The notes under the pieces: model-generated
What the model was told of the DNA's origin: nothing
What the model saw: only the letters and a program-made list of their open reading frames with translations
Databases searched by the model: none
Origin: Singulisphaera sp. GP187
GTDB taxonomy: Bacteria; Planctomycetota; GCA-002687715
Assembly: GCA_945907755.1 (NCBI GenBank)
Contig: CAMDTN010000014.1
Span: 1 to 58,888, forward strand
Direction: 5' to 3'
Length of the DNA stretch: 58,888 bases
Shown: piece after piece, positions 1-58,888 of the stretch
How the letters are laid out: each line of letters opens with the position of its first letter
How positions within the stretch are numbered: the stretch's first letter is position 1
Made by a program: the position numbers and the translations under genes

Positions 1-335
1 GAGCGGCTCGGCCTCCGCGTACTGCCCCTGGGTCCGGTACAGCTCCGCGAGGTTGTTCAGGCTCGTGGCCACATCGGGATGATCCGGGCCGAGGGCTTTC
101 TCCCAAATCGCCAGCGAGCGCTTGTAGAGCGGCTCGGCCTCCGCGTACTGCCCCTGGGTCCGGTACAGCTCCGCGAGGTTGTTCAGGCTCAAGGCCACAT
201 CGGGATGATCCGGGCCGAGGGCTTTCTCCCTAATCGCCAGCGAGCGCTTGTAGAGCGGCTCGGCCTGCGCGTACTGGCCTTGGGTGTCGTACAGATACGC
301 GAGGTTGTTCAGACTCGTGGCCACATCGGGATGAT
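1..335. repeat. 126-bp tandem repeat inside the TPR gene
   Basis: Units begin at 1, 127 and 253, an exact 126-bp spacing that equals 42 codons. Comparing the first two units by eye gives three differences (two at the GTG/AAG bases near 64 and 190, one near 107 and 233). The third unit is more diverged, for example tgtcgtacagatacg in place of ccggtacagctccg. The array probably continues to the left of the window. Confidence 0.9.
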
Positions 336-534
336 ATTCCCCGACGCTCTGTTCTGCGACCTCCAACGCCTTTTTCGCAACGATCACTGCACGGTCATAT
401 TGCCCTTTTTGATAGAGCGACATGACTTCCTTATTAAGAATATCCCACTCGATGCCAGCGCCTTGGGAAAATGCTGGGGTGGCAGTCAGCAGGAGCAGCG
501 CGACCATTCCAATGGTTCGGATGAGTTTCATCAT
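1..534 (-). CDS. Secreted kinesin-light-chain-type TPR protein (3' part outside window)
   Basis: The minus-strand frame opens with two ATG codons (534 and 531) and stays open to base 1, so 178 codons are present and the stop lies beyond the left edge. The first ~24 residues form a signal peptide (MMKLIRTIGMVALLLLTATP, then AFSQ). After a spacer come 42-residue units with the pattern NNLAxLYxTQGQYAxAEPLYKRSLAI and a PDHPDVA hinge, typical of kinesin-light-chain TPRs. At least two full units and part of a third are visible. Such proteins usually act as protein-binding scaffolds; the partner here is unknown. The DNA of the units is nearly identical, which indicates recent unit duplication. Confidence 0.8.
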   Translation of the reverse strand, partial: MMKLIRTIGMVALLLLTATPAFSQGAGIEWDILNKEVMSLYQKGQYDRAVIVAKKALEVAEQSVGEYHPDVATSLNNLAYLYDTQGQYAQAEPLYKRSLAIREKALGPDHPDVALSLNNLAELYRTQGQYAEAEPLYKRSLAIWEKALGPDHPDVATSLNNLAELYRTQGQYAEAEPL

Positions 535-1019
535 GTTTCAGACCCCCATTACTTTTATCGTGCCTAACTCTGAATTGAAAAGATCCGCATGAATATCACG
601 AATGCGGCAAGGCGTTGTCTGAATGCAGTCGCTGTCGCGTCCGCGGGGAGGCCGCGGCAGAACGGAGCCAAGCTGAGTCGACATGGGCATCGTCAACATT
701 CGAGCAGGTGGTCGGCCGGGGACTGAACACCAGCGGGGCTCAGCGAGCAAACGGGTAGCGAAGGAACGACACAAGCTGCGGCATGTGGCGAACCGGGACA
801 TGAGCTGCTTGCTGCTGAGCTTGAGCGCCATCCAAGCATGTCTCCTCCTGTTACGACCTTGGGTACCTGAAGTCGGCGGGCGCCAGTCTACCGGACTCCC
901 CCCGACAAGGCGAAACACTGATCGAGAACAGGCCCGAAGGCGCATGGAAGATCGCCGCCACTGCGCTGCACACCGCAGATTAAAACACTTTGTATGACGC
1001 CCTACGCGGCATATTTTCA
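535..1019. other. Gene-free stretch between TPR gene and DUF1501 gene
   Basis: No convincing gene in 485 bases. Open frames here on both strands are rich in Arg, Ser and Cys and show no recognisable motif. On the minus strand there is a good ribosome-site-like sequence (GGAGGAG) five bases before an ATG at 840, but that frame gives only about 48 residues of low-complexity Ser/Ala/Pro. Apart from the candidate promoter at 554-581 I cannot say what this segment does. It could be a long leader or a decayed insertion. Confidence 0.5.
554..581 (-). promoter_or_regulatory. Candidate sigma70-type promoter of the TPR gene
   Basis: On the minus strand TTTTCA (581-576) is followed after 16 bases by GATAAA (559-554), each matching four of six consensus positions. 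The predicted start of transcription lies about 10-15 bases before the ATG at 534. A G-rich run (GGGGG) about eight bases before the ATG could serve as a weak ribosome site. Judged by eye only. Confidence 0.3.
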
Positions 1020-2414
1020 CTAAGCCAAGATGTCGTGAACGACATTGCCGGCGGTGTCGGTGAGACGGAAGTCGCGGCCGGCATGGCGGAAGGTGAGTTT
1101 TTCGTGATCGATGCCTAACAAGTGCAGCATGGTGGCATGCAAGTCGTGGACATGCACTTTGTCCTCCGCGGCAAACCAACCGTAATCGTCGGTGGCGCCG
1201 AAACTGGTGCCCGCTTTGATGCCGCCACCAGCCATGAACACGGTGAACCCGTGCGGGTTGTGGTCGCGTCCGGCGGCCGCGCCCATGGCGCCCTGGCGCG
1301 TGGGCGTGCGGCCAAACTCTCCGGCCCAGAGAACCAATGTGTCTTCCAACAACCCGTGCGCTTGCAAGTCGCGAATCAAGCCAGCGATCGGTTTATCAAC
1401 TTCCGCAGCGTTGGACTCATGCCCAGATTTCAGTTCTCCGTGCTGGTCCCACTTGTAACTGTGGCTGCATTGCACAAAGCGCACGCCTGACGCAGCGGCG
1501 CGGCGCGCCAACAAACACTGCCGCCCGAAGTTCTCCGTCTTGGATTCGTCGATGCCATACAGTGCGAGTGTCGCCGCGCTCTCTCCACTGATGTCGGTGA
1601 GCGACGCAGCAGCGCTCTGCATTCGAAACCCTGTTTCCAGCGACGCAATGCGCGCTTGCAAAGTTTGATCTTCCAAGCGCGCGGCTGCGTGCTGTGCGTT
1701 CAGCGCCCGCAACGCATCAAGTTGCAATGGTTGCAGCGTTGCGTCACCGCCGCCCAAGAACGCGATCTTGGCTTCCTGTGCCTTCGTCCCTGCATGGCCC
1801 ATGGGCACACCTGCAAACTGGGCGGGCAAAAAAGCGTTGGACCAATTGGCCACACCGCCATGCCCAAGGGTTGGGCAAATGCTGAGGAATCCTGGCAATT
1901 CTTTGTTTTCGCTGCCTAATCCATAGGTGATCCACGAGCCCATGCTGGGGCGCACAAAGGTGTCCGAGCCTGTGTGCAGCGCCAGCAACGCGCCACCGTG
2001 CGCGGCATTCGTGCCATGCAGCGATTTCACAAAACACAGTTGGTCGACGATTCCGGCTACATGCGGGAACAATGTGCTCACCCACGCACCGCTCTGACCG
2101 TGTTGCGCAAACTCCCACGGTGAGGCCAGCAAGGTTTCCGTTTTGGCGAAGTTCACTCGCGGGCGCGTACCAGGAAACGCCTTGCCATTGTCGCGATGCA
2201 GCAGCGGTTTCCAGTCGAAGGTGTCGACTTGGCTGGGTCCACCATGCATGAATAGGAAGATGACGCGTTTGGCTCGAGCACCCCGCTGCGCGGCAATGAC
2301 GGCATCCCCATCCAGCAGCCCGCGCAGCGCGAGCGCACCAAAACCCAGAGCGCTGCTCTGCAACACTTCGCGCCGACTCGGCAGCGCGCCCCGCGCGCGT
2401 GGATCAGTCGACAT
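1020..2414 (-). CDS. DUF1501 family (sulfatase-fold) exported protein
   Basis: 464 residues. The N-terminus carries a twin-arginine motif (SRREVL, residues 13-18) before a hydrophobic stretch, so Tat export is likely. The body has the DUF1501 features: a metal-site-like FLFMHGGPSQVDTFD near residues 52-66, the GEFGRTP box and a closing region with HDLHATMLHLLG. The family is related to alkaline phosphatase/sulfatase folds and is abundant in planctomycetes; its substrate is unknown. The start overlaps the end of the upstream cytochrome-domain gene by 11 bases, the usual pairing for this family, so the two are probably made together and act on the same extracellular substrate. Confidence 0.92.
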   Translation of the reverse strand: MSTDPRARGALPSRREVLQSSALGFGALALRGLLDGDAVIAAQRGARAKRVIFLFMHGGPSQVDTFDWKPLLHRDNGKAFPGTRPRVNFAKTETLLASPWEFAQHGQSGAWVSTLFPHVAGIVDQLCFVKSLHGTNAAHGGALLALHTGSDTFVRPSMGSWITYGLGSENKELPGFLSICPTLGHGGVANWSNAFLPAQFAGVPMGHAGTKAQEAKIAFLGGGDATLQPLQLDALRALNAQHAAARLEDQTLQARIASLETGFRMQSAAASLTDISGESAATLALYGIDESKTENFGRQCLLARRAAASGVRFVQCSHSYKWDQHGELKSGHESNAAEVDKPIAGLIRDLQAHGLLEDTLVLWAGEFGRTPTRQGAMGAAAGRDHNPHGFTVFMAGGGIKAGTSFGATDDYGWFAAEDKVHVHDLHATMLHLLGIDHEKLTFRHAGRDFRLTDTAGNVVHDILA

Positions 2415-5400
2415 ACAACCACCCGTTGCTGGCGAAGAGTGTTTGGCACACAGCAGCCCAAGAGGCAGCAGGCGTCAAGCCTGCGGCTTCCGCGCGCACC
2501 AAGAGTTGCAGCAGCGGCGTGCGCTCAGCCGCGGTGGACTGGCGCAGCATGAAACGCAGCCACAAGCGTTGCAGGCGTTCATCCGTGCTGCCCGATTCGT
2601 TGGCGACAGCACTGCCTAAGTGCGCACAAGCATCGCGCACCAATGCACTGTTTAGAAAAAACAACACTTGCTGCGGTTGCACCGATTGGCCGCGGCGCTC
2701 CATGGGCCCGCTGGCATCAACGAAATCAAACACGCTGAAAACATCGTAGATAGCGTTGCGCACCACCGGCAGCCACAGCGAACGGCGCGGCGTGTCGTAC
2801 TTGGCGAGGTTCACCGATTGATCGCTGGTCACGATCTGACCATTCGCCACTTTGAAGGCCATCCCGAACGGTTTCAGATCCAGAGTGCCACTAAGCGCCA
2901 GCACACCATCGCGCACTTCTTCTGCCCCCAAACGACGCCGCAGTGCATGGGCGAAAGTGCGATTCTCCGGGTCTGCTTGCACCTGCGTCGCAGTCGGCTC
3001 ACTGGAGCGTTGCCATGCTTCACTCAGCAGTAGCGTGCGCACCAGCGCCTTCACGGACCATTCACTGCGCACGAATTCGGTCGCGCACCAATCCAACACC
3101 TCTGGCAGCGCAGGCACATCGCCGCGTGTTCCGAAATCTGAAGGCGTGCGCACCAAGCCTTCGCCAAAAAGCCACAACCAAATGCGATTGGCCATGACGC
3201 GCGATGTCAGCGGATGCTGTGGATGCGTCAGCCACTGCGCCAGTTCTAAGCGGCCAGAGGCACCTTCCGGCACAACCAATGCTGGAACGGCCCCACCAAA
3301 ACTCGCTGGCGCCGCCGCAGTCAGCGCGTCACCAACAGGTGCCAGATGATCGCCACGCGCCAACACTTGCAGTCGCTTCACTTTGCTTTCGGCTAGCGCT
3401 AACCCCGCAGGCAGCGCGGTCGGTTGCGTGCGTTCTAATTCGCTCACACGCGCTGCCGTGGCTGCGTAGTTGCGTTGTTGCGCGGCGCTCCATAAGACCC
3501 GCAATTCTTCGGGACGCAGCCAGAACAGGCCTTCGGGCCCAGCAGCCAAAGCCAGTCCAGCAGGGCGTTGCACCTTAGCCCCCAACTCCGCGGGCTTGGC
3601 GCGTTGCAGCGCTGCAAGGCACAATGCTTGCAAGCGGCCAGCAAGCTCGCGGCGATCGCGCAACGGAGGGCCATCCAAGGCCAGCGCCATCTCCTCCATA
3701 GGCCCACGCCCCTTCGCTCTGGAGCGGGTCCGTTCCATCGCCGACACGACGGCGGCTTCGTCTGCCGTTTCGGGTAGCGCTGCAAAATCGTTCCACACTG
3801 CAAACAACGGGTCATCATTGCGCCGCGCCGCTTCCAATGCATCGACCGCAGCGCGCAGCACCACTGGGTCCAGTCCCGCTGGCGTGAGTGCTGCAAACGG
3901 CGCAGCTTCACCTTGAATGGGCACTAAGCGCAGCTTGTCGATGTGTGGGAAATGGTCCGCCCGCTCGAAACGCAGGCGATGCTTCCCCGCCGCCAAGTCC
4001 ACGCGCGCCACTTCAACCCAGCGTTGTCCAGCAGCCTGCCACGCACCGGTCACCTCGCCGAGCGCGGCCGCGTTCACCACCGTGCCATCCAGAGTCACCT
4101 CGACCGGGCGCGGTGTCTCGGCGGCATAACGCACCATCAGTGCATGACGCCCTTCCAACGCAAACTCGTACTCAGCGAATTGCAGCCCAGCTTCCACTGT
4201 GTGCACGACGGTGGAGCGTGCATCGCCCCACTGCATGTCGTTGCGCCCAAGATTGCTGCTGCTGAAATCCTCTGCTTCGATACTCAGAACGCTGCGGCTC
4301 GCGGCCTCAGCAGCCAGCAGCGTTGATGCCAAGCTGCCCGCCAACGCCGCTCGAGCGTCGTTCTCCGCAGCTGTGCTCGTTTCCTCGTGCTCGGCGCGAG
4401 CCTTGGCCAGCAAGCCAGCGTGCCCGCGCAGTGCGGCGACTTCAGCGGCGGTGCCCAGCGGGCGCTCCATCCACCGTGAAACGAAGTTGAGATTGCCAAG
4501 GGTTTGCGTGCTCGCAAACATTCCGGCCAGCGCGTAGTAATCCTGCGCGCTCAGTGGGTCGAACTTGTGGTCATGGCAGCGTGCGCAGGAAGTGCCAACG
4601 CCCATGGTGGTGCGGAAAAGCACATCCATTTGCTCATCCACGACATCCAACACCAACTTTTCTTTGTCTTGCTCGGCTAGCATCTTCGGGCCCAGCACCA
4701 TGAAACCAGTAGCGAGCAAGCGATCTGTGCAAGTCGTTGCATCGTCGCTTTCCGCTAGCAGGTCGCCGGCCACCTGTTCCGTTACGAAACGGTCGTAGGG
4801 CATGCCTGTATTGAAGGCGCGCACTACCCAGTCGCGGTAACGCCATGCTTCCGCCATGGCGTGATTCTCGTCCGAGCCGTTGCTGTCGGCATAGCGCGCC
4901 AAGTCCAACCAGTGCCGCGCAAAATGCTCGCCATAGCGCGGAGATGCCAACAATCTGTCAACCACGCTTGCGAAGGCCGCGGCAGAATCGTCGTTCAAAA
5001 ATGCGGCAAGCTCTTCATGCGATGGCGGCAGCCCATGCAAGGCCAAAGTGGCGCGGCGCAGCAACGCAGGTTTGTCTGCCAATGCTGATGGAGTCAGTTG
5101 CAGTGCCGCGTGGTGCTGCGCCAACATGCGATCTATGGGATGTCCCGCGCCTACGGGTGGCACCACCGCTGGCACCGTTTGGAACGCCCAATGTTTTAGC
5201 GCGACGGAGGCAGCGCTCGCGGCATCCTGTGCCGGCAGCACTGCGCCGCGCAAAATCCAGTCGCGCACCTTGGCCACTTCCGCAGCGGGCAATTGCTCCT
5301 TCGGCGGCATGCGCACTTCACCTTCGTGGCTGAGAACATCCAGCAACAAACTCTTGGCGGGGTTGCCAGCGACGAACAGTGGACCGCTGCGCCCACCCTT

Positions 5401-5646
5401 GCGCAAGGCATCCACACTGTCCAAACGCAGCCCGCCCTTGGACTTGCCGGATTGCTCGCTGTGGCAGCCGTAGCAACTGCGCGCCAACAGCGGGCGCACA
5501 TGGCGCTCAAACTCATCCGCAGCGTCCTGCGGGCCAGCGCCCGATGCGTGGAGCCCGTCGGGCAAGCGCGGTTCGCCCTGCACCGCGATTGGCACTTGCG
5601 CCACCAGCGAAGCCGAAAATAGGAGCATGAGCATGCTGCTGTGCAT
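2404..5646 (-). CDS. Planctomycete-type PSCyt1-DUF1549-DUF1553 cytochrome protein
   Basis: 1080 residues from ATG at 5646; a TTG two codons upstream is possible but less likely. A signal peptide is followed by a c-type heme site CYGCH (near residue 60) in a PSCyt1 domain containing the LxLDS and MPP motifs. A DUF1549 region follows (HWLDLARYADSNG near residue 250, second CxxCH as CARCHDHKFDP near 370), then a central region resembling a carbohydrate-binding beta domain, then DUF1553 (PLTSRVMANRIW, SPEWSVK-like box, DTPRRSLW) at the C-terminus. This architecture is characteristic of planctomycetes and relatives and is thought to serve breakdown of complex extracellular substrates. It overlaps the DUF1501 gene by 11 bases. 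Confidence 0.92.
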   Translation of the reverse strand: MHSSMLMLLFSASLVAQVPIAVQGEPRLPDGLHASGAGPQDAADEFERHVRPLLARSCYGCHSEQSGKSKGGLRLDSVDALRKGGRSGPLFVAGNPAKSLLLDVLSHEGEVRMPPKEQLPAAEVAKVRDWILRGAVLPAQDAASAASVALKHWAFQTVPAVVPPVGAGHPIDRMLAQHHAALQLTPSALADKPALLRRATLALHGLPPSHEELAAFLNDDSAAAFASVVDRLLASPRYGEHFARHWLDLARYADSNGSDENHAMAEAWRYRDWVVRAFNTGMPYDRFVTEQVAGDLLAESDDATTCTDRLLATGFMVLGPKMLAEQDKEKLVLDVVDEQMDVLFRTTMGVGTSCARCHDHKFDPLSAQDYYALAGMFASTQTLGNLNFVSRWMERPLGTAAEVAALRGHAGLLAKARAEHEETSTAAENDARAALAGSLASTLLAAEAASRSVLSIEAEDFSSSNLGRNDMQWGDARSTVVHTVEAGLQFAEYEFALEGRHALMVRYAAETPRPVEVTLDGTVVNAAALGEVTGAWQAAGQRWVEVARVDLAAGKHRLRFERADHFPHIDKLRLVPIQGEAAPFAALTPAGLDPVVLRAAVDALEAARRNDDPLFAVWNDFAALPETADEAAVVSAMERTRSRAKGRGPMEEMALALDGPPLRDRRELAGRLQALCLAALQRAKPAELGAKVQRPAGLALAAGPEGLFWLRPEELRVLWSAAQQRNYAATAARVSELERTQPTALPAGLALAESKVKRLQVLARGDHLAPVGDALTAAAPASFGGAVPALVVPEGASGRLELAQWLTHPQHPLTSRVMANRIWLWLFGEGLVRTPSDFGTRGDVPALPEVLDWCATEFVRSEWSVKALVRTLLLSEAWQRSSEPTATQVQADPENRTFAHALRRRLGAEEVRDGVLALSGTLDLKPFGMAFKVANGQIVTSDQSVNLAKYDTPRRSLWLPVVRNAIYDVFSVFDFVDASGPMERRGQSVQPQQVLFFLNSALVRDACAHLGSAVANESGSTDERLQRLWLRFMLRQSTAAERTPLLQLLVRAEAAGLTPAASWAAVCQTLFASNGWLYVD

Positions 5647-5677
5647 CGCCAATCAGCTTAGTCGATAGACTTCGCAG

Positions 5678-6159
5678 ATGCAGCCAGCTCAACCCCTCCC
5701 GCAGCATCGTTTGCTCCAACAGTTTGTTGGGTCTTGGAACTCCGTCACAGAGTTCGTGGTGCCGGGGCAGCCGCAACCCGTGCTCATCCAGGGTCGCGAA
5801 ATCGCAAGGTTAGACATGAACGGGTTTTGGCTTGTTTTTGAGCTTGAGAGTGGCGCAGCGCCCATGATCTTCCGCGGACATGGGCTGCTGGGCTACGACC
5901 CCATCCAACAGGCCTTTGTGGGGGTTTGGGTTGATCAGTCCTGTGGCAGCTTGCAACTGTCGCAAGGCCAAGTGGACGCAACAGGCAAAGTGTTCACCAT
6001 GCTCGGCAGCATGCCCGACTATTTCGGCCAAGGGCCGCAAACCACGCGACAGGTGAGCCCATCATCGGGCCTGATGAAAAAGAGTTCACTGTGTGGCGGG
6101 ATGCCGCTGACGGCAGCACCACGCGCATCGCGAAGATCCACTACACGCGCATGCGCTGA
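5678..6159 (+). pseudogene. DUF1579 family protein, single-base frameshift
   Basis: The frame from ATG 5678 reads a normal DUF1579 sequence (FVGSW, GHGLLGYD, FVGVWVD, GKVFTMLGSMPDYFG) until about 6055 and then becomes Arg/Ser/Pro-rich nonsense continuing to 6448. From 6055 another frame continues the family sequence (EFTVWRDAADGSTTRIAKIHYTR) and stops at TGA 6157-6159. Adding one G at the gtg-agccc junction (about 6053-6058) restores a protein of ~161 residues. It is therefore either a real single-base deletion or a sequencing error. Function of the family is unknown. The true end overlaps the convergent exonuclease gene by 19 bases. Confidence 0.75.
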
Positions 6160-7067
6160 TGCGCGCTGGGGAATTCGCCGGCCTCGCGCCAGCAGATGGC
6201 CGCCGCCAGCTCCGCCTCGGGCGTGGTTGGTTGCGCGAGTTCTCGCAGCAAAGCGTGTTCCAATGCAAACAGGCTCAACAAATCCAGCGCGTTGTGATGG
6301 AGCACCGCCGCCATGCGATGAGCTTGGCCGCGTTGCAATGCAAACCATTCGCGCGGGCAGTCTGCACCGGGTAAGTCATCCACACGCTCGAAACCCATCA
6401 CGCGAGACTCAAGAGTTTTCAAACGGCAGTCCGGAAAACGGCCTTTGAAAAACCTGCGCGCCACCGGCGCAAGGTCGTCGTGCGGAAACACCGGCAGTTG
6501 CCGCTTAAAACCTGACAAGACCAAACGGTCGCGCGTACGAGGCACATCGAAACCGCGCCCGCAAAAGCTGAGCATGCCCGTGTGGCGCTGCAATTCCTCG
6601 CGCACCGCGTACAGCATGGCCGCTTCTTCTGTGGGCGAACGCATCAGAAACTGTTGCAGCACCACTGCGCCGCCCTCCCACGAAGCCAAGCCCATCAAGA
6701 ACACATGCACACCAGCGCCTGAATGGAGGCCAGTGGTTTCCGTGTCGAAGGCCACGCGGGTGCCGGCACGCGGCGGCCTGCGGTGCAGAACAGAGCGCAG
6801 GGCTTCGGGCGCTTCGCACTCGATGCGCATCGCTGGCACGGGCGGCAATTGGGGCTCAGCGATCTGCTGCCGCGACCACCCCGCACCATGCTTCATGTCC
6901 ACGCGCCATTCGCGCAGCCAACACACACCGTGGGGCGTCGTGATTTCCGCGCCCGGCAGTTCCTCGACATCGGAGCAACGCCGGGGAGCGCTGCCATTAG
7001 CCTCCGGTGGCGCTGCGCGCAACAGCCCTAGGCGCTGCATGCGCGCGTGCAACGCGGCGGGCATCAT
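6141..7067 (-). CDS. mrfB: MrfB-like 3'-5' exonuclease (RNase H fold)
   Basis: 308 residues from ATG 7067. The start overlaps the upstream helicase stop as ATGA (7064-7067), so the pair is translationally coupled. An RNase H-like exonuclease domain (YprB type) is visible: AFDTETTGL gives the first acidic pair (DxE), FCGRGFDVPRTRDR the second motif, and HNALDLLSLF near the end the last motif. In Bacillus subtilis YprB/MrfB works with helicase YprA/MrfA in removing mitomycin C lesions; the same gene order here supports that assignment. The helix-rich N-terminus (about 95 residues) is less conserved. Confidence 0.82.
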   Translation of the reverse strand: MMPAALHARMQRLGLLRAAPPEANGSAPRRCSDVEELPGAEITTPHGVCWLREWRVDMKHGAGWSRQQIAEPQLPPVPAMRIECEAPEALRSVLHRRPPRAGTRVAFDTETTGLHSGAGVHVFLMGLASWEGGAVVLQQFLMRSPTEEAAMLYAVREELQRHTGMLSFCGRGFDVPRTRDRLVLSGFKRQLPVFPHDDLAPVARRFFKGRFPDCRLKTLESRVMGFERVDDLPGADCPREWFALQRGQAHRMAAVLHHNALDLLSLFALEHALLRELAQPTTPEAELAAAICWREAGEFPSAHQRMRV

Positions 7068-9475
7068 GCGTGGGCCTCGCAAGCAACATCTGCTCCTACT
7101 TGCGCGAGTTCCAGCAATTCCTGCACTGCGCGTTTCGCGTCCGGGCCCCGCGTCATGCCAACGCCGATGCACGCCGGACAACCGTGCGAACATGGGCAGG
7201 TGCTGACCACACGATGTGCAACTTTGATCAATGCGTCTCGTCGCGCGAACAATTGTTCTGCCAAACCAATACCGCCGGGCACAGTGTCCAGCAGCAACAC
7301 CACCGGGCGCAAGAAATGCGCATGAGAGCCAAGGCCAAGGCCGCGCACTTCTGAACGCCCTTGCTGGCACAGCACCGGCACCACCGCGCGCAACAACGCA
7401 GCCGCGCCTTCGAGGGCTCCTGATCTCGCCGTGTCCTCCAGCCGCAACCGCCGCACCACACTCGGCTCCAGCGCCATCCAAAACGCAGTGGTGTCCAGTT
7501 CTTCCGGCGGTAAATCAATCGGCCCAGTTTCCAAGTTCTCGTTGGTGTAAAAGCGAACGCGCTTCCACAGACTCGCCAAACGCGTCACATGCACATCGCC
7601 ACTGCCGAAGGCCACATGGGCACGCGCATCCCCAGCGTCTTCAACCAACACTTGGACATCGGTTTTGGTTTCCGCATCCGTCCAATAGTCCACGCGCACG
7701 CTTTCCGCATGGGCTCTGCGCCCAGCCCAATCCAAATGGGTGATGACGAACTGCTCGCCTTGGTGCTGGTAGATCGCTTGGGGATGCAGCGTGGTGATGA
7801 CACTGCCGCGATCGACATGCCCAAGACTGCGCCCCGAAGGCATCGCGACCACCAAGAATGTGTCGTTGTCACCGCGGTCCAAGCTGACATCTTCAGCAGG
7901 GTAAGACTCGTCCATCCACCAAGTGCGCCCTGCTTTGCCCAGCAAGGGGCCACCGGGCATGCACAAGGCTTCAAGCACTTCCGTAGTGTGAGGAAAGCGG
8001 CCAAAGGGTTCGCCATCCGTGAAAGGCAGTTCGAACGCGGCACACTTCAAGTGATTGGTCGCAATAACGAGGTTGTCCGGGTTGGTCACCGCTGCAGGCC
8101 CCGCTTTGTGTGCAAACAAATGCTCCGGCGCTTGCAGGACATATTGATCCAGCGGCAGCGACGAGGCCACCATCACGGTCACCGACGGCCCAAGCCTGCG
8201 CCCTGCGCGCCCACTCTGCTGGTGGTAACTGGCGACGGAGCCTGGATATCCCGCCATCACCACGGCATCTAACGAACCGATGTCCACGCCCAACTCCAGC
8301 GCGTTGGTGGCTGCGACCATGCTGATGTCGCCTTGGCGCAAGCCTTGTTCGATGCGCCGCCGCAAATCCGGCAAGTAGCCACCGCGGTAGCCCACCACGC
8401 GGTCTGGGTTCAACTGCAACTCAGTGGCTGCGTCCTTCAAATACTTAGTCAGCACTTCCACCCGCGAGCGCGAGCGCCCAAACACCACGCTGGGCACCCC
8501 CAAGCGCAGCAATTCGATGGCCACTCCGCGAGCTTCATCCACCGCCCGTGCGCGCAGGCCCAATGGAACATTCACAACCGGCGGGTTCAGCAACACATGG
8601 TGCCGTTCGCCACGCGGCGCACCGCTGCGGTCGACCAGCGTCACCGGCTGCTCCACCAAGCGCTCGAAATGTTCGCGCGCATTGGCGATGGTGGCGGAGC
8701 AACCCACGAACACAGGCGCCGCGCCATGGTGCCGCGCCACGCGTTGCAAGCGCCGCAACACATTGGTCATGCTCGCGCCCAGCACTCCTTGATAGTGGTG
8801 CACTTCATCCACCACCACGAAACGCAGGCGGCGCAAGAAATCTGCCCAACGCGGATGGTTGGGCAGTATTGCTACATGCAGCATCGACGGATTGGTGATG
8901 ATGATGTCGGCAGATTCGCGCAAACGCCGACGCGCATCTGGCGGGGTGTCGCCGTCGTAGGTCCACGCGCCGATGGGCGCGATGCCGGCGGCGCGCATGC
9001 GTTCCGGATCGACCAGTTGTTGCAACTGATCCCCTGCTGTGCCTGCGCTGTGGAGCGTTTCATTCAGCGCACTCGCTTGGTCTTGCGACAGAGCCTTGGT
9101 CGGAAAAATGTAGAGCGCCGTTGGTCTGCTGGAGGCCACCGCCTTGCGCCCAGCGCTATCGCAGCCGAGACCAGTGCCGTCTGACGCACTCAGCATGGCC
9201 GACAAAATGGGCAAGTTGTAACAGTGACTTTTGCCGCTGGAGGTGGGCGTGGCCACGACGGTGCTGGCCCCCGACAGAATGGCCTCGAACGCTTCTGCTT
9301 GATGGCTGTAGAGCTGCGTCAATCCACGCGCGCGCAGGATGTGCGCAAGGAAGGGATGCAACCCAGGCGGAAATGGCACGCTGTGGCCAGACACAGGTGC
9401 GTCCACATGCCAGTGCGCTACGCGACTGGCAAACCTGCGCTCTGAACGCAGCAGCTGAAGAAAGTGTTCGACCAT
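7064..9475 (-). CDS. mrfA: MrfA-like DEAD/DEAH helicase with C-terminal zinc module
   Basis: 803 residues. Superfamily 2 motifs: ATPTSSGKS Walker A at 75-83, DEVH at 223-226, SAT near 260, and QQSGRAGRR motif VI. The C-terminal region carries Cys760, 762, 766 and 769 (CPCSHGCPAC), matching the four-cysteine metal site of MrfA/YprA and the DUF1998 region. MrfA is a 3'-5' DNA helicase for mitomycin-type damage. The exonuclease partner follows with a 4-base overlap. A modest insertion after Walker A (about residues 97-117) is present. The pair could also belong to a defence setting, but nothing around it suggests that. Confidence 0.87.
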   Translation of the reverse strand: MVEHFLQLLRSERRFASRVAHWHVDAPVSGHSVPFPPGLHPFLAHILRARGLTQLYSHQAEAFEAILSGASTVVATPTSSGKSHCYNLPILSAMLSASDGTGLGCDSAGRKAVASSRPTALYIFPTKALSQDQASALNETLHSAGTAGDQLQQLVDPERMRAAGIAPIGAWTYDGDTPPDARRRLRESADIIITNPSMLHVAILPNHPRWADFLRRLRFVVVDEVHHYQGVLGASMTNVLRRLQRVARHHGAAPVFVGCSATIANAREHFERLVEQPVTLVDRSGAPRGERHHVLLNPPVVNVPLGLRARAVDEARGVAIELLRLGVPSVVFGRSRSRVEVLTKYLKDAATELQLNPDRVVGYRGGYLPDLRRRIEQGLRQGDISMVAATNALELGVDIGSLDAVVMAGYPGSVASYHQQSGRAGRRLGPSVTVMVASSLPLDQYVLQAPEHLFAHKAGPAAVTNPDNLVIATNHLKCAAFELPFTDGEPFGRFPHTTEVLEALCMPGGPLLGKAGRTWWMDESYPAEDVSLDRGDNDTFLVVAMPSGRSLGHVDRGSVITTLHPQAIYQHQGEQFVITHLDWAGRRAHAESVRVDYWTDAETKTDVQVLVEDAGDARAHVAFGSGDVHVTRLASLWKRVRFYTNENLETGPIDLPPEELDTTAFWMALEPSVVRRLRLEDTARSGALEGAAALLRAVVPVLCQQGRSEVRGLGLGSHAHFLRPVVLLLDTVPGGIGLAEQLFARRDALIKVAHRVVSTCPCSHGCPACIGVGMTRGPDAKRAVQELLELAQVGADVACEAHA

Positions 9476-9520
9476 AGTGCGAGGGAGCCTTGCCCTTGCG
9501 CGAGCGCCCCTTGTTGCGTC

Positions 9521-10456
9521 CTACCACCCGGGGGGGACATTCCGACCACGCGCCGCTTGCAGCAACGCGAAGGCGCCCGGCAGAGCGTCCGCGACATGCA
9601 CAGCGGCGTAACCCAGCAGTGGATCCAACCAAGGCTTCAGCGCCAAGGCCACGCTGCCACTGGTCGCAACAGACCTCTCCCCACCGTGGATTCCGCAGCG
9701 TGCTTGGCAAGCTGCCGCAAGCGCCGCGAGATCCGCCGCAGCCGCCGCACACAGACCGCGCGCCATTTCACAAGGCGGTGCACCCAGCGCGGCGGCCACC
9801 AAGAAAGGCGCAAGCTCGTGCGCACGCAGCGTCCCGTCGCGCAACTGTCGCTCCCACGAGCGCGGCGATGCCGGAACTTGGCTCGATAGCCATGCAGGAA
9901 GCACGCCTCCAGCGTCCCAACACGCAGCTGCCGCGCGGAGCGCCGCCATCCCCAATGCGTGGCCGCTGCCGGCATCACCCACACTCGGCCCGAGGCCGCC
10001 GCAGCGGTGCTCGCCTGCTGGCCCACGGCCCCAAGCCGCACTACCCGTGCCTGCCGCCAGCAACACTCCGTCACTTGCGCCAAAGACAGCTGCCCGCGCA
10101 AGTTCACCGTCATCGACCAAGAGACGAAGTGGCGTAGCCTGCCAGTCTGCCAGCGCAACACGCAACACCTCTGGCGCCTGTGGATGGCTGCGCCCCGCCA
10201 AGCCCACGGCGATGCCTGCAAAGGCCACCGTCGCCGAATCCGGCGCAGCAGCGCACCAATCTGCGGGCAACGCTTTAAGCGCCGCTGCTACTGCTGCCTC
10301 AATGGCAGCCGCAGCGCCATCCACGCCCACGCGATGCGGGTTGGACGCGCCTGCCGCCCCGCGTGCCAGCACGCGGCCGTACGCGTCTGTGATGGCGGTA
10401 CGCGTGCCGCTCCCGCCGCCATCCACGCCCAGGAGGAGTCCATTAGGTGTGCCCAC
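9521..10456 (-). CDS. BadF/BadG-type ATPase, N-acetylglucosamine-kinase-like
   Basis: 311 residues from GTG 10456; no in-frame ATG precedes the conserved phosphate-binding motif LLLGVDGGGSGTRTAI near the N-terminus. Further ASKHA-fold features are the AGTGSAAWGRG phosphate-2 loop and GLGPSVGDAGSG. The family includes GlcNAc kinases of eukaryotes and bacteria and activase subunits; the lack of iron-sulfur cysteine motifs favours a sugar kinase. It could recycle amino sugars from cell-wall or EPS turnover. It lies 45 bases upstream of the helicase gene on the same strand and diverges from the TPR lipoprotein gene across 116 bases. Confidence 0.78.
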   Translation of the reverse strand: MGTPNGLLLGVDGGGSGTRTAITDAYGRVLARGAAGASNPHRVGVDGAAAAIEAAVAAALKALPADWCAAAPDSATVAFAGIAVGLAGRSHPQAPEVLRVALADWQATPLRLLVDDGELARAAVFGASDGVLLAAGTGSAAWGRGPAGEHRCGGLGPSVGDAGSGHALGMAALRAAAACWDAGGVLPAWLSSQVPASPRSWERQLRDGTLRAHELAPFLVAAALGAPPCEMARGLCAAAAADLAALAAACQARCGIHGGERSVATSGSVALALKPWLDPLLGYAAVHVADALPGAFALLQAARGRNVPPGW

Positions 10457-10572
10457 GCCGGAGTATTATGCAGCAGACCGAGCCGAAAGTCCGAGCAATG
10501 CATCGGAGGCGACCGCTAACGTTCGCCACAGAGGTGCGCTTCTTTTTCCGCTAAGGCGAGCCACACAACCCT

Positions 10573-13500
10573 ATGACGCCAGCACCCCGAACGTGCCTGA
10601 ACCGCAATCTACGCCCTCTGTTCCTGTGCTTGCTACTGGCAGCATGCGGCGACAACTACGCCACTGAGGGCGAGAGCGCCTTCGCCCGTGGCGATTTCAC
10701 CGTGGCAGAGCGCATGCTGGCTGTAGCCGCGCGCTCGAATGACAGCGCCCCCCCCGCAACCCGCTTCATGTGGGGGGCATCACTCGCCAAATTGAATCGC
10801 ATCGACGAAGCCACCAAAGTGCTGCTGCCGTTGATGAGCGACCAAGAGTTCGGCCCGAGGGCCACGCTGCTGTGCGTCGAAGCCGCCATCAATCAAGGAC
10901 GCCTCGAAGATGTGCGCCGCATGGTGAGCGAAGCTGCTGACCGCTGGCCTCAACACCCGGGCAGCGCCATGGCCGCCTTCCGCCTCGCGGAAGCCGACTA
11001 CTTCAGCGCGCGAAGCGAATTGGAGGCGGCACTGGCCCGCTATGGCGGGGTGCCTGCGCTCACGAAACAAGAATGGCGCATCTCGCGCTTGATGTTTGCA
11101 AAAGAAATCGGCGCAGCAGAGCAGCCCCTTTTGCAAGCCATGGCTTCGGACTGTGCTCTCAGCGAGACCACCAGTTTGTTGCCGCTGCTCGAAGCCGCAC
11201 GCAAAGCTGCTGCACGCTTTGAAGAGTCTGCCATGGCCACTGGTGCCGTAGATCCCGCGGCCTTCGAAGCCATCCTGCGCTTGGTGGAGATCGCAAAGCA
11301 CCGAGCCGCCCCCGACGCAGTGCTATTGCAAGCACAGCGCATCTTGCAGCTCAAGCCCGCAGCAGTGGCCGCCATCGAGCGTCGGGGCGCTCTTGAACGG
11401 GCGCGTAACGACGCTGCGAATCACCTCACCCAAGCCTTTGAAAGCGCGGGGCGCGTGAGCGATGCCATTGCAGCACTTGAAGCAGCACTCGAACACTTCG
11501 CCAATCCATTGGCGCTCGATGAAAAATTCGCAAGGCTCTACTACATTTCCGGAGATGTCGAAAAGCTCGACGTCATTGCGCAGCGTTGGATGAAAGCCGA
11601 GGGGCGCAATCTGCTCGCATCTTTTTACCGCGGCTATGTGCTTTTCCGCTTAGGGCGGCACGACGAGGCGCAGGTTTATCTTGAGCGCGCTCGCGGCATG
11701 AACACCACAACTCAGGCGTTCAACCTGATGTCCGCGCTGAATTTCGCCAAGCAAGGCAACCATGCCCGCGCAGCACCGCTCTTCGCCATGGCGGCCGAAA
11801 ATGGCCCGATGGATGCGGATTCCTCCATTGCATGGGCCAACAGCCTGATGGCCCTCGGAGACGCACCCCGCGCGCGCACGCTGATGCGCGAAGGCATGAA
11901 AGTGCGCTTCCCCAACCCCACTTCAGAAGGCCACCAGAAGTTGTTGCAAAACCTGCTGACCTACTACAAAGAAGCAGGCCACGCCATCGACACTCTGGAA
12001 GAGGCCCGCACGCTTCACAATGAAGACAGCACCAATTCATTCGTGACCTTGCGCTTGGCCCAGTTGGAACTCGCTGCTGGCGAGACGCGCATGGCGCTGC
12101 AACTTTGCCGTGAAGTCCAAGCGGACAACCCCACTTTGGCCGACGCGTGGAGCTTGGGCGCAGAGGTGGCGTTGGCGCTGCATGACGCTGCGAGCGCAGC
12201 ACCCATGTTGGATCGATTGAACCGCCTGCGGCCCAACGACGCCGCCGTAGCTTGGTTGCAAGCACGCACCGCTCTCGCGCAGAAGAACACGGCTCGTGCC
12301 CGCCACTATGCAACGCAAGCATTGGAGCGCGACCCGAACACTTTGGGCCCCGCTTTGGTGCTGGTGCAAGCGGCCTTGGCCGAGAAGCACCCGCGCGAAG
12401 CCCTCGAGATTGGCGAGACTGTGGTGAAACGCGCTGGCGAAAGCGCGGGGCTGCTGGCCTTGTTGGGTTCCGCCGCGCAGCAATTGCGCCAGAACGACAA
12501 GGCCTTGGATTATCTCGAGCGTGCAGAGAAAGCTGGCGCGACCGACTCCGAGACCTCGCTGCTGCTGTCCCGTGCCTTGGTGCGCAGCGGCCGCAAGGAA
12601 GAAGGCATCGCGCGCGGGCAAAAGCTCCTGGATGGCCCCAGCACCACGCCTGAGCTCCAACTTTCCGTGGCAGAAATCATGCTGGAAGCCGGTGCGACCA
12701 AGGAAGCCGCAAGCCTCGCAGAACAGGCGCTCAAGCTCATCGCGCGTGGGCCCGATTTTGTTGGCGCATTGCAGGTGATCGCGCGCTGTCAGTTGGCGGC
12801 AGAGAATTGGCTGCAGGCCTGCACCACGCTGTTGGCGCTGCGGCGCGCAAGTGGAGCAACCGAGGCCGTCACACTGTTCATTCCGGCAGCGATGAAACAC
12901 GCAGCCGTTGCAGAGGCTGGCCGTTGCGCTGAACTCGCAGTCACCGAGAAGACACTCATCGGCGAGGCCGCAGGCGCCGCGCTAAGCGCTTTGGTCACAA
13001 CGAAATCGTGGGCTGCCGCCAAACAAGCCGCAGCGCTCTGCGCAATGAAGAACCCTGAGTACCAACTTGTGGATTTGCCCTTGAGAGCACGAGTCTTGGC
13101 CCACGATGGAAAGCCTGACCAAGCACTCAAGCTACTACTGACCGCAATCGAAACCGGCACTGCGTCGGTCAAACGCGACGCTATCGAAACTCTCGCTGAA
13201 CATTCCATCGCCAAAGATGGTGACGCCGCCATCGCTGCACAGTTGGTTCAGTGGCTGCGCGATGCTCCCAATTCTGTCATGCTCGGCGAGCTGGGCGCCG
13301 CTGCTGCGTTGCGGGCGAACAACCCCGATGAAGCTGCGGCCTTATTGGCTGCGGCTGCAAAGCACGCAAAGGGGCGCGAGGACATTGCGCGCTTACAGGC
13401 GCGTGTGGAATTAGTGCGCCAGCGCCCACGCGAGGCCGCCAAGTTTGTAGCGTCGGGCACCGAGCCAAAGACGCGCGCGCTCGCAGCACTCTGTGAGGCA

Positions 13501-14520
13501 CTCGCGTCCGCAACACCAAAACCAGCGACTGCTGGTGCCGCCTGCGCGCTGCTCTTGCAACGCATGTGGGCCGAAGCGGCCGTTGCCGCCGCTGTTGCCG
13601 AAGATCTGCCTCCGACATGGCGCGCAGAACTGGCCCAACTTGCGCAGCGCTTGCAAGCCCATCCTGCTGAGGCGGTCATTTTCGCGCGCTGTTTCACCAC
13701 TGCACTTGCGTTGATGAATGAGCCCTTGCTGCAAGAACAGTGCACGACTGCGTGGGACGACGCGGGCAAGGCCGTGGTTTCAGAGGGCAAGTCGCTGACT
13801 GTGTGGCGCGCTCTAACGCGGCTCGCAACAGGCGATGGTGCCGCAGCCGCGCGCTTGGCTGCAACGCTCATAGAGGCCCCAAACCCCAGCCACTTCGTGC
13901 TGGCTTTCGCTGCTCGCGCAGCGCTGGCCAATGCTGGAGCCGTCAACATGCTGAAGGTGTTGGAAGGTGCGGGACTCAACGCAGCTTTGCCCGCGCCGCT
14001 TGCTCGCGAATTGGCAGAGCTCGCACGCAATGCAGGCGACCACGCCAGCGCAGCGGCCATCCTGCAACGCATTGCTGCTCCAGAGGATGTTGATCTCGCC
14101 GTGCTGAGCATGTGCCTTGCCGTATCCGCCCCGAATCGCGCCGGCAGCGTGGCGCTGCGTATCAAGAGCGAAACCAACTTGCCACGCTCCGCGCTGTTCT
14201 TGCGCGCCACGGCACTCGCGCGCAGTGGAGCTATCTCTGAAGGCTTCGCCTTGGTGCAGCGCACGATGGCGAACGGCGGCCCACTCGACAGTGCGGAACT
14301 ACTGCTGGCACTGGAATCCGCTGCTGCCGCCGAAGACGACATTTTGACCGAGCTGTTGCTGCAACAAGCGTTGGCTGCGCAGCCTTTGTCTGTACGAGTC
14401 ATGAGCCGCGCGGCCGCAGTGCTGCGACAGTACAAGCGCCTGCCCAACGCTCAGAACGAATTGAACGACGCCATGACTTTCATGGATCCGGGTGGAGTCT
14501 TGCGCAGCACGCTCCGCTAA
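10573..14520 (+). CDS. Giant TPR-repeat lipoprotein, PrsT-like
   Basis: 1315 residues with a lipoprotein signal peptide (LCLLLAAC, lipidated Cys25). The rest is almost entirely alpha-helical TPR-type repeats rich in Ala and Leu. A TPR lipoprotein called PrsT is a standard member of XrtA/PEP-CTERM EPS loci, and this gene sits convergently beside such a locus (22 bases from the deacetylase stop). PrsT proteins are usually nearer 900 residues, so this one is long. It probably acts as an envelope scaffold for polysaccharide export, by analogy with AlgK and PelB-type TPR proteins; this is inference. It is one of only a few plus-strand genes in the window. Confidence 0.75.
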   Translation: MTPAPRTCLNRNLRPLFLCLLLAACGDNYATEGESAFARGDFTVAERMLAVAARSNDSAPPATRFMWGASLAKLNRIDEATKVLLPLMSDQEFGPRATLLCVEAAINQGRLEDVRRMVSEAADRWPQHPGSAMAAFRLAEADYFSARSELEAALARYGGVPALTKQEWRISRLMFAKEIGAAEQPLLQAMASDCALSETTSLLPLLEAARKAAARFEESAMATGAVDPAAFEAILRLVEIAKHRAAPDAVLLQAQRILQLKPAAVAAIERRGALERARNDAANHLTQAFESAGRVSDAIAALEAALEHFANPLALDEKFARLYYISGDVEKLDVIAQRWMKAEGRNLLASFYRGYVLFRLGRHDEAQVYLERARGMNTTTQAFNLMSALNFAKQGNHARAAPLFAMAAENGPMDADSSIAWANSLMALGDAPRARTLMREGMKVRFPNPTSEGHQKLLQNLLTYYKEAGHAIDTLEEARTLHNEDSTNSFVTLRLAQLELAAGETRMALQLCREVQADNPTLADAWSLGAEVALALHDAASAAPMLDRLNRLRPNDAAVAWLQARTALAQKNTARARHYATQALERDPNTLGPALVLVQAALAEKHPREALEIGETVVKRAGESAGLLALLGSAAQQLRQNDKALDYLERAEKAGATDSETSLLLSRALVRSGRKEEGIARGQKLLDGPSTTPELQLSVAEIMLEAGATKEAASLAEQALKLIARGPDFVGALQVIARCQLAAENWLQACTTLLALRRASGATEAVTLFIPAAMKHAAVAEAGRCAELAVTEKTLIGEAAGAALSALVTTKSWAAAKQAAALCAMKNPEYQLVDLPLRARVLAHDGKPDQALKLLLTAIETGTASVKRDAIETLAEHSIAKDGDAAIAAQLVQWLRDAPNSVMLGELGAAAALRANNPDEAAALLAAAAKHAKGREDIARLQARVELVRQRPREAAKFVASGTEPKTRALAALCEALASATPKPATAGAACALLLQRMWAEAAVAAAVAEDLPPTWRAELAQLAQRLQAHPAEAVIFARCFTTALALMNEPLLQEQCTTAWDDAGKAVVSEGKSLTVWRALTRLATGDGAAAARLAATLIEAPNPSHFVLAFAARAALANAGAVNMLKVLEGAGLNAALPAPLARELAELARNAGDHASAAAILQRIAAPEDVDLAVLSMCLAVSAPNRAGSVALRIKSETNLPRSALFLRATALARSGAISEGFALVQRTMANGGPLDSAELLLALESAAAAEDDILTELLLQQALAAQPLSVRVMSRAAAVLRQYKRLPNAQNELNDAMTFMDPGGVLRSTLR

Positions 14521-14542
14521 TTGCTGCATGCCGCGCAGCAGC

Positions 14543-15403
14543 TCACTGTGGCGCGAGCAGCACCCCTTGCGCACGCAAGCAAGCACTCACTGTGTCCAAG
14601 TCGAATTCGCGCAGCAGGCGCTCCAACCGCGGCATGGTCCGATGGAGCCCGACATAGTGCCGAAAAGCGCCCAGGCGGCTGGTGTACTTCCGCAAGTTGG
14701 GCTGCTCGGGGTCGGTTTCCCACGGATGCAAGTAGAACACGAAGGGGCGCTGCTGCTGGATGCGGCGCAATCCCCAACGGGTCATCCACCAGGGAAGCAA
14801 GCGGAAGTAGCCACCTCCAGACACGGGCAAGGCCACACCAGCGCAGCGGGCCACGGACATGGGGAATTCAATCAGCTTGCAACCGTTGTTCTCGCGAATC
14901 ACATGGGCCACATCGCCGACGGAAGGCATGCCGTAGTCAGGATGGCGCACGGGAAAGATCGAGCTGTCCCAGCGGTAGCCCGCGTCCAATAACTCATCCA
15001 GAGCCCACAGTGTGCGTTCCACGATGCTGAACGAAGGAGCGCGGAAACCAATGACCTGCTGACCGCTCAGATCCTCAAGCAGTGCTTTCGAATCCCGCGC
15101 CTCGGCCCGAAACTGCTCTCGGCTAAGCCCTGTGATGACGGCGTGGCTCATGCCATGACTGGCGATTTCGTGTCCTGCTGCGGCGATGGAGCGCACGATG
15201 TCGGGATGTTGCTGCGCAACGCAGCCCAACACGAAAAATGTGGCGTGCACCTTGTGCTTGGCGAATAGTTCCAGCAGCCGCTGAGTGTTGGCGCTCACCC
15301 GCGATTCTTGCCGTGGCCAGTCCGAGCGCGGCAAGCGCTGGGCGAAGTTCAAGACTTGGTAGTAGTCCTCGACATCAACGCTGAGCGCGTTCAGCAAGAT
15401 CAA
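14543..15403 (-). CDS. XrtA-associated polysaccharide deacetylase
   Basis: 286 residues. NodB-fold deacetylase of the type found in exosortase EPS loci: SVDVEDYYQ near the N-terminus supplies the catalytic Asp and metal Asp, GHEIASHGMSH supplies the two metal His, and RAPSFSI is the third motif. The C-terminal part with FYLHPWETDP matches the DUF3473-type extension. No signal peptide is seen, so it may act at the cytoplasmic face or on lipid-linked intermediates. No ATG fits: translation appears to start at TTG 15403 (or TTG 15397), since relatives begin directly with the ALSVDVEDY motif. It lies 19 bases after the sugar transferase. Confidence 0.88.
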   Translation of the reverse strand: MILLNALSVDVEDYYQVLNFAQRLPRSDWPRQESRVSANTQRLLELFAKHKVHATFFVLGCVAQQHPDIVRSIAAAGHEIASHGMSHAVITGLSREQFRAEARDSKALLEDLSGQQVIGFRAPSFSIVERTLWALDELLDAGYRWDSSIFPVRHPDYGMPSVGDVAHVIRENNGCKLIEFPMSVARCAGVALPVSGGGYFRLLPWWMTRWGLRRIQQQRPFVFYLHPWETDPEQPNLRKYTSRLGAFRHYVGLHRTMPRLERLLREFDLDTVSACLRAQGVLLAPQ

Positions 15404-15422
15404 GCCCCCGGGCGGGAGAGTA

Positions 15423-16037
15423 TCAGCGCGCGCCGCGCCCGGTGAGGCAGCGGACAGTCAGAAACAGGATGGCCACATCGGTCATCAGGCACATGCGCTT
15501 GATGTACAGGAGGTCATAGCGCAGCTTGCGCTCGACGTCGCGCATGGTCTCGTCGTAGGTACCCGACACTTGAGCCAAGCCTGTGATGCCCGGCTTCACT
15601 TCGAGACGCCTCTCGTAGCCCTGCACATGGATGCGGAACTGGTCAACAAAGAACGGACGTTCCGGACGGGGCCCAACGAGGCTCATCTCGCCGCGAAGAA
15701 CATTGATGAGTTGGGGGGCCTCGTCCAAATGCGTGGCGCGAAGGAACCGCCCCAGGCGGGTCACTCGAGAGTCGCCAGCGCGTGCCCAGATGGGGCCCGT
15801 GTCCTGTTCGGCGTTCAGCACCATGGTGCGCAGCTTGATGATGCCGAAGTGGCGCCCATGCTTCCCCACCCGCTCTTGGATGAAGAACACAGGGCCGCGA
15901 CTACCCAGCTTGATAGCCAAGGCCAAGAGAGCGAGAGCAGGCAACAGCATCAGTAGGCCCAATCCCGCTAGCACCCGATCAAGGACATCCTTGATGGGAT
16001 CGAAACGAGCTCTAAGCACAAGCGATGCAAGGGTCAT
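15423..16037 (-). CDS. EPS initiating sugar-phosphate transferase
   Basis: 204 residues, a minimal PglC-type monotopic phosphoglycosyl transferase. One N-terminal hydrophobic segment (about 20-43) is followed by the family signature: FFIQERVGKHG, KLRTM, LDEAPQLINVLRGEMSLVGPRPE (split by the Asp-Glu active pair) and PGITGLAQVSG. It moves a sugar phosphate from a UDP-sugar to undecaprenyl phosphate, the first step of repeat-unit assembly. Longer XrtA-type relatives carry extra N-terminal membrane spans, which are missing here. Its own candidate promoter lies just upstream, so it and the deacetylase may form a separate unit. Confidence 0.9.
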   Translation of the reverse strand: MTLASLVLRARFDPIKDVLDRVLAGLGLLMLLPALALLALAIKLGSRGPVFFIQERVGKHGRHFGIIKLRTMVLNAEQDTGPIWARAGDSRVTRLGRFLRATHLDEAPQLINVLRGEMSLVGPRPERPFFVDQFRIHVQGYERRLEVKPGITGLAQVSGTYDETMRDVERKLRYDLLYIKRMCLMTDVAILFLTVRCLTGRGAR

Positions 16038-16064
16038 ATTGACGTACTGGCTTGATGTATCGGG

Positions 16065-16070
16065 ATTATA
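16065..16070 (-). promoter_or_regulatory. Perfect -10 box upstream of the sugar transferase
   Basis: TATAAT reads 16070-16065 on the minus strand, 28 bases before the ATG at 16037. No good -35 element is present at 16-18 bases. The 211-base gap 16038-16248 holds nothing else recognisable and is unusually long for this locus, which supports an internal promoter here. Confidence 0.35.
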
Positions 16071-16248
16071 AGGAGGAAGGCACGAGAAACCGCTCCCAAA
16101 CTGGCGTAGACCTTGCCGCAGCAGAGGTACTTCAGCACGAACTATGTCCGGAGAAACGGCGGGAACAAGATGAAATTAGTACGCGAATGCCTCGAAGGCA
16201 ACAAAAATCTTGTCGATCCTTACCCGTTGGCATTCTTCAGCTTCTGGA

Positions 16249-17730
16249 TCAAAGCTGCGACAAAATCTCACTTAATCCTGGAGCAAGTTCGCGCAAGAAC
16301 CAGCGCAGTTCGCGGCGTGCTTGGTCAACACCGCCTGATTGCATGCGCGTGCTGATCAGCAGCAGCGCTTGGGGCGCGGATGGTCGCCATAGAGCCCGCA
16401 TGGCAAACGAGTTGTAGCCAGCGGTGGATTGATACCCCGAGCGATAAAAAGCCCAGCTAAGTCTCTGCTCGTCGCCTTTTGTGAGCTGAAGCTCGTGTAG
16501 GTTTTCAGGCGATTCCGAAAAATCATCAGGGCAAGGCAGTTCTCGCGCTGAAGCAAGCTCGTAACCGTTGCCCTGGTAGCAGATTTCTGGAGCATGAATG
16601 CGAATCACCGCTCCGGATCCATAAACGAGGCAGACGCTGAAGCGGTCATCCGCGCCGAATGTCCTGTAGATCCAGCCGTCCGGTTGAAGCAGCTGCCGGG
16701 TGCTTAGTTCCAACGCGATCTCGCGCCCTCGGAGAGCATTGTTGTCACCGAGACGAAGCTCCGTGGGCAGGAACCTTCCAAGCCCGGTTGGCAACGGTGT
16801 CGGTGCTTCCACGCGAGCTAAGAACGCCGCTGCGAAAAACGCCGCGGCCACGGCAGCGAACCACAGCTTGGATGGAGAGGTCTGATCGGTTGGATGTGCA
16901 CTGGGAGGTGCACTGGGCTGCGCAATGGATGCGCCACGACTGCCTGCGCGCGTTGTCAGCAGCATGAGCGACGCGGCCAGCGCGAATGCCACGATCCCCG
17001 ACGCATCATGGGCCAGCGTTCCTGGGCCCGCTGCATCCACGCCGCTGTGGTGCGCGACGTGAATGAGCCAAGTCACGCGCAGCGCATTCGCCAGCACGGC
17101 GCACAGCGGTGCCGCGAGAACACACAGCGCAAAGCGCCACGGCTTCAAGCGCGTGAGCGTTGCGAATAGCCAAGCGACCGCCAACAGGGTCACACTGCTG
17201 CGCAAACCAGAGCACACCTCGCCCACCAGCAAGCGCCCGTCACCGACGATCAAGCGCGCACCCTCGCCTTCGCGCAGCACGCCACTGGGCGCCAACAACA
17301 AGCCGCCGCGTAAAGCGAAGTCCCGCAGTGGCAAGCTGAGGTCATCAACCAGCTTCAACGGCCAAGGCAGCGCGAAGAACAAGAAACCAAGCACGGGAAA
17401 CAGACGACGCAACATGGCGCTGCCACCGCCCGCAGCAATCAGTGCCAGCAGCGCCATCCATGCCCCGAGGGCACCTGCAGATCCGCTCCCTCGAGCCGCA
17501 AGCAGCCACAGCAAAAGACCAGCCGGCACCGCCAACAACAGTGCCAGCGACACTTTTCGCGAGCGCGGAGCGCGCCGCGCAGCAAGCAACAACCATGGCA
17601 GAGCCACAGCAAGAACCAGAGGTCCATGCCCGAAGGCACCGGCCTCCTCATTCCAGCGTTGCAGCAGCCAAGGCCCAAGAGAATGGGCGCAGATCCCAAC
17701 AACTCCTAGGGCTGCCAGCACCAGCAACAT
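16249..17730 (-). CDS. xrtA: Exosortase A-type protein-sorting enzyme fused to EpsI
   Basis: 493 residues. The first ~265 form a multi-span membrane exosortase with the catalytic triad visible: Cys173 in GEVCSGLRS, Arg218 in NALRVT and His241 in LAHDASGI. After a linker and one more membrane span (about 289-308) comes a periplasmic EpsI domain (about 310-490; LELSTRQLLQPDGWIYR, APEICYQGNG). Exosortases cut PEP-CTERM-type C-terminal signals and pass the protein on, and EpsI fusions are typical of the EPS-linked XrtA type. The start overlaps the preceding glycosyltransferase stop as TGATG. No PEP-CTERM substrate gene was found in the window. Confidence 0.92.
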   Translation of the reverse strand: MLLVLAALGVVGICAHSLGPWLLQRWNEEAGAFGHGPLVLAVALPWLLLAARRAPRSRKVSLALLLAVPAGLLLWLLAARGSGSAGALGAWMALLALIAAGGGSAMLRRLFPVLGFLFFALPWPLKLVDDLSLPLRDFALRGGLLLAPSGVLREGEGARLIVGDGRLLVGEVCSGLRSSVTLLAVAWLFATLTRLKPWRFALCVLAAPLCAVLANALRVTWLIHVAHHSGVDAAGPGTLAHDASGIVAFALAASLMLLTTRAGSRGASIAQPSAPPSAHPTDQTSPSKLWFAAVAAAFFAAAFLARVEAPTPLPTGLGRFLPTELRLGDNNALRGREIALELSTRQLLQPDGWIYRTFGADDRFSVCLVYGSGAVIRIHAPEICYQGNGYELASARELPCPDDFSESPENLHELQLTKGDEQRLSWAFYRSGYQSTAGYNSFAMRALWRPSAPQALLLISTRMQSGGVDQARRELRWFLRELAPGLSEILSQL

Positions 17731-20051
17731 CAGAGTCGGCGTACAGTCGGTTGATCTGTGCGGCTGCGCAGATCGTAGATGCGGATGATGCGGCGATTGT
17801 CAGTAGATCCGCTGCCAAACTCGACGCAGTCGTAGTGTGCTTGCACATCACCATAGAACTCTGCCCAGTCCGGGAAGTTCGCGGCCTTGTGCGCTGCCAT
17901 CAGGTTGCCGAAGGCTTCGTAGTTGTGCTGGCACGTCACCAACCACTGCGCGGGCCGAGGCGTGTTGCGCCCAGAAGCTGTCGGCTGGTGTGTCAACCAG
18001 CGCAACGACACCGGGGTCGGTTCTGTCCACAGCATGGCCAAGCGATGCTTGTCGCTGCCAAAACCCAAGCGCGCAGTGGCCGCAGCAACCCGCGCGGCGA
18101 TTGCAGCTTGCGGATCCTCTGGAACCGGTTTCATGGCAGCAACCTGGTTCGTGGCCGCACGACGCAAGAGTTCCGTGTAGCGCTGCTCGAAATGGGACCA
18201 CACCCAAGTGGCATCCACGCCCCACGGCACTCGGGAAGCCTCAACCAAGACTTCGCGCATCAGATGTCCAAATGGAGAACGCGGAGGCAGCGGGTTGTAG
18301 CCTGACGCACCATTCAGGCGTTTGTTGAGATCTTCTGTGTACCAGTCGGTGTCCAACGAAATCACGTCCCATGTGGGTCCGCTCGCTTCGTTAGAAGCTC
18401 GCAGCATCAACTCCCAGCGCTTGCGGTACCCAACGCAATCCTGCAAGGAGCCCTGCGCTCGAGTGAGTCCTTGTTTCCTCTCCACTGGGTCGGTTGCGGC
18501 CTCCGCGCTGACTCGGTGACGCTCGGCGTCTTCGATGAGCTTCTCGATCTGGCTCAACACCTGTTTGCAGCGCTCGGCGGAGGGCTGCAACGGCACCCAA
18601 TCGCGATCGTTAAGCACCACGCTGCCTGCAGCCACATGCTGCTCGATCCAGTGCAATGCCGACACTCGCGGATCCTCGGAGCGGCGTGCTTGCGTCCGCT
18701 CCGTGATCACCCACGCCGGAAACCCCGGCAGCGGCAGCAAAACGCAAATGCTCATCGCTATCACTGCGCCGCGTTCGCGCCATCCATTACGCCGAAACAA
18801 ACGCACAGCGCCATTCGCACAGGTGGCCGCGCCACATGCGGCCAGAATTGCAAGAAAAGGGTACAGCGTGTTGAGGTGCCGCGGCTCGCTGAACTGCGCA
18901 TTACCGAAAGCTGCAACGCCACCGACACAGAGACAGATCAGCAACAGCAACCACAAAGAGGAGCGCTCGCCGCCGCGCAATCGTCGTGCGCGCTGCAACG
19001 CAGCGACAAGCCCAACGGCCACGAATACGCTGAGCGCCACCCCCATCCCCTGGGGAGAGAACAGCTTGCCGCATGCGTAGAGCGCGGAATCGAACAAAGA
19101 ATGCACATTGGGATCCACCACTCCGGCGTGGGGGTCTGCCTCGCTTTGCCATAACTGCCCAAGATGCAAGCGCGTCAGCATGAAGCGCATCTGCGGCAAT
19201 ACACGCTCGTTCCAGAACTGGGTTGAGATGAAGTTGTAAGGGCTTCCAACGAAGAACCCTCCCACGAAGGCCAGCATGCCCCACCACAGGCGCGGAGCGA
19301 AACAGGCGCGCGGTTCGGCGGCACGGGCAGCCTGAGAGCGAAAGAGGTGCGCACATAAAAATGGCACGAACAATGCAACGCTGTAGTACTTGGTGGCCAT
19401 GGAGAGACCTGCCAGCAAGCCACAGCGCACATAGTCGCGAGTGCGCCCCACGCGCAACATGTCGAACAGACTGATTCCAGCGGCAATGGCGAAGGCTGCT
19501 GCCACCACATCCTTCTTCACTTCTTGCGAACTCGCCACATGTCCCATGGTGGCGGCCAAAGCCAGCGCAGCCGCCAGCGCCACACGCCGACTGACCAAGC
19601 GGCGCGCCAACAAATAGGTAAGCCAAATACCGATGGCACCAAAGACCGCTGCGTTGATGCGCCCGATAATCAGGAGCGGTGCGGGATTGCGCAGCCACTG
19701 GACCGCAAAATCCTCTGGCCCTGTGAAGCGTCCCATCAAACGGCCAACACCGTAGTAGGCACCGTATTCACCCAGCAGAATGTAGTAGCCCAGCGCTGGC
19801 TTGTTGAACCACTGAGGGTCTAACGAGCCCTCGGCTGCAAAGCGCAGCGCACGTTCAACATTGTTGTCTTCGTCTCGGTAGAAAGTCCATGGCAGCCCGC
19901 CGTCGAAGCAGCCCAGAACGCGGACAGCCAACGCAACGAGCACAATGAGCAACAGTCCATGCCGCGCCTGCGTGCGCGTGATGTCTGTAACCCCGGTTCC
20001 GCGCGAACCCTCTAACACCGTGTTCATGGGTTCAGGGGGCGCCGACACCAT
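17730..20051 (-). CDS. GT39-type membrane glycosyltransferase
   Basis: 773 residues. An N-terminal span is followed by the periplasmic loop motif FYRDEDNNVERA (Asp-Glu pair typical of GT-C enzymes of the ArnT/PMT kind), then roughly ten more hydrophobic segments and a long soluble C-terminal domain (about 440-760). Such enzymes transfer sugars from polyprenyl phosphates outside the membrane. Start at ATG 20051 is favoured by GAGG five bases upstream; ATG 20027 is an alternative. It overlaps the O-ligase gene by 20 bases and the exosortase gene by one. Acceptor unknown: polysaccharide or exported protein. Confidence 0.85.
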   Translation of the reverse strand: MVSAPPEPMNTVLEGSRGTGVTDITRTQARHGLLLIVLVALAVRVLGCFDGGLPWTFYRDEDNNVERALRFAAEGSLDPQWFNKPALGYYILLGEYGAYYGVGRLMGRFTGPEDFAVQWLRNPAPLLIIGRINAAVFGAIGIWLTYLLARRLVSRRVALAAALALAATMGHVASSQEVKKDVVAAAFAIAAGISLFDMLRVGRTRDYVRCGLLAGLSMATKYYSVALFVPFLCAHLFRSQAARAAEPRACFAPRLWWGMLAFVGGFFVGSPYNFISTQFWNERVLPQMRFMLTRLHLGQLWQSEADPHAGVVDPNVHSLFDSALYACGKLFSPQGMGVALSVFVAVGLVAALQRARRLRGGERSSLWLLLLICLCVGGVAAFGNAQFSEPRHLNTLYPFLAILAACGAATCANGAVRLFRRNGWRERGAVIAMSICVLLPLPGFPAWVITERTQARRSEDPRVSALHWIEQHVAAGSVVLNDRDWVPLQPSAERCKQVLSQIEKLIEDAERHRVSAEAATDPVERKQGLTRAQGSLQDCVGYRKRWELMLRASNEASGPTWDVISLDTDWYTEDLNKRLNGASGYNPLPPRSPFGHLMREVLVEASRVPWGVDATWVWSHFEQRYTELLRRAATNQVAAMKPVPEDPQAAIAARVAAATARLGFGSDKHRLAMLWTEPTPVSLRWLTHQPTASGRNTPRPAQWLVTCQHNYEAFGNLMAAHKAANFPDWAEFYGDVQAHYDCVEFGSGSTDNRRIIRIYDLRSRTDQPTVRRL

Positions 20052-21381
20052 GCAGACCTCGCGCAGGCACCGACGCCGCTGCGCGCGTCGCCTTGAAGCG
20101 CAAGCGAGCGCGATCTTGCACCATCATGTCCAGCGCTGCAGCGCAACCCATGTACCACCACAAGAAGTCGAGCTTGATGTGCGAACCGAACGACGATCCG
20201 ATGATGAATGCCACCCACATCCCGATCATCGTGGTTGCATGAGCAACAATCAATGGCCCCTCGGGATCGGATCGCGCCAAGCGGCGGCAGCGCCATAAGT
20301 ACAGCAACGCCACCGGGAACAGCAGCAAGAACGGAATCGCTGAAAGCAGCCCACCTTCAGCCAAGGTTTGCAGCCATGTGCTGTGGGCCACGAAGCCGGC
20401 GCGCTCGACGCCTGGCGCATACGCTTCCATGTTGCGGCCTGCGTAGAAACCCGCGTAGCGCGGTGAAAGCAACGAGAAATTGTCGGGACCGACACCCATC
20501 ACGGAATGGTCAGACCACATGTCCAACGCCGCTTCCCACAACAGCACTCGGCTCTGCGCCGCAAAATCGCGCTGCCCCTCCGGGCCGATGCCGCGCTGCA
20601 GGCGATCCCATTGGCTCTGGGGCATGGCTAACAGCAACACGACGGCTGCGATGCCGGCGGTGAGCAGCCCCAACACCTTGCGGTTGGTGAGGAAAGTCAT
20701 CACCAAAATGGTGACGCCAGTGGCCAAGTAACCAGCCCGAGATCCAGTGAGCACGATGCACAAAAGCACCAGCGGAATCAGGCCCAAGGCCACCGTTCGC
20801 TCGCGAGCGCGCCCAGCTTGAAACTTCATGAACAGCATGGGCAGCATCATCACCAAGATCATGGCTAGGTAGTTGGCCCCGCCACCTTGGCCGACGCCTA
20901 CGTCCACGCGCAAATCTTCCGTCACGCCAGTACCAAAGAACCCGAGGTACAAGATGGTCTTGAGGTTCCAGACCATGCCGATCACATTCATCCACAAGAA
21001 TGCGTTCATCTTGCGCGGTGTGTCCACCAATTGCATGGTCAGGAACATCACGATGATCAGCTTCGAGAGCACATTCACTTGATTCAACGCTAGGTCGACG
21101 CTGGCAACGGCATTCAGTGCAGAGATCAAGTGTCCCACGAGCACTGTCAGTGACAGTGCAAGCAAGATATGCGTACGAAATGTGCGCACATGCAGCGCCC
21201 AACCAATGGCCACTGAGACCGTGATCCACATGAGTGGACGGAACCAGTCCGGCGCTTCCCAGATGTCAGGCCGGAAGTAATAGAGGAACACGAGGCACAA
21301 TAAGCCCCAGAATGGTCGTAAGACGCCCAGCAGACAGGCTGCGGGCGTTGCCACAAGCATGAATGCAAATCTTAGGGACAT
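20032..21381 (-). CDS. O-antigen-ligase-like protein of the XrtA system
   Basis: 449 residues from ATG 21381, which overlaps the stop of the preceding glycosyltransferase by 10 bases. About 10-12 hydrophobic spans. The opening region (LCLVFLYYFRPDIWEAPDWF) and the Wzy_C-like central loop (SRVLLWEAALDMWSDHSVMGVGPDNF split across a short gap) match the O-glycosylation ligase/polymerase family repeatedly found beside exosortase A. It either polymerises the repeat unit (Wzy role) or ligates glycan to protein; with no other polymerase in the locus the Wzy role is plausible. Confidence 0.85.
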   Translation of the reverse strand: MSLRFAFMLVATPAACLLGVLRPFWGLLCLVFLYYFRPDIWEAPDWFRPLMWITVSVAIGWALHVRTFRTHILLALSLTVLVGHLISALNAVASVDLALNQVNVLSKLIIVMFLTMQLVDTPRKMNAFLWMNVIGMVWNLKTILYLGFFGTGVTEDLRVDVGVGQGGGANYLAMILVMMLPMLFMKFQAGRARERTVALGLIPLVLLCIVLTGSRAGYLATGVTILVMTFLTNRKVLGLLTAGIAAVVLLLAMPQSQWDRLQRGIGPEGQRDFAAQSRVLLWEAALDMWSDHSVMGVGPDNFSLLSPRYAGFYAGRNMEAYAPGVERAGFVAHSTWLQTLAEGGLLSAIPFLLLFPVALLYLWRCRRLARSDPEGPLIVAHATTMIGMWVAFIIGSSFGSHIKLDFLWWYMGCAAALDMMVQDRARLRFKATRAAASVPARGLHGVGAP

Positions 21382-22625
21382 GTGCTGGGTGCCTTCGCGG
21401 CGCTGGCTTGGGGTTGCGTACCTACGACTGGCTTCGTTTGCGCGATGCTTGCGAATAATTGCCCAAAGGCCGCATCGAAGTGCGACCAACAGTGATTGCG
21501 CTGCGCATGTCGGCGTCCCAGTTTGGCCATGCGCTCGCGTGCTGCGACATCACCCAGCAGTGCACTCGCCACAGCAGCCATGTCTTCTGGGGCGCAGACC
21601 GCCATACCACCGGCACCATTGTCTTGAAGCGATGCTGCCACCACAGGCGTCGTCACCACAGGCAACCCGTGCGCCAACGCCTCCAGCACTTTGTTCTGGA
21701 TACCCCGCGCAATGGTCAGAGGCACCAGCGCAATCGACGCGGCCTCCAAGTGTGGTTTCATGCTCGGCACTTCCCCGGTGACTTCCACGCCAGGCAACGC
21801 AGCCAGTGCCTTCACGCTCGCCGTCGGGTTGCGCCCAACAATTCGTAGGCGCGCACCTGGCCGTAGCGCGCGCACCTCAGGCAATATCACTCGCGCCGCA
21901 AGTTGCGCCGCAAGCACATTAGGTTCGTAATCCATGGCGCCGCTGAACACCATCAGGTCGGCTTCGCGTGCAGCGGCGCCGGGCACTTCGTCTGGAACAG
22001 CAACTCCGTTCCCAATGTGCATCACGGTTCCTGATTGCACGACCTCACGCCACAGCGCTGCCTCGCGCGGAGTGCACAAGACGACGCGGCCCGCACGCTG
22101 ACCGCAGCACTGTTCGTAACGGCGCATGCGCTTGGCTTCCACCCTAGCCACCAATGAGCGCAGGCCGTTGTGGCGCCCGTAGGCAGCCCATTTTTCGCTG
22201 TCGACATCCACCGCATCTAAGACCACAGGCACAGTGCAACCCTTGGGCACGTAGGACGCTACTTGTGTCGAAAAGGCCACGATCAAATCGTAGTCGTTAT
22301 TGGCGATCAGGTCGGCCACGTGCCTACGCACATGAGTTCGCGTCATCCACGCGACGGACAGCGGTGTACTGCCCAGAAGGGCCACCCCTGCGCGGAACCG
22401 CCCGGTCCATGCGCCCAGGCGCTCTACAAAAACGCTGCGGCATGATTCGCGCAAATGCTCGCAGTGGCGCAAATCCCTCGGGTCATCTGCGTGAGTCACC
22501 AAGTCCACGGCACCCAGACGAGTGCAGAGATTCAGCAGGTGCCAAGAACGGATCTTGTCTCCCTTGTTAGGAGGGTATGGGATCCGATGAGAAAGGAAGA
22601 GGATCTTGAGGCGTGTCACCGCCAT
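21372..22625 (-). CDS. XrtA-associated glycosyltransferase, family 4 type
   Basis: 417 residues. Start at ATG 22625 chosen because a strong ribosome site (AAGGAGG) lies just upstream and relatives begin with the same motif (LFLSHRIPYPPNKGDKIR). GT-B fold: the N-terminal domain ends with VLDAVDVDSEKW, and the C-terminal domain has VFSGAMDYEPN and the nucleotide-binding end ARGIQNKVLEALAHGLPVV with the EALAHG glutamate. These features identify the sugar transferase commonly called Stp1 in PEP-CTERM EPS loci. It probably extends the lipid-linked repeat unit in the cytoplasm. It starts 13 bases after the stop of the CpsD-like gene. Confidence 0.9.
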   Translation of the reverse strand: MAVTRLKILFLSHRIPYPPNKGDKIRSWHLLNLCTRLGAVDLVTHADDPRDLRHCEHLRESCRSVFVERLGAWTGRFRAGVALLGSTPLSVAWMTRTHVRRHVADLIANNDYDLIVAFSTQVASYVPKGCTVPVVLDAVDVDSEKWAAYGRHNGLRSLVARVEAKRMRRYEQCCGQRAGRVVLCTPREAALWREVVQSGTVMHIGNGVAVPDEVPGAAAREADLMVFSGAMDYEPNVLAAQLAARVILPEVRALRPGARLRIVGRNPTASVKALAALPGVEVTGEVPSMKPHLEAASIALVPLTIARGIQNKVLEALAHGLPVVTTPVVAASLQDNGAGGMAVCAPEDMAAVASALLGDVAARERMAKLGRRHAQRNHCWSHFDAAFGQLFASIAQTKPVVGTQPQASAAKAPSTCP

Positions 22626-22638
22626 GTTCCTCCTTGTT

Positions 22639-23382
22639 TCAGGCGCCGCGAGTGACGGAAACAGCCCCAAGCACAGCCACGCCGCTGCGACTGAGACGCT
22701 CAATGGCTTGCTCTGCTCGTTGGCGTGGGTCGTGCCCCACTTCGATCACCAGCACTAGACCGTCGCTACTCGCGCCGAGAACTTCAGCGTCTGCCGAAGC
22801 CTCCAGTGCAGGTGCATGAACCAAAACAAAATCCCAGCCGCCGCGCGCTTGCGCGAACAATGCCGCAGTGGAAGCAGTGCTCACCATGCCGCTGCTGACA
22901 CGGCCTGCGTCTCCCGCTGGCAACAGATCCACTCCGGGAATCGCTGAGGCCTGCACCGCGGCGCGGTCGAAACCGGATCCGAGGGCTTCCGCCACTCCAG
23001 GACTGCGTCGAGCAGCGAGCAGCGCATCCAAGCTACCGCCACGGATGTCACCATCCAGCACCAGCACTCGCGTTCCGCCGCCTTCGGCGAACGCTGCCGC
23101 CACGTTGGCGACAAGCACTGCACATTGTTCACTGTCGCCGATGCCGGCAAAGGTCACCACCTTGGGCTGCGGACTCATGCGCTGCAACGCAGTACGCAAG
23201 CGTCGAAACTCTTCGCAACGCGGATCGCGCGGCGTCGTGAAACCAATCAGGCGCGCATCCACGCGCCAAGCGGCACGCGCAGCTTCTGGCGCAGCTGCCC
23301 CGGCGTCTTGCGCCGCACCGTTGCCGCGCTGCTGGTCGCGGTGCTCTGCTGCCTTATTCAACGCGTCATGCATCCGGCCCAT
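22639..23382 (-). CDS. CpsD/CapB-like EPS regulatory protein with destroyed P-loop
   Basis: 247 residues of the MinD-fold tyrosine-kinase family of EPS loci. The N-terminal signature (MGRMHDALNKA), the EEFRRLRTAL helix before the fold, and the Walker A' region (VLVLDGDIRGG, Asp110 and Asp112) are present. The Walker A region, expected as GxGKS/T, reads GIGDSEQC (residues 80-87): the lysine is glutamate and the Ser/Thr positions are gone. The C-terminus also lacks the tyrosine cluster of bacterial tyrosine kinases. It is probably not an ATP-using kinase but may still bind the chain-length protein. Flanked closely by the AAA ATPase gene (2-base gap). Confidence 0.85.
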   Translation of the reverse strand: MGRMHDALNKAAEHRDQQRGNGAAQDAGAAAPEAARAAWRVDARLIGFTTPRDPRCEEFRRLRTALQRMSPQPKVVTFAGIGDSEQCAVLVANVAAAFAEGGGTRVLVLDGDIRGGSLDALLAARRSPGVAEALGSGFDRAAVQASAIPGVDLLPAGDAGRVSSGMVSTASTAALFAQARGGWDFVLVHAPALEASADAEVLGASSDGLVLVIEVGHDPRQRAEQAIERLSRSGVAVLGAVSVTRGA

Positions 23383-23384
23383 AA

Positions 23385-24287
23385 TTACCGCCCTCCCCCG
23401 AAGAACGGGAGCTTCAAGAATGTCCGCCGTGGCCCACTTCGGGCCGCAGCCTCCTCGCGCTCGCGAAGGCTGAAATCGAAATCCTGTCCTTCAATCTCGC
23501 GCAACCCAGCCATCACCGTGTTTTGGTCCAACTTGCGCTGGTTCTCGGTAAATGCCACGAGCAACGTCTTGTCGCAGGCAAGATTGATAAGGCGTGGAAT
23601 GCCGCGCGAGTAGCGCCACACAGTGGCCAGCGCGCGGTCCGTGAAACGAACCGATCCGCTGCCGCCTGCGCACTGCAAGCGGTGGTTCACATAGTTTTGC
23701 GTTTCGGCAAGATCTAAGCCCTGCAAGTGATAGCGCAAGGTGATGCGCTGGCGTAGCTGGCGCAGGTCCGGATGGTCCACACTAGTGCGCAGTTCTGGCT
23801 GCCCGACCAAGACAATCTGCACCAGTTTCTCGCGCTCGGTTTCGAGATTCGAAATGAGGCGCAATTCTTCCAGCGTCGACATGGGCAAGTCTTGGGCTTC
23901 ATCCACCAACAATAAGACAGTGCGATTCTCCGCGAGTGATTGAACCAAGAAGTTGTTGATCGCTTCGAGGAGTTCCGGCCGCGTGGGCTTCACTGCTTCG
24001 ATGCCAAATTCACGCGCTATGGTTTGCAGCAACTGCACGCCCGTCAGGCGGCTGTTGGTGATCACCGCTGTGGCTGTCCGAGGGTCTAAGCGCTTCAGCA
24101 GCGCGCGGGTGACCGTAGTCTTCCCAGCACCGATCTCACCGCTGAGCATCGCGAAACCACGCCGACTCTCCACGCAATGCAGCAACTGAGCCAAGGCTTC
24201 ATTGTGTCGCGCAGATCCAAAGAAAAACGAAGTGTCCGGCACATTGTTGAAAGGAGATTTCGATAGGCCGAAGTAGTTCTCGTACAC
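23385..24287 (-). CDS. ExeA/GspA-like AAA ATPase of the XrtA system
   Basis: 300 residues from GTG 24287, two bases after the chain-length gene. The MYENYFGLSKSPFN opening is diagnostic for the ExeA-like ATPases found in PEP-CTERM EPS loci. Walker A is GEIGAGKTT (50-58), Walker B LLLVDEAQDL (126-134), and the sensor-type motif VGQPELR follows. The protein is cytoplasmic, and the C-terminal 50 residues are charged and variable. It is the one EPS-locus ATPase here with intact nucleotide motifs, so it may power the step that the degraded neighbour cannot. Confidence 0.9.
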   Translation of the reverse strand: MYENYFGLSKSPFNNVPDTSFFFGSARHNEALAQLLHCVESRRGFAMLSGEIGAGKTTVTRALLKRLDPRTATAVITNSRLTGVQLLQTIAREFGIEAVKPTRPELLEAINNFLVQSLAENRTVLLLVDEAQDLPMSTLEELRLISNLETEREKLVQIVLVGQPELRTSVDHPDLRQLRQRITLRYHLQGLDLAETQNYVNHRLQCAGGSGSVRFTDRALATVWRYSRGIPRLINLACDKTLLVAFTENQRKLDQNTVMAGLREIEGQDFDFSLREREEAAARSGPRRTFLKLPFFGGGR

Positions 24288-24289
24288 CG

Positions 24290-25924
24290 TCAGCGCACTC
24301 CGTAGACGCGCACCAACAAGTCAAACAGCGATGGCGGCAAGAATGTCTGCAGCGACTTCACGAAGAAGCACAGGTGCAAGACCACTGCCAATCCCAGGAG
24401 GACCACCGCGACGATCCACAGCATGCGATGCCGGCTACGCCCGCGCCGTTGTGTTCCAACCGATTCGCTGCGCTCAACGCTGGCTAGCAGGGGCACGCTC
24501 AGTGCGCGCCGCACCTCGGCGCTACTGGCGTAGGAACTGCTTACGAACTCAGTCAGAAACACTAGGGCGCCACCCAGCAGCAATCCGACGAAAGCGCCCA
24601 CAGCCCCGAAGAGCGGGACACTGGGAAACACCGGGTCCAAGGTCTGAGCCTCTTCCACCACGGGCATTCGAAGATCGCGGAAGAACTCTCCACCGTCGCC
24701 GTTGACGCGCTCCCACAAGCCATTTGCAGAATGCAGGCTCGAATTGAGGCGCCCCAAATTGTCCGCAGTGGAGTCTCGTGCTGTACGGAAGTTCCAAGCC
24801 TGCCGATTCAAAGTGGGGATGCCCTTCGTGACTGTCTCCAAGTTAGTGCACGACACACGCAGTCGCGCCAAACGCGCACTGATGGCTTTCAACTCGGCTT
24901 CGACATCGGTACGGCGCACATCAAGGTCATCAAATTTCTTGCTTGGATCAGTGGTGCGCTCTGAATCCACCATCTCTGGGATGGCAGACAGTTTGGCTTG
25001 CTCGAGTTCCACTGCGGCTACAAATTTCTTGTAGTCAATGTGCTGCTCCGTGGCCCGCTTGCGCAGCACCTCGAGTGCCTTCTCCGCATCCAACACGCGG
25101 CGGCGCTGCTCTTCGTATTCAGGATTGCGCAGTTGCGTGCGTTTGACAGTTTCAGTGGGGGTCGTAGACACGCTGCTGCGCAAGCGCTCCAGCTTCTCCA
25201 GCAAGCCTTGCTCGGTCACCTCTTCGTTGGCGATCTGTTCCCGTTGACGCGCCAGCTCCGTGAGCCTCGATGTCAGCACGTTCTCGCCGATCAACTGGAA
25301 GTCGTTGTTCTTCTGGAAGGACTCGTAGTTCGTCAGGGCGGTGTCTGCGGCCGTCTTAGCGGCATCGCGACGGCTGATGAGGCTCCTACGAGCACGAGCG
25401 ATTTCGCCGCGGTACACCTCAAGGACATAGTCCTTGTACTTCTGCACCACAGCGTTCACGAAGGAGATCACCTTGCGTGCATCGCGCCCGCGGTAGCCGA
25501 TTTCCAACAAGTCTGGGCCGATCTTCTGCTCGGTCAGCTTCACCGTCGTGCTGTCCAAAACACGCTGCATTAGCCGCGCACGCTCTTTAGGAATCGAAGC
25601 GTTAAATCCCTCGGTAATGTTTTGGCGCTCGATGACATCACGCAAGAAGGTCGGACTCTTGATGACTTCCGCGATGGTGGTCAAGAAGGGCTTGTGCGGC
25701 AGCGAAAAATCGACCTGTTGGAAGAACTTGTCCAACAACTGGCGGTCTACCGCTTCGACGGTTGCCGATGCTTGGAACTGTGCGGGCAGCAACAGGCCCA
25801 ACATCACGGCTCCGCCGAGCACCACCACAAAGGGAGCGATCAACAGCCACTTACGGCGCCGCAGCATGGGGAGGAGATCCCCGCCAGCGAAACCGAATGG
25901 TGCTTGTGCTTCGTTGTCAGCCAT
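24290..25924 (-). CDS. Wzz-type chain-length determinant protein
   Basis: 544 residues from ATG 25924; TTG 25936 overlapping the previous stop as TTGA is an alternative start. Two membrane spans frame a long periplasmic coiled-coil region: one at about residues 26-48 (LLIAPFVVVLGGAVMLGLLL) and one near 505-525. A proline-rich segment (PSVPLFGAVGAFVGLLLGG) before a further hydrophobic stretch is typical of polysaccharide co-polymerases. No cytoplasmic kinase domain is fused; the CpsD-like partner is a separate gene. It sets polymer length and links the export pore to the cytoplasmic ATPases. Confidence 0.88.
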   Translation of the reverse strand: MADNEAQAPFGFAGGDLLPMLRRRKWLLIAPFVVVLGGAVMLGLLLPAQFQASATVEAVDRQLLDKFFQQVDFSLPHKPFLTTIAEVIKSPTFLRDVIERQNITEGFNASIPKERARLMQRVLDSTTVKLTEQKIGPDLLEIGYRGRDARKVISFVNAVVQKYKDYVLEVYRGEIARARRSLISRRDAAKTAADTALTNYESFQKNNDFQLIGENVLTSRLTELARQREQIANEEVTEQGLLEKLERLRSSVSTTPTETVKRTQLRNPEYEEQRRRVLDAEKALEVLRKRATEQHIDYKKFVAAVELEQAKLSAIPEMVDSERTTDPSKKFDDLDVRRTDVEAELKAISARLARLRVSCTNLETVTKGIPTLNRQAWNFRTARDSTADNLGRLNSSLHSANGLWERVNGDGGEFFRDLRMPVVEEAQTLDPVFPSVPLFGAVGAFVGLLLGGALVFLTEFVSSSYASSAEVRRALSVPLLASVERSESVGTQRRGRSRHRMLWIVAVVLLGLAVVLHLCFFVKSLQTFLPPSLFDLLVRVYGVR

Positions 25925-25932
25925 AGTCGTGC

Positions 25933-26754
25933 TCAAAAGGCGTAACCGCGCGAGTAACCACCGTCACCGCTGAGGATGCGCCAAGACTGATCAACCGCGC
26001 CAATGGTGCGACTGATGGTGAAGATGCTTTGGAATGGTGCTGCGACGCCGCTAATAGTGCTGTTCACGTGGCCGATCCATGTCGGCGGTATGTAGATGAT
26101 GTCATCGGGTTGGATCTGGATGTTGCCACCCGTCAACCCCTTCTTGTAGATGTCACCGACATTCACGATCAGCACCCGCGGCTGTCGCGGATCGCCACGA
26201 ATGATCTTGACGTGCTTCTCGTCGTCGAGGAGCGATGACGGCGCGCCCATCTGAACGAACACATCAAAGAGCACAACATCGCCCTTGTATTCCATGGCCT
26301 TGATGATGTCGCCGCCTTGACGCACGTCTGGCGCAGCCACGTAGTAGCGTTTGCTTTGCACATTGCCGACACCGACCACCACGCTGGGATCTTTCAGATA
26401 GAGCGCCAAGCGACCAGTCAGTTTCTGCTTCAGTTGCGAAGGAGTCAGACCAGCCGCGACAATGTCACCCGCCCAGGCAAACGAGATGTAACCGTCGTTG
26501 CGGATGGGGAAACTGCCACTCAATTTGAGCTCATCGGGAACTTCCAAAAGCACTTCATCGCCCACCCCGAAAACGAATTCGTTTTCCTCGGGGTTTTGGG
26601 AGTACTTGCGGCCGAAGCCGCGAGTGTTCCCGTCAGCTCCAAGTTCCTCGAATGTGGAAACAGGGCCGTTACTACAGGCTTGAAACAGCAGTAGACCTGC
26701 CGCCGTCGCCAGCATGCAAATCAGATTGACAGCCTTGGGCCCGTGTTCTCTCAT
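25933..26754 (-). CDS. Wza-like polysaccharide export lipoprotein
   Basis: 273 residues from ATG 26754, preceded by a purine-rich ribosome site (AGGCAGGGAAT). A lipoprotein signal ends at the lipobox LLFQAC (about residue 26). The poly_export domain begins at FVFGVGDEVLLEV and is followed by SLBB-like segments (YYVAAPDVRQGGD, QPDDIIYIPP). It forms the outer-membrane side of the export channel. It is the first gene of the XrtA locus; its stop lies within or next to the start of the chain-length gene. Confidence 0.9.
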   Translation of the reverse strand: MREHGPKAVNLICMLATAAGLLLFQACSNGPVSTFEELGADGNTRGFGRKYSQNPEENEFVFGVGDEVLLEVPDELKLSGSFPIRNDGYISFAWAGDIVAAGLTPSQLKQKLTGRLALYLKDPSVVVGVGNVQSKRYYVAAPDVRQGGDIIKAMEYKGDVVLFDVFVQMGAPSSLLDDEKHVKIIRGDPRQPRVLIVNVGDIYKKGLTGGNIQIQPDDIIYIPPTWIGHVNSTISGVAAPFQSIFTISRTIGAVDQSWRILSGDGGYSRGYAF

Positions 26755-27043
26755 ATTCCCTGCCTCAAGACGCGTGGAAGGCCACGACGCCGGATTCCCA
26801 TTGACCAGCCGAACTTGGGGTATGCCTTCAGCTGGGTTGACCCAACCATCGGCAGCGCCAGCCACTTAGGTTGAGTGATCATAGCCATGGGGCACAGTTA
26901 ATGACCATTTCGAGATCCCAAACCGGACCAAGGCCAACACTGAAACCCACTCGCGCTGTTCTCTATAGACACGCCCCGCAACAGGTTACGACTTGAGATT
27001 GAAGGTTCAACAAAGTCCCGAAAAACCCCAACCGTTGGCGCAA
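26755..27043. other. Intergenic region before the EPS export operon
   Basis: 289 bases separate the sugar operon's last gene from the export lipoprotein. On the minus strand a weak hairpin (CCAACGGTTGG followed by GGTTTTT, near 27015-27036) could end the upstream operon. A TATAGA box occurs at about 26967-26962, but no convincing -35 partner is present. The region should hold the XrtA operon promoter; I cannot place it with confidence. Confidence 0.35.
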
Positions 27044-27784
27044 CTATGCTTGACGGTGGTGCTTGGGCAAGCGCTCTGGACCGCGGCTGAGGAAGTTGAA
27101 GCGCAGGATTGCCCAAAGCGCTGCAAAACCGTCTATCCAGCAGATTTTCTTGCCTTCGTCGAAATCGCGCCCGCTGTAGGAAACAGGCACTTCGTAAACC
27201 TTGGCGCCCATGCGTGCGACCTTCGCGGTGATTTCGGGCTCGACATCGAAGCGCCGCGCGCGCAAGTCCAAGCGCTCCACCACGCTGCGTCGCATGACTT
27301 TGTAGCAAGTCTCCATGTCCGTGAGATTCAGACCTGTGCACAAGTTGGAGACCAATGTCAGGAAGCGATTGCCTATGTAGTGCGTGAATAAATGCACACG
27401 GTGAGTGCCGCCACGGAAGCGCGAACCAAACACCACATCGGCACGACCATCCAGCATTGGTCCTAACAGCACGGGATAGTCGGCTGGGTCGTACTCCAAA
27501 TCCGCATCTTGCACCAACATGATGTCGCCTCGCGCTGCTGCGAAACCAGTGCGCAAGGCAGCTCCCTTACCAGCGTTCTTCTGGTGGCGCAGCAGTGTCA
27601 ACTGTGGCGTGGTACGCGCCAGTTCAGAAAGCACATCCGCTGAACCGTCGATGCTCGCGTCGTCCACCGCAACCACTTCCATGCTGACTCCATCAGGCAA
27701 ACTTGCCGCCAGCACGCGACGCACACAGCGCTCAACTGTGGCGGCTTCGTTGAACACCGGAATGATGATGCTGACGAGGGTCAT
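27044..27784 (-). CDS. Family 2 glycosyltransferase
   Basis: 246 residues from ATG 27784, which overlaps the rfbB stop as ATGA. GT-A fold: SIIIPVFNEAATVERCVRR opens, VAVDDASIDGS gives the first Asp pair, GKGAALRTGF follows, and LVQDADLEYDP is the DxD metal motif. The ending YSGRDFDEGKKICWIDG resembles dolichyl/polyprenyl-phosphate sugar synthases. No membrane anchor is seen. It may make a polyprenyl-phosphate sugar for the GT39 enzyme of the XrtA locus, or extend the repeat unit. It is the last gene of the sugar operon. Confidence 0.87.
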   Translation of the reverse strand: MTLVSIIIPVFNEAATVERCVRRVLAASLPDGVSMEVVAVDDASIDGSADVLSELARTTPQLTLLRHQKNAGKGAALRTGFAAARGDIMLVQDADLEYDPADYPVLLGPMLDGRADVVFGSRFRGGTHRVHLFTHYIGNRFLTLVSNLCTGLNLTDMETCYKVMRRSVVERLDLRARRFDVEPEITAKVARMGAKVYEVPVSYSGRDFDEGKKICWIDGFAALWAILRFNFLSRGPERLPKHHRQA

Positions 27785-28803
27785 GAGTTGCCCAGACGCG
27801 AACCATACATCCGTTCGTAATAGCCGCGATAGTCGCCCGAACGCACGCGTTCCCACCAAGCGCGGTTCTGTCCGTACCATGCCACAGTGGCCGCGAGCCC
27901 TTCTTCAAAGTTGTGCAGCGTGGTGAACCCCAATTCATTGCGAATCTTGCGATCGTCGATGGCGTAACGCCGGTCGTGTCCCAAGCGGTCCTTCACATAG
28001 CGGATCAATTCGTCGCCATGTCCCAAGGTGCGCAGAATGGTGCGCACCACTTCGATGTTGGGACGCTCGCTGCGGCCGCCGACGTTGTACACCTCGCCCA
28101 CGCGGCCAGTCATGCGCACAAGGTCCACCGCTCGGCAGTGATCTTCCACTTGAATCCAGTCGCGCACGTTGAGTCCGTCGCCGTAGACCGGCAGCGGCTT
28201 GCCTTCCATGGCGTTGGCGATCATCAAAGGGATCAGCTTCTCCGGGAACTGGTAAGGCCCGTAGTTGTTCGAGCAGCGCGTGATGAGCACGGGCATGCCG
28301 TGAGTGTGGAATGCCGCGCGCACCAACAGGTCGCTCGCCGCTTTGCTTGAGGCATAGGGGCTGTTCGGCGCGATGGGCGTCGTTTCGCTGAAGGCCGGAT
28401 CTGAAGGGCCCAGCGAGCCATACACCTCATCCGTGGACACATGCACAAAGCGCTTGACGCCGCGTCGGCGCGCGAAATCCAAAAGCACTTGGGTGCCCAA
28501 AACATTGGTGCGCAAGAAAGTGGCCGCGTCTTCAATCGACCGATCCACATGCGATTCAGCAGCAAAGTGAACGATTTCGTCGATGGGTTCCTGGATGCTC
28601 TCCACGGCGGCAGCATCGGTGATGTCCGCCTTCACAAATGAATAGCGCGGGTCGCTCTCGACTTCAGTCAAGTTCTCGAGATTGCCTGCATATGTGAGGG
28701 AATCGACATTCAGCAAGCGCACTGCGCTCTGCTGCCGCAGCAGCAGCCGCACATAGTTGCTGCCAATGAAACCCGCACCACCGGTCACAAGAATTGTGCT
28801 CAC
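27781..28803 (-). CDS. rfbB: dTDP-glucose 4,6-dehydratase
   Basis: 340 residues from GTG 28803; the preceding stop overlaps as GTGA. The Rossmann motif GGAGFIGSNYVR, DSLTYAGN, HFAAESHVDRS, the catalytic STDEVYG and YASSK (Tyr/Lys pair) and the substrate box RCSNNYGPYQFPEKLIPL identify RmlB/RfbB. It converts dTDP-glucose to dTDP-4-keto-6-deoxyglucose, the second step of dTDP-L-rhamnose synthesis. It forms a coupled block with rfbD and rfbA. Confidence 0.96.
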   Translation of the reverse strand: MSTILVTGGAGFIGSNYVRLLLRQQSAVRLLNVDSLTYAGNLENLTEVESDPRYSFVKADITDAAAVESIQEPIDEIVHFAAESHVDRSIEDAATFLRTNVLGTQVLLDFARRRGVKRFVHVSTDEVYGSLGPSDPAFSETTPIAPNSPYASSKAASDLLVRAAFHTHGMPVLITRCSNNYGPYQFPEKLIPLMIANAMEGKPLPVYGDGLNVRDWIQVEDHCRAVDLVRMTGRVGEVYNVGGRSERPNIEVVRTILRTLGHGDELIRYVKDRLGHDRRYAIDDRKIRNELGFTTLHNFEEGLAATVAWYGQNRAWWERVRSGDYRGYYERMYGSRLGNS

Positions 28804-29666
28804 TTCACTTCTCCGCGCAGAGCGACATGCTCCGCCAAAGCGTCCTGCCAAGGTCTTTGGAACATCCCGAGGCTCTCCTCCAACACCCGGTTGCGCAAGG
28901 CTGAATAAGCCGGACGCGGTGCTGGTGTAGGCCATTCTGCTGTGGTTATGGGCGTGATGACCGCAGCTATTCCAGCCAAACGGCAAGCCTCCACTGCGAG
29001 CCCATGCCACGAAACCACGCCCGTATTCGCGGCGTGCACTGTGCCGCGCAGGCCGCGTTCCAGCACACGCAGAGCGGCTTCAGCCGCATCCCGCGTGAAG
29101 GTTGGCGTGCCGTACTGGTCCGCAACCACGCGCAATGCGCCGCGTTCTCGAGCAAACTTCAATATGGTGTCAACGAAGTTCTTGCCACCCGGACCGAAGA
29201 GCCACGCAACGCGCAGAATGACGTGGTCGGGCGCAAAGCGTCGAACCGCACGCTCCCCCGCTTCCTTGGAGCACGCATAGACGCCCACGGGCGCGACAGG
29301 TTGCGTTTCATCGTAGGGCTGCGATGCCGTGCCAGCGAAAACGAAATCCGTACTAACATGCAGCAACACCGCGCCGCTGGCACCGGCCGCACGCGCCAAC
29401 ACTGCGCTGCCATGCTCGTTGATGCGAAACGCTTCGGCGACTTCAGTCTCCGCTTTGTCCACCGCGGTGTACGCCGCCGCGTTGACGATCCAGTCTGGCT
29501 GGAACGCGGCAACGCATTCCGCAACCGCGGCTTCGTCGGTGATATCCAGTGTGCGCTCACCGCTCCGCGCAGTGACCAGCACTTCATGGCGGCCACTGAA
29601 AGCTTCGACCAAGCGCTGCCCCAACATGCCTCGCGCTCCGGTGATCAGTACGCGCGCCACAGCCAT
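28800..29666 (-). CDS. rfbD: dTDP-4-dehydrorhamnose reductase
   Basis: 288 residues. The GARGMLGQRLV nucleotide loop, VNAAAYTAVDKAE, the STDFVFAG motif, the VYACSKEAGE catalytic Tyr-Lys and VADQYGTPTFTRD identify RmlD/RfbD. It reduces dTDP-4-keto-L-rhamnose with NAD(P)H. The ATG overlaps the rfbA stop by one base (TGATG), and the stop overlaps the rfbB start. The 3,5-epimerase RfbC expected between RfbB and RfbD is not encoded in this operon. Confidence 0.95.
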   Translation of the reverse strand: MAVARVLITGARGMLGQRLVEAFSGRHEVLVTARSGERTLDITDEAAVAECVAAFQPDWIVNAAAYTAVDKAETEVAEAFRINEHGSAVLARAAGASGAVLLHVSTDFVFAGTASQPYDETQPVAPVGVYACSKEAGERAVRRFAPDHVILRVAWLFGPGGKNFVDTILKFARERGALRVVADQYGTPTFTRDAAEAALRVLERGLRGTVHAANTGVVSWHGLAVEACRLAGIAAVITPITTAEWPTPAPRPAYSALRNRVLEESLGMFQRPWQDALAEHVALRGEVK

Positions 29667-30397
29667 CAGTCCATGCGGTTCGCGCCGCCCTCGTGAATCA
29701 GCTGCGAGGCGCGGTAGAGCGATTCAAAGGTGCCGGCATCGGTCCACCAGCCATCCAAAACTTCGCAGCTCATGGTGCCCTGCGCGATGTACGCATTATT
29801 CACATCGGTGATTTCCAATTCGCCGCGACGGCTGGGCTTCAGCGTGCGGGCGATGTCAAACACCGAAGCGTCATACAGGTAGATACCGATGACTGCTAAG
29901 TTGCTTTTCGGATTGGTGGGCTTCTCTTCGATGCCAACGACGCGGTTCCCATCCAATTCGGCAACGCCGAAGCGCTCGGGGTCGTGCACTTGCTTCAGAA
30001 TGATCTTGGCGCCATTGGTCACCGATTCGAAATCGCGCACAGCCTTGGCAATGTTGCGCTCGATGATGTTGTCGCCGAGAACCACGCAGACCTTTTCGCC
30101 ATCCGCGAAATGCTCTGCCAGCTTCAGTGCATCCGCAATGCCGCCCTCGCCTTTCTGGTAAGCGTAGTTCAAGCGTTGCAATCCAAACTCTTCGCCGTTG
30201 CCCAACAACTTCAAAAAATCGCCAGCGCTGTTGCCCCCAGTCACCACCAGGATGTCCTTGATGCCCGCGTTCACGAGGCATTGGATTGGGTAATAGATCA
30301 TGGGTTTGTCCCACACCGGCAAGAGATGCTTGTTGGTGATGCGGGTCAAAGGATGCAGCCGGCTGCCCAGCCCTCCAGCAAGAATCACACCCTTCAT
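29666..30397 (-). CDS. rfbA: Glucose-1-phosphate thymidylyltransferase, short form
   Basis: 243 residues from ATG 30397, overlapping the epimerase stop as ATGA. The nucleotidyltransferase motif ILAGGLGSRLHPLT, NKHLLPVWDKPMIYYPI, the ALGDN-equivalent VVLGDNI, VGIEEKPTNPKS and WWTDAGTFESL are all present. It is close to the ~240-residue class of RfbA-like enzymes, which lack the C-terminal allosteric extension of the ~290-residue RmlA. It makes dTDP-glucose from glucose-1-phosphate and dTTP. A related nucleotide (for example CTP or UTP) cannot be excluded from sequence alone. Confidence 0.92.
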   Translation of the reverse strand: MKGVILAGGLGSRLHPLTRITNKHLLPVWDKPMIYYPIQCLVNAGIKDILVVTGGNSAGDFLKLLGNGEEFGLQRLNYAYQKGEGGIADALKLAEHFADGEKVCVVLGDNIIERNIAKAVRDFESVTNGAKIILKQVHDPERFGVAELDGNRVVGIEEKPTNPKSNLAVIGIYLYDASVFDIARTLKPSRRGELEITDVNNAYIAQGTMSCEVLDGWWTDAGTFESLYRASQLIHEGGANRMD

Positions 30398-31356
30398 GAC
30401 GACTTCCTTTCGTTCTCGACGGGCGCACGCTGCGCGAGGAACCAATCCACCGTGGCTTTGAGGCCCGTGCTCAGCGGTGTGTTTGGGTTGTAACCGAGGA
30501 TGCGCTGCGCCAAGCTGATGTCGGCTTGGCTGTCGCGCACATCCCCCGCGCGGTCGGGGCCGTGGTTCGCACGCGCCGGCACGCCTGTGGCCGCCGCGAT
30601 TTCGCGCAGCAAGGTGAGGAGGTCGATGCGCCCACCCGCACCGATGTTCATCACTTGGCCGGGCGCTTTGGGCGCCACCGCTGCAAGCAGGTTTGCCTCA
30701 ACGACATCGCGCACGAAGGTGAAATCGCGACTCTGCCCGCCATCACCATCAATACGCGCAGCTTCGCCACGCAACAGCGCATCAATGAACTTCGGAATCA
30801 CTGCCGCGTAGGCGGAATCCGGACGCTGGCGCGGCCCGTAAACATTGAAGTAGCGCAGCGCCACGCACTCAAGGCCATAGACGCGCGTGAACACGCGGCA
30901 CAAGTTTTCGCCGTGCACCTTATCGGCCGCGTACGGGCTCTGCGGTTGCTGCAACATGTCTTCGCGCTTTGGCAGCACCGCTGTGTCGCCGTAGGCGCTG
31001 GAGCTCGCCGCATACACCACACGCTTCACGCCGCACTCCTTCGCCCCTAACAGCACATTGAGGGTGCCCATGGCATTCACGGCAAATGATGTGGCTGGGT
31101 CGTCGACACTGCGTGGCACTGAAGGCATGGCGCCTTCATGAAACACGACATCGACACCAACGCAGGCAGCTTTCACCGCGGCCGCATCGCGCAGGTCTGC
31201 GCGCACTAACTCGATGCGTTGGGCGACAGCCGCGAGATTGGCTTCGTGCCCCGTGCTGAAATTATCCAACACGCGCACTTGGTCGCCACGCGCAACCAAC
31301 GCGTCGGTGAGATTAGAACCTATGAAGCCCGCGCCACCAGTCACCAGTACTTTCAT
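30394..31356 (-). CDS. NAD-dependent epimerase, UDP-HexNAc 4-epimerase-like
   Basis: 320 residues from ATG 31356. SDR sugar epimerase with GGAGFIGSN, the SSSAYGD catalytic Ser and YAADK catalytic Tyr-Lys. The motif AMPSVPRSVDDP is the version seen in WbpP-type UDP-GlcNAc 4-epimerases, so UDP-GlcNAc/UDP-GalNAc (or their uronic acids) is a better guess than UDP-glucose. It overlaps both neighbours by four bases (ATGA). The lysine and tyrosine pair is intact. Confidence 0.82.
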   Translation of the reverse strand: MKVLVTGGAGFIGSNLTDALVARGDQVRVLDNFSTGHEANLAAVAQRIELVRADLRDAAAVKAACVGVDVVFHEGAMPSVPRSVDDPATSFAVNAMGTLNVLLGAKECGVKRVVYAASSSAYGDTAVLPKREDMLQQPQSPYAADKVHGENLCRVFTRVYGLECVALRYFNVYGPRQRPDSAYAAVIPKFIDALLRGEAARIDGDGGQSRDFTFVRDVVEANLLAAVAPKAPGQVMNIGAGGRIDLLTLLREIAAATGVPARANHGPDRAGDVRDSQADISLAQRILGYNPNTPLSTGLKATVDWFLAQRAPVENERKSS

Positions 31357-32459
31357 AGCTGTTCTCCATAGCGCGCGACGAGATCGGCGCAAATGCGCGT
31401 GGCTGCGCGCCCGTCCCACAGGTCGGGAATGCTCGCACGAGGCGCACGCCCATCGAGGATTTCGAATGCAGCACTTTCAATGAGGACCGGGTCGCGCCCC
31501 ACCAGCTTGTTGCCGCCCACTTCCACCGTGATGGGTCGTTCTGTGTTTTCGCGCAGCGTCAAACAGGGCACCCGCAGGATGCAGGCCTCTTCTTGAACGC
31601 CGCCGCTGTCGGTCATGATGAGTTTGGCCGCTTCCATCAACGCGAGGAAATCTTGATATCCCTGCGGCTCCACCAAACGAACAGTGCTATCCGCGGCATC
31701 CCAGCCCATGTCCTTCAAGCGCGCTGCCGTGCGCGGATGCACAGGGAACACCAAGGGCAGGCGCGCGCCCACGCGTGCCAGCACGCTCATCAACATGCCC
31801 AGCACGGCGGCGTCATCCACATTGGAAGGCCGATGCAGTGTCACCAATCCATACCCACCGCGTTCAAGACCAAGGCGTTGCAGAGTTCCGGCCGCACGCG
31901 CTGCAGGCAACTGCGCCAGCAGCGTGTCGATCATGACATTGCCCGTGAGCAGCACGCGCGCTGGGTCCACACCCTCTCGCGCCAAATTGGTGCAGCCCGA
32001 AGGCTCGGTGACATAGAGCACATCGCTGATGGCATCCGTGAGCATGCGATTGATTTCTTCGGGCATGCTGCGGTCGAACGAGCGCAAGCCTGCTTCAACA
32101 TGAGCTACCGGAATGCCGCGCTTCACAGCGGCCAACGCGCAAGCAATGGTGCTGTTCACATCGCCCACTACCAGCACCACATCGCAGGGAGACTCCGCCA
32201 GCAGCGCATCGAAGCGCGTCAAGATCTCTGCTGTTTGGGCCGCATGCCCAAGCGAACCCACACCCAAGTTGCGCCAAGGCTCTGGAATGCCCAATTCGGT
32301 GAAAAACCGTGAGGACATGGCTGTGTCGTAGTGCTGCCCCGTGTGCACGATGCGGTGGCGTATGCGTGGCTCGGAGGCAAAGGCCTGCGCCAACGGCGCG
32401 ATCTTCATGAAATTCGGCCGCGCGCCAGCGACGCTAATAATGTCGAGCACACGACTCAT
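31353..32459 (-). CDS. wecB: UDP-N-acetylglucosamine 2-epimerase, non-hydrolysing
   Basis: 368 residues from ATG 32459, overlapping the neighbouring stop as ATGA. Family motifs: GARPNFMKIAPL at the N-terminus, HTGQHYD, VVGDVNST, HVEAGLRSFDRSMPEEINR and the C-terminal SGGVQEEA and RENTERPITVEVGGNKLVG. It interconverts UDP-GlcNAc and UDP-ManNAc. With the UDP-sugar dehydrogenase three genes away it could supply UDP-ManNAcA, a common acidic EPS sugar. Confidence 0.95.
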   Translation of the reverse strand: MSRVLDIISVAGARPNFMKIAPLAQAFASEPRIRHRIVHTGQHYDTAMSSRFFTELGIPEPWRNLGVGSLGHAAQTAEILTRFDALLAESPCDVVLVVGDVNSTIACALAAVKRGIPVAHVEAGLRSFDRSMPEEINRMLTDAISDVLYVTEPSGCTNLAREGVDPARVLLTGNVMIDTLLAQLPAARAAGTLQRLGLERGGYGLVTLHRPSNVDDAAVLGMLMSVLARVGARLPLVFPVHPRTAARLKDMGWDAADSTVRLVEPQGYQDFLALMEAAKLIMTDSGGVQEEACILRVPCLTLRENTERPITVEVGGNKLVGRDPVLIESAAFEILDGRAPRASIPDLWDGRAATRICADLVARYGEQL

Positions 32460-33409
32460 GGTTTTGCACCCGCGCGCATCCAATCCGCAAATCGCACGAT
32501 GCCCTCGGCGATGGGGACCTGCGCCTCCCAGTGCAACAGCGCTTTGGCCCGTGCGCCATCGGCCCAAGTGATTCTGACATCACCAGCAGGCACAGGCGCG
32601 TACTTCACTTTGGCTTCCACGCTGAGTGATGTCGCAAGCAACTGCACCAATTCGCGCAATGATGTGGTGCTGGTGCCGCCCAAGTTGATGACGCGCCAGC
32701 CCGACGGGGTGTCAATGGCTGCGAGCACGCCACGCGTGATGTCGCCGATCCAGGTGTAGTCGCGACGCATGCTGCCATCGCCGAATATTGTCACTTCGCT
32801 CCCGGCCAACATTTGGCTGGCGAACAAACGAATGGCCATTTCCGGCCGCTGCCGCGGGCCATACACCGTGAAGAACCGCAGTGCCGTAGCGTGCATCGGT
32901 GTGGTCTGCGTGAAACTTGCGGTGAGGTGCTCCGCCGCGCGCTTACTCGCTGCATACGGGCTCTGCGGCAAGTCTGCCGGATCGTCCTCCTTGAATGGCG
33001 TGCGAACCGAGTTGCCATAGACACTGGAGGAACTGGCCAAGACGAAATGCGCAACACCTGCCGCGGCCGCAGCCTGTAGCAGCGAAGTGGTGCCACCGAC
33101 ATTGACGCGCACATAGCGAACTGGGTCTTGCAGAGAAGTACGCACGCCGGCGCAAGCCGCCAGATGCACGACTGCGTCGAAGCGCCCGTCAGCGAACACC
33201 CGCTGCAACACTGCCGTATCGCAGATGTCGCCTTCAACAATGTGTGCCGCCCCGCGTCGTTGCAGCGCATCGAGATTGGCGCGCTTCAGCTCCAGCGCAT
33301 AGAAGCTGTCGAGATTGTCCAGCACAGTGACATGGTCACCGCGCTGCAACAACGCCTCGGCCACATGCGAACCGATGAAGCCTGCGCCGCCTGTCACCAA
33401 CACGCGCAA
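32456..33409 (-). CDS. NAD-dependent epimerase, uronate 4-epimerase-like
   Basis: 317 residues. It starts at TTG 33409, one base after the dehydrogenase stop; the Rossmann motif RVLVTGGAGFIGSH follows at once, so no later start is possible. HLAACAGVRTSLQDP is close to the HLAAxAGVR motif of UDP-glucuronate 4-epimerases; SSSSVYG and YAASK are catalytic. A uronate or HexNAcA epimerase fits its place next to the UDP-sugar 6-dehydrogenase. Substrate not certain. The rare start codon may limit its level. Confidence 0.82.
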   Translation of the reverse strand: MRVLVTGGAGFIGSHVAEALLQRGDHVTVLDNLDSFYALELKRANLDALQRRGAAHIVEGDICDTAVLQRVFADGRFDAVVHLAACAGVRTSLQDPVRYVRVNVGGTTSLLQAAAAAGVAHFVLASSSSVYGNSVRTPFKEDDPADLPQSPYAASKRAAEHLTASFTQTTPMHATALRFFTVYGPRQRPEMAIRLFASQMLAGSEVTIFGDGSMRRDYTWIGDITRGVLAAIDTPSGWRVINLGGTSTTSLRELVQLLATSLSVEAKVKYAPVPAGDVRITWADGARAKALLHWEAQVPIAEGIVRFADWMRAGAKP

Positions 33410-33410
33410 A

Positions 33411-34748
33411 TTAGAGCCTCACGAGGCGCCCCTTCACAGAGCGGCCTTTCATCAGATTGCGCGTATCCACCAGAAGGCGTGCGTGCTCGGCGATCAAGTT
33501 GATGTCGAAGCCAGCGTGATCTGTCACGATCAAGACCAAATCGGCAGCAGCCAATTGCGCTTTGTCGCAAGGCACAGCGGTCATGTTGAGGCCGTGAAAA
33601 TCAATCTTTGGCACATGCGGGTCGGCGTAGCAAACATTGCCGCCGGCTTGCTGGAACAAAGTAATGATGTCCAGCCCCGGCGATTCACGGCAGTCATCAA
33701 CATCGCGCTTATAAGCAACACCCAGCACCAAGATGCGCGATCCGTTCACTGGCTTAGCGTCAGTGTTCAGACTCTGCGCACACAAATCCACCACATACTG
33801 CGGCATGTGGGAATTGATCTCCCCCGCCATTTCGATGAAGCGCGCGTTGTAGTTCAGAGCGCGCAATTTCCACGACAAATAATGCGGGTCGATGGGAATG
33901 CAGTGGCCGCCCAAGCCTGGGCCGGGCCAGAAGGGCATGAACCCGAAAGGTTTGGTTGCTGCCGCTGAGATGACTTCCCAAACATCAACATTGAGCTTGC
34001 GGCACATGATGGCCATTTCGTTGACCAAGCCGATGTTGACACTGCGGAATGTGTTTTCCAGCAACTTCACCATCTCTGCTGCGGCGCAAGAATTCACTGG
34101 CACGACGCGGTCCACCGCTGCGCTGTACAGCAACGCGGCCAATTGTGCGCACTGCGGCGTGTGACCACCAACGACCTTGGGTGTATTGCGCGTATTGAAC
34201 TTGGGGTTGCCTGGGTCCACCCGTTCTGGCGAGAATGCCAAGAAGAAATCTACTCCTGGTTTCAAACCGGTCTCCGTGAGCCGCGGCAGGATGACTTCTT
34301 CCGTGGTTCCGGGATAAGTCGTGCTTTCCAGCACCACCAACTGCCCACTGCGCAAAGTGGCCTTCACCATTGCAGTGGCGGAATTGATGTAGCTGATGTC
34401 GGGGTCGCGAGTCTTGCGCAACGGTGTCGGTACGCAAATCGAAATGCAATCGGCGAGGCCAAGGTCGGGGCCTGGGCGCATGGCGCGAATTTTGCCGGAC
34501 TTCACCAGCGGGGCCAACTCGGTTGTTGGAATGTCGCCGATGTATGAATCACCGCGGTTCACCGCATCGATGCGCCGGTCGTCGACATCAACACCTATGA
34601 CCTTGTAGCCAGCGCGTGCAAATTCCACGCAGAGCGGCAGGCCCACATAGCCGAGGCCAATCACAGCCACGATGGCTGAGCGGTCTTGTAGCTTCTTCTG
34701 CAGGCTCGTGCCTACGGGTCCAAACGCGGATGAATTGGTCATGTTCAT
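33411..34748 (-). CDS. UDP-N-acetylhexosamine 6-dehydrogenase, WbpA/WecC-like
   Basis: 445 residues from ATG 34748 (ATGA overlap with glmS); ATG 34742 is possible. The NAD site VIGLGYVGLPLCVEFARAG, VPTPLRK, ESTTYPGTTEEV, the PERVDPGN box, KLLENTFRSVNI with the conserved Lys and Asn, and GLGGHCIPIDPHYL with the catalytic Cys are complete. ESTTYPGTTEE and the FGFMPFWPGPGLGGHC region resemble WbpA-type UDP-GlcNAc dehydrogenases rather than UDP-glucose dehydrogenase. The product would be UDP-GlcNAcA or, with WecB, UDP-ManNAcA. Confidence 0.9.
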   Translation of the reverse strand: MNMTNSSAFGPVGTSLQKKLQDRSAIVAVIGLGYVGLPLCVEFARAGYKVIGVDVDDRRIDAVNRGDSYIGDIPTTELAPLVKSGKIRAMRPGPDLGLADCISICVPTPLRKTRDPDISYINSATAMVKATLRSGQLVVLESTTYPGTTEEVILPRLTETGLKPGVDFFLAFSPERVDPGNPKFNTRNTPKVVGGHTPQCAQLAALLYSAAVDRVVPVNSCAAAEMVKLLENTFRSVNIGLVNEMAIMCRKLNVDVWEVISAAATKPFGFMPFWPGPGLGGHCIPIDPHYLSWKLRALNYNARFIEMAGEINSHMPQYVVDLCAQSLNTDAKPVNGSRILVLGVAYKRDVDDCRESPGLDIITLFQQAGGNVCYADPHVPKIDFHGLNMTAVPCDKAQLAAADLVLIVTDHAGFDINLIAEHARLLVDTRNLMKGRSVKGRLVRL

Positions 34749-36565
34749 TGGACAGTGACAGTCTTGGCAAGGTTGCGTGGCTGATCGACGTCCGCGTTTC
34801 TGGCCACAGCGGTCCAGTACGCGAGCAGTTGCAACGGAACAATATTGACTAGGGGGGAGAGATTCTCGGGCACCGCCGGAACCACCAACGTGCGCCATGC
34901 AGCACGCGCCACGCGGTCATCGCCTTCCGAAACCACCGCTATCACTCGTGCGGCGCGGGAGCGAGCTTCCTCGACATTGCCGGCCATGATGGGATACGTG
35001 GCAGAGCGGGTGGCCACGGCAATCACCGGCATCTGCGCATCAATCAACGCGATGGGCCCGTGCTTCATCTCACCAGCCGGGTATCCCTCGGCGTGGATGT
35101 AACTGATCTCTTTCAGCTTCAAGGCACCTTCCAACGCTATGGGGTAGTTCACCCCGCGGCCGATGAACAGGGCGTCGCGCGCCGCAGCCAATTCGCCTGC
35201 AATGCTGCGCGCTTCATCCGATGTGCGCAGCGCCGCTTCAATGGCATGCGGCAATGTCTTCAATTCGTGTAGGCGTTGGCGCATGACATCGTCAGTGAGA
35301 CGGCCGCGCACTGCACCCAGTTTCAAAGCCAGCAGCGACAGCACGGTTAACTGCCCCATGAAGGCTTTGGTGGAAGCCACGCCGATTTCCGGGCCCGCAT
35401 AGGTGAGCAGGACATTGGTGGAGTCGCGCGCCATGGACGACCCTGCGACATTGCAGATGACCAATGTGTGCGCACCGGCTTCGCGCCCGCGCCGCAGCGC
35501 CGCCCGCGTGTCTGCCGTCTCGCCGGACTGTGAAATAGCGATCAATAAATCGTCGCGACCCAAGAGCGGCTCGCGGTAGATCGCTTCGGATGCGTAGTCA
35601 ACCTCTACCGGCAAGCCTGAATCTTGCTCGATGAGGAAGCGGCCCACTTGCGCTGCATGCCATGACGTACCGCAGGCCACGATGCTCACACGCCGCAGCG
35701 TGCGCAGCGTGTCGTCATCGATATTCAGCCCTTCCAAAGTCACCAAACCAGATTTTTCAGCGATGCGACCCAGCAGAGCATTCGCGACGGTGGTCGGCTG
35801 CTCGTGAATCTCTTTGAGCATGAAGTGCGCGTAGCCGCCCTTCTCTGCCATTTCGGCGGACCACGAGATCTCCACGATGTCGCGCTGTTGCACCTTCCCG
35901 GATGTGTCGGTCACTCGCAGCGTGTCGGGGCGGAGTTCCGCCACATCACCATCTTCCAGATAGATCACACGGCGCGTCCACGGCAGCAAAGCGGGCACAT
36001 CGCTGGCCAGCCAGTGGGCCGCGTCTCCGACACCGATCACCAACGGACTGTCGCGACGCGCGGCCACTATCAAGTCTGGCATGTCTTCATGCATCAACGC
36101 CAACGCGAACGACCCTTCCAAACGCCCCACTGCCAAACGCACCGTGGCAGCAAGATCGCCGTTCCACAGTTTGGCCACGAGATGCGCCACCACCTCGGTG
36201 TCGGTTTCGCTCTGAAACACCGCGTCGCCCAACTCTTGGCGCAATTCCAAGTAGTTCTCGATGATGCCGTTGTGCACCACAACCAACTTGCCGCAGCGAT
36301 GCGGATGAGCATTGGCTTCCGTGGGCCGTCCATGCGTGGCCCAACGCGTGTGCCCGATGGCCGTGCTGGAGTGCAGCGGCTCTGTCAGCAGGTGCGACTC
36401 AAGCTCGCGGATTTTGCCGACGCGGCGCACAATGCCGATCCCCGTCGGTGTTTGCGCGGCAATACCAGCAGAGTCGTAGCCGCGATACTCGAGCCGCTTC
36501 AGCGACTCGATCAACCCGCCAACAACTTCGGCACCGTGCGTGGTGCAGCCGACGATGCCGCACAT
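34745..36565 (-). CDS. glmS: Glutamine-fructose-6-phosphate aminotransferase (isomerising)
   Basis: 606 residues from ATG 36565, giving the mandatory N-terminal Cys2 nucleophile (MCGIVG). Glutaminase domain: YRGYDSAG, GHTRWATHG, HNGIIENY. Isomerase half: two SIS modules (ACGTSWHAA, ISQSGETADTRAAL, STKAFMGQL), and AKTVTVQ at the C-terminus. It makes glucosamine-6-phosphate, precursor of UDP-GlcNAc used by the operon's epimerases and dehydrogenase. There is no room for a glmS ribozyme leader: the UDP-xylose gene ends two bases upstream. Confidence 0.97.
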   Translation of the reverse strand: MCGIVGCTTHGAEVVGGLIESLKRLEYRGYDSAGIAAQTPTGIGIVRRVGKIRELESHLLTEPLHSSTAIGHTRWATHGRPTEANAHPHRCGKLVVVHNGIIENYLELRQELGDAVFQSETDTEVVAHLVAKLWNGDLAATVRLAVGRLEGSFALALMHEDMPDLIVAARRDSPLVIGVGDAAHWLASDVPALLPWTRRVIYLEDGDVAELRPDTLRVTDTSGKVQQRDIVEISWSAEMAEKGGYAHFMLKEIHEQPTTVANALLGRIAEKSGLVTLEGLNIDDDTLRTLRRVSIVACGTSWHAAQVGRFLIEQDSGLPVEVDYASEAIYREPLLGRDDLLIAISQSGETADTRAALRRGREAGAHTLVICNVAGSSMARDSTNVLLTYAGPEIGVASTKAFMGQLTVLSLLALKLGAVRGRLTDDVMRQRLHELKTLPHAIEAALRTSDEARSIAGELAAARDALFIGRGVNYPIALEGALKLKEISYIHAEGYPAGEMKHGPIALIDAQMPVIAVATRSATYPIMAGNVEEARSRAARVIAVVSEGDDRVARAAWRTLVVPAVPENLSPLVNIVPLQLLAYWTAVARNADVDQPRNLAKTVTVQ

Positions 36566-36567
36566 GC

Positions 36568-37512
36568 TTATGCGCCTCCAGCAATGCGACGACGGAAATC
36601 TTCCAGCGTCCAAGCCAAGCCCTCTTCGAGCGTCACTTGTGGTTCCCAGCCGAGGATGGCCCGCGCGCGCGTGATGTCGGGCTGCCGCACCTTGGGGTCG
36701 TCTTCCGGCAGCGGACGGAAAACGATTTTTGCTTTGCAACCCACCATGCGCACAACGCGCTCGGCGAACTCGCGGATGGTGATTTCTGTGGGGTTGCCAA
36801 TGTTCACTGGCATCACTTCGTTGGACAGCATCAAGCGGTAGATGCCTTCGCAGAGGTCGGACACATAGCAGAACGAACGCGTCTGCGTGCCATCGCCGAA
36901 CACGGTCAAATCTTCGCCACGCAAGGCTTGGCCCATGAACGCGGGCAAGGCGCGCCCATCGTTCAAGCGCATGCGTGGGCCATAGGTGTTGAAGATACGC
37001 ACGATGCGCGTCTGCACACCGTGGAAGCGGTGGTAGGCCATAGTGATGGCCTCTGCGAAACGCTTGGCTTCGTCGTACACGCCGCGCGGGCCCACCGGGT
37101 TCACATTGCCCCAGTAATCTTCGCGCTGCGGATGGATGAGCGGATCGCCATACACCTCGCTGGTGCTCGCGATTAAGACCACGCTGCCCTTGGCCTTTGC
37201 CAGCCCCAACACCTTGTGCGTGCCCAGCGAGCCGACCTTCAAAGTCTGGATTGGCAGTTGGAGATAGTCGATGGGACTCGCCGGCGAAGCGAAGTGCAAG
37301 ATGTAGTCCAAGGGACCATCCACGAAGATGTAGTTGGTCACATCGTGTTTGATGAACGAAAACCCAGGCCGGCCGAACAAATGTGCGATGTTGGCGGGGT
37401 CTCCCGTGATGAAGTTGTCCATGCAGACCACCTCATGCCCGCGCAAGAGCATTAGCTCTGTCAGGTGCGAACCGAGGAAGCCGGCTCCGCCAGTGATGAG
37501 GACTCGCGCCAT
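36568..37512 (-). CDS. uxs: UDP-glucuronate decarboxylase (UDP-xylose synthase)
   Basis: 314 residues. Extended SDR with [31 protein letters not shown], the [14 protein letters not shown] catalytic region, the YDEAKR Tyr-Lys pair, and [10 protein letters not shown]. These are hallmark motifs of UXS enzymes, which turn UDP-glucuronate into UDP-xylose. No UDP-glucose dehydrogenase for making UDP-glucuronate is obvious in the window, unless the WbpA-like enzyme has that activity. It begins four bases after accC. Confidence 0.92.
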
Positions 37513-37516
37513 GTGC

Positions 37517-38884
37517 TCACCTCTTTCGGTCAGAACCCATCAAACGCACAAGATTCCGGTCCAACCATGAAGTGTCTACGGCGCCGGATGCAAATTCTGC
37601 GTCAGCAAGAATCTTCTTGTGCAAAGGAATGGTGGTGCGCACGCCTTCCACCACGGTTTCGTTCAATGCCCGCAGCATAGTGGCGATGGCTTCCGCCCGC
37701 GTAGGCCGATGCACCACGATCTTGGCTATCAACGAGTCGTAGTCCGGTGGAATGCGATAGCCGGAGTACATGTGCGAATCCACACGCACGGAATGCCCGC
37801 CCGGCGGCACCCAAGTGGCCACCTTGCCCGGAGAGGGGCGGAAACCGCACGACGGGTCTTCGGCATTGATGCGGCACTCGATGGCGTGGCCCCGCGAATT
37901 TATTTGCGCCTGCGTGAACGGCAACGGTTCGCCAGAGGCCACCAAGATCTGCGCCTGCACAAGATCCGTGTCCGTGACTAACTCTGTCACCGGATGCTCA
38001 ACCTGAATGCGCGCATTCATTTCCATGAAGTAGAAGCGGCCCTGCGGATCCAAGAGAAACTCCACGGTGCCGGCGTTTTCGTAGCCCGCCGCTTTGGCTA
38101 AAGCGATGGCGGCTGCGCCCATAGCGTTGCGCGTGCCCGGCTCCAGCACAGGGCTGGGCGATTCTTCGATCAATTTCTGGTGGCGGCGCTGCACCGAGCA
38201 ATCACGCTCGCCCAAGTGCACGAAGTTGCCGTGCGAGTCCGCGAAAATCTGAATCTCTACATGGCGCGGGTTCTCGAGATAGCGCTCGACATACACGTCG
38301 CCGTTCTTGAAAGCCGCGAGGGCTTCAGCGCTGGCTTGGGCAAAGCCCGTGCGCAACTGATCAGGATCGCGAGCCACGCGCATGCCGCGCCCGCCGCCAC
38401 CCGCCACGGCCTTGATCATCAGCGGATAACCGATTTGCTCTGCCGCCAGCAGCGCTTCATCGACATCCTTCAGCACACCCTCGCTACCAGGCACCACGGG
38501 CACGCCGGCGCTCACCGCGAGCGCGCGCGCGCGGGCCTTGTCGCCCACCGCCAACATGGCTTCGGGTGATGGCCCTATGAAACCGATGCGGCAATCCTTG
38601 CACACTTGGGCGAAGCGCGGGTTCTCGGAGAGGAACCCATAGCCTGGGTGGATGGCGTCCACATCTGTGATTTCCGCCGCTGCGATGATGCGCGGGATGT
38701 CCAGATACGACTGCTTACTCGGGCCTGGCCCGATGCACACAGTTTCGTCGGCAAAGCGCAGGTGCAACGCGTCTTCGTCCACCTCGGAGTACACAGCCAC
38801 CGTCTCGATGCCCATTTCCTGGCAGGCACGAATGACCCGCAGTGCGATTTCGCCGCGGTTGGCAACCAGAATGCGCTTGAGCAT
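37517..38884 (-). CDS. accC: Acetyl-CoA carboxylase, biotin carboxylase subunit
   Basis: 455 residues, standard for AccC. The N-terminal [15 protein letters not shown], the ATP-grasp glycine loop [26 protein letters not shown], the [15 protein letters not shown] active-site box, and the C-terminal RINAEDP region are all present. It carboxylates biotin on AccB using ATP and bicarbonate, the first step of fatty acid synthesis. It starts four bases after accB and ends four bases before the UDP-xylose synthase gene, so it heads the long sugar operon. Confidence 0.97.
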
Positions 38885-38888
38885 GGCG

Positions 38889-39350
38889 TCAGAGCGGCCG
38901 GATCAGGAAAAGGGGCTGGTTGTATTCCACCGCCTCCTGATTCTCTGCCAGCATTTCCACGATGATGCCAGTGCGCTCGGCCTTGATCTCGTTGAAGACC
39001 TTCATGGCTTCAATGAGGCACAGGGTGGTGTCTGCTTCGACCCGATCGCCGATTTTCACAAAAACGGGGCTTTCGGGGCTGGATGACCTGTAATAAGTGC
39101 CAACCATGGGCGAATTGAAGGTCACGGTGCCTTCCGGCCGCGACGCTATAGGGGCAGCCGCAGCTGTCGGCAGCGAGAAGCTGGGCGCTGGCGCAGCAGG
39201 GCCGGACAGAGGGGCCATGGCGGGCATGGCCAGCATGTGCGGCGAGGCCTTTTCGAGCAGACAGCGGTGGCCGTCCTCTTCGATTTCGAGCTTGACCAGC
39301 CCGTGCCGTTCCATGAGGCGAATGAGCTGCTTGAGTTCTTTGTGGTCCAT
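38889..39350 (-). CDS. accB: Acetyl-CoA carboxylase biotin carboxyl carrier protein
   Basis: 153 residues from ATG 39350. An N-terminal helical part ([19 protein letters not shown]), an Ala/Pro-rich linker (about 40-70) and a C-terminal biotinyl domain ([11 protein letters not shown] ... EAMKVFNEI) with biotin attached to Lys117. A good sigma70-type promoter lies about 75 bases upstream. It carries CO2 between AccC and the carboxyltransferase, whose subunits are not in the window. Confidence 0.96.
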
Positions 39351-39425
39351 CGCGCTGTTCCGTCTGGCCAAGGAGAACAGCTCACATGCCGCCCGCCCCA
39401 ACCCGACCTTCCACGAGACGGCCGT

Positions 39426-39453
39426 ACTCTATCCGGGCCGCTTGCTCGGTCAA
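39426..39453 (-). promoter_or_regulatory. Candidate sigma70 promoter of the accBC-sugar operon
   Basis: TTGACC (39453-39448) and TAGAGT (39431-39426) on the minus strand, 16-base spacing, about 75 bases before the accB start. The best promoter-like match I found in the window. The gap to the upstream molybdopterin gene is 151 bases and holds nothing else clear. Confidence 0.45.
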
Positions 39454-39501
39454 CATTTCGGCTGGCCTTGTGAGGCGCGCGAACCATGCAGAGCAAAGGA
39501 C

Positions 39502-39990
39502 TTAGGGCCGCGCGCAGTCCCCCGCCTCGCCGCCGACCACGCGCAGAACATGGAGCGCTGCAGGGGCGATGAGTTGAAAACATTCCAGCGCACCCTTCGG
39601 GGAGCCCGGGAGATTCACCACCAAGGCGGCGCCCGCCAACCCCGCTATGGCGCGTGAACCCAAAGCCGTAGGAATGGTGTGGAACGAAGCCATGCGCATG
39701 GCCTCACCGAAGCCAGGCAGTTCGCGTTGGATGACCAACCTTGTGGCCTCTGGAGTGACATCCCGCAGCGCTGGGCCAGTGCCTCCGGTAGTTAGCACCA
39801 GTCCACCGCTGCGGATGGCCGCGCGCAGCGCAGCCTCGATGGCGGGGATTTCATCGGGCACGACATGCACTTCGCCCATGCTGAAACCGCAGGCCGCCAC
39901 ATGGGGTTGCAACAAAGGCGCCGTCGCGTCAGGACGCACCCCTTGGGCGGCACGATCGGAAACCACGATCAACTGCAACAAGGGCTTCAC
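39502..39990 (-). CDS. MogA/MoaB-type molybdopterin adenylyltransferase
   Basis: 162 residues from GTG 39990, which overlaps the moaC stop as GTGA. The MoCF-binding fold shows VVSDRAAQG, LVLTTGGTGPALRDVTPEATR and the NLPGSPKGALECF box with conserved Pro-Gly-Ser. These proteins adenylate molybdopterin before metal insertion. MogA and MoaB are hard to tell apart by sequence alone; the moaC neighbour fits both. No molybdenum enzyme is encoded nearby. Confidence 0.88.
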   Translation of the reverse strand: MKPLLQLIVVSDRAAQGVRPDATAPLLQPHVAACGFSMGEVHVVPDEIPAIEAALRAAIRSGGLVLTTGGTGPALRDVTPEATRLVIQRELPGFGEAMRMASFHTIPTALGSRAIAGLAGAALVVNLPGSPKGALECFQLIAPAALHVLRVVGGEAGDCARP

Positions 39991-40469
39991 GCATCGCTCC
40001 GCTGCCAGAGCCCACTCTTGCCGCCAGATTTGCGCAGCAGGCAAATCTCGCGAATGACCATGCCGCGATCCACCGCCTTCACCATGTCATAAACGGTGAG
40101 CGCCGCGATGGAAGCGGCTGTCATGGCTTCCATTTCAACGCCAGTGCGGTCCACCGCGTGCACACTCACTTCCACGCTCAGTTCGTCAACCGCGGATGGT
40201 TTGAAGCTGACATCAACGCCGCTCAAACGCAGCGGGTGGCACATGGGGATGAGTTCTGCTGTGCGCTTGGCCCCTTGCACCGCCGCGATGCGCGCCGTTT
40301 CCAGCACTGCACCCTTGGGTAGGTCCCCACGCAGAACGCGCTCCAAAATGCCTGGGGAAAACAGAAGCCTGGCGCGTGCGGTAGCGCTGCGCTGGGTCTC
40401 AGGCTTAGCGCCCACATCCACCATTCGTGCATGGCCATCGCGATCGAGATGCGAGAAGCTGGAGTCCAT
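39987..40469 (-). CDS. moaC: Cyclic pyranopterin monophosphate synthase
   Basis: 160 residues from ATG 40469. MoaC motifs: MVDVGAKPETQRSATA at the N-terminus, TAELIPMCHPLRLSGVDV with the conserved Cys-His, RTGVEMEAMTAASIAALTVYDM and the active-site AVDRGMVI, with Lys-Gly-rich C-terminus (LLRKSGGKSG). It makes cyclic pyranopterin monophosphate, with MoaA expected elsewhere. Coupled by overlap to the MogA-like gene. Confidence 0.96.
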   Translation of the reverse strand: MDSSFSHLDRDGHARMVDVGAKPETQRSATARARLLFSPGILERVLRGDLPKGAVLETARIAAVQGAKRTAELIPMCHPLRLSGVDVSFKPSAVDELSVEVSVHAVDRTGVEMEAMTAASIAALTVYDMVKAVDRGMVIREICLLRKSGGKSGLWQRSDA

Positions 40470-40545
40470 GGTCCGAGCATACTCCTGCCGCGCCCTGCCA
40501 CACTCCTGCCCCGCCCCGTTTGTAGCCCTGTGCGTTACGTGGCGT

Positions 40546-42108
40546 TCATCCAACAGCGGAGGCTTCTTCGGGTAGCCGGAAAGCCAAAGCTTCGCTGATA
40601 TGGACACTGCCCACTCGTGTCGCCTCAGACTCGTGCTGCGATTGGCTCGCGGCGAGGTCAGCAATGGTCAGCGCCACCCGCTCCAAGCGCCGCATTGCTC
40701 GAGCCGACAACTTCTGCTTGGTCATGATCTGCGCCAATAGGCGGCGTTCCTCAGCTCCCGGCGCGATGGCGGCACGGATGCGCGCGTCGCTGGCGCGCGC
40801 GTTGCTGATGCCGGGGCCGAAGCGGCGCTGCATACGCTCGCGCGCTGCGATCACCCGTTCGCGTACCGCGGCGCTGCCTTCTTCATTTTCGGTGGCGAAT
40901 AATTGTTGCGGCTGCGGCGGGCGCACAAACACACGCAGGTCGAAGCGGTCCAACAACGGCCCCGAAATGCGCGCGCGGTAGTTCGCAACGGCCCGCGGCG
41001 TGCAGCGGCAGCGCCCATCCCCCAAGGCTGCGTAACCGCACGGGCACGGGTTCATCGCGGCCACGCACAAGAACCGCGCTGGAAAACTGCGCACTCCCGT
41101 GGCCCGCACCACATGCACCACATGGTCCTCCAGAGGTTCGCGCAATGCCTCCAACGCGCGCCGCTCGAACTCTGGAAGTTCATCCAAGAACAGCACTCCT
41201 CCATGAGCGAGTGACACTTCGCCAGGGCGCAGTGGATTTCCGCCGCCAACCAAACCCGGCACAGAAGCTGTGTGATGCGGCGCGCGAAAAGGAGCGCAAT
41301 AAAACTGTTCTGGCACCAGCGTGCGCACGGCGCTGTGAATCAGCGCCACCGTTTCAGCGCTGGCGTCATCTAAGGGGGGCAGCAGCGTCGGCATGCGTCG
41401 CGCCAAGAGCGTCTTGCCCGATCCTGGCGGGCCTTCCAACAAGATGTTGTGCCCGCCAGCGGCAGCCAATTCCAACGCACGCTTCGGTTGATATTGGCCA
41501 CGCACATCGCTCAAGTCCAGCGCCACTGCGTCGCTGCTCTGCGCCGCCGCGAATGGATGCGACTGAGCGGAGCTTGGCCACGGCACGCCATCCAACAGCA
41601 TCAGTTCCAGCACTTCGTTGACATGCTGCACGGCGTGCACGGGAATGCCTTCGCACAGCAGTGCTTCGCGCAAATTGCCCTGCGGCAGCACGACGCCGCG
41701 TTTGCCCGTGCGCCGCGCAGCCAAGAGCGTCGCCAGCACTCCACTCACCGCACGGATATCGCCATCCAGCCCCACTTCGCCGATGAACACCAGCCCGCAC
41801 AAGCGCGCTTCCGGGATACCTCGCAACACTGCAGCCCACGCAACTGTGATGGCCAAGTCCAAACTGCGCCCGCCTTTGTGGACATCCGCTGGCGCCAAGT
41901 TCACTAACAGCCCAAAGGGTTGATGTGCCAACTCATGGGCCAATTGTCCACGCAGTGCCGAACGCGCTCGCAGCAGGCCTTCGCGCACGGAAGTGGAAGC
42001 CAAGCCAACGATGCGTGGCTCCGAAGGGCGCAGGGATTCTTCGAAGCGCGCTTCGAGAACCACCTCGATGGCGTTGATCCCATCCAACACAGTGCCCAGC
42101 AAACGCAT
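40546..42108 (-). CDS. comM: ComM/YifB Mg-chelatase-like AAA+ ATPase
   Basis: 520 residues from ATG 42108. The N-terminal Lon-protease-like fold (GLASTSVREGLLRARSAL, NLAPADVHKGGRSLDL) is followed by the Mg-chelatase AAA+ domain: GPPGSGKT Walker A (226-233), VLFLDELPEF Walker B (Asp309-Glu310), the NPCPCGY insert with paired Cys, and LLDRFDL. The C-terminal domain ends with the RAMRRLERVALTIADL helix. ComM helicases promote branch migration during natural transformation in several bacteria. No other competence gene is in the window. Confidence 0.94.
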   Translation of the reverse strand: MRLLGTVLDGINAIEVVLEARFEESLRPSEPRIVGLASTSVREGLLRARSALRGQLAHELAHQPFGLLVNLAPADVHKGGRSLDLAITVAWAAVLRGIPEARLCGLVFIGEVGLDGDIRAVSGVLATLLAARRTGKRGVVLPQGNLREALLCEGIPVHAVQHVNEVLELMLLDGVPWPSSAQSHPFAAAQSSDAVALDLSDVRGQYQPKRALELAAAGGHNILLEGPPGSGKTLLARRMPTLLPPLDDASAETVALIHSAVRTLVPEQFYCAPFRAPHHTASVPGLVGGGNPLRPGEVSLAHGGVLFLDELPEFERRALEALREPLEDHVVHVVRATGVRSFPARFLCVAAMNPCPCGYAALGDGRCRCTPRAVANYRARISGPLLDRFDLRVFVRPPQPQQLFATENEEGSAAVRERVIAARERMQRRFGPGISNARASDARIRAAIAPGAEERRLLAQIMTKQKLSARAMRRLERVALTIADLAASQSQHESEATRVGSVHISEALAFRLPEEASAVG

Positions 42109-42194
42109 GCAACAACAGAGCCTGCGCTTGAACGCCACGACGCTCCGCGTTTAGGAAGCGCGCAAGCCTAGGGCGCGAGCGACGGCACTAACAC

Positions 42195-42599
42195 TCAGCG
42201 CGGAATGTCGAACGGGAAAGCACGCTTGAGCCCCACGGGGCGCTGCTCGGGATGCAAGCCTGACAGCAGGAAGGCGATGCCTGCGGCGCACTCGCTCGCT
42301 TCAACCACATTGCGGCGATGAATGCTGGCGCCGTAAGCGAAGCGGTCGGTGGAAAACGGAACCTGCGAGTCTTTGTAATAAAACGCCACCAGTACGCCGG
42401 GTTCTGGTGCGAACAACTTTAGGCGCGCACGGTTGGGTTGGTCGGCTACGGGCTGCAAGCACGCGAGGTCCACGCCGGGGCGCTTTGCGTCGGCCTCGAA
42501 CACCGCGCTGGATGCTTGCAGTGCTTCAATCCAAACTTGCAACGCCGCAGCGCATTCCGCCGGCGGGCAGAAATCGCTGCCATCCTTGTTGCGAATCAT
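42195..42599 (-). CDS. Small unknown protein coupled to radical SAM gene
   Basis: 134 residues from ATG 42599, whose ATGA overlaps the stop of the radical SAM gene. It is not recognised. The protein is soluble, with a mixed alpha/beta appearance, no signal peptide, no membrane segment and no cysteine-pair motif. Stretches such as LKLFAPEPGVLVAFYYKDS look like beta strands. Tight coupling suggests it works with the radical SAM enzyme, perhaps as a partner or substrate-binding protein. The reading frame fits the codon style of its neighbours. Confidence 0.65.
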   Translation of the reverse strand: MIRNKDGSDFCPPAECAAALQVWIEALQASSAVFEADAKRPGVDLACLQPVADQPNRARLKLFAPEPGVLVAFYYKDSQVPFSTDRFAYGASIHRRNVVEASECAAGIAFLLSGLHPEQRPVGLKRAFPFDIPR

Positions 42600-43876
42600 G
42601 CGGGCCCCGCAGCTTGATTCGACGCCATCCGCTCGGGCAATTGCAAATCGCCGCGCACAGGTTGCGCCCGCATGGCGCGGCGAAAGTGTGGCTGCGCCAT
42701 CAGTTTCACAAAGCGCAGCCATAGGCGGTCCAGATGGAACGCCGCAGTGCGCGGCACCAAATATTGCGCGTCGTCGGGGTTCACGATCAAAGACACTTCA
42801 ATGTTGGGGGCCACGCCGATGGGAATGCCAGCCCTGCGGCACGCGCGGTACATATGTCGCATCACCAGCAGCATGTCTTCGTAGCGCGGCGAGGGATAGT
42901 GCTCCATGTCAGAGCCCACAACTGGCCTAAAGATGCACACCGTTGGGAACGCGCCCACGCCAGTGATGTAATCGATGGCCTTGAGCGTGGCTTCGATGGG
43001 CTCGATGCCAGCGATGATCTCACCGCTGCAAGCGCCCTTAGGCATGCGCGCCTGGCAGTACTCCATCGCTCTGAAGAAGGCGCCTTGCCCTACGGTTTCG
43101 GCTTTGCCGGGGAGTAGTTCCGCAAACACTTCGGGAGTGTGAAATTCGTAACAGAACGAAAAGTGGTCGGCACCCAGATCGCGCAGCCAGTCGTACTGCC
43201 ACAGTCCATCGTCCCTAGCGGGCGGCACGGCTTGCACGCCGATCAGCGCGCCCACCCGCTCTTTCACCGCTTTCACATAGGGCGCAATCTGCTGCAACCC
43301 GCGCCCATTCTGATAGCCCGTGTTGAAGTGCACGAAGGTGACGCCGGACTCCTCCTTGGCGCGCAGCGCTATGGCCACCACATCATCGACGGACTTCTCC
43401 GCCACTTCGTTGACGCCGACATTAAAGCCGGTGGTGCAAAAGCGGCAGTTCTTCGCGGGCTCGCGGTACCAGTACATGCACGAGTTGGAAACATAGATGC
43501 CCAAGTAGGTGCCCTGCAAAACGCCCACTTCGCGCATGCGCGTTCCTGCCGGTGTGATTCCTTCGTACCAATCCGGTTCTACAGGCAGGCGCACTGGGTA
43601 AACCTCGCCGTTGCGAGCATCGCTCACTTTGTAATTGCCTCCCAGCTTCGACAGCAGGTAGGGCGAAGAGCGCACAAAATCCTCCTCCACGGGCACATTC
43701 ACCCACAGATCTTTCAGGTCTCCAGGGATGATCAGTTCCAGCCCAGAACCGAGCCCCGCGCGGGTGCGTGCAACGGGCCGACCGTCCGCGGCAATGCAGC
43801 AGGAAACATCCATGCGCACTCCGTGGCAGAAGAGGTCGATCTCAAGTTCGCAGGGGTTCCTGCGGTGTTCAATCAT
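42596..43876 (-). CDS. Radical SAM protein with CX10CX2C cluster spacing
   Basis: 426 residues from ATG 43876; GTG 43957 upstream is possible. The cluster region reads Cys133, Cys144, Cys147 (SCMYWYREPAKNCRFC), so the spacing is CX10CX2C, not the usual CX3CX2C. After it a TIM-barrel-like core follows (FVHFNTGYQNGRG, GVQAVPP, GADHFSFCYEF, EIIAGIEPIEATL). The N-terminal ~100 residues are extra. A SAM-dependent radical reaction is likely; substrate unknown. It diverges from the S41 protease gene across 106 bases and is coupled to the small gene downstream. Confidence 0.8.
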   Translation of the reverse strand: MIEHRRNPCELEIDLFCHGVRMDVSCCIAADGRPVARTRAGLGSGLELIIPGDLKDLWVNVPVEEDFVRSSPYLLSKLGGNYKVSDARNGEVYPVRLPVEPDWYEGITPAGTRMREVGVLQGTYLGIYVSNSCMYWYREPAKNCRFCTTGFNVGVNEVAEKSVDDVVAIALRAKEESGVTFVHFNTGYQNGRGLQQIAPYVKAVKERVGALIGVQAVPPARDDGLWQYDWLRDLGADHFSFCYEFHTPEVFAELLPGKAETVGQGAFFRAMEYCQARMPKGACSGEIIAGIEPIEATLKAIDYITGVGAFPTVCIFRPVVGSDMEHYPSPRYEDMLLVMRHMYRACRRAGIPIGVAPNIEVSLIVNPDDAQYLVPRTAAFHLDRLWLRFVKLMAQPHFRRAMRAQPVRGDLQLPERMASNQAAGPA

Positions 43877-43982
43877 GGTGAAACCGTATCCACTGGCGCA
43901 GAAACGCTCAACGCAGCAGCCATCCCGAGTGGCCCAGCGGCTATCATTAGTGCCCACGAGCCCAGCTCACGGAAAGGTCTTC

Positions 43983-46403
43983 ATGCCCTTTGTCTTCGTT
44001 GCACTTCTGGTGATCTCCGCCGCATCCTTGCCCGCGCAGGACCGGCCCCAAACCCCCGACCCTACTGCTCTTGTGGCAAAACTCGCAACCTGCGCACCAG
44101 ACCAATGCTGGCGCGTGGCCAACGAGCTCGTGGATCTGGGCGCAGTCGCGACGCCTGCCCTGAAGACAGGGCTGGCCGCTGCGCAGCCAAGCACTGTGCG
44201 CTACGGCACGGCACGGGCATTGTGGCAACTCGAGAACGCAGCAGAGGCGAGCGCCACCTTGTCTGAACTGATTCGCACCGACGGCGCTAGCGCCATCGCA
44301 CTCCTAGCCGCAGACTTCGCCGCAGATGAAGCCGTCGAAGCCTGCGCCACCGCCATCGCAGATCGCCTCACCCGCTCGACCGGCGTCGAGCGCGCTCGCC
44401 TTGCGCGCGATTTGTACGGTGCGTCGAAGCAGCACCGCGATGTTGCGCGCCGCACTCTGCGCGCGCTGCGCAATGACGCCGACCGCGAAACGGTGGAAGC
44501 CGCCGCACTCGCGTTGGCCGAAATCGGCGATGTCGATGCCGCGCGTCCGGTGTTGGAAGCGCTGAAGGACGACCCCGGATATCGCGGGCGCCTCGCGCGC
44601 TTGCATCTGTTCACAGAACAACTACGCGACCTGCTCGAACAAGCGGGAGCTAATGGCTCGGGGCCCAAGCAATCCGACCTGCTGGATGAAGTGAAGGCCA
44701 TGGTGCGCGAACTGCACCAAGACGGCGACAAGTGGAACGACCGCGAAATGATGGAAGCCGCGGCGGGCGGGCTGCTGAGTGCAATGGACCCACACTCTGC
44801 CTATCTGCCCGTCGATGATCTCGAAGATTGGGAGTTCGACTTGAACCCCACCTACGGCGGCATCGGTGCCTATGTGAATCTGGACAACGATAAGCGCATC
44901 TTTATCTCCAGCCCGATTTACAGCGGCCCCGCATACAAGCACGACCTGCGCAGTGGCGACAAGATTCTCAAAGTCGATGGCTGGGACACCATGGGCCACG
45001 AGCTCACTGAAATCACGAGCCGCTTGAAAGGCCCCTCGGGCACCAGCCTTGCGCTGCAGGTGTACCGCCGCGGTTGGACCAAGCCCCGCGACTTCGTGCT
45101 CAACCGCGCGCAGATCCGCATCCCAACGGTGAACTGCGATTTGCTGCCCGGTGGCTTGGGCTATGTGCGCGTGACGACTTTCGGCACCACCACCACCAGC
45201 GAACTGGAAACAGCGTTGCGCGAACTGGAACAGCGTGGCATGAAGGCGCTGATCTTGGACTTGCGCAACAACTCGGGTGGCTATCTCAAGGCCGCGCAGG
45301 ACATGGCAGGCAAGTTCCTCACCGGCAAACAAGAAGTGTGCTCGTGGGAAGGGCGCAACACGCGCCTCGCCCCCAAGCGGCACCTGTATTCCACCGAACA
45401 AGAGCATGTGCGCGACGTGCCCTTAGTGCTGTTGGTGAACCGCTACAGCGCCTCAGCATCAGAAATCGTGTCGGGTGCATTGCAAGACCACAAGCGCGCC
45501 ACACTCATTGGCGAACGCACCTTCGGCAAGGGTTCTGTGCAGCGCTTCTTCCCACTGCAAACTTTCCCATCTGAAGGATTCACCGACGAAGCCCGCACCA
45601 ACGGATTTCACGATGAAGGCGAGCCCTTCGAGGACACCAACGCCAGTGGTTCGTGGGAATCTGGCGAGCCCTTCACTGACCGCGGACAGCGCAACGGAGA
45701 GTGGGACCGCGGCGAGCCCTTCAGCGACGCCAATGCCAACGCGATGCGCGACGAGAGCGAAACATTCACTGACCAGAACGGTGACGGCAAGTGGCAAGGC
45801 CCCGAGGTGTTTGTCGATGCCAACGACAACAAGAAATACGACCGCGGCCCCGAACTGAAGATGACCATTGCGCGCTACTTCCTGCCGTCAGGCCGCAGCA
45901 TTCACACCGAACGCGACAAGAAGGGCAAAGTTCTGCAAAAGGGCGGTGTGCTGCCTGATGAATGCATCGCACTGCGCCTGTACGAAGGTTGGAAGGAAGA
46001 GGAGTTCACTCGCATCCTCGAAACCAAGAAGCTCGAAGAGTATGTCGACCGCTTGGTGAAGGCCGATCCTGCAACCGTGCAACAGTTGGCTCAAGGCGAC
46101 GCGATGAGCACTGAGAAATACCCCGACTTCGAGAAACTGCGCGAGGAATTGCAGACACCGCTGAAGGCCGACGATCTACGCCGCCTGCTACGCGCCCAGA
46201 TGCGTCGTGCTGCGGCGGATTTGCGCGGCCGCGAATTCATCGCGGATTTCCAAGAAGATCGGCAACTGCAGCGCGCTGTGCACACAGCGCTCATGCGCAT
46301 TGGTTTGAGTGTGGCTGGCGTCGAGAACTACGCGTTCTTGAAAGACAACATCCCGCAGCCTCTGGACCCCAGCAAGGAAGAAGGCGGCGACAGCGACATC
46401 TGA
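43983..46403 (+). CDS. S41 C-terminal-processing-type protease with EF-hand-like insert
   Basis: 806 residues from ATG 43983 with AAAGG just upstream and a clear signal peptide (FVFVALLVISAASLPAQ). Residues ~30-225 form HEAT-like helical repeats (WQLENAAEASATL, ALAEIGDVDAARPVLEAL). A tail-specific protease core follows: PDZ domain (about 285-365, GGIGAYVNLDNDKRIF, KILKVDGWDT), a LILDLRNNSGGYL strand, catalytic Ser491 in SASASE and Lys516 in TFGKGSVQ, a normal 25-residue gap. Between GKGSVQ and the usual next strand (MTIARYFLPSGRSI) is an insert of ~95 acidic residues with repeated calcium-loop motifs. It is the only gene on the plus strand between 14520 and the tRNA. Confidence 0.93.
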   Translation: MPFVFVALLVISAASLPAQDRPQTPDPTALVAKLATCAPDQCWRVANELVDLGAVATPALKTGLAAAQPSTVRYGTARALWQLENAAEASATLSELIRTDGASAIALLAADFAADEAVEACATAIADRLTRSTGVERARLARDLYGASKQHRDVARRTLRALRNDADRETVEAAALALAEIGDVDAARPVLEALKDDPGYRGRLARLHLFTEQLRDLLEQAGANGSGPKQSDLLDEVKAMVRELHQDGDKWNDREMMEAAAGGLLSAMDPHSAYLPVDDLEDWEFDLNPTYGGIGAYVNLDNDKRIFISSPIYSGPAYKHDLRSGDKILKVDGWDTMGHELTEITSRLKGPSGTSLALQVYRRGWTKPRDFVLNRAQIRIPTVNCDLLPGGLGYVRVTTFGTTTTSELETALRELEQRGMKALILDLRNNSGGYLKAAQDMAGKFLTGKQEVCSWEGRNTRLAPKRHLYSTEQEHVRDVPLVLLVNRYSASASEIVSGALQDHKRATLIGERTFGKGSVQRFFPLQTFPSEGFTDEARTNGFHDEGEPFEDTNASGSWESGEPFTDRGQRNGEWDRGEPFSDANANAMRDESETFTDQNGDGKWQGPEVFVDANDNKKYDRGPELKMTIARYFLPSGRSIHTERDKKGKVLQKGGVLPDECIALRLYEGWKEEEFTRILETKKLEEYVDRLVKADPATVQQLAQGDAMSTEKYPDFEKLREELQTPLKADDLRRLLRAQMRRAAADLRGREFIADFQEDRQLQRAVHTALMRIGLSVAGVENYAFLKDNIPQPLDPSKEEGGDSDI
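45585..45854 (+). repeat. Six EF-hand-like acidic repeats in the S41 catalytic domain
   Basis: Residues 535-624 contain six units of about 13-16 residues of the form GEPFxDxNxNGxWDxGE. Clearest loops are DTNASGSWESGE (551-562), DANANAMRDESE (582-593), DQNGDGKWQGPE (597-608) and DANDNKKYDRGPE (612-624), each with Asp/Asn at positions 1, 3 and 5 and Glu at 12 like calcium-binding EF-hand loops. Metal binding is inferred from the pattern. Confidence 0.75.
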
Positions 46404-46411
46404 CGCGCGCA

Positions 46412-46789
46412 TCAGGCGCGATAGTTGGTTTCAAGCGCCTCGCGGAAATCGTAGTGCCCACAGAAATCTTGTTTACTGTCCGTGGGCTGCTTCGACAGAA
46501 TGTTGGCTTCGATGAGTTCGAAAACAATCTCGCCGAAATCGTCCGTACGCTTCAGGCCTTGTTGTTCGAACACCGTGCGTGCGAGATAGCCAAAGCGGTC
46601 TAAAGCCAGTTCCTTGATGCCGTCCAACAGTTGCTGCCCTGTGACATGCCCTCTGCGCCCTTCGGTGGCGTGCTTGTGCACCGTGTAGGTGACCGCCGCC
46701 AAGGTGAACAAATAGGCTTCGGGGCGGTAGCGCCCTGACACGGCCGCAAGGGCGCGGATTTTCTCAAGTGATTCTGCTGCGTCGCTCAT
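46412..46789 (-). CDS. Minf_1886 family protein
   Basis: 125 residues from ATG 46789, overlapping the holB stop as ATGA. The sequence follows the Minf_1886 pattern found mainly in Planctomycetes and Verrucomicrobia: RYRPEAYLFTLAAV, HVTGQQLLDGIKELALDRFG, the TDDFGEIVFELIE helix and DSKQDFCGHYDFREAL near the end. No function is known. Its position after DNA replication genes is worth noting. It ends eight bases from the convergent S41 gene. Confidence 0.9.
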   Translation of the reverse strand: MSDAAESLEKIRALAAVSGRYRPEAYLFTLAAVTYTVHKHATEGRRGHVTGQQLLDGIKELALDRFGYLARTVFEQQGLKRTDDFGEIVFELIEANILSKQPTDSKQDFCGHYDFREALETNYRA

Positions 46790-47784
46790 GGCTGAGAGCG
46801 CACCTTAGCCGCCATCGCGAAGTGCGTCAGAACCTGTGGCGGCGCGACATTGGTGTCGATCAGTTGCAGCGCTTGCAACAGTTGGCCACTGCGGCGGTCT
46901 GCGCTGGTGGCATCGATGGATTCGAGGGCGAGTTCGGGAGACAACTCCACTGGCCAAGGCAGCCCCTCCAACGCACGCCGCCGCAAACGCAGTAGGAACA
47001 GTGCTGCGCGCAGCAACTGGCGCACGCGCTCGCGTGTTTCTTCAAGCTGCTTCTTGTCTTCTTCCAGCGCCGCATGCAGAGCCAGTGCTGTTGTGAAGGG
47101 TGCCGCTTCACACTGCAACAACTTTGCCGCCGCAGGTAGTTGCTCAACAAAGCCCGACTGCGCCAATTCGAGCGCGCGGCCCGGCGCGCCTTCAGCGGCC
47201 AAAGTGCAGAGCGCCGCTGTGGGCCCCGTGACCCCAGCACGGGCCAAGAACTGCAGCACGGTGGCACTGTCCACCGGCCCAAGCCGCACGCGCACACAGC
47301 GCGAAAGCAGCGTTTCCATCAGCGCGCCTTGGCCAGGGGCAGTCAGCACCAAGTGACTCCCAGCCGGCGGTTCTTCCAACAGCTTCAGCAGCGCGTTCCC
47401 CGCCTCTTCAGTCAAGCGATCGGCATCGACCACCAACCCCACGCGGCGTGAGGCCTCCAGTGGCTTCATGCCGAATTCGCTGCGCAGCGCGCGCACGCTG
47501 TCGATGCCAAGCTGCCGCTTAGCTCCTTCGCGCTCCACCAGAACCAAGTCGGGATGCGCGCCTTGCCGCAAGCGGCGCACGCCTTGCTCCGCAGCATCCA
47601 CCAATCCTTGCGCGTCGCCGAACAGCAACGCTTCAGCAAAGGCCAATGCAAGCGTGCGGCGGCCGCAACCCACCGGTCCAGTGATCAGAATCCCGTTGGG
47701 CACCCGCCCGCGCAGCAACATGGAACGCAGCAGCGCGCAGCCTTCGGAGTGCCCTTGCACTCGCTCTAACGGATCGGTGCGCAT
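46786..47784 (-). CDS. holB: DNA polymerase III delta' subunit
   Basis: 332 residues. Clamp-loader fold: VQGHSEGCALLRSMLLRGRVPNG opens, GPVGCGRRTLA stands in place of Walker A (Arg-Arg instead of Gly-Lys), VVDADRLTEEAGNALLKLLEEPP is the Walker-B/helix region and LLSRCVRV holds the SRC motif. The usual cysteine-rich zinc module between these is missing; the segment reads GVRRLRQGAHPDLV without cysteines. Delta' is normally inactive as an ATPase but donates the arginine finger. The tmk-holB order is common in bacteria. Three-base gap to tmk. Confidence 0.9.
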   Translation of the reverse strand: MRTDPLERVQGHSEGCALLRSMLLRGRVPNGILITGPVGCGRRTLALAFAEALLFGDAQGLVDAAEQGVRRLRQGAHPDLVLVEREGAKRQLGIDSVRALRSEFGMKPLEASRRVGLVVDADRLTEEAGNALLKLLEEPPAGSHLVLTAPGQGALMETLLSRCVRVRLGPVDSATVLQFLARAGVTGPTAALCTLAAEGAPGRALELAQSGFVEQLPAAAKLLQCEAAPFTTALALHAALEEDKKQLEETRERVRQLLRAALFLLRLRRRALEGLPWPVELSPELALESIDATSADRRSGQLLQALQLIDTNVAPPQVLTHFAMAAKVRSQP

Positions 47785-47787
47785 GGG

Positions 47788-48384
47788 CTAACCCAGCGCC
47801 TGCACGGCAGCAGCCGCAAGCGCTTCTGGCGCGGCACTGGCATCGAGAATGCGGAAGCGCGCCGGATCTTTCGCTGCTTCGCTGAGGAACCCTGCGCGCA
47901 CCACACGCAAGAAGGCGACGCCCTTGGCCTCCATGCGATCGCCGACGCGTTGGATGCGCGCTAATGCGACTTGCGGATCGAGGTCGAACAGCAGCACCAA
48001 GTCCGGTTGCAGCCCCTGCGTCGCGGCCACATTCATGGCGCGCAAGGCCTCAACATCCGCACCACCCGCGTAGCCTTGGTAAGCAAGTGTGGAGTACCAC
48101 CAGCGATCCACGAGCACCGCTTCGCCGCGCGCCAGCGCAGGACGAATGACAGTGCGCACCAACTCGCAGCGTGCTGCGGTGAACAAGCAGGCTTCCGTCC
48201 ACGCGCTGAGAGCACCGCTGGCAGGGTCGAGCAGCACCGCTCGCAACTTTTCGCCTAAGACAGTGCCGCCGGGTTCGCGCAAGCACAGCACAGGCTTCCC
48301 GCGGGCTTCCAACGCACGCCGCAATTCCGGGATGCAGCCGCTTTTCCCAGCTCCATCCACGCCTTCCAAGACCACCAGTGCCAT
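47788..48384 (-). CDS. tmk: Thymidylate kinase
   Basis: 198 residues from ATG 48384, one base after the dnaA-like stop. P-loop GVDGAGKSG near the N-terminus, LREPGGTVLGEKLRAVLL, the DRWWYSTLAYQG substrate-binding motif, and DPQVALARIQRVGDRMEAKG in the lid region. It phosphorylates dTMP to dTDP. It feeds both DNA synthesis and dTDP-sugar synthesis. Confidence 0.94.
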   Translation of the reverse strand: MALVVLEGVDGAGKSGCIPELRRALEARGKPVLCLREPGGTVLGEKLRAVLLDPASGALSAWTEACLFTAARCELVRTVIRPALARGEAVLVDRWWYSTLAYQGYAGGADVEALRAMNVAATQGLQPDLVLLFDLDPQVALARIQRVGDRMEAKGVAFLRVVRAGFLSEAAKDPARFRILDASAAPEALAAAAVQALG

Positions 48385-48385
48385 A

Positions 48386-49708
48386 TCAGACCTTGCGCTG
48401 AAAGAGGCGTCGATCGACTTCGCGCGAAAGCCGCCCCAGCACCGGAGTGCTGCTGTAAACCGCTGCTTCGCGCTGCACCATTTGATGGATCGCAGTGTGG
48501 CTGCGGTTTCCGAGCCGTACGCCAATCTGCTTCAGAGTCAGGCCAGCCATTTCTTTCAGCAAGAACGCTGCTGCGCCGCGCGGAGCGGTCAGCGAGCGCG
48601 TCTTCTTGCGAGAGAAAATCGCTTCGTGCTGCACACCGAAGTGCTCTGACACCACCGCCAAGATGCAGGCGATACGACGCTCCCGCGGATCGGTAGGCCC
48701 CTGAATATCGGCCAAGTGTTTGTCGAGGAAAGCTGCCGTGACTGGCTCGCCGCTAAGGCCAGCAAAGCCGTACACCTTCTTCACCAACAATTCGAGTTCG
48801 CGGAGCGACACATCAGTGCGCGCTGCAAGCAAGTCCACCACTTCGCCAGGGATTCGGGACGGCCCGAAAGCCAAACGCGAACGCAGGATGGCCGCCATTT
48901 CGAGGCGAGACGCAGGCGCGATTCCCACAGCCATGCCCGATGACAGCACCGAAGCGAACACGCCTTCCAGCGCATGCAAACCCGAGAGCGGCAAACGCGA
49001 GAAGGCCAACACCTTGCCGCGACGCGCCAAGAGCTCTTTGAACTGCAAGGCCAACTCGCGCTGCGTCGCAAGCTTTCCGACCAGTTCCTGCACATCGTCC
49101 AAGATGATGCAGTCCGCTCGCAGGAATCGCGCGCGAAAATCGTTCTGATGCCGTGAGCGCTGCGCCCAAGCAAAATCGCGCACGACATTCGCCGCTTGCA
49201 GCGACAGCACCCGGCCTTGCGTGTTCATGGCTGCTGCTGCTGCGTCGGCCAAGTGCGTCTTGCCGCTCGACGCAGGCCCGCAAAGCAACAACGGGTTCAA
49301 AACCGGCTGCCGTCCTTCGATGAAATGGCGCAACGCCTTGACAGCCGCCGCAGCGCCCGCGGTGGGCGCGAAGTCCTCGAAGTTGCGGCCTTGCCGCGGC
49401 GCGCGGGTGCGCCGTTCTGCTTCTACGGCTGTGGCATCAAGGCTGATTCCAGCCGCCGCTGCATGCACAAGCACTTCGATTTTCACGACAGCGCCGAACT
49501 CTGCCGCGACCAAGCGCTCTATCTGGCTGCAAAAGTTGGTGCTGATCCAATCGCGCGTGGTGCTGTTCGGCACTGCAAGCTGCAGCGTGCCGCGCTTCAT
49601 CTCGACGAAGCGAGCACGCTGGAACCACAGCCGCCAAGCTGCGTCCCCAACGCTCTCGCGCATGCGCTCCAACACACGCGCACACCGATTATGAATCACC
49701 GCATCCAT
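48386..49708 (-). CDS. dnaA: Divergent DnaA-type replication initiator
   Basis: 440 residues from ATG 49708, full DnaA length. Domain I (about 5-75: AWRLWFQRARF ... VPNSTTRDWISTNF), linker, AAA+ domain III with Walker A GPASSGKT (144-151), Walker B IILDDVQ (201-207), and sensor II Arg303 (SLRELE), then DNA-binding domain IV (about 345-435) with GLTLKQIGVRLGNRSHTAIH. Where normal DnaA has LEDRLRSRF this protein has LEGVFASVL (248-256), so both box-VII arginines, including the arginine finger, are valine. It is not beside dnaN or recF; neighbours are an exported peptidase and tmk. It may be the main DnaA of a divergent lineage or a paralog. Confidence 0.85.
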   Translation of the reverse strand: MDAVIHNRCARVLERMRESVGDAAWRLWFQRARFVEMKRGTLQLAVPNSTTRDWISTNFCSQIERLVAAEFGAVVKIEVLVHAAAAGISLDATAVEAERRTRAPRQGRNFEDFAPTAGAAAAVKALRHFIEGRQPVLNPLLLCGPASSGKTHLADAAAAAMNTQGRVLSLQAANVVRDFAWAQRSRHQNDFRARFLRADCIILDDVQELVGKLATQRELALQFKELLARRGKVLAFSRLPLSGLHALEGVFASVLSSGMAVGIAPASRLEMAAILRSRLAFGPSRIPGEVVDLLAARTDVSLRELELLVKKVYGFAGLSGEPVTAAFLDKHLADIQGPTDPRERRIACILAVVSEHFGVQHEAIFSRKKTRSLTAPRGAAAFLLKEMAGLTLKQIGVRLGNRSHTAIHQMVQREAAVYSSTPVLGRLSREVDRRLFQRKV

Positions 49709-49727
49709 GGATCGCCAACCGCCTCCG

Positions 49728-52613
49728 TCACCGGGCCCCCGCCCGAAGGCGCACATCCTTGGCGATCTTGTGCTCAGGCACAAGGGCCAGCGCTTTTTCT
49801 GCCGCGCTCAGCGCGTCAGCAGGCCTGCCCAGCGCTAGCAACGCCTCACCGAGTGCTGCTAACAAGTCCGCCTCCGCTGGTGTTGTCGGCTGGCACGCAA
49901 GCCCTACGCGGAGCGCTGCTTCTGCCTCGCCGAATCTTTTCAAGTGCGTCAACACTTGGCCGCTTTGCAAGTGCAGCGCCGAGTCCATGGGTTGAATCAA
50001 AATCTGCATTTCCAACTGGCGCAATATTTCTTTGTGATCGCTCTTGACAGCCAAGAGCTTCAGTAGTTCAGCGCGACCTTCGATGTCATCGCTGTCCACT
50101 TCCAAATGCTCGGTCAGAATTTTCTGCGCGTCGTCGCTGCGGCCCTTCGACAACAGCAGGCGCACCAATTGGCGGCGCGGGCCGTTGCGTTGCGCATTCA
50201 ATGGGAAGAACGCAATGGACGCACGCAGCGCCGTCTCGGCACCCTCGCTATCGCCCTTGTCCAGCAGCAGCTTCCCCAGCGCGGCTTGCACCTCGAAATC
50301 TTCGAGCCCTCCCGCACAAGCAGCTAACAGGGATTTCAAAGCACCTTCTTTGTCGCCAGCCTTGAGGGCAAGGCGGCCTTGCAGTCCCAAGAGCTGCGCA
50401 TCTCCTACCCCGAGCTTCGCTTCCACCTTGTCCACCGCTACACGCGCGGCCGCCATGCTCGTGCGGTCCAGCAGCGTTGCCGCCGCACTCACCAGCGTGG
50501 CCGCCGTTGCGGTGCCACTCGCTGCAGCCGCTTCTTTCAATGCGCTTTCAGACAACCTCGGCACGCGTCGCAGCTTGGCGACACGCTCACGCGCTGCCGC
50601 AGCAATGCCGCGGTCGATGTCGTCCAAACTGAGGCCCAAGATTGCTTGCGATGCTTGGGCAAAGCCTTGGTCTTCTCCCAACGCGACCAGCAAGGCGCGC
50701 ATGCGCTCCATGCCGCACTCGCGCACCAACCATTCCACAGCAATGCCCGCCTGGAAGTAGGCGAACACAACGCGGGGCGTTCCGAACGCGGCTTCGAACT
50801 GGCGCACTGGGATCAACTCCCCCGCCGCCAACGCGTCGTGCAGTTCCAAGTCCATGTGACGGTCCCATGCGGGCACCAATGCGCGCTCTTCCCAAGTGCT
50901 CAAGCCTTCGGTGAGCCAGCGCGGCACGCGGCCGCGCGACAAGCCCAACGCGAAACTGTGCGCCAATTCGTGATGCAGCGTGCGCGCCCACGAGCCACTG
51001 CCTGGGGGCATCGCGCTGGGTGACAGCATGGTCAGCAGCGGCCCGAAGCAGAACCCCAAGAAGCCTTGGCGCGGCAACGAGAAAGTGCGCGCAGTGAGAT
51101 CGCCAGTGGACAGCAGGACTTCCACGCGCAAACGCCCTTGGGCGTCTAAGCCCGCAGGGGTGAACGCATATTTGTCGCGCAGCAGACACCACGACTTTTC
51201 CGCGAACGCTGCCACGGTTGGTTCCAGTGCCGCACGTTCGCGTTTGGCGAGACGCAGCGTCAGGTGTTCCGTAGGCACATCGTCGTAGAAGCGACCGACA
51301 ACGCGCACGAACTCTGCCATGTTTTTGCGGCGCACATGCGAGAATTTTTCAGCAGCCGCAGCGGCCTTCAGTGCAGTGGCCGCCACATCATCGGCACCCA
51401 AGTACAAGGCATAGCGCGCCACAGCATCGTGCGCTTGACCATTCGATGGCTCGAGCTGCGCGGCCGCTTGAGCAAACACCAAACTCTCGCTCCAGCGCCG
51501 ACGATTGGACAACACTGCGGCCACCATCAAGCGTGGCAGGGCCTTGCCGCCCGCCGCACCACTTGCGCTGCTGCGCTCCGCTTGAGTCAGAGCCGCGGCA
51601 CAAGCAGCAGCGTCGCCATCCAGCAGCATCTGCGCAGCGGCAAGCCCCAATGCGCCCATGTTGCGCGGATGGTGCGGCAAAAACGTGTCCAGCATCTGCT
51701 TGGCCGCACTCGTGTTGGCGTCGCCCAACAACACCTCGACGCGCGCCAAGATGGCATCCGTTTGATGCGCATTCACACCAACTGCTCGTGCGAACGCCGC
51801 CGCAGACTCCGCAGGCTTTTGCCACGATTCGTAAGCACGGCCCAGCAACCCGTGCGCGTCGGCCAAGTCTGCCCGGAGTTGCAGCGTCGCCTTGCCTTCT
51901 TCCACAGCATCGCCTTCAAGATGGAATTGGTCCAAGTACAGGTGCGCCAAAGCAAGTGTGGGGCGCCAGCCATCCAATTGCGGCACTTCTGGGTGCGTGC
52001 GCTGAGCCTCCGCCACAGCCTTCTGCGCTTCCACCAACACTGTCTCGGCCTCCTTCGCACCACCGAATTGCACATAGACACTGGACAGAGCAATCAAGTC
52101 GCGCGGATGGCGCACCACCACGCGCCGCGATTCCTCCAGCACGCGGTCGAGCACTGCGTCAGCTTCTGGCGCATGTCCTGCGTCGCGCTGCAACGCGGCA
52201 ACCAACACGGCACTGGCAAAATCGAATGCGGGTTCTGCTGTTGGTGCCGGCACTCGTGGTCGCGAGAAAGGCTCGACCAGCGCCGCTGCTTCGCTGCCGC
52301 GTCCCAGTTCGCGCAAATATGCTGCGCGAGCGCAGGCCGCCGCAGCACTCTGCGGCGCGCCCTGCACCCAAGCGGCGGAATACTCTGCGCACAATTCCGT
52401 AGCTCCAGTGTTTGTCGCAGCTTGCAGCGCGAGTTCCAACCAGTCCGCGCTGAGAGGGCCTTTCGCCGCTTCAGCTTTCACCGCTTGCAGCACCGCTGCA
52501 TCGGCACCGCGCGCAAGCATGCGCTGCAATTCCACCGCATCCGCCTGCCCCCACAGCGGCATCACGCTGCTGAGCAGAAACAAGCCGCCAATCAGATGTG
52601 CGAGCGTAGGCAT
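49728..52613 (-). CDS. Exported TPR protein with peptidase MA-like domain
   Basis: 961 residues from ATG 52613, with a signal peptide (HLIGGLFLLSSVMPLWGQ). N-terminal TPR-like helices (about 30-430) precede a metallopeptidase domain: zinc motif HELAH (His548-His552) and third ligand Glu569 in WLTEGLSTWEE, the gluzincin arrangement of peptidase MA. A second TPR array (about 690-960) follows. The zinc residues are complete. It probably acts in the periplasm. Substrate unknown. It stands between WYL regulators and dnaA in the same close-packed chain (28- and 19-base gaps). Confidence 0.88.
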   Translation of the reverse strand: MPTLAHLIGGLFLLSSVMPLWGQADAVELQRMLARGADAAVLQAVKAEAAKGPLSADWLELALQAATNTGATELCAEYSAAWVQGAPQSAAAACARAAYLRELGRGSEAAALVEPFSRPRVPAPTAEPAFDFASAVLVAALQRDAGHAPEADAVLDRVLEESRRVVVRHPRDLIALSSVYVQFGGAKEAETVLVEAQKAVAEAQRTHPEVPQLDGWRPTLALAHLYLDQFHLEGDAVEEGKATLQLRADLADAHGLLGRAYESWQKPAESAAAFARAVGVNAHQTDAILARVEVLLGDANTSAAKQMLDTFLPHHPRNMGALGLAAAQMLLDGDAAACAAALTQAERSSASGAAGGKALPRLMVAAVLSNRRRWSESLVFAQAAAQLEPSNGQAHDAVARYALYLGADDVAATALKAAAAAEKFSHVRRKNMAEFVRVVGRFYDDVPTEHLTLRLAKRERAALEPTVAAFAEKSWCLLRDKYAFTPAGLDAQGRLRVEVLLSTGDLTARTFSLPRQGFLGFCFGPLLTMLSPSAMPPGSGSWARTLHHELAHSFALGLSRGRVPRWLTEGLSTWEERALVPAWDRHMDLELHDALAAGELIPVRQFEAAFGTPRVVFAYFQAGIAVEWLVRECGMERMRALLVALGEDQGFAQASQAILGLSLDDIDRGIAAAARERVAKLRRVPRLSESALKEAAAASGTATAATLVSAAATLLDRTSMAAARVAVDKVEAKLGVGDAQLLGLQGRLALKAGDKEGALKSLLAACAGGLEDFEVQAALGKLLLDKGDSEGAETALRASIAFFPLNAQRNGPRRQLVRLLLSKGRSDDAQKILTEHLEVDSDDIEGRAELLKLLAVKSDHKEILRQLEMQILIQPMDSALHLQSGQVLTHLKRFGEAEAALRVGLACQPTTPAEADLLAALGEALLALGRPADALSAAEKALALVPEHKIAKDVRLRAGAR

Positions 52614-52641
52614 GATGCTGAAGGCTCCTGCGCGCTGCGGA

Positions 52642-53619
52642 TCAACTGTGACTTGCGGCCACCGCGCGCAAAGTGCGCTGGACGCATTGCCGCAAAGAAA
52701 GCGGCGCCACCACTTCAAATTCCACTCCAAATGACAACAGCACGCGAGCCAGCGCTTCCTCACTTGCTATTTGCGGATGCCACAAGCAAGCGCCGCCGGC
52801 GTCGTCATCAACACTACCGACCTCTGCGCTTTCGCGAATCCAACGGGCCGCTGTTCCGCTGAAACGCACGGTGGCCCGCGGCCGATCGCTTGGCCCAAGA
52901 AGTGGCTTGGTGCTCCAATCTTGCAGACACACAGCAGCCGGGATTTCAAAATGGCGCTTCAGGGCTATCAGCTTGCGCACGCGATCTAATCGGAAGGTGC
53001 GCGGCTCGGCTTCGCCTTCGACCAGCGCCACGAGGTACCAGTGGCCTTCGCGGCGCACACCGCCGTAAGGTTGCACGCACCAAGTGCGCACGCTGTCATC
53101 CCGTCCAGCGACATACTCGATCTCGATGACGCTGCGCTCGAAGGCCGCCGCTGCAACGCGTTGCAGAATGCCGGCGATCTGTTCGCTGCCCTCGTCAGAC
53201 GCAAGGGTGCGTTTGCTGAGAGCTTTGAACAACGCGCGCTGCTTCGGCCCCATCGCCTCTTCGACTTTGCGCAGCACGCTCTGCACACTGCTCGCAGGCC
53301 TCGCGCCCGCCGGTGCGGTGCTCTCGCAGGCGATCTTCAGTGCCAACGCTTCCAGCGCGTCCAAACTGACCGGGCGACGGAAATGATCCGCGAAAGCCAA
53401 GTGCACACGGTCGCCTTCCAGCGAAAAACAAATGTAATCGTGCGGGAAGTAGGGCGGCACGCCGCACATGAGCAGCGTGGTGCTGAGGTCTTCCAGCACT
53501 TGAGCGCGCGGGCTTTGGGCGCGCCTTGAAAGCTCGTCGATTGTGATGCCTTGATGCTGGCGCACGATGGGCACCAGATTCAGGCAACGGTTCAAAGCAG
53601 TGATGGTGTTGTCGGCCAT
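52642..53619 (-). CDS. WYL-domain transcription factor, PafC-like
   Basis: 325 residues from ATG 53619, eight bases after the other WYL gene. N-terminal winged helix-turn-helix (LVPIVRQHQGITIDELSRRA ... VLEDLSTTLLMCGVPPY), then a WYL domain with HWYLVALVEGEAEPRTFRLDRV and a C-terminal WCX extension. PafB-PafC pairs activate DNA-damage genes in actinobacteria; the tandem arrangement here resembles them, but the target is unknown. The WYL motif itself is intact. Confidence 0.85.
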   Translation of the reverse strand: MADNTITALNRCLNLVPIVRQHQGITIDELSRRAQSPRAQVLEDLSTTLLMCGVPPYFPHDYICFSLEGDRVHLAFADHFRRPVSLDALEALALKIACESTAPAGARPASSVQSVLRKVEEAMGPKQRALFKALSKRTLASDEGSEQIAGILQRVAAAAFERSVIEIEYVAGRDDSVRTWCVQPYGGVRREGHWYLVALVEGEAEPRTFRLDRVRKLIALKRHFEIPAAVCLQDWSTKPLLGPSDRPRATVRFSGTAARWIRESAEVGSVDDDAGGACLWHPQIASEEALARVLLSFGVEFEVVAPLSLRQCVQRTLRAVAASHS

Positions 53620-53627
53620 GGCATTCT

Positions 53628-54677
53628 TCAGCCTGCGGATGCAGCGCGCGAGGTCTGTTCGCTTGGCACTTCCTTCGTGGCGTGACAGCGCAAGAGTTTT
53701 TCTGTGGCTGTCTTCACTGCCTGACGCAGCGACGCGGGCGAGTCCACCACGACATCGCCGCCTCGTGCCAGCAACCAAGGCACCAACTGTTCGGGGCTGC
53801 GCACACTCAACTCGTAACGCACACCGTTGGTATCGCAGCCCACGCGTGTAGCGCGCGGCGGCAGGATCGGCGTGGCCTTACCTTCAGGCACGCGCAGAAC
53901 CACCGTCACAGGCTTGCGTTCGCCAATCTGCCAACCCTCGTTGTGCAAGTGCTGCGCAAGGCTGAAGGCTGCTGGGACATCGAAGTCGGCGGCATCTCGT
54001 TGGCTGCATGTTTGCACGCCGCCTTGAATGCGGCCGAGTTTGAATGTGCGGACTTCCTTCTTGCCCTTGCAGAGGCCCACGACATACCAGGCGCCTCGCA
54101 CCATGCCGACTCCGTAGGGCTCGATCTCTCGCAGTGCCGTGGGGCTGCTGAGCGACGAATAAACAAAACGCACGCGTCGGCTGCCCGCCACCGCATTCGC
54201 GAGCACAGCTAAGACTTCTTGGCCGGCAGGGTCGCCGCTTTGGGCCCGCAGGGTGGTGAGTGCACCCAGCTCTGCACCAAGGTCGCCGTCGGGCAAATCC
54301 ACCGAGAGCTTGCGCAGCGCGCTCTTCAGCGCTTCGCCGAGCAAGCCACCGCCAGTGGCCACTTCACCTACCCGCGCAGCCATGCTCAGCACCGCAGCAT
54401 CCTCTTGGGTGAACTCCATCTCGCGTTGCAGCAAGGCATCCTTGCGCACGATGTACCCGCACTGGCCTTGGCGATCGTCGACATATTCGGCGTGAATCGA
54501 AAGGAGACGCAACTCGCGTTTGTCGCGCTCGAAACGCTTCTCGATGGCGTCTGCGGAAGCCGCATCGTCGTAGCCGATGACATGCCCACGGATGGCACTG
54601 AACGGAATCGGGGCCTTGGATGCCAACAAAAACGACACCAAGTTCAGCAACCGTTCCAGTTTGCCTACATCCGCCAT
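53628..54677 (-). CDS. WYL-domain transcription factor, PafB-like
   Basis: 349 residues from ATG 54677. N-terminal helix-turn-helix (KLERLLNLVSFLL ... AIEKRFERDKRELRLL), WYL domain (EIEPYGVGMVRGAWYVVGL, with Tyr-Val in place of Tyr-Leu, then FKLGRI) and a WCX domain. The C-terminal 20 residues are Ser/Ala-rich and probably disordered. It is the first gene of the seven-gene chain leading to Minf_1886 and has a promoter-like sequence about 85 bases upstream. Confidence 0.87.
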   Translation of the reverse strand: MADVGKLERLLNLVSFLLASKAPIPFSAIRGHVIGYDDAASADAIEKRFERDKRELRLLSIHAEYVDDRQGQCGYIVRKDALLQREMEFTQEDAAVLSMAARVGEVATGGGLLGEALKSALRKLSVDLPDGDLGAELGALTTLRAQSGDPAGQEVLAVLANAVAGSRRVRFVYSSLSSPTALREIEPYGVGMVRGAWYVVGLCKGKKEVRTFKLGRIQGGVQTCSQRDAADFDVPAAFSLAQHLHNEGWQIGERKPVTVVLRVPEGKATPILPPRATRVGCDTNGVRYELSVRSPEQLVPWLLARGGDVVVDSPASLRQAVKTATEKLLRCHATKEVPSEQTSRAASAG

Positions 54678-54763
54678 CCGCCACCCCTCAAAGACTTGCT
54701 TCCCCTGTCGAAGCGAAGACCGCTCCGAGTGCTGCCTGCGCCCACCGCCAATGCAGCGCTGCG

Positions 54764-54793
54764 ATGCTATCCACGCCAAGGCCTGAGGGTCAA
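54764..54793 (-). promoter_or_regulatory. Candidate promoter of the WYL-dnaA-holB operon
   Basis: TTGACC (54793-54788) and TAGCAT (54769-54764) on the minus strand with 18-base spacing, about 87 bases before the first WYL gene. The gap to the MATE stop (54678-54836) is 159 bases and otherwise shows only a seven-T run near 54802. Confidence 0.38.
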
Positions 54794-54836
54794 CCCGCTG
54801 TTTTTTTCGTCCCGAAGTTGTGCTGGCAGAGGCAGT

Positions 54837-56210
54837 TCAGCGCTTGCGGGTTTTCCATTTGCCGCGTTGCCAGAGCACGGAGTACAGCAAAGCTGCAACG
54901 GCATGCACTCCTCCAATGCACCACCACACCGCCGCTGGGCCGCGCCCACCTGTTGTGGGTGCGATGGTCATGGCCAACGGCAACAGCAGCACGAGGTAGA
55001 GCCCGATGTCCAAGACCATGGCGGTGCGCGTGCTGCCAGCGCCGTTCAACCCGCGCGCCAACACCACGCCCACGCCCAACCCGGGCATGAATGGCAACAG
55101 CACGCTCAAGTAATTGCGCGCGGCTGCAAGGCTCTCCGGGCGCAATTCGGGCATCAACCCCAACAGCACAGGCTCGTGCCACCACCACAGCGCGGCGGCA
55201 GCGAGGCCCATGCAAATCGCTGCGGCGGCCGCCAACACCCACACGCCGCGCCCCGCGCGCTGCGCTTCACCGGCGCCGAGGTTTTGTGCCACGAACGGCG
55301 TTGCTGCTGCGCCAAATCCAAGACCCATGAACACCGCCAGCATTTCGAGGCGCACACAAAGGCCGACTCCATCCATGAAGGCGGATGCAGAGCCTTGGGT
55401 GAGCTCGCGAGCGATGCGCAACATCAAGAACACCGACACCACCCGAGCGGCCAGTTGCAGCGAAGTTGGCAGGCCTTGCGCCAACAAACTGCGCAACGAA
55501 GGCACACCTCCGATGAGCTGCCGCCCCCGCAGCCGCAACCCGTTCACTCCGCGCAGCAACAGCAAGACCCCCAACACGGCGAACAGCAACTGCGCCAACA
55601 CGGTGCCGAGAGCTGCGCCAGCCACTCCCATACGCGGCAGACCTGCGAGTCCGTAGATCAGCCCCGCTGCGAAAACCAAATTGGCGATGTTGGCACCAAC
55701 GAGAATTGCCAGCGGCCAGCGCCCAGACCCCGCCGCACGCAAGATGGCGGTGGTCTGCAAGATGAAGATCATTCCGGCCATGCCGTAGCCCATGATGGCG
55801 AGGTAAGCGACGCCGTCCTCCACCACGGCTGCGTTGTCGATGGCGAAAAATTCAACCAGCGGTCGCGCCCCCAATCCGAAAGCGCAGGCGCACAGCAGCG
55901 AGGCGAACCCCGCAAGGCGCAACGATTCCTCTGCGATGCGCTGCGCTTCTTCGTGGCGCCCGGCACCCAACGCGCGCGACAATCTTTCCACGGTGGCAGT
56001 ACTGAGTCCGTCGAACAGCAAGAATCCCAGCGGCAAAATCAGCCCGCCGATGGTGACGCTCGCCACGGCGCCTGGCCCGAGGCGCGCGACCATCACCATG
56101 TCCACCAAATTGAACAGCCCATGGGCCAACATGCCGCAAGCCAGCGGCGTGCCTAGTAAGAGCGTCTGCCGCACCAGCGGTCCGGATGTCAGCGCGCTGT
56201 GCGTTTTCAC
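54837..56210 (-). CDS. MATE-family membrane transporter
   Basis: 457 residues with about twelve hydrophobic spans. Starts at GTG 56210, overlapping the reductase stop as GTGA. The MATE pattern is visible in the first half (LACGMLAHGLFNLVDMVMVARLG split by a turn, VTIGGLILPLG) and repeated in the second (GLCVRLEMLAVFMGLGFGAAATPFVAQNLGA). MATE pumps export cationic drugs with Na+ or H+, but they belong to the same MOP superfamily as Wzx sugar flippases. Tight coupling to GDP-sugar genes makes a glycan role worth considering. Confidence 0.88.
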   Translation of the reverse strand: MKTHSALTSGPLVRQTLLLGTPLACGMLAHGLFNLVDMVMVARLGPGAVASVTIGGLILPLGFLLFDGLSTATVERLSRALGAGRHEEAQRIAEESLRLAGFASLLCACAFGLGARPLVEFFAIDNAAVVEDGVAYLAIMGYGMAGMIFILQTTAILRAAGSGRWPLAILVGANIANLVFAAGLIYGLAGLPRMGVAGAALGTVLAQLLFAVLGVLLLLRGVNGLRLRGRQLIGGVPSLRSLLAQGLPTSLQLAARVVSVFLMLRIARELTQGSASAFMDGVGLCVRLEMLAVFMGLGFGAAATPFVAQNLGAGEAQRAGRGVWVLAAAAAICMGLAAAALWWWHEPVLLGLMPELRPESLAAARNYLSVLLPFMPGLGVGVVLARGLNGAGSTRTAMVLDIGLYLVLLLPLAMTIAPTTGGRGPAAVWWCIGGVHAVAALLYSVLWQRGKWKTRKR

Positions 56211-57124
56211 GGCACGGAAGCGCCGCGCGCGCCCGCGAGGATCTCGGACAAGGCTTGATTCACAGTGCGCTTGGGTGCCCAGCCGGTTGCTGCTGCCAAG
56301 CGCTCAGCGCAGCCGACAATGCATGGCGGATCTTGCGCGCGCAGGCGCGAAGGGTCTATCTTCACCGTGAATTGCACTGTGGATTGCCGCAGCATTTCGT
56401 CCAGTGCCGCACGCAACGACAACGCCTGCCCTGAAGCCACATTGAAGATCCATTCGGCGCCAGCGTAGGCAAGCAACGCGAGATACGCATCGATCACATC
56501 GGCAACATGCAAAAAGTCGCGCTCGGCTGCGAGGTTTCCTACGCGCAGCAGCGCTGGCGCCAATCCACGCTCCGCTTTTGCAATCTGTGCTGCGAAGTGT
56601 GCCAGCGACAACTTGGGGTTCATGCCCGCACCGATGTGGTTGAACGGGCGCACGATTTTCACATCCAGCCCCTGTGCTTTGGCGCGCTGGCACAAATGCT
56701 CCGCAGCCAGTTTCTGAAGCCCGTAGGGGTGGGTTGCGTCGAGCGGCGCTTCTTCACGCAAGGGCAAGTGCTGCGGCAATGGATCGCCATACACCGTGCA
56801 CGAAGAGACATAAAGCACCTGTGGCGCGGGCGTTTGTGCCGCCGCCGCTTGCAACACATGCAGCGTGCCTCCGACATTCACCGCGTAGCTGTGGCGCGGG
56901 TTTGCAGCCACATCGGGCAGATAAGTTTTCGCCGCGAGCTGCACCACTGCATTCGGGCGCAACGCGTTGAAGCACGCAAGCACCGCGTCGCGAGAAGTCA
57001 CATCGAGCGCCGTATTGTCGAGTCCAGTGCTGACGCGCACGCCGACATGAGCGAGCGCGGCCACGAGTTGTCGGCCGACGAAACCGCGAGCCCCAGTCAC
57101 CAGCACATGTGCAGGCAAGGGCAT
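56207..57124 (-). CDS. GDP-6-deoxy-hexose reductase-like SDR protein
   Basis: 305 residues from ATG 57124, ten bases after gmd. Short Rossmann SDR with GARGFVGRQLVAAL, LAAKTYLPDVAANP, SSCTVYGD, the YGLQKLAAE Tyr-Lys pair and RPFNHIGAGMNPK. The RPFNHxGxG motif is characteristic of GDP-4-keto-6-deoxymannose reductases (RMD), which make GDP-D-rhamnose (or GDP-6-deoxytalose). It uses the product of the gmd gene next door. Confidence 0.85.
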   Translation of the reverse strand: MPLPAHVLVTGARGFVGRQLVAALAHVGVRVSTGLDNTALDVTSRDAVLACFNALRPNAVVQLAAKTYLPDVAANPRHSYAVNVGGTLHVLQAAAAQTPAPQVLYVSSCTVYGDPLPQHLPLREEAPLDATHPYGLQKLAAEHLCQRAKAQGLDVKIVRPFNHIGAGMNPKLSLAHFAAQIAKAERGLAPALLRVGNLAAERDFLHVADVIDAYLALLAYAGAEWIFNVASGQALSLRAALDEMLRQSTVQFTVKIDPSRLRAQDPPCIVGCAERLAAATGWAPKRTVNQALSEILAGARGASVP

Positions 57125-57134
57125 GGCGTAGTTC

Positions 57135-58124
<990 letters not shown>

Positions 58125-58133
58125 CTACAGGGG

Positions 58134-58161
58134 TTGCACTCTTCGAACTCCTTGCCAGAAT
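58134..58161 (+). promoter_or_regulatory. Candidate tRNA promoter
   Basis: TTGCAC (58134-58139) and CAGAAT (58156-58161), 16-base spacing, ending 15 bases before the tRNA. Plausible sigma70-type promoter for the tRNA gene. Confidence 0.4.
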
Positions 58162-58176
58162 GCCCGCGGTCCGCTG

Positions 58177-58250
58177 GGGCGTATAGCTCAGTTGGCTAGA
58201 GCGCCACATTGACATTGTGGAGGTCACTGGTTCGAGCCCAGTTACGCCCA
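58177..58250 (+). tRNA. tRNA-Val(GAC)
   Basis: A full cloverleaf of 74 bases: acceptor GGGCGTA/TACGCCC, D stem GCTC/GAGC, anticodon stem CCACA/TGTGG with loop TTGACAT (anticodon GAC at 58211-58213), variable loop AGGTC, T stem ACTGG/CCAGT with loop TTCGAGC, and discriminator A58250. The CCA end is not encoded (ATCA follows). GAC reads valine codons GTC/GTT. Confidence 0.95.
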
Positions 58251-58251
58251 T

Positions 58252-58293
58252 CAAGCTCTCGGTTGCCAAGCGCATCCGAGAGCTTGTTTTTTT
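58252..58293 (+). terminator. Rho-independent terminator after tRNA-Val
   Basis: Perfect 11-bp stem (caagctctcgg 58252-58262 with ccgagagcttg 58276-58286), 13-base loop, followed by seven T (58287-58293). It starts one base after the tRNA. Confidence 0.92.
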
Positions 58294-58318
58294 GCGCGCC
58301 GTGATCCCCGCTGAGCAC

Positions 58319-58888
58319 TCAGCGCCCGATGGCGTCGAGGTGGCGCTGCACCTCCTCCACCGTCGCGCCTTTGGCACCTGCTTGCGCAAGGGTCATGGCC
58401 TTGGCGAACGATGCGCGCGCAGCAGCGTGGAGCGCTGGGTCCTCCGTTTCGATGCGGCCCTTTTCGAAATGCGCACGCAAATGCAAATCTTGTCGCGATG
58501 CTTCGAAAGCAACCGCTTCGCTGTAAAAACGTATGGCCGTTGCTGGGTCGCGCGAGCGGCGCGCGAGGTCGGCGCGCTCCAACCAAAGCGACATCTTCTC
58601 TATCGGTGTTAGCTCGGAGGCGGCGGCTGCCGCTGCCTCGAGATGCTTCAACCAAGCGGCCTGCACCGAGGCACGCATCTTCTCATCCAACGCTTGCCCG
58701 GCATCGCTGTCGAGCCAACGGAAGCACTCGCTCGCGCACAAGTCGCCGGGGCTGAGCGCACTGAACTCTTGTGCTGCTTGTAATGCTTCGGCGTGGCGCG
58801 CCACCACCGGGTCGCGCAGATAGAAAACCAATTTCATGCGCGCCATCGGCGCTTCCATGCTCTCCGGATAATGCGCCAGCAACTTGCG
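58319..58888 (-). CDS. Unknown helical protein, possibly cut at the right edge
   Basis: The minus-strand frame is open from the stop at 58319-58321 to the window edge, so the true start may lie outside. In-window ATG choices are 58858 (MEAPMARMK) and two codons near it. About 180-190 residues, mostly alpha-helical, Ala-rich, with a TPR-like segment (SLWLERADLARRSRDPATAIRFYSEAVAFE). No recognised family, signal peptide or membrane span. It converges on the tRNA terminator. Confidence 0.7.
   Translation of the reverse strand, partial: RKLLAHYPESMEAPMARMKLVFYLRDPVVARHAEALQAAQEFSALSPGDLCASECFRWLDSDAGQALDEKMRASVQAAWLKHLEAAAAAASELTPIEKMSLWLERADLARRSRDPATAIRFYSEAVAFEASRQDLHLRAHFEKGRIETEDPALHAAARASFAKAMTLAQAGAKGATVEEVQRHLDAIGR

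Follow-up and report, generated by a model that had tools for sequence, protein, structure and literature searches.

Why does the planctomycete Singulisphaera sp. GP187 have a gene of the DnaA family between a peptidase gene and the genes for thymidylate kinase (tmk) and the clamp-loader delta' subunit (holB), behind two putative regulators? And is its product the initiator of replication? We analysed a stretch of 58,888 nucleotides from this genome, which we will call the window. Seven consecutive genes of the window are on the minus strand (Table 1). An earlier note on this DNA had described them as an operon that might place replication initiation, dTTP supply, and replisome loading under one regulator, possibly one that senses DNA damage or the envelope. 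When recomputed, their positions and spacings (8, 28, 19, 1, 3, and -4 bases) matched the note exactly. Matches to domain profiles also agreed with the families that it had named: a WYL pair, a peptidase, a DnaA-family protein, tmk, holB, and Minf_1886.

Table 1. Features of the cluster and its neighbours, by position in the window.
Feature	Position	Strand	Evidence or remarks
MATE-family transporter gene	54837..56210	-	MatE 3e-38; upstream neighbour, 159-bp gap to WYL1
Promoter-like site TTGACC-18-TAGCAT	54764..54793	-	same place in two congeners
WYL1, PafB-like WYL/WCX regulator, 349 aa, ATG at 54677	53628..54677	-	WYL + WCX domains
WYL2, PafC-like WYL/WCX regulator	52642..53619	-	HTH_PafC 1e-21
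TPR + Peptidase_MA_2 (gluzincin, HHELAH) protein	49728..52613	-	domain matches; N-terminal signal-like segment
dnaA2, divergent DnaA paralogue, 440 aa	48386..49708	-	DnaA_N, Bac_DnaA, Bac_DnaA_C
tmk, dTMP kinase	47788..48384	-	TIGR00041 1e-44, Thymidylate_kin
holB, clamp-loader delta' subunit	46786..47784	-	PF13177 (DNA_pol3_delta2) 1e-31
Minf_1886 family (TIGR04138) protein	46412..46789	-	1e-36, above cut-off
ctpA-like S41/PDZ protease gene	43728..46403	+	ORF; type named from own sequence; convergent with Minf_1886

A conserved gene cluster of Planctomycetota

We compared the window's proteins to the corresponding regions of relatives. Allowing for contig ends, and for family f2, which has lost the tmk neighbour, we recovered the full order, MATE–WYL1–WYL2–peptidase–dnaA2–tmk–holB–Minf_1886 with a convergent ctpA, in the genus, the family, and the order. 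(The MATE gene is at the same position in loci L035, L037, L038, L039, L041, and L056 and, among the regions around PafC-type genes described below, in L156, L157, and L158.) The close spacings also recur in two congeneric genomes, with 8/99/19/1/3/34 in G001 and 7/10/18/2/1/39 in G002.

A second search was centred on Minf_1886 and hence did not presuppose a DnaA. Minf_1886 is present in 102 of the 119 genomes of the phylum, and we read about 80 of the regions around it. The core peptidase–dnaA–tmk–holB–Minf_1886 recurs in distant families, and some other families have tmk–holB–Minf_1886 without dnaA. Across the phylum, a DnaA gene is linked to tmk and holB in 15 families. The peptidase gene is directly upstream of dnaA2 in most of these loci, and ctpA is a constant downstream boundary, on the opposite strand in most relatives.

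Regions around genes for PafC-type proteins extend this picture. The long order recurs in the distant family f15, with insertions of a few kb, and in family f29, without dnaA2. Because it recurs in f15 and f29, the linkage of the WYL pair must be older than the window's order. The pair is upstream and on the same strand in families f1, f2, f3, f15, and f29; many Planctomycetota have the tmk–holB–Minf_1886 core with no linked WYL pair, and in others the pair is elsewhere.

The cluster is an ancient, vertically kept gene cluster of the Planctomycetota. We had considered that the arrangement might be a local accident, but we rejected this. The earlier note had staked its operon on the order being kept in close relatives, and it is kept far beyond them.

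Several variants of the locus are worth recording. At L114:7290-8063 (family f32), a methyltransferase-like ORF on the opposite strand occupies the slot of dnaA2, between the peptidase gene and tmk. Locus L084 (genome G070, from another family) has tmk–holB–PSP1–metG–Minf_1886 and then a protein kinase gene. Genomes of family f29 have two copies of Minf_1886 (L156, which is G037:C27, and L125, which is G037:C7), one of them within the long cluster. And at L161 (G030:C173, family f22), an unlinked WYL1–WYL2 pair is followed directly by a peptidase-like ORF, which echoes the window's order.

The earlier note had also placed a promoter-like sequence in front of the cluster. Such a site (TTGACC-N18-TAGCAT) is present, but a single such match is at chance level (1 found vs. 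1.1 expected). TTGACC is invariant, at the same place, in three of three genomes (the window's and two congeneric ones), and the extended string GGTTGACC...TAGCAT occurs only once in the genome. The leader between the promoter and WYL1 (54677-54764 in the window) contains GCGGTCTTCG, which is invariant across the three genomes and is a possible regulatory element.

As for the other products, tmk is the sole match in a search of the whole genome. HolB matches TIGR00678 (2e-43) yet is under the curated cut-off, and the Minf_1886 protein scores 125.4 bits against TIGR04138 (cut-off 60). To judge from its sequence, the TPR/Peptidase_MA_2 protein is probably exported.

DnaA2 is a second DnaA

The genome encodes two DnaA proteins. 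The window's copy is by far the weaker match (1e-17 vs. 9e-62), and the strong copy, which we will call DnaA1, is encoded elsewhere, at dnaA–dnaN–gyrB, the usual locus of the initiator. Against the family model for chromosomal DnaA (TIGR00362), the window's protein scores 228 bits, below the curated cut-off of 343.9; against Hda (TIGR03420), it scores 52 bits, with a cut-off of 195. We will call it, and its counterparts beside tmk and holB, DnaA2.

In an unrooted tree with 53 rows, the 29 tmk/holB-linked DnaA2 proteins are split from the 24 other DnaA proteins by one branch, whose support is 99/94 and which appears in 100% of 200 bootstrap trees. Two further DnaA matches, at L078 and L127, were judged to be AAA+ proteins of another, clamp-loader-like kind, and neither the tree nor any count includes them. 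Six DnaA2 rows are on long end branches, and fast evolution could help to group the DnaA2 rows; that the DnaA2 genes share a place in the cluster speaks independently against such an artefact. DnaA2 is best read, from this tree, as one old and separate lineage of paralogues.

We compared residues in the 29 DnaA2 proteins to those in 27 other DnaA proteins of the phylum (all taken as DnaA1). By Pfam, domains I, III, and IV are all present in the window's DnaA2. Its structure model is good in domains I and IV only, and there the predicted folds resemble 4tps (domain I, TM 0.85-0.88) and 1j1v (domain IV, TM 0.80). The window's DnaA2 keeps the Walker A and B motifs (GPASSGKTH and ILDDVQ), and the Walker A lysine is present in 27/29 DnaA2 as against 27/27 DnaA1.

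Other residues of domain III have changed. The arginine of AID-1 (R227 in E. coli) is kept in 3 of the 29 DnaA2 proteins vs. all 27 DnaA1, and the arginine finger (R285 in E. coli) in 10 of 29 vs. 26 of 27; none of the nine DnaA2 proteins from the window's order has the finger. In the window's DnaA2, these positions are leucine and valine, respectively. E. coli DnaA requires Arg285 and Arg227 if its domain III is to interact functionally (PMC5742627). Because the 10 DnaA2 proteins that keep the finger are from other families, loss of the finger does not define the lineage. The sensor-2 arginine is found in 5/29 DnaA2 vs. 27/27 DnaA1, although the window's DnaA2 itself keeps a sensor-2-like arginine; its sensor-1 aspartate is lost. 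The arginine of the B motif is replaced in all nine DnaA2 proteins of the window's order, but this position is also variable in DnaA1 (15/27).

The helix-turn-helix has been altered as well. R399, which in E. coli reads the minor groove of the DnaA box (PMC5742627), is kept in 3/29 DnaA2 (24/29 have lysine) vs. 26/27 DnaA1. D433 is kept in none of the 29 (25 have serine) vs. 19 of 27, and Q408 is changed to other residues in 28 of the 29 DnaA2. At R399, Q408, and D433, the window's DnaA2 has K, G, and S. In contrast, R407 is present in every protein of both groups (29/29 and 27/27).

The earlier note had called this protein a DnaA-type initiator. We reject that identification because the canonical dnaA–dnaN–gyrB locus is elsewhere in the genome and because the window's copy is a paralogue without the residues that define an initiator. 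DnaA2 is very probably not the chromosomal initiator, and so control of initiation by a WYL regulator does not follow from this locus. Within the window, GC skew has no lasting change of sign that would mark an origin, and there is no excess of DnaA boxes in the window or on the contig with the canonical dnaA.

DnaA2 is under purifying selection (dN 0.18 and dS 1.2 for G000 vs. G001, with dN/dS of about 0.15 and dS near saturation), so it is not a pseudogene. Some families (f29 and f32) keep the cluster and have lost dnaA2, so dnaA2 is inessential to the other genes. A scan of genome contigs with nine DnaA2 sequences found no conserved stretch; with three sequences, it returned only two named relatives, both Planctomycetota MAGs.

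Proposed role of DnaA2

Compared to the roles of residues in E. coli DnaA, DnaA2 keeps the nucleotide site and the DNA-binding fold and has lost the residues for filament formation and for opening the origin. The losses do not reveal what function was gained. With moderate confidence, we propose that DnaA2 is a regulator that binds nucleotide and DNA and is not an initiator. Nucleotide (ATP or ADP) would be bound stably by DnaA2, with neither the usual hydrolysis driven by the arginine finger nor assembly into filaments. Since it could not form an initiator filament, it would work as a regulator. Its altered helix-turn-helix would take it to a DNA site that differs from the DnaA box. Most likely, it would either regulate its own operon, and with it dTTP supply and a clamp-loader subunit, or join DnaA1 complexes through domain I and limit them. 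How strongly the whole unit is expressed would depend on the PafBC-like pair, acting at the single promoter that precedes the unit.

We also considered that the whole unit might be a DNA-damage operon under the control of PafBC. During repair, such an operon would raise dTTP supply and clamp loading and provide a damage-specific DnaA. As the earlier note had it, both WYL regulators resemble PafB and PafC: they have WYL and WCX domains, WYL2 has HTH_PafC, and both match solved structures. The best solved relative of WYL1 is PafBC 6sj9 (3e-33), the helix-turn-helix of WYL1 being recognized only by alignment to PafB, and WYL2 matches PafC 7p5x (2e-25). PafBC senses single-stranded DNA via arginines of a loop in the WYL domain (PMC11804915). 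This loop aligns with RTFRLDR in WYL2 and with RTFKLGR in WYL1, where one arginine is a lysine. WYL2 is also the only PafC-type match in the genome, and the pair precedes the cluster, on the same strand, in five families. However, the genome encodes a LexA-type protein as well, and many Planctomycetota have the tmk–holB–Minf_1886 core with the WYL pair unlinked or elsewhere. Also, the promoter in front resembles an ordinary sigma-70 site and does not fit what we take to be the PafBC motif. Overall, we consider a damage operon unlikely, but it can be reconciled with a regulatory DnaA2.

If both ideas held, DnaA2 would represent a phylum-old class of DnaA-family regulator that binds ATP, is defective in filament formation, and has its own DNA site. 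One operon would then tie dTTP supply and a clamp-loader subunit (and Minf_1886, as a possible replisome accessory) to PafBC-type damage sensing. We consider this broader scheme unlikely.

tmk and holB are an old bacterial pair and are adjacent in many bacteria. So perhaps the cluster reflects ordinary co-location, with slow rearrangement keeping genes beside that pair, and DnaA2 is a decaying duplicate. The fast evolution of DnaA2 and its loss from some families would fit. But this explanation seems doubtful given that spacings of 1-3 bases recur in congeners, that distant families share the order, with ctpA as a constant boundary, and that DnaA2 is under purifying selection and nearly always keeps Walker A.

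Finally, DnaA2 might be dedicated to loading the helicase or to restarting replication, in a role like that of DnaC or DnaI, and might work with the product of the adjacent clamp-loader gene; but known AAA+ helicase loaders have an arginine finger, which DnaA2 lacks in the window's order, a loader would not need the strictly conserved residue of the helix-turn-helix (R407), and the general pairing of tmk with holB already explains the replisome gene next door. This is improbable, even though domain I, which contacts DnaB in E. coli (PMC5742627), is kept in most DnaA2 proteins.

Related systems and implications

DnaA2 shares with chromosomal DnaA (TIGR00362) the I-III-IV layout, the Walker motifs, and the fold of the helix-turn-helix, and differs in its sub-cut-off score, its locus, and its AID-1, arginine finger, sensor, and box-reading residues. 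Hda (TIGR03420), an AAA+ protein, is likewise a relative of DnaA but no initiator. However, Hda lacks domains I and IV. Its AAA+ domain comes with a clamp-binding motif and with an arginine finger; the finger is missing from DnaA2 of the window's order. Like mycobacterial PafBC, which acts in the DNA damage response, the WYL pair is encoded by tandem PafB- and PafC-like genes with HTH_PafC and WYL-WCX domains, but there is no gene for a Pup ligase or a proteasome among the genes that we read beside it. As in the chromosomal tmk–holB pair of other bacteria, holB directly follows tmk, but here dnaA2 precedes the two genes and Minf_1886 comes after them; in other Planctomycetota, PSP1 and metG separate holB from Minf_1886.

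Other genomes of the PVC group, from Chlamydiales and Ca. Kuenenia, have two or three dnaA genes, and the excerpts of those reports describe neither a link to tmk–holB nor a loss of residues (PMC2878342, PMC7709395). Extra copies of dnaA are already known from Chlamydiales and from an anammox member of the Planctomycetes, and tmk–holB is an old pair. In the open-licence literature that we searched, we found no account of the DnaA2 cluster, its residue pattern, or its breadth, and no paper on two dnaA genes in Planctomycetes in such a context.

Control of replication has hardly been studied in Planctomycetota. A second lineage of DnaA whose defects can be predicted, located beside tmk–holB in many families, is a testable lead to how DnaA-type proteins become regulators. 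It also calls for caution in annotation: dnaA2 scores as DnaA and could be mistaken for a marker of the origin.

Through its constant neighbourhood, the functionally uncharacterized Minf_1886 family is linked to genes of the replisome. The earlier note's view that this family is restricted to Planctomycetes and Verrucomicrobia agrees with its published description (PMC2474590). Its structure model, built from three sequences, is all-helical and weak (pLDDT 67), and a fold search with this low-confidence model found no match.

We also noticed that the convergent ctpA-like protein has an insert of acidic repeats, rich in D, N, and G, that resemble calcium-binding loops. Translation of this ORF probably begins farther downstream than its first listed start.
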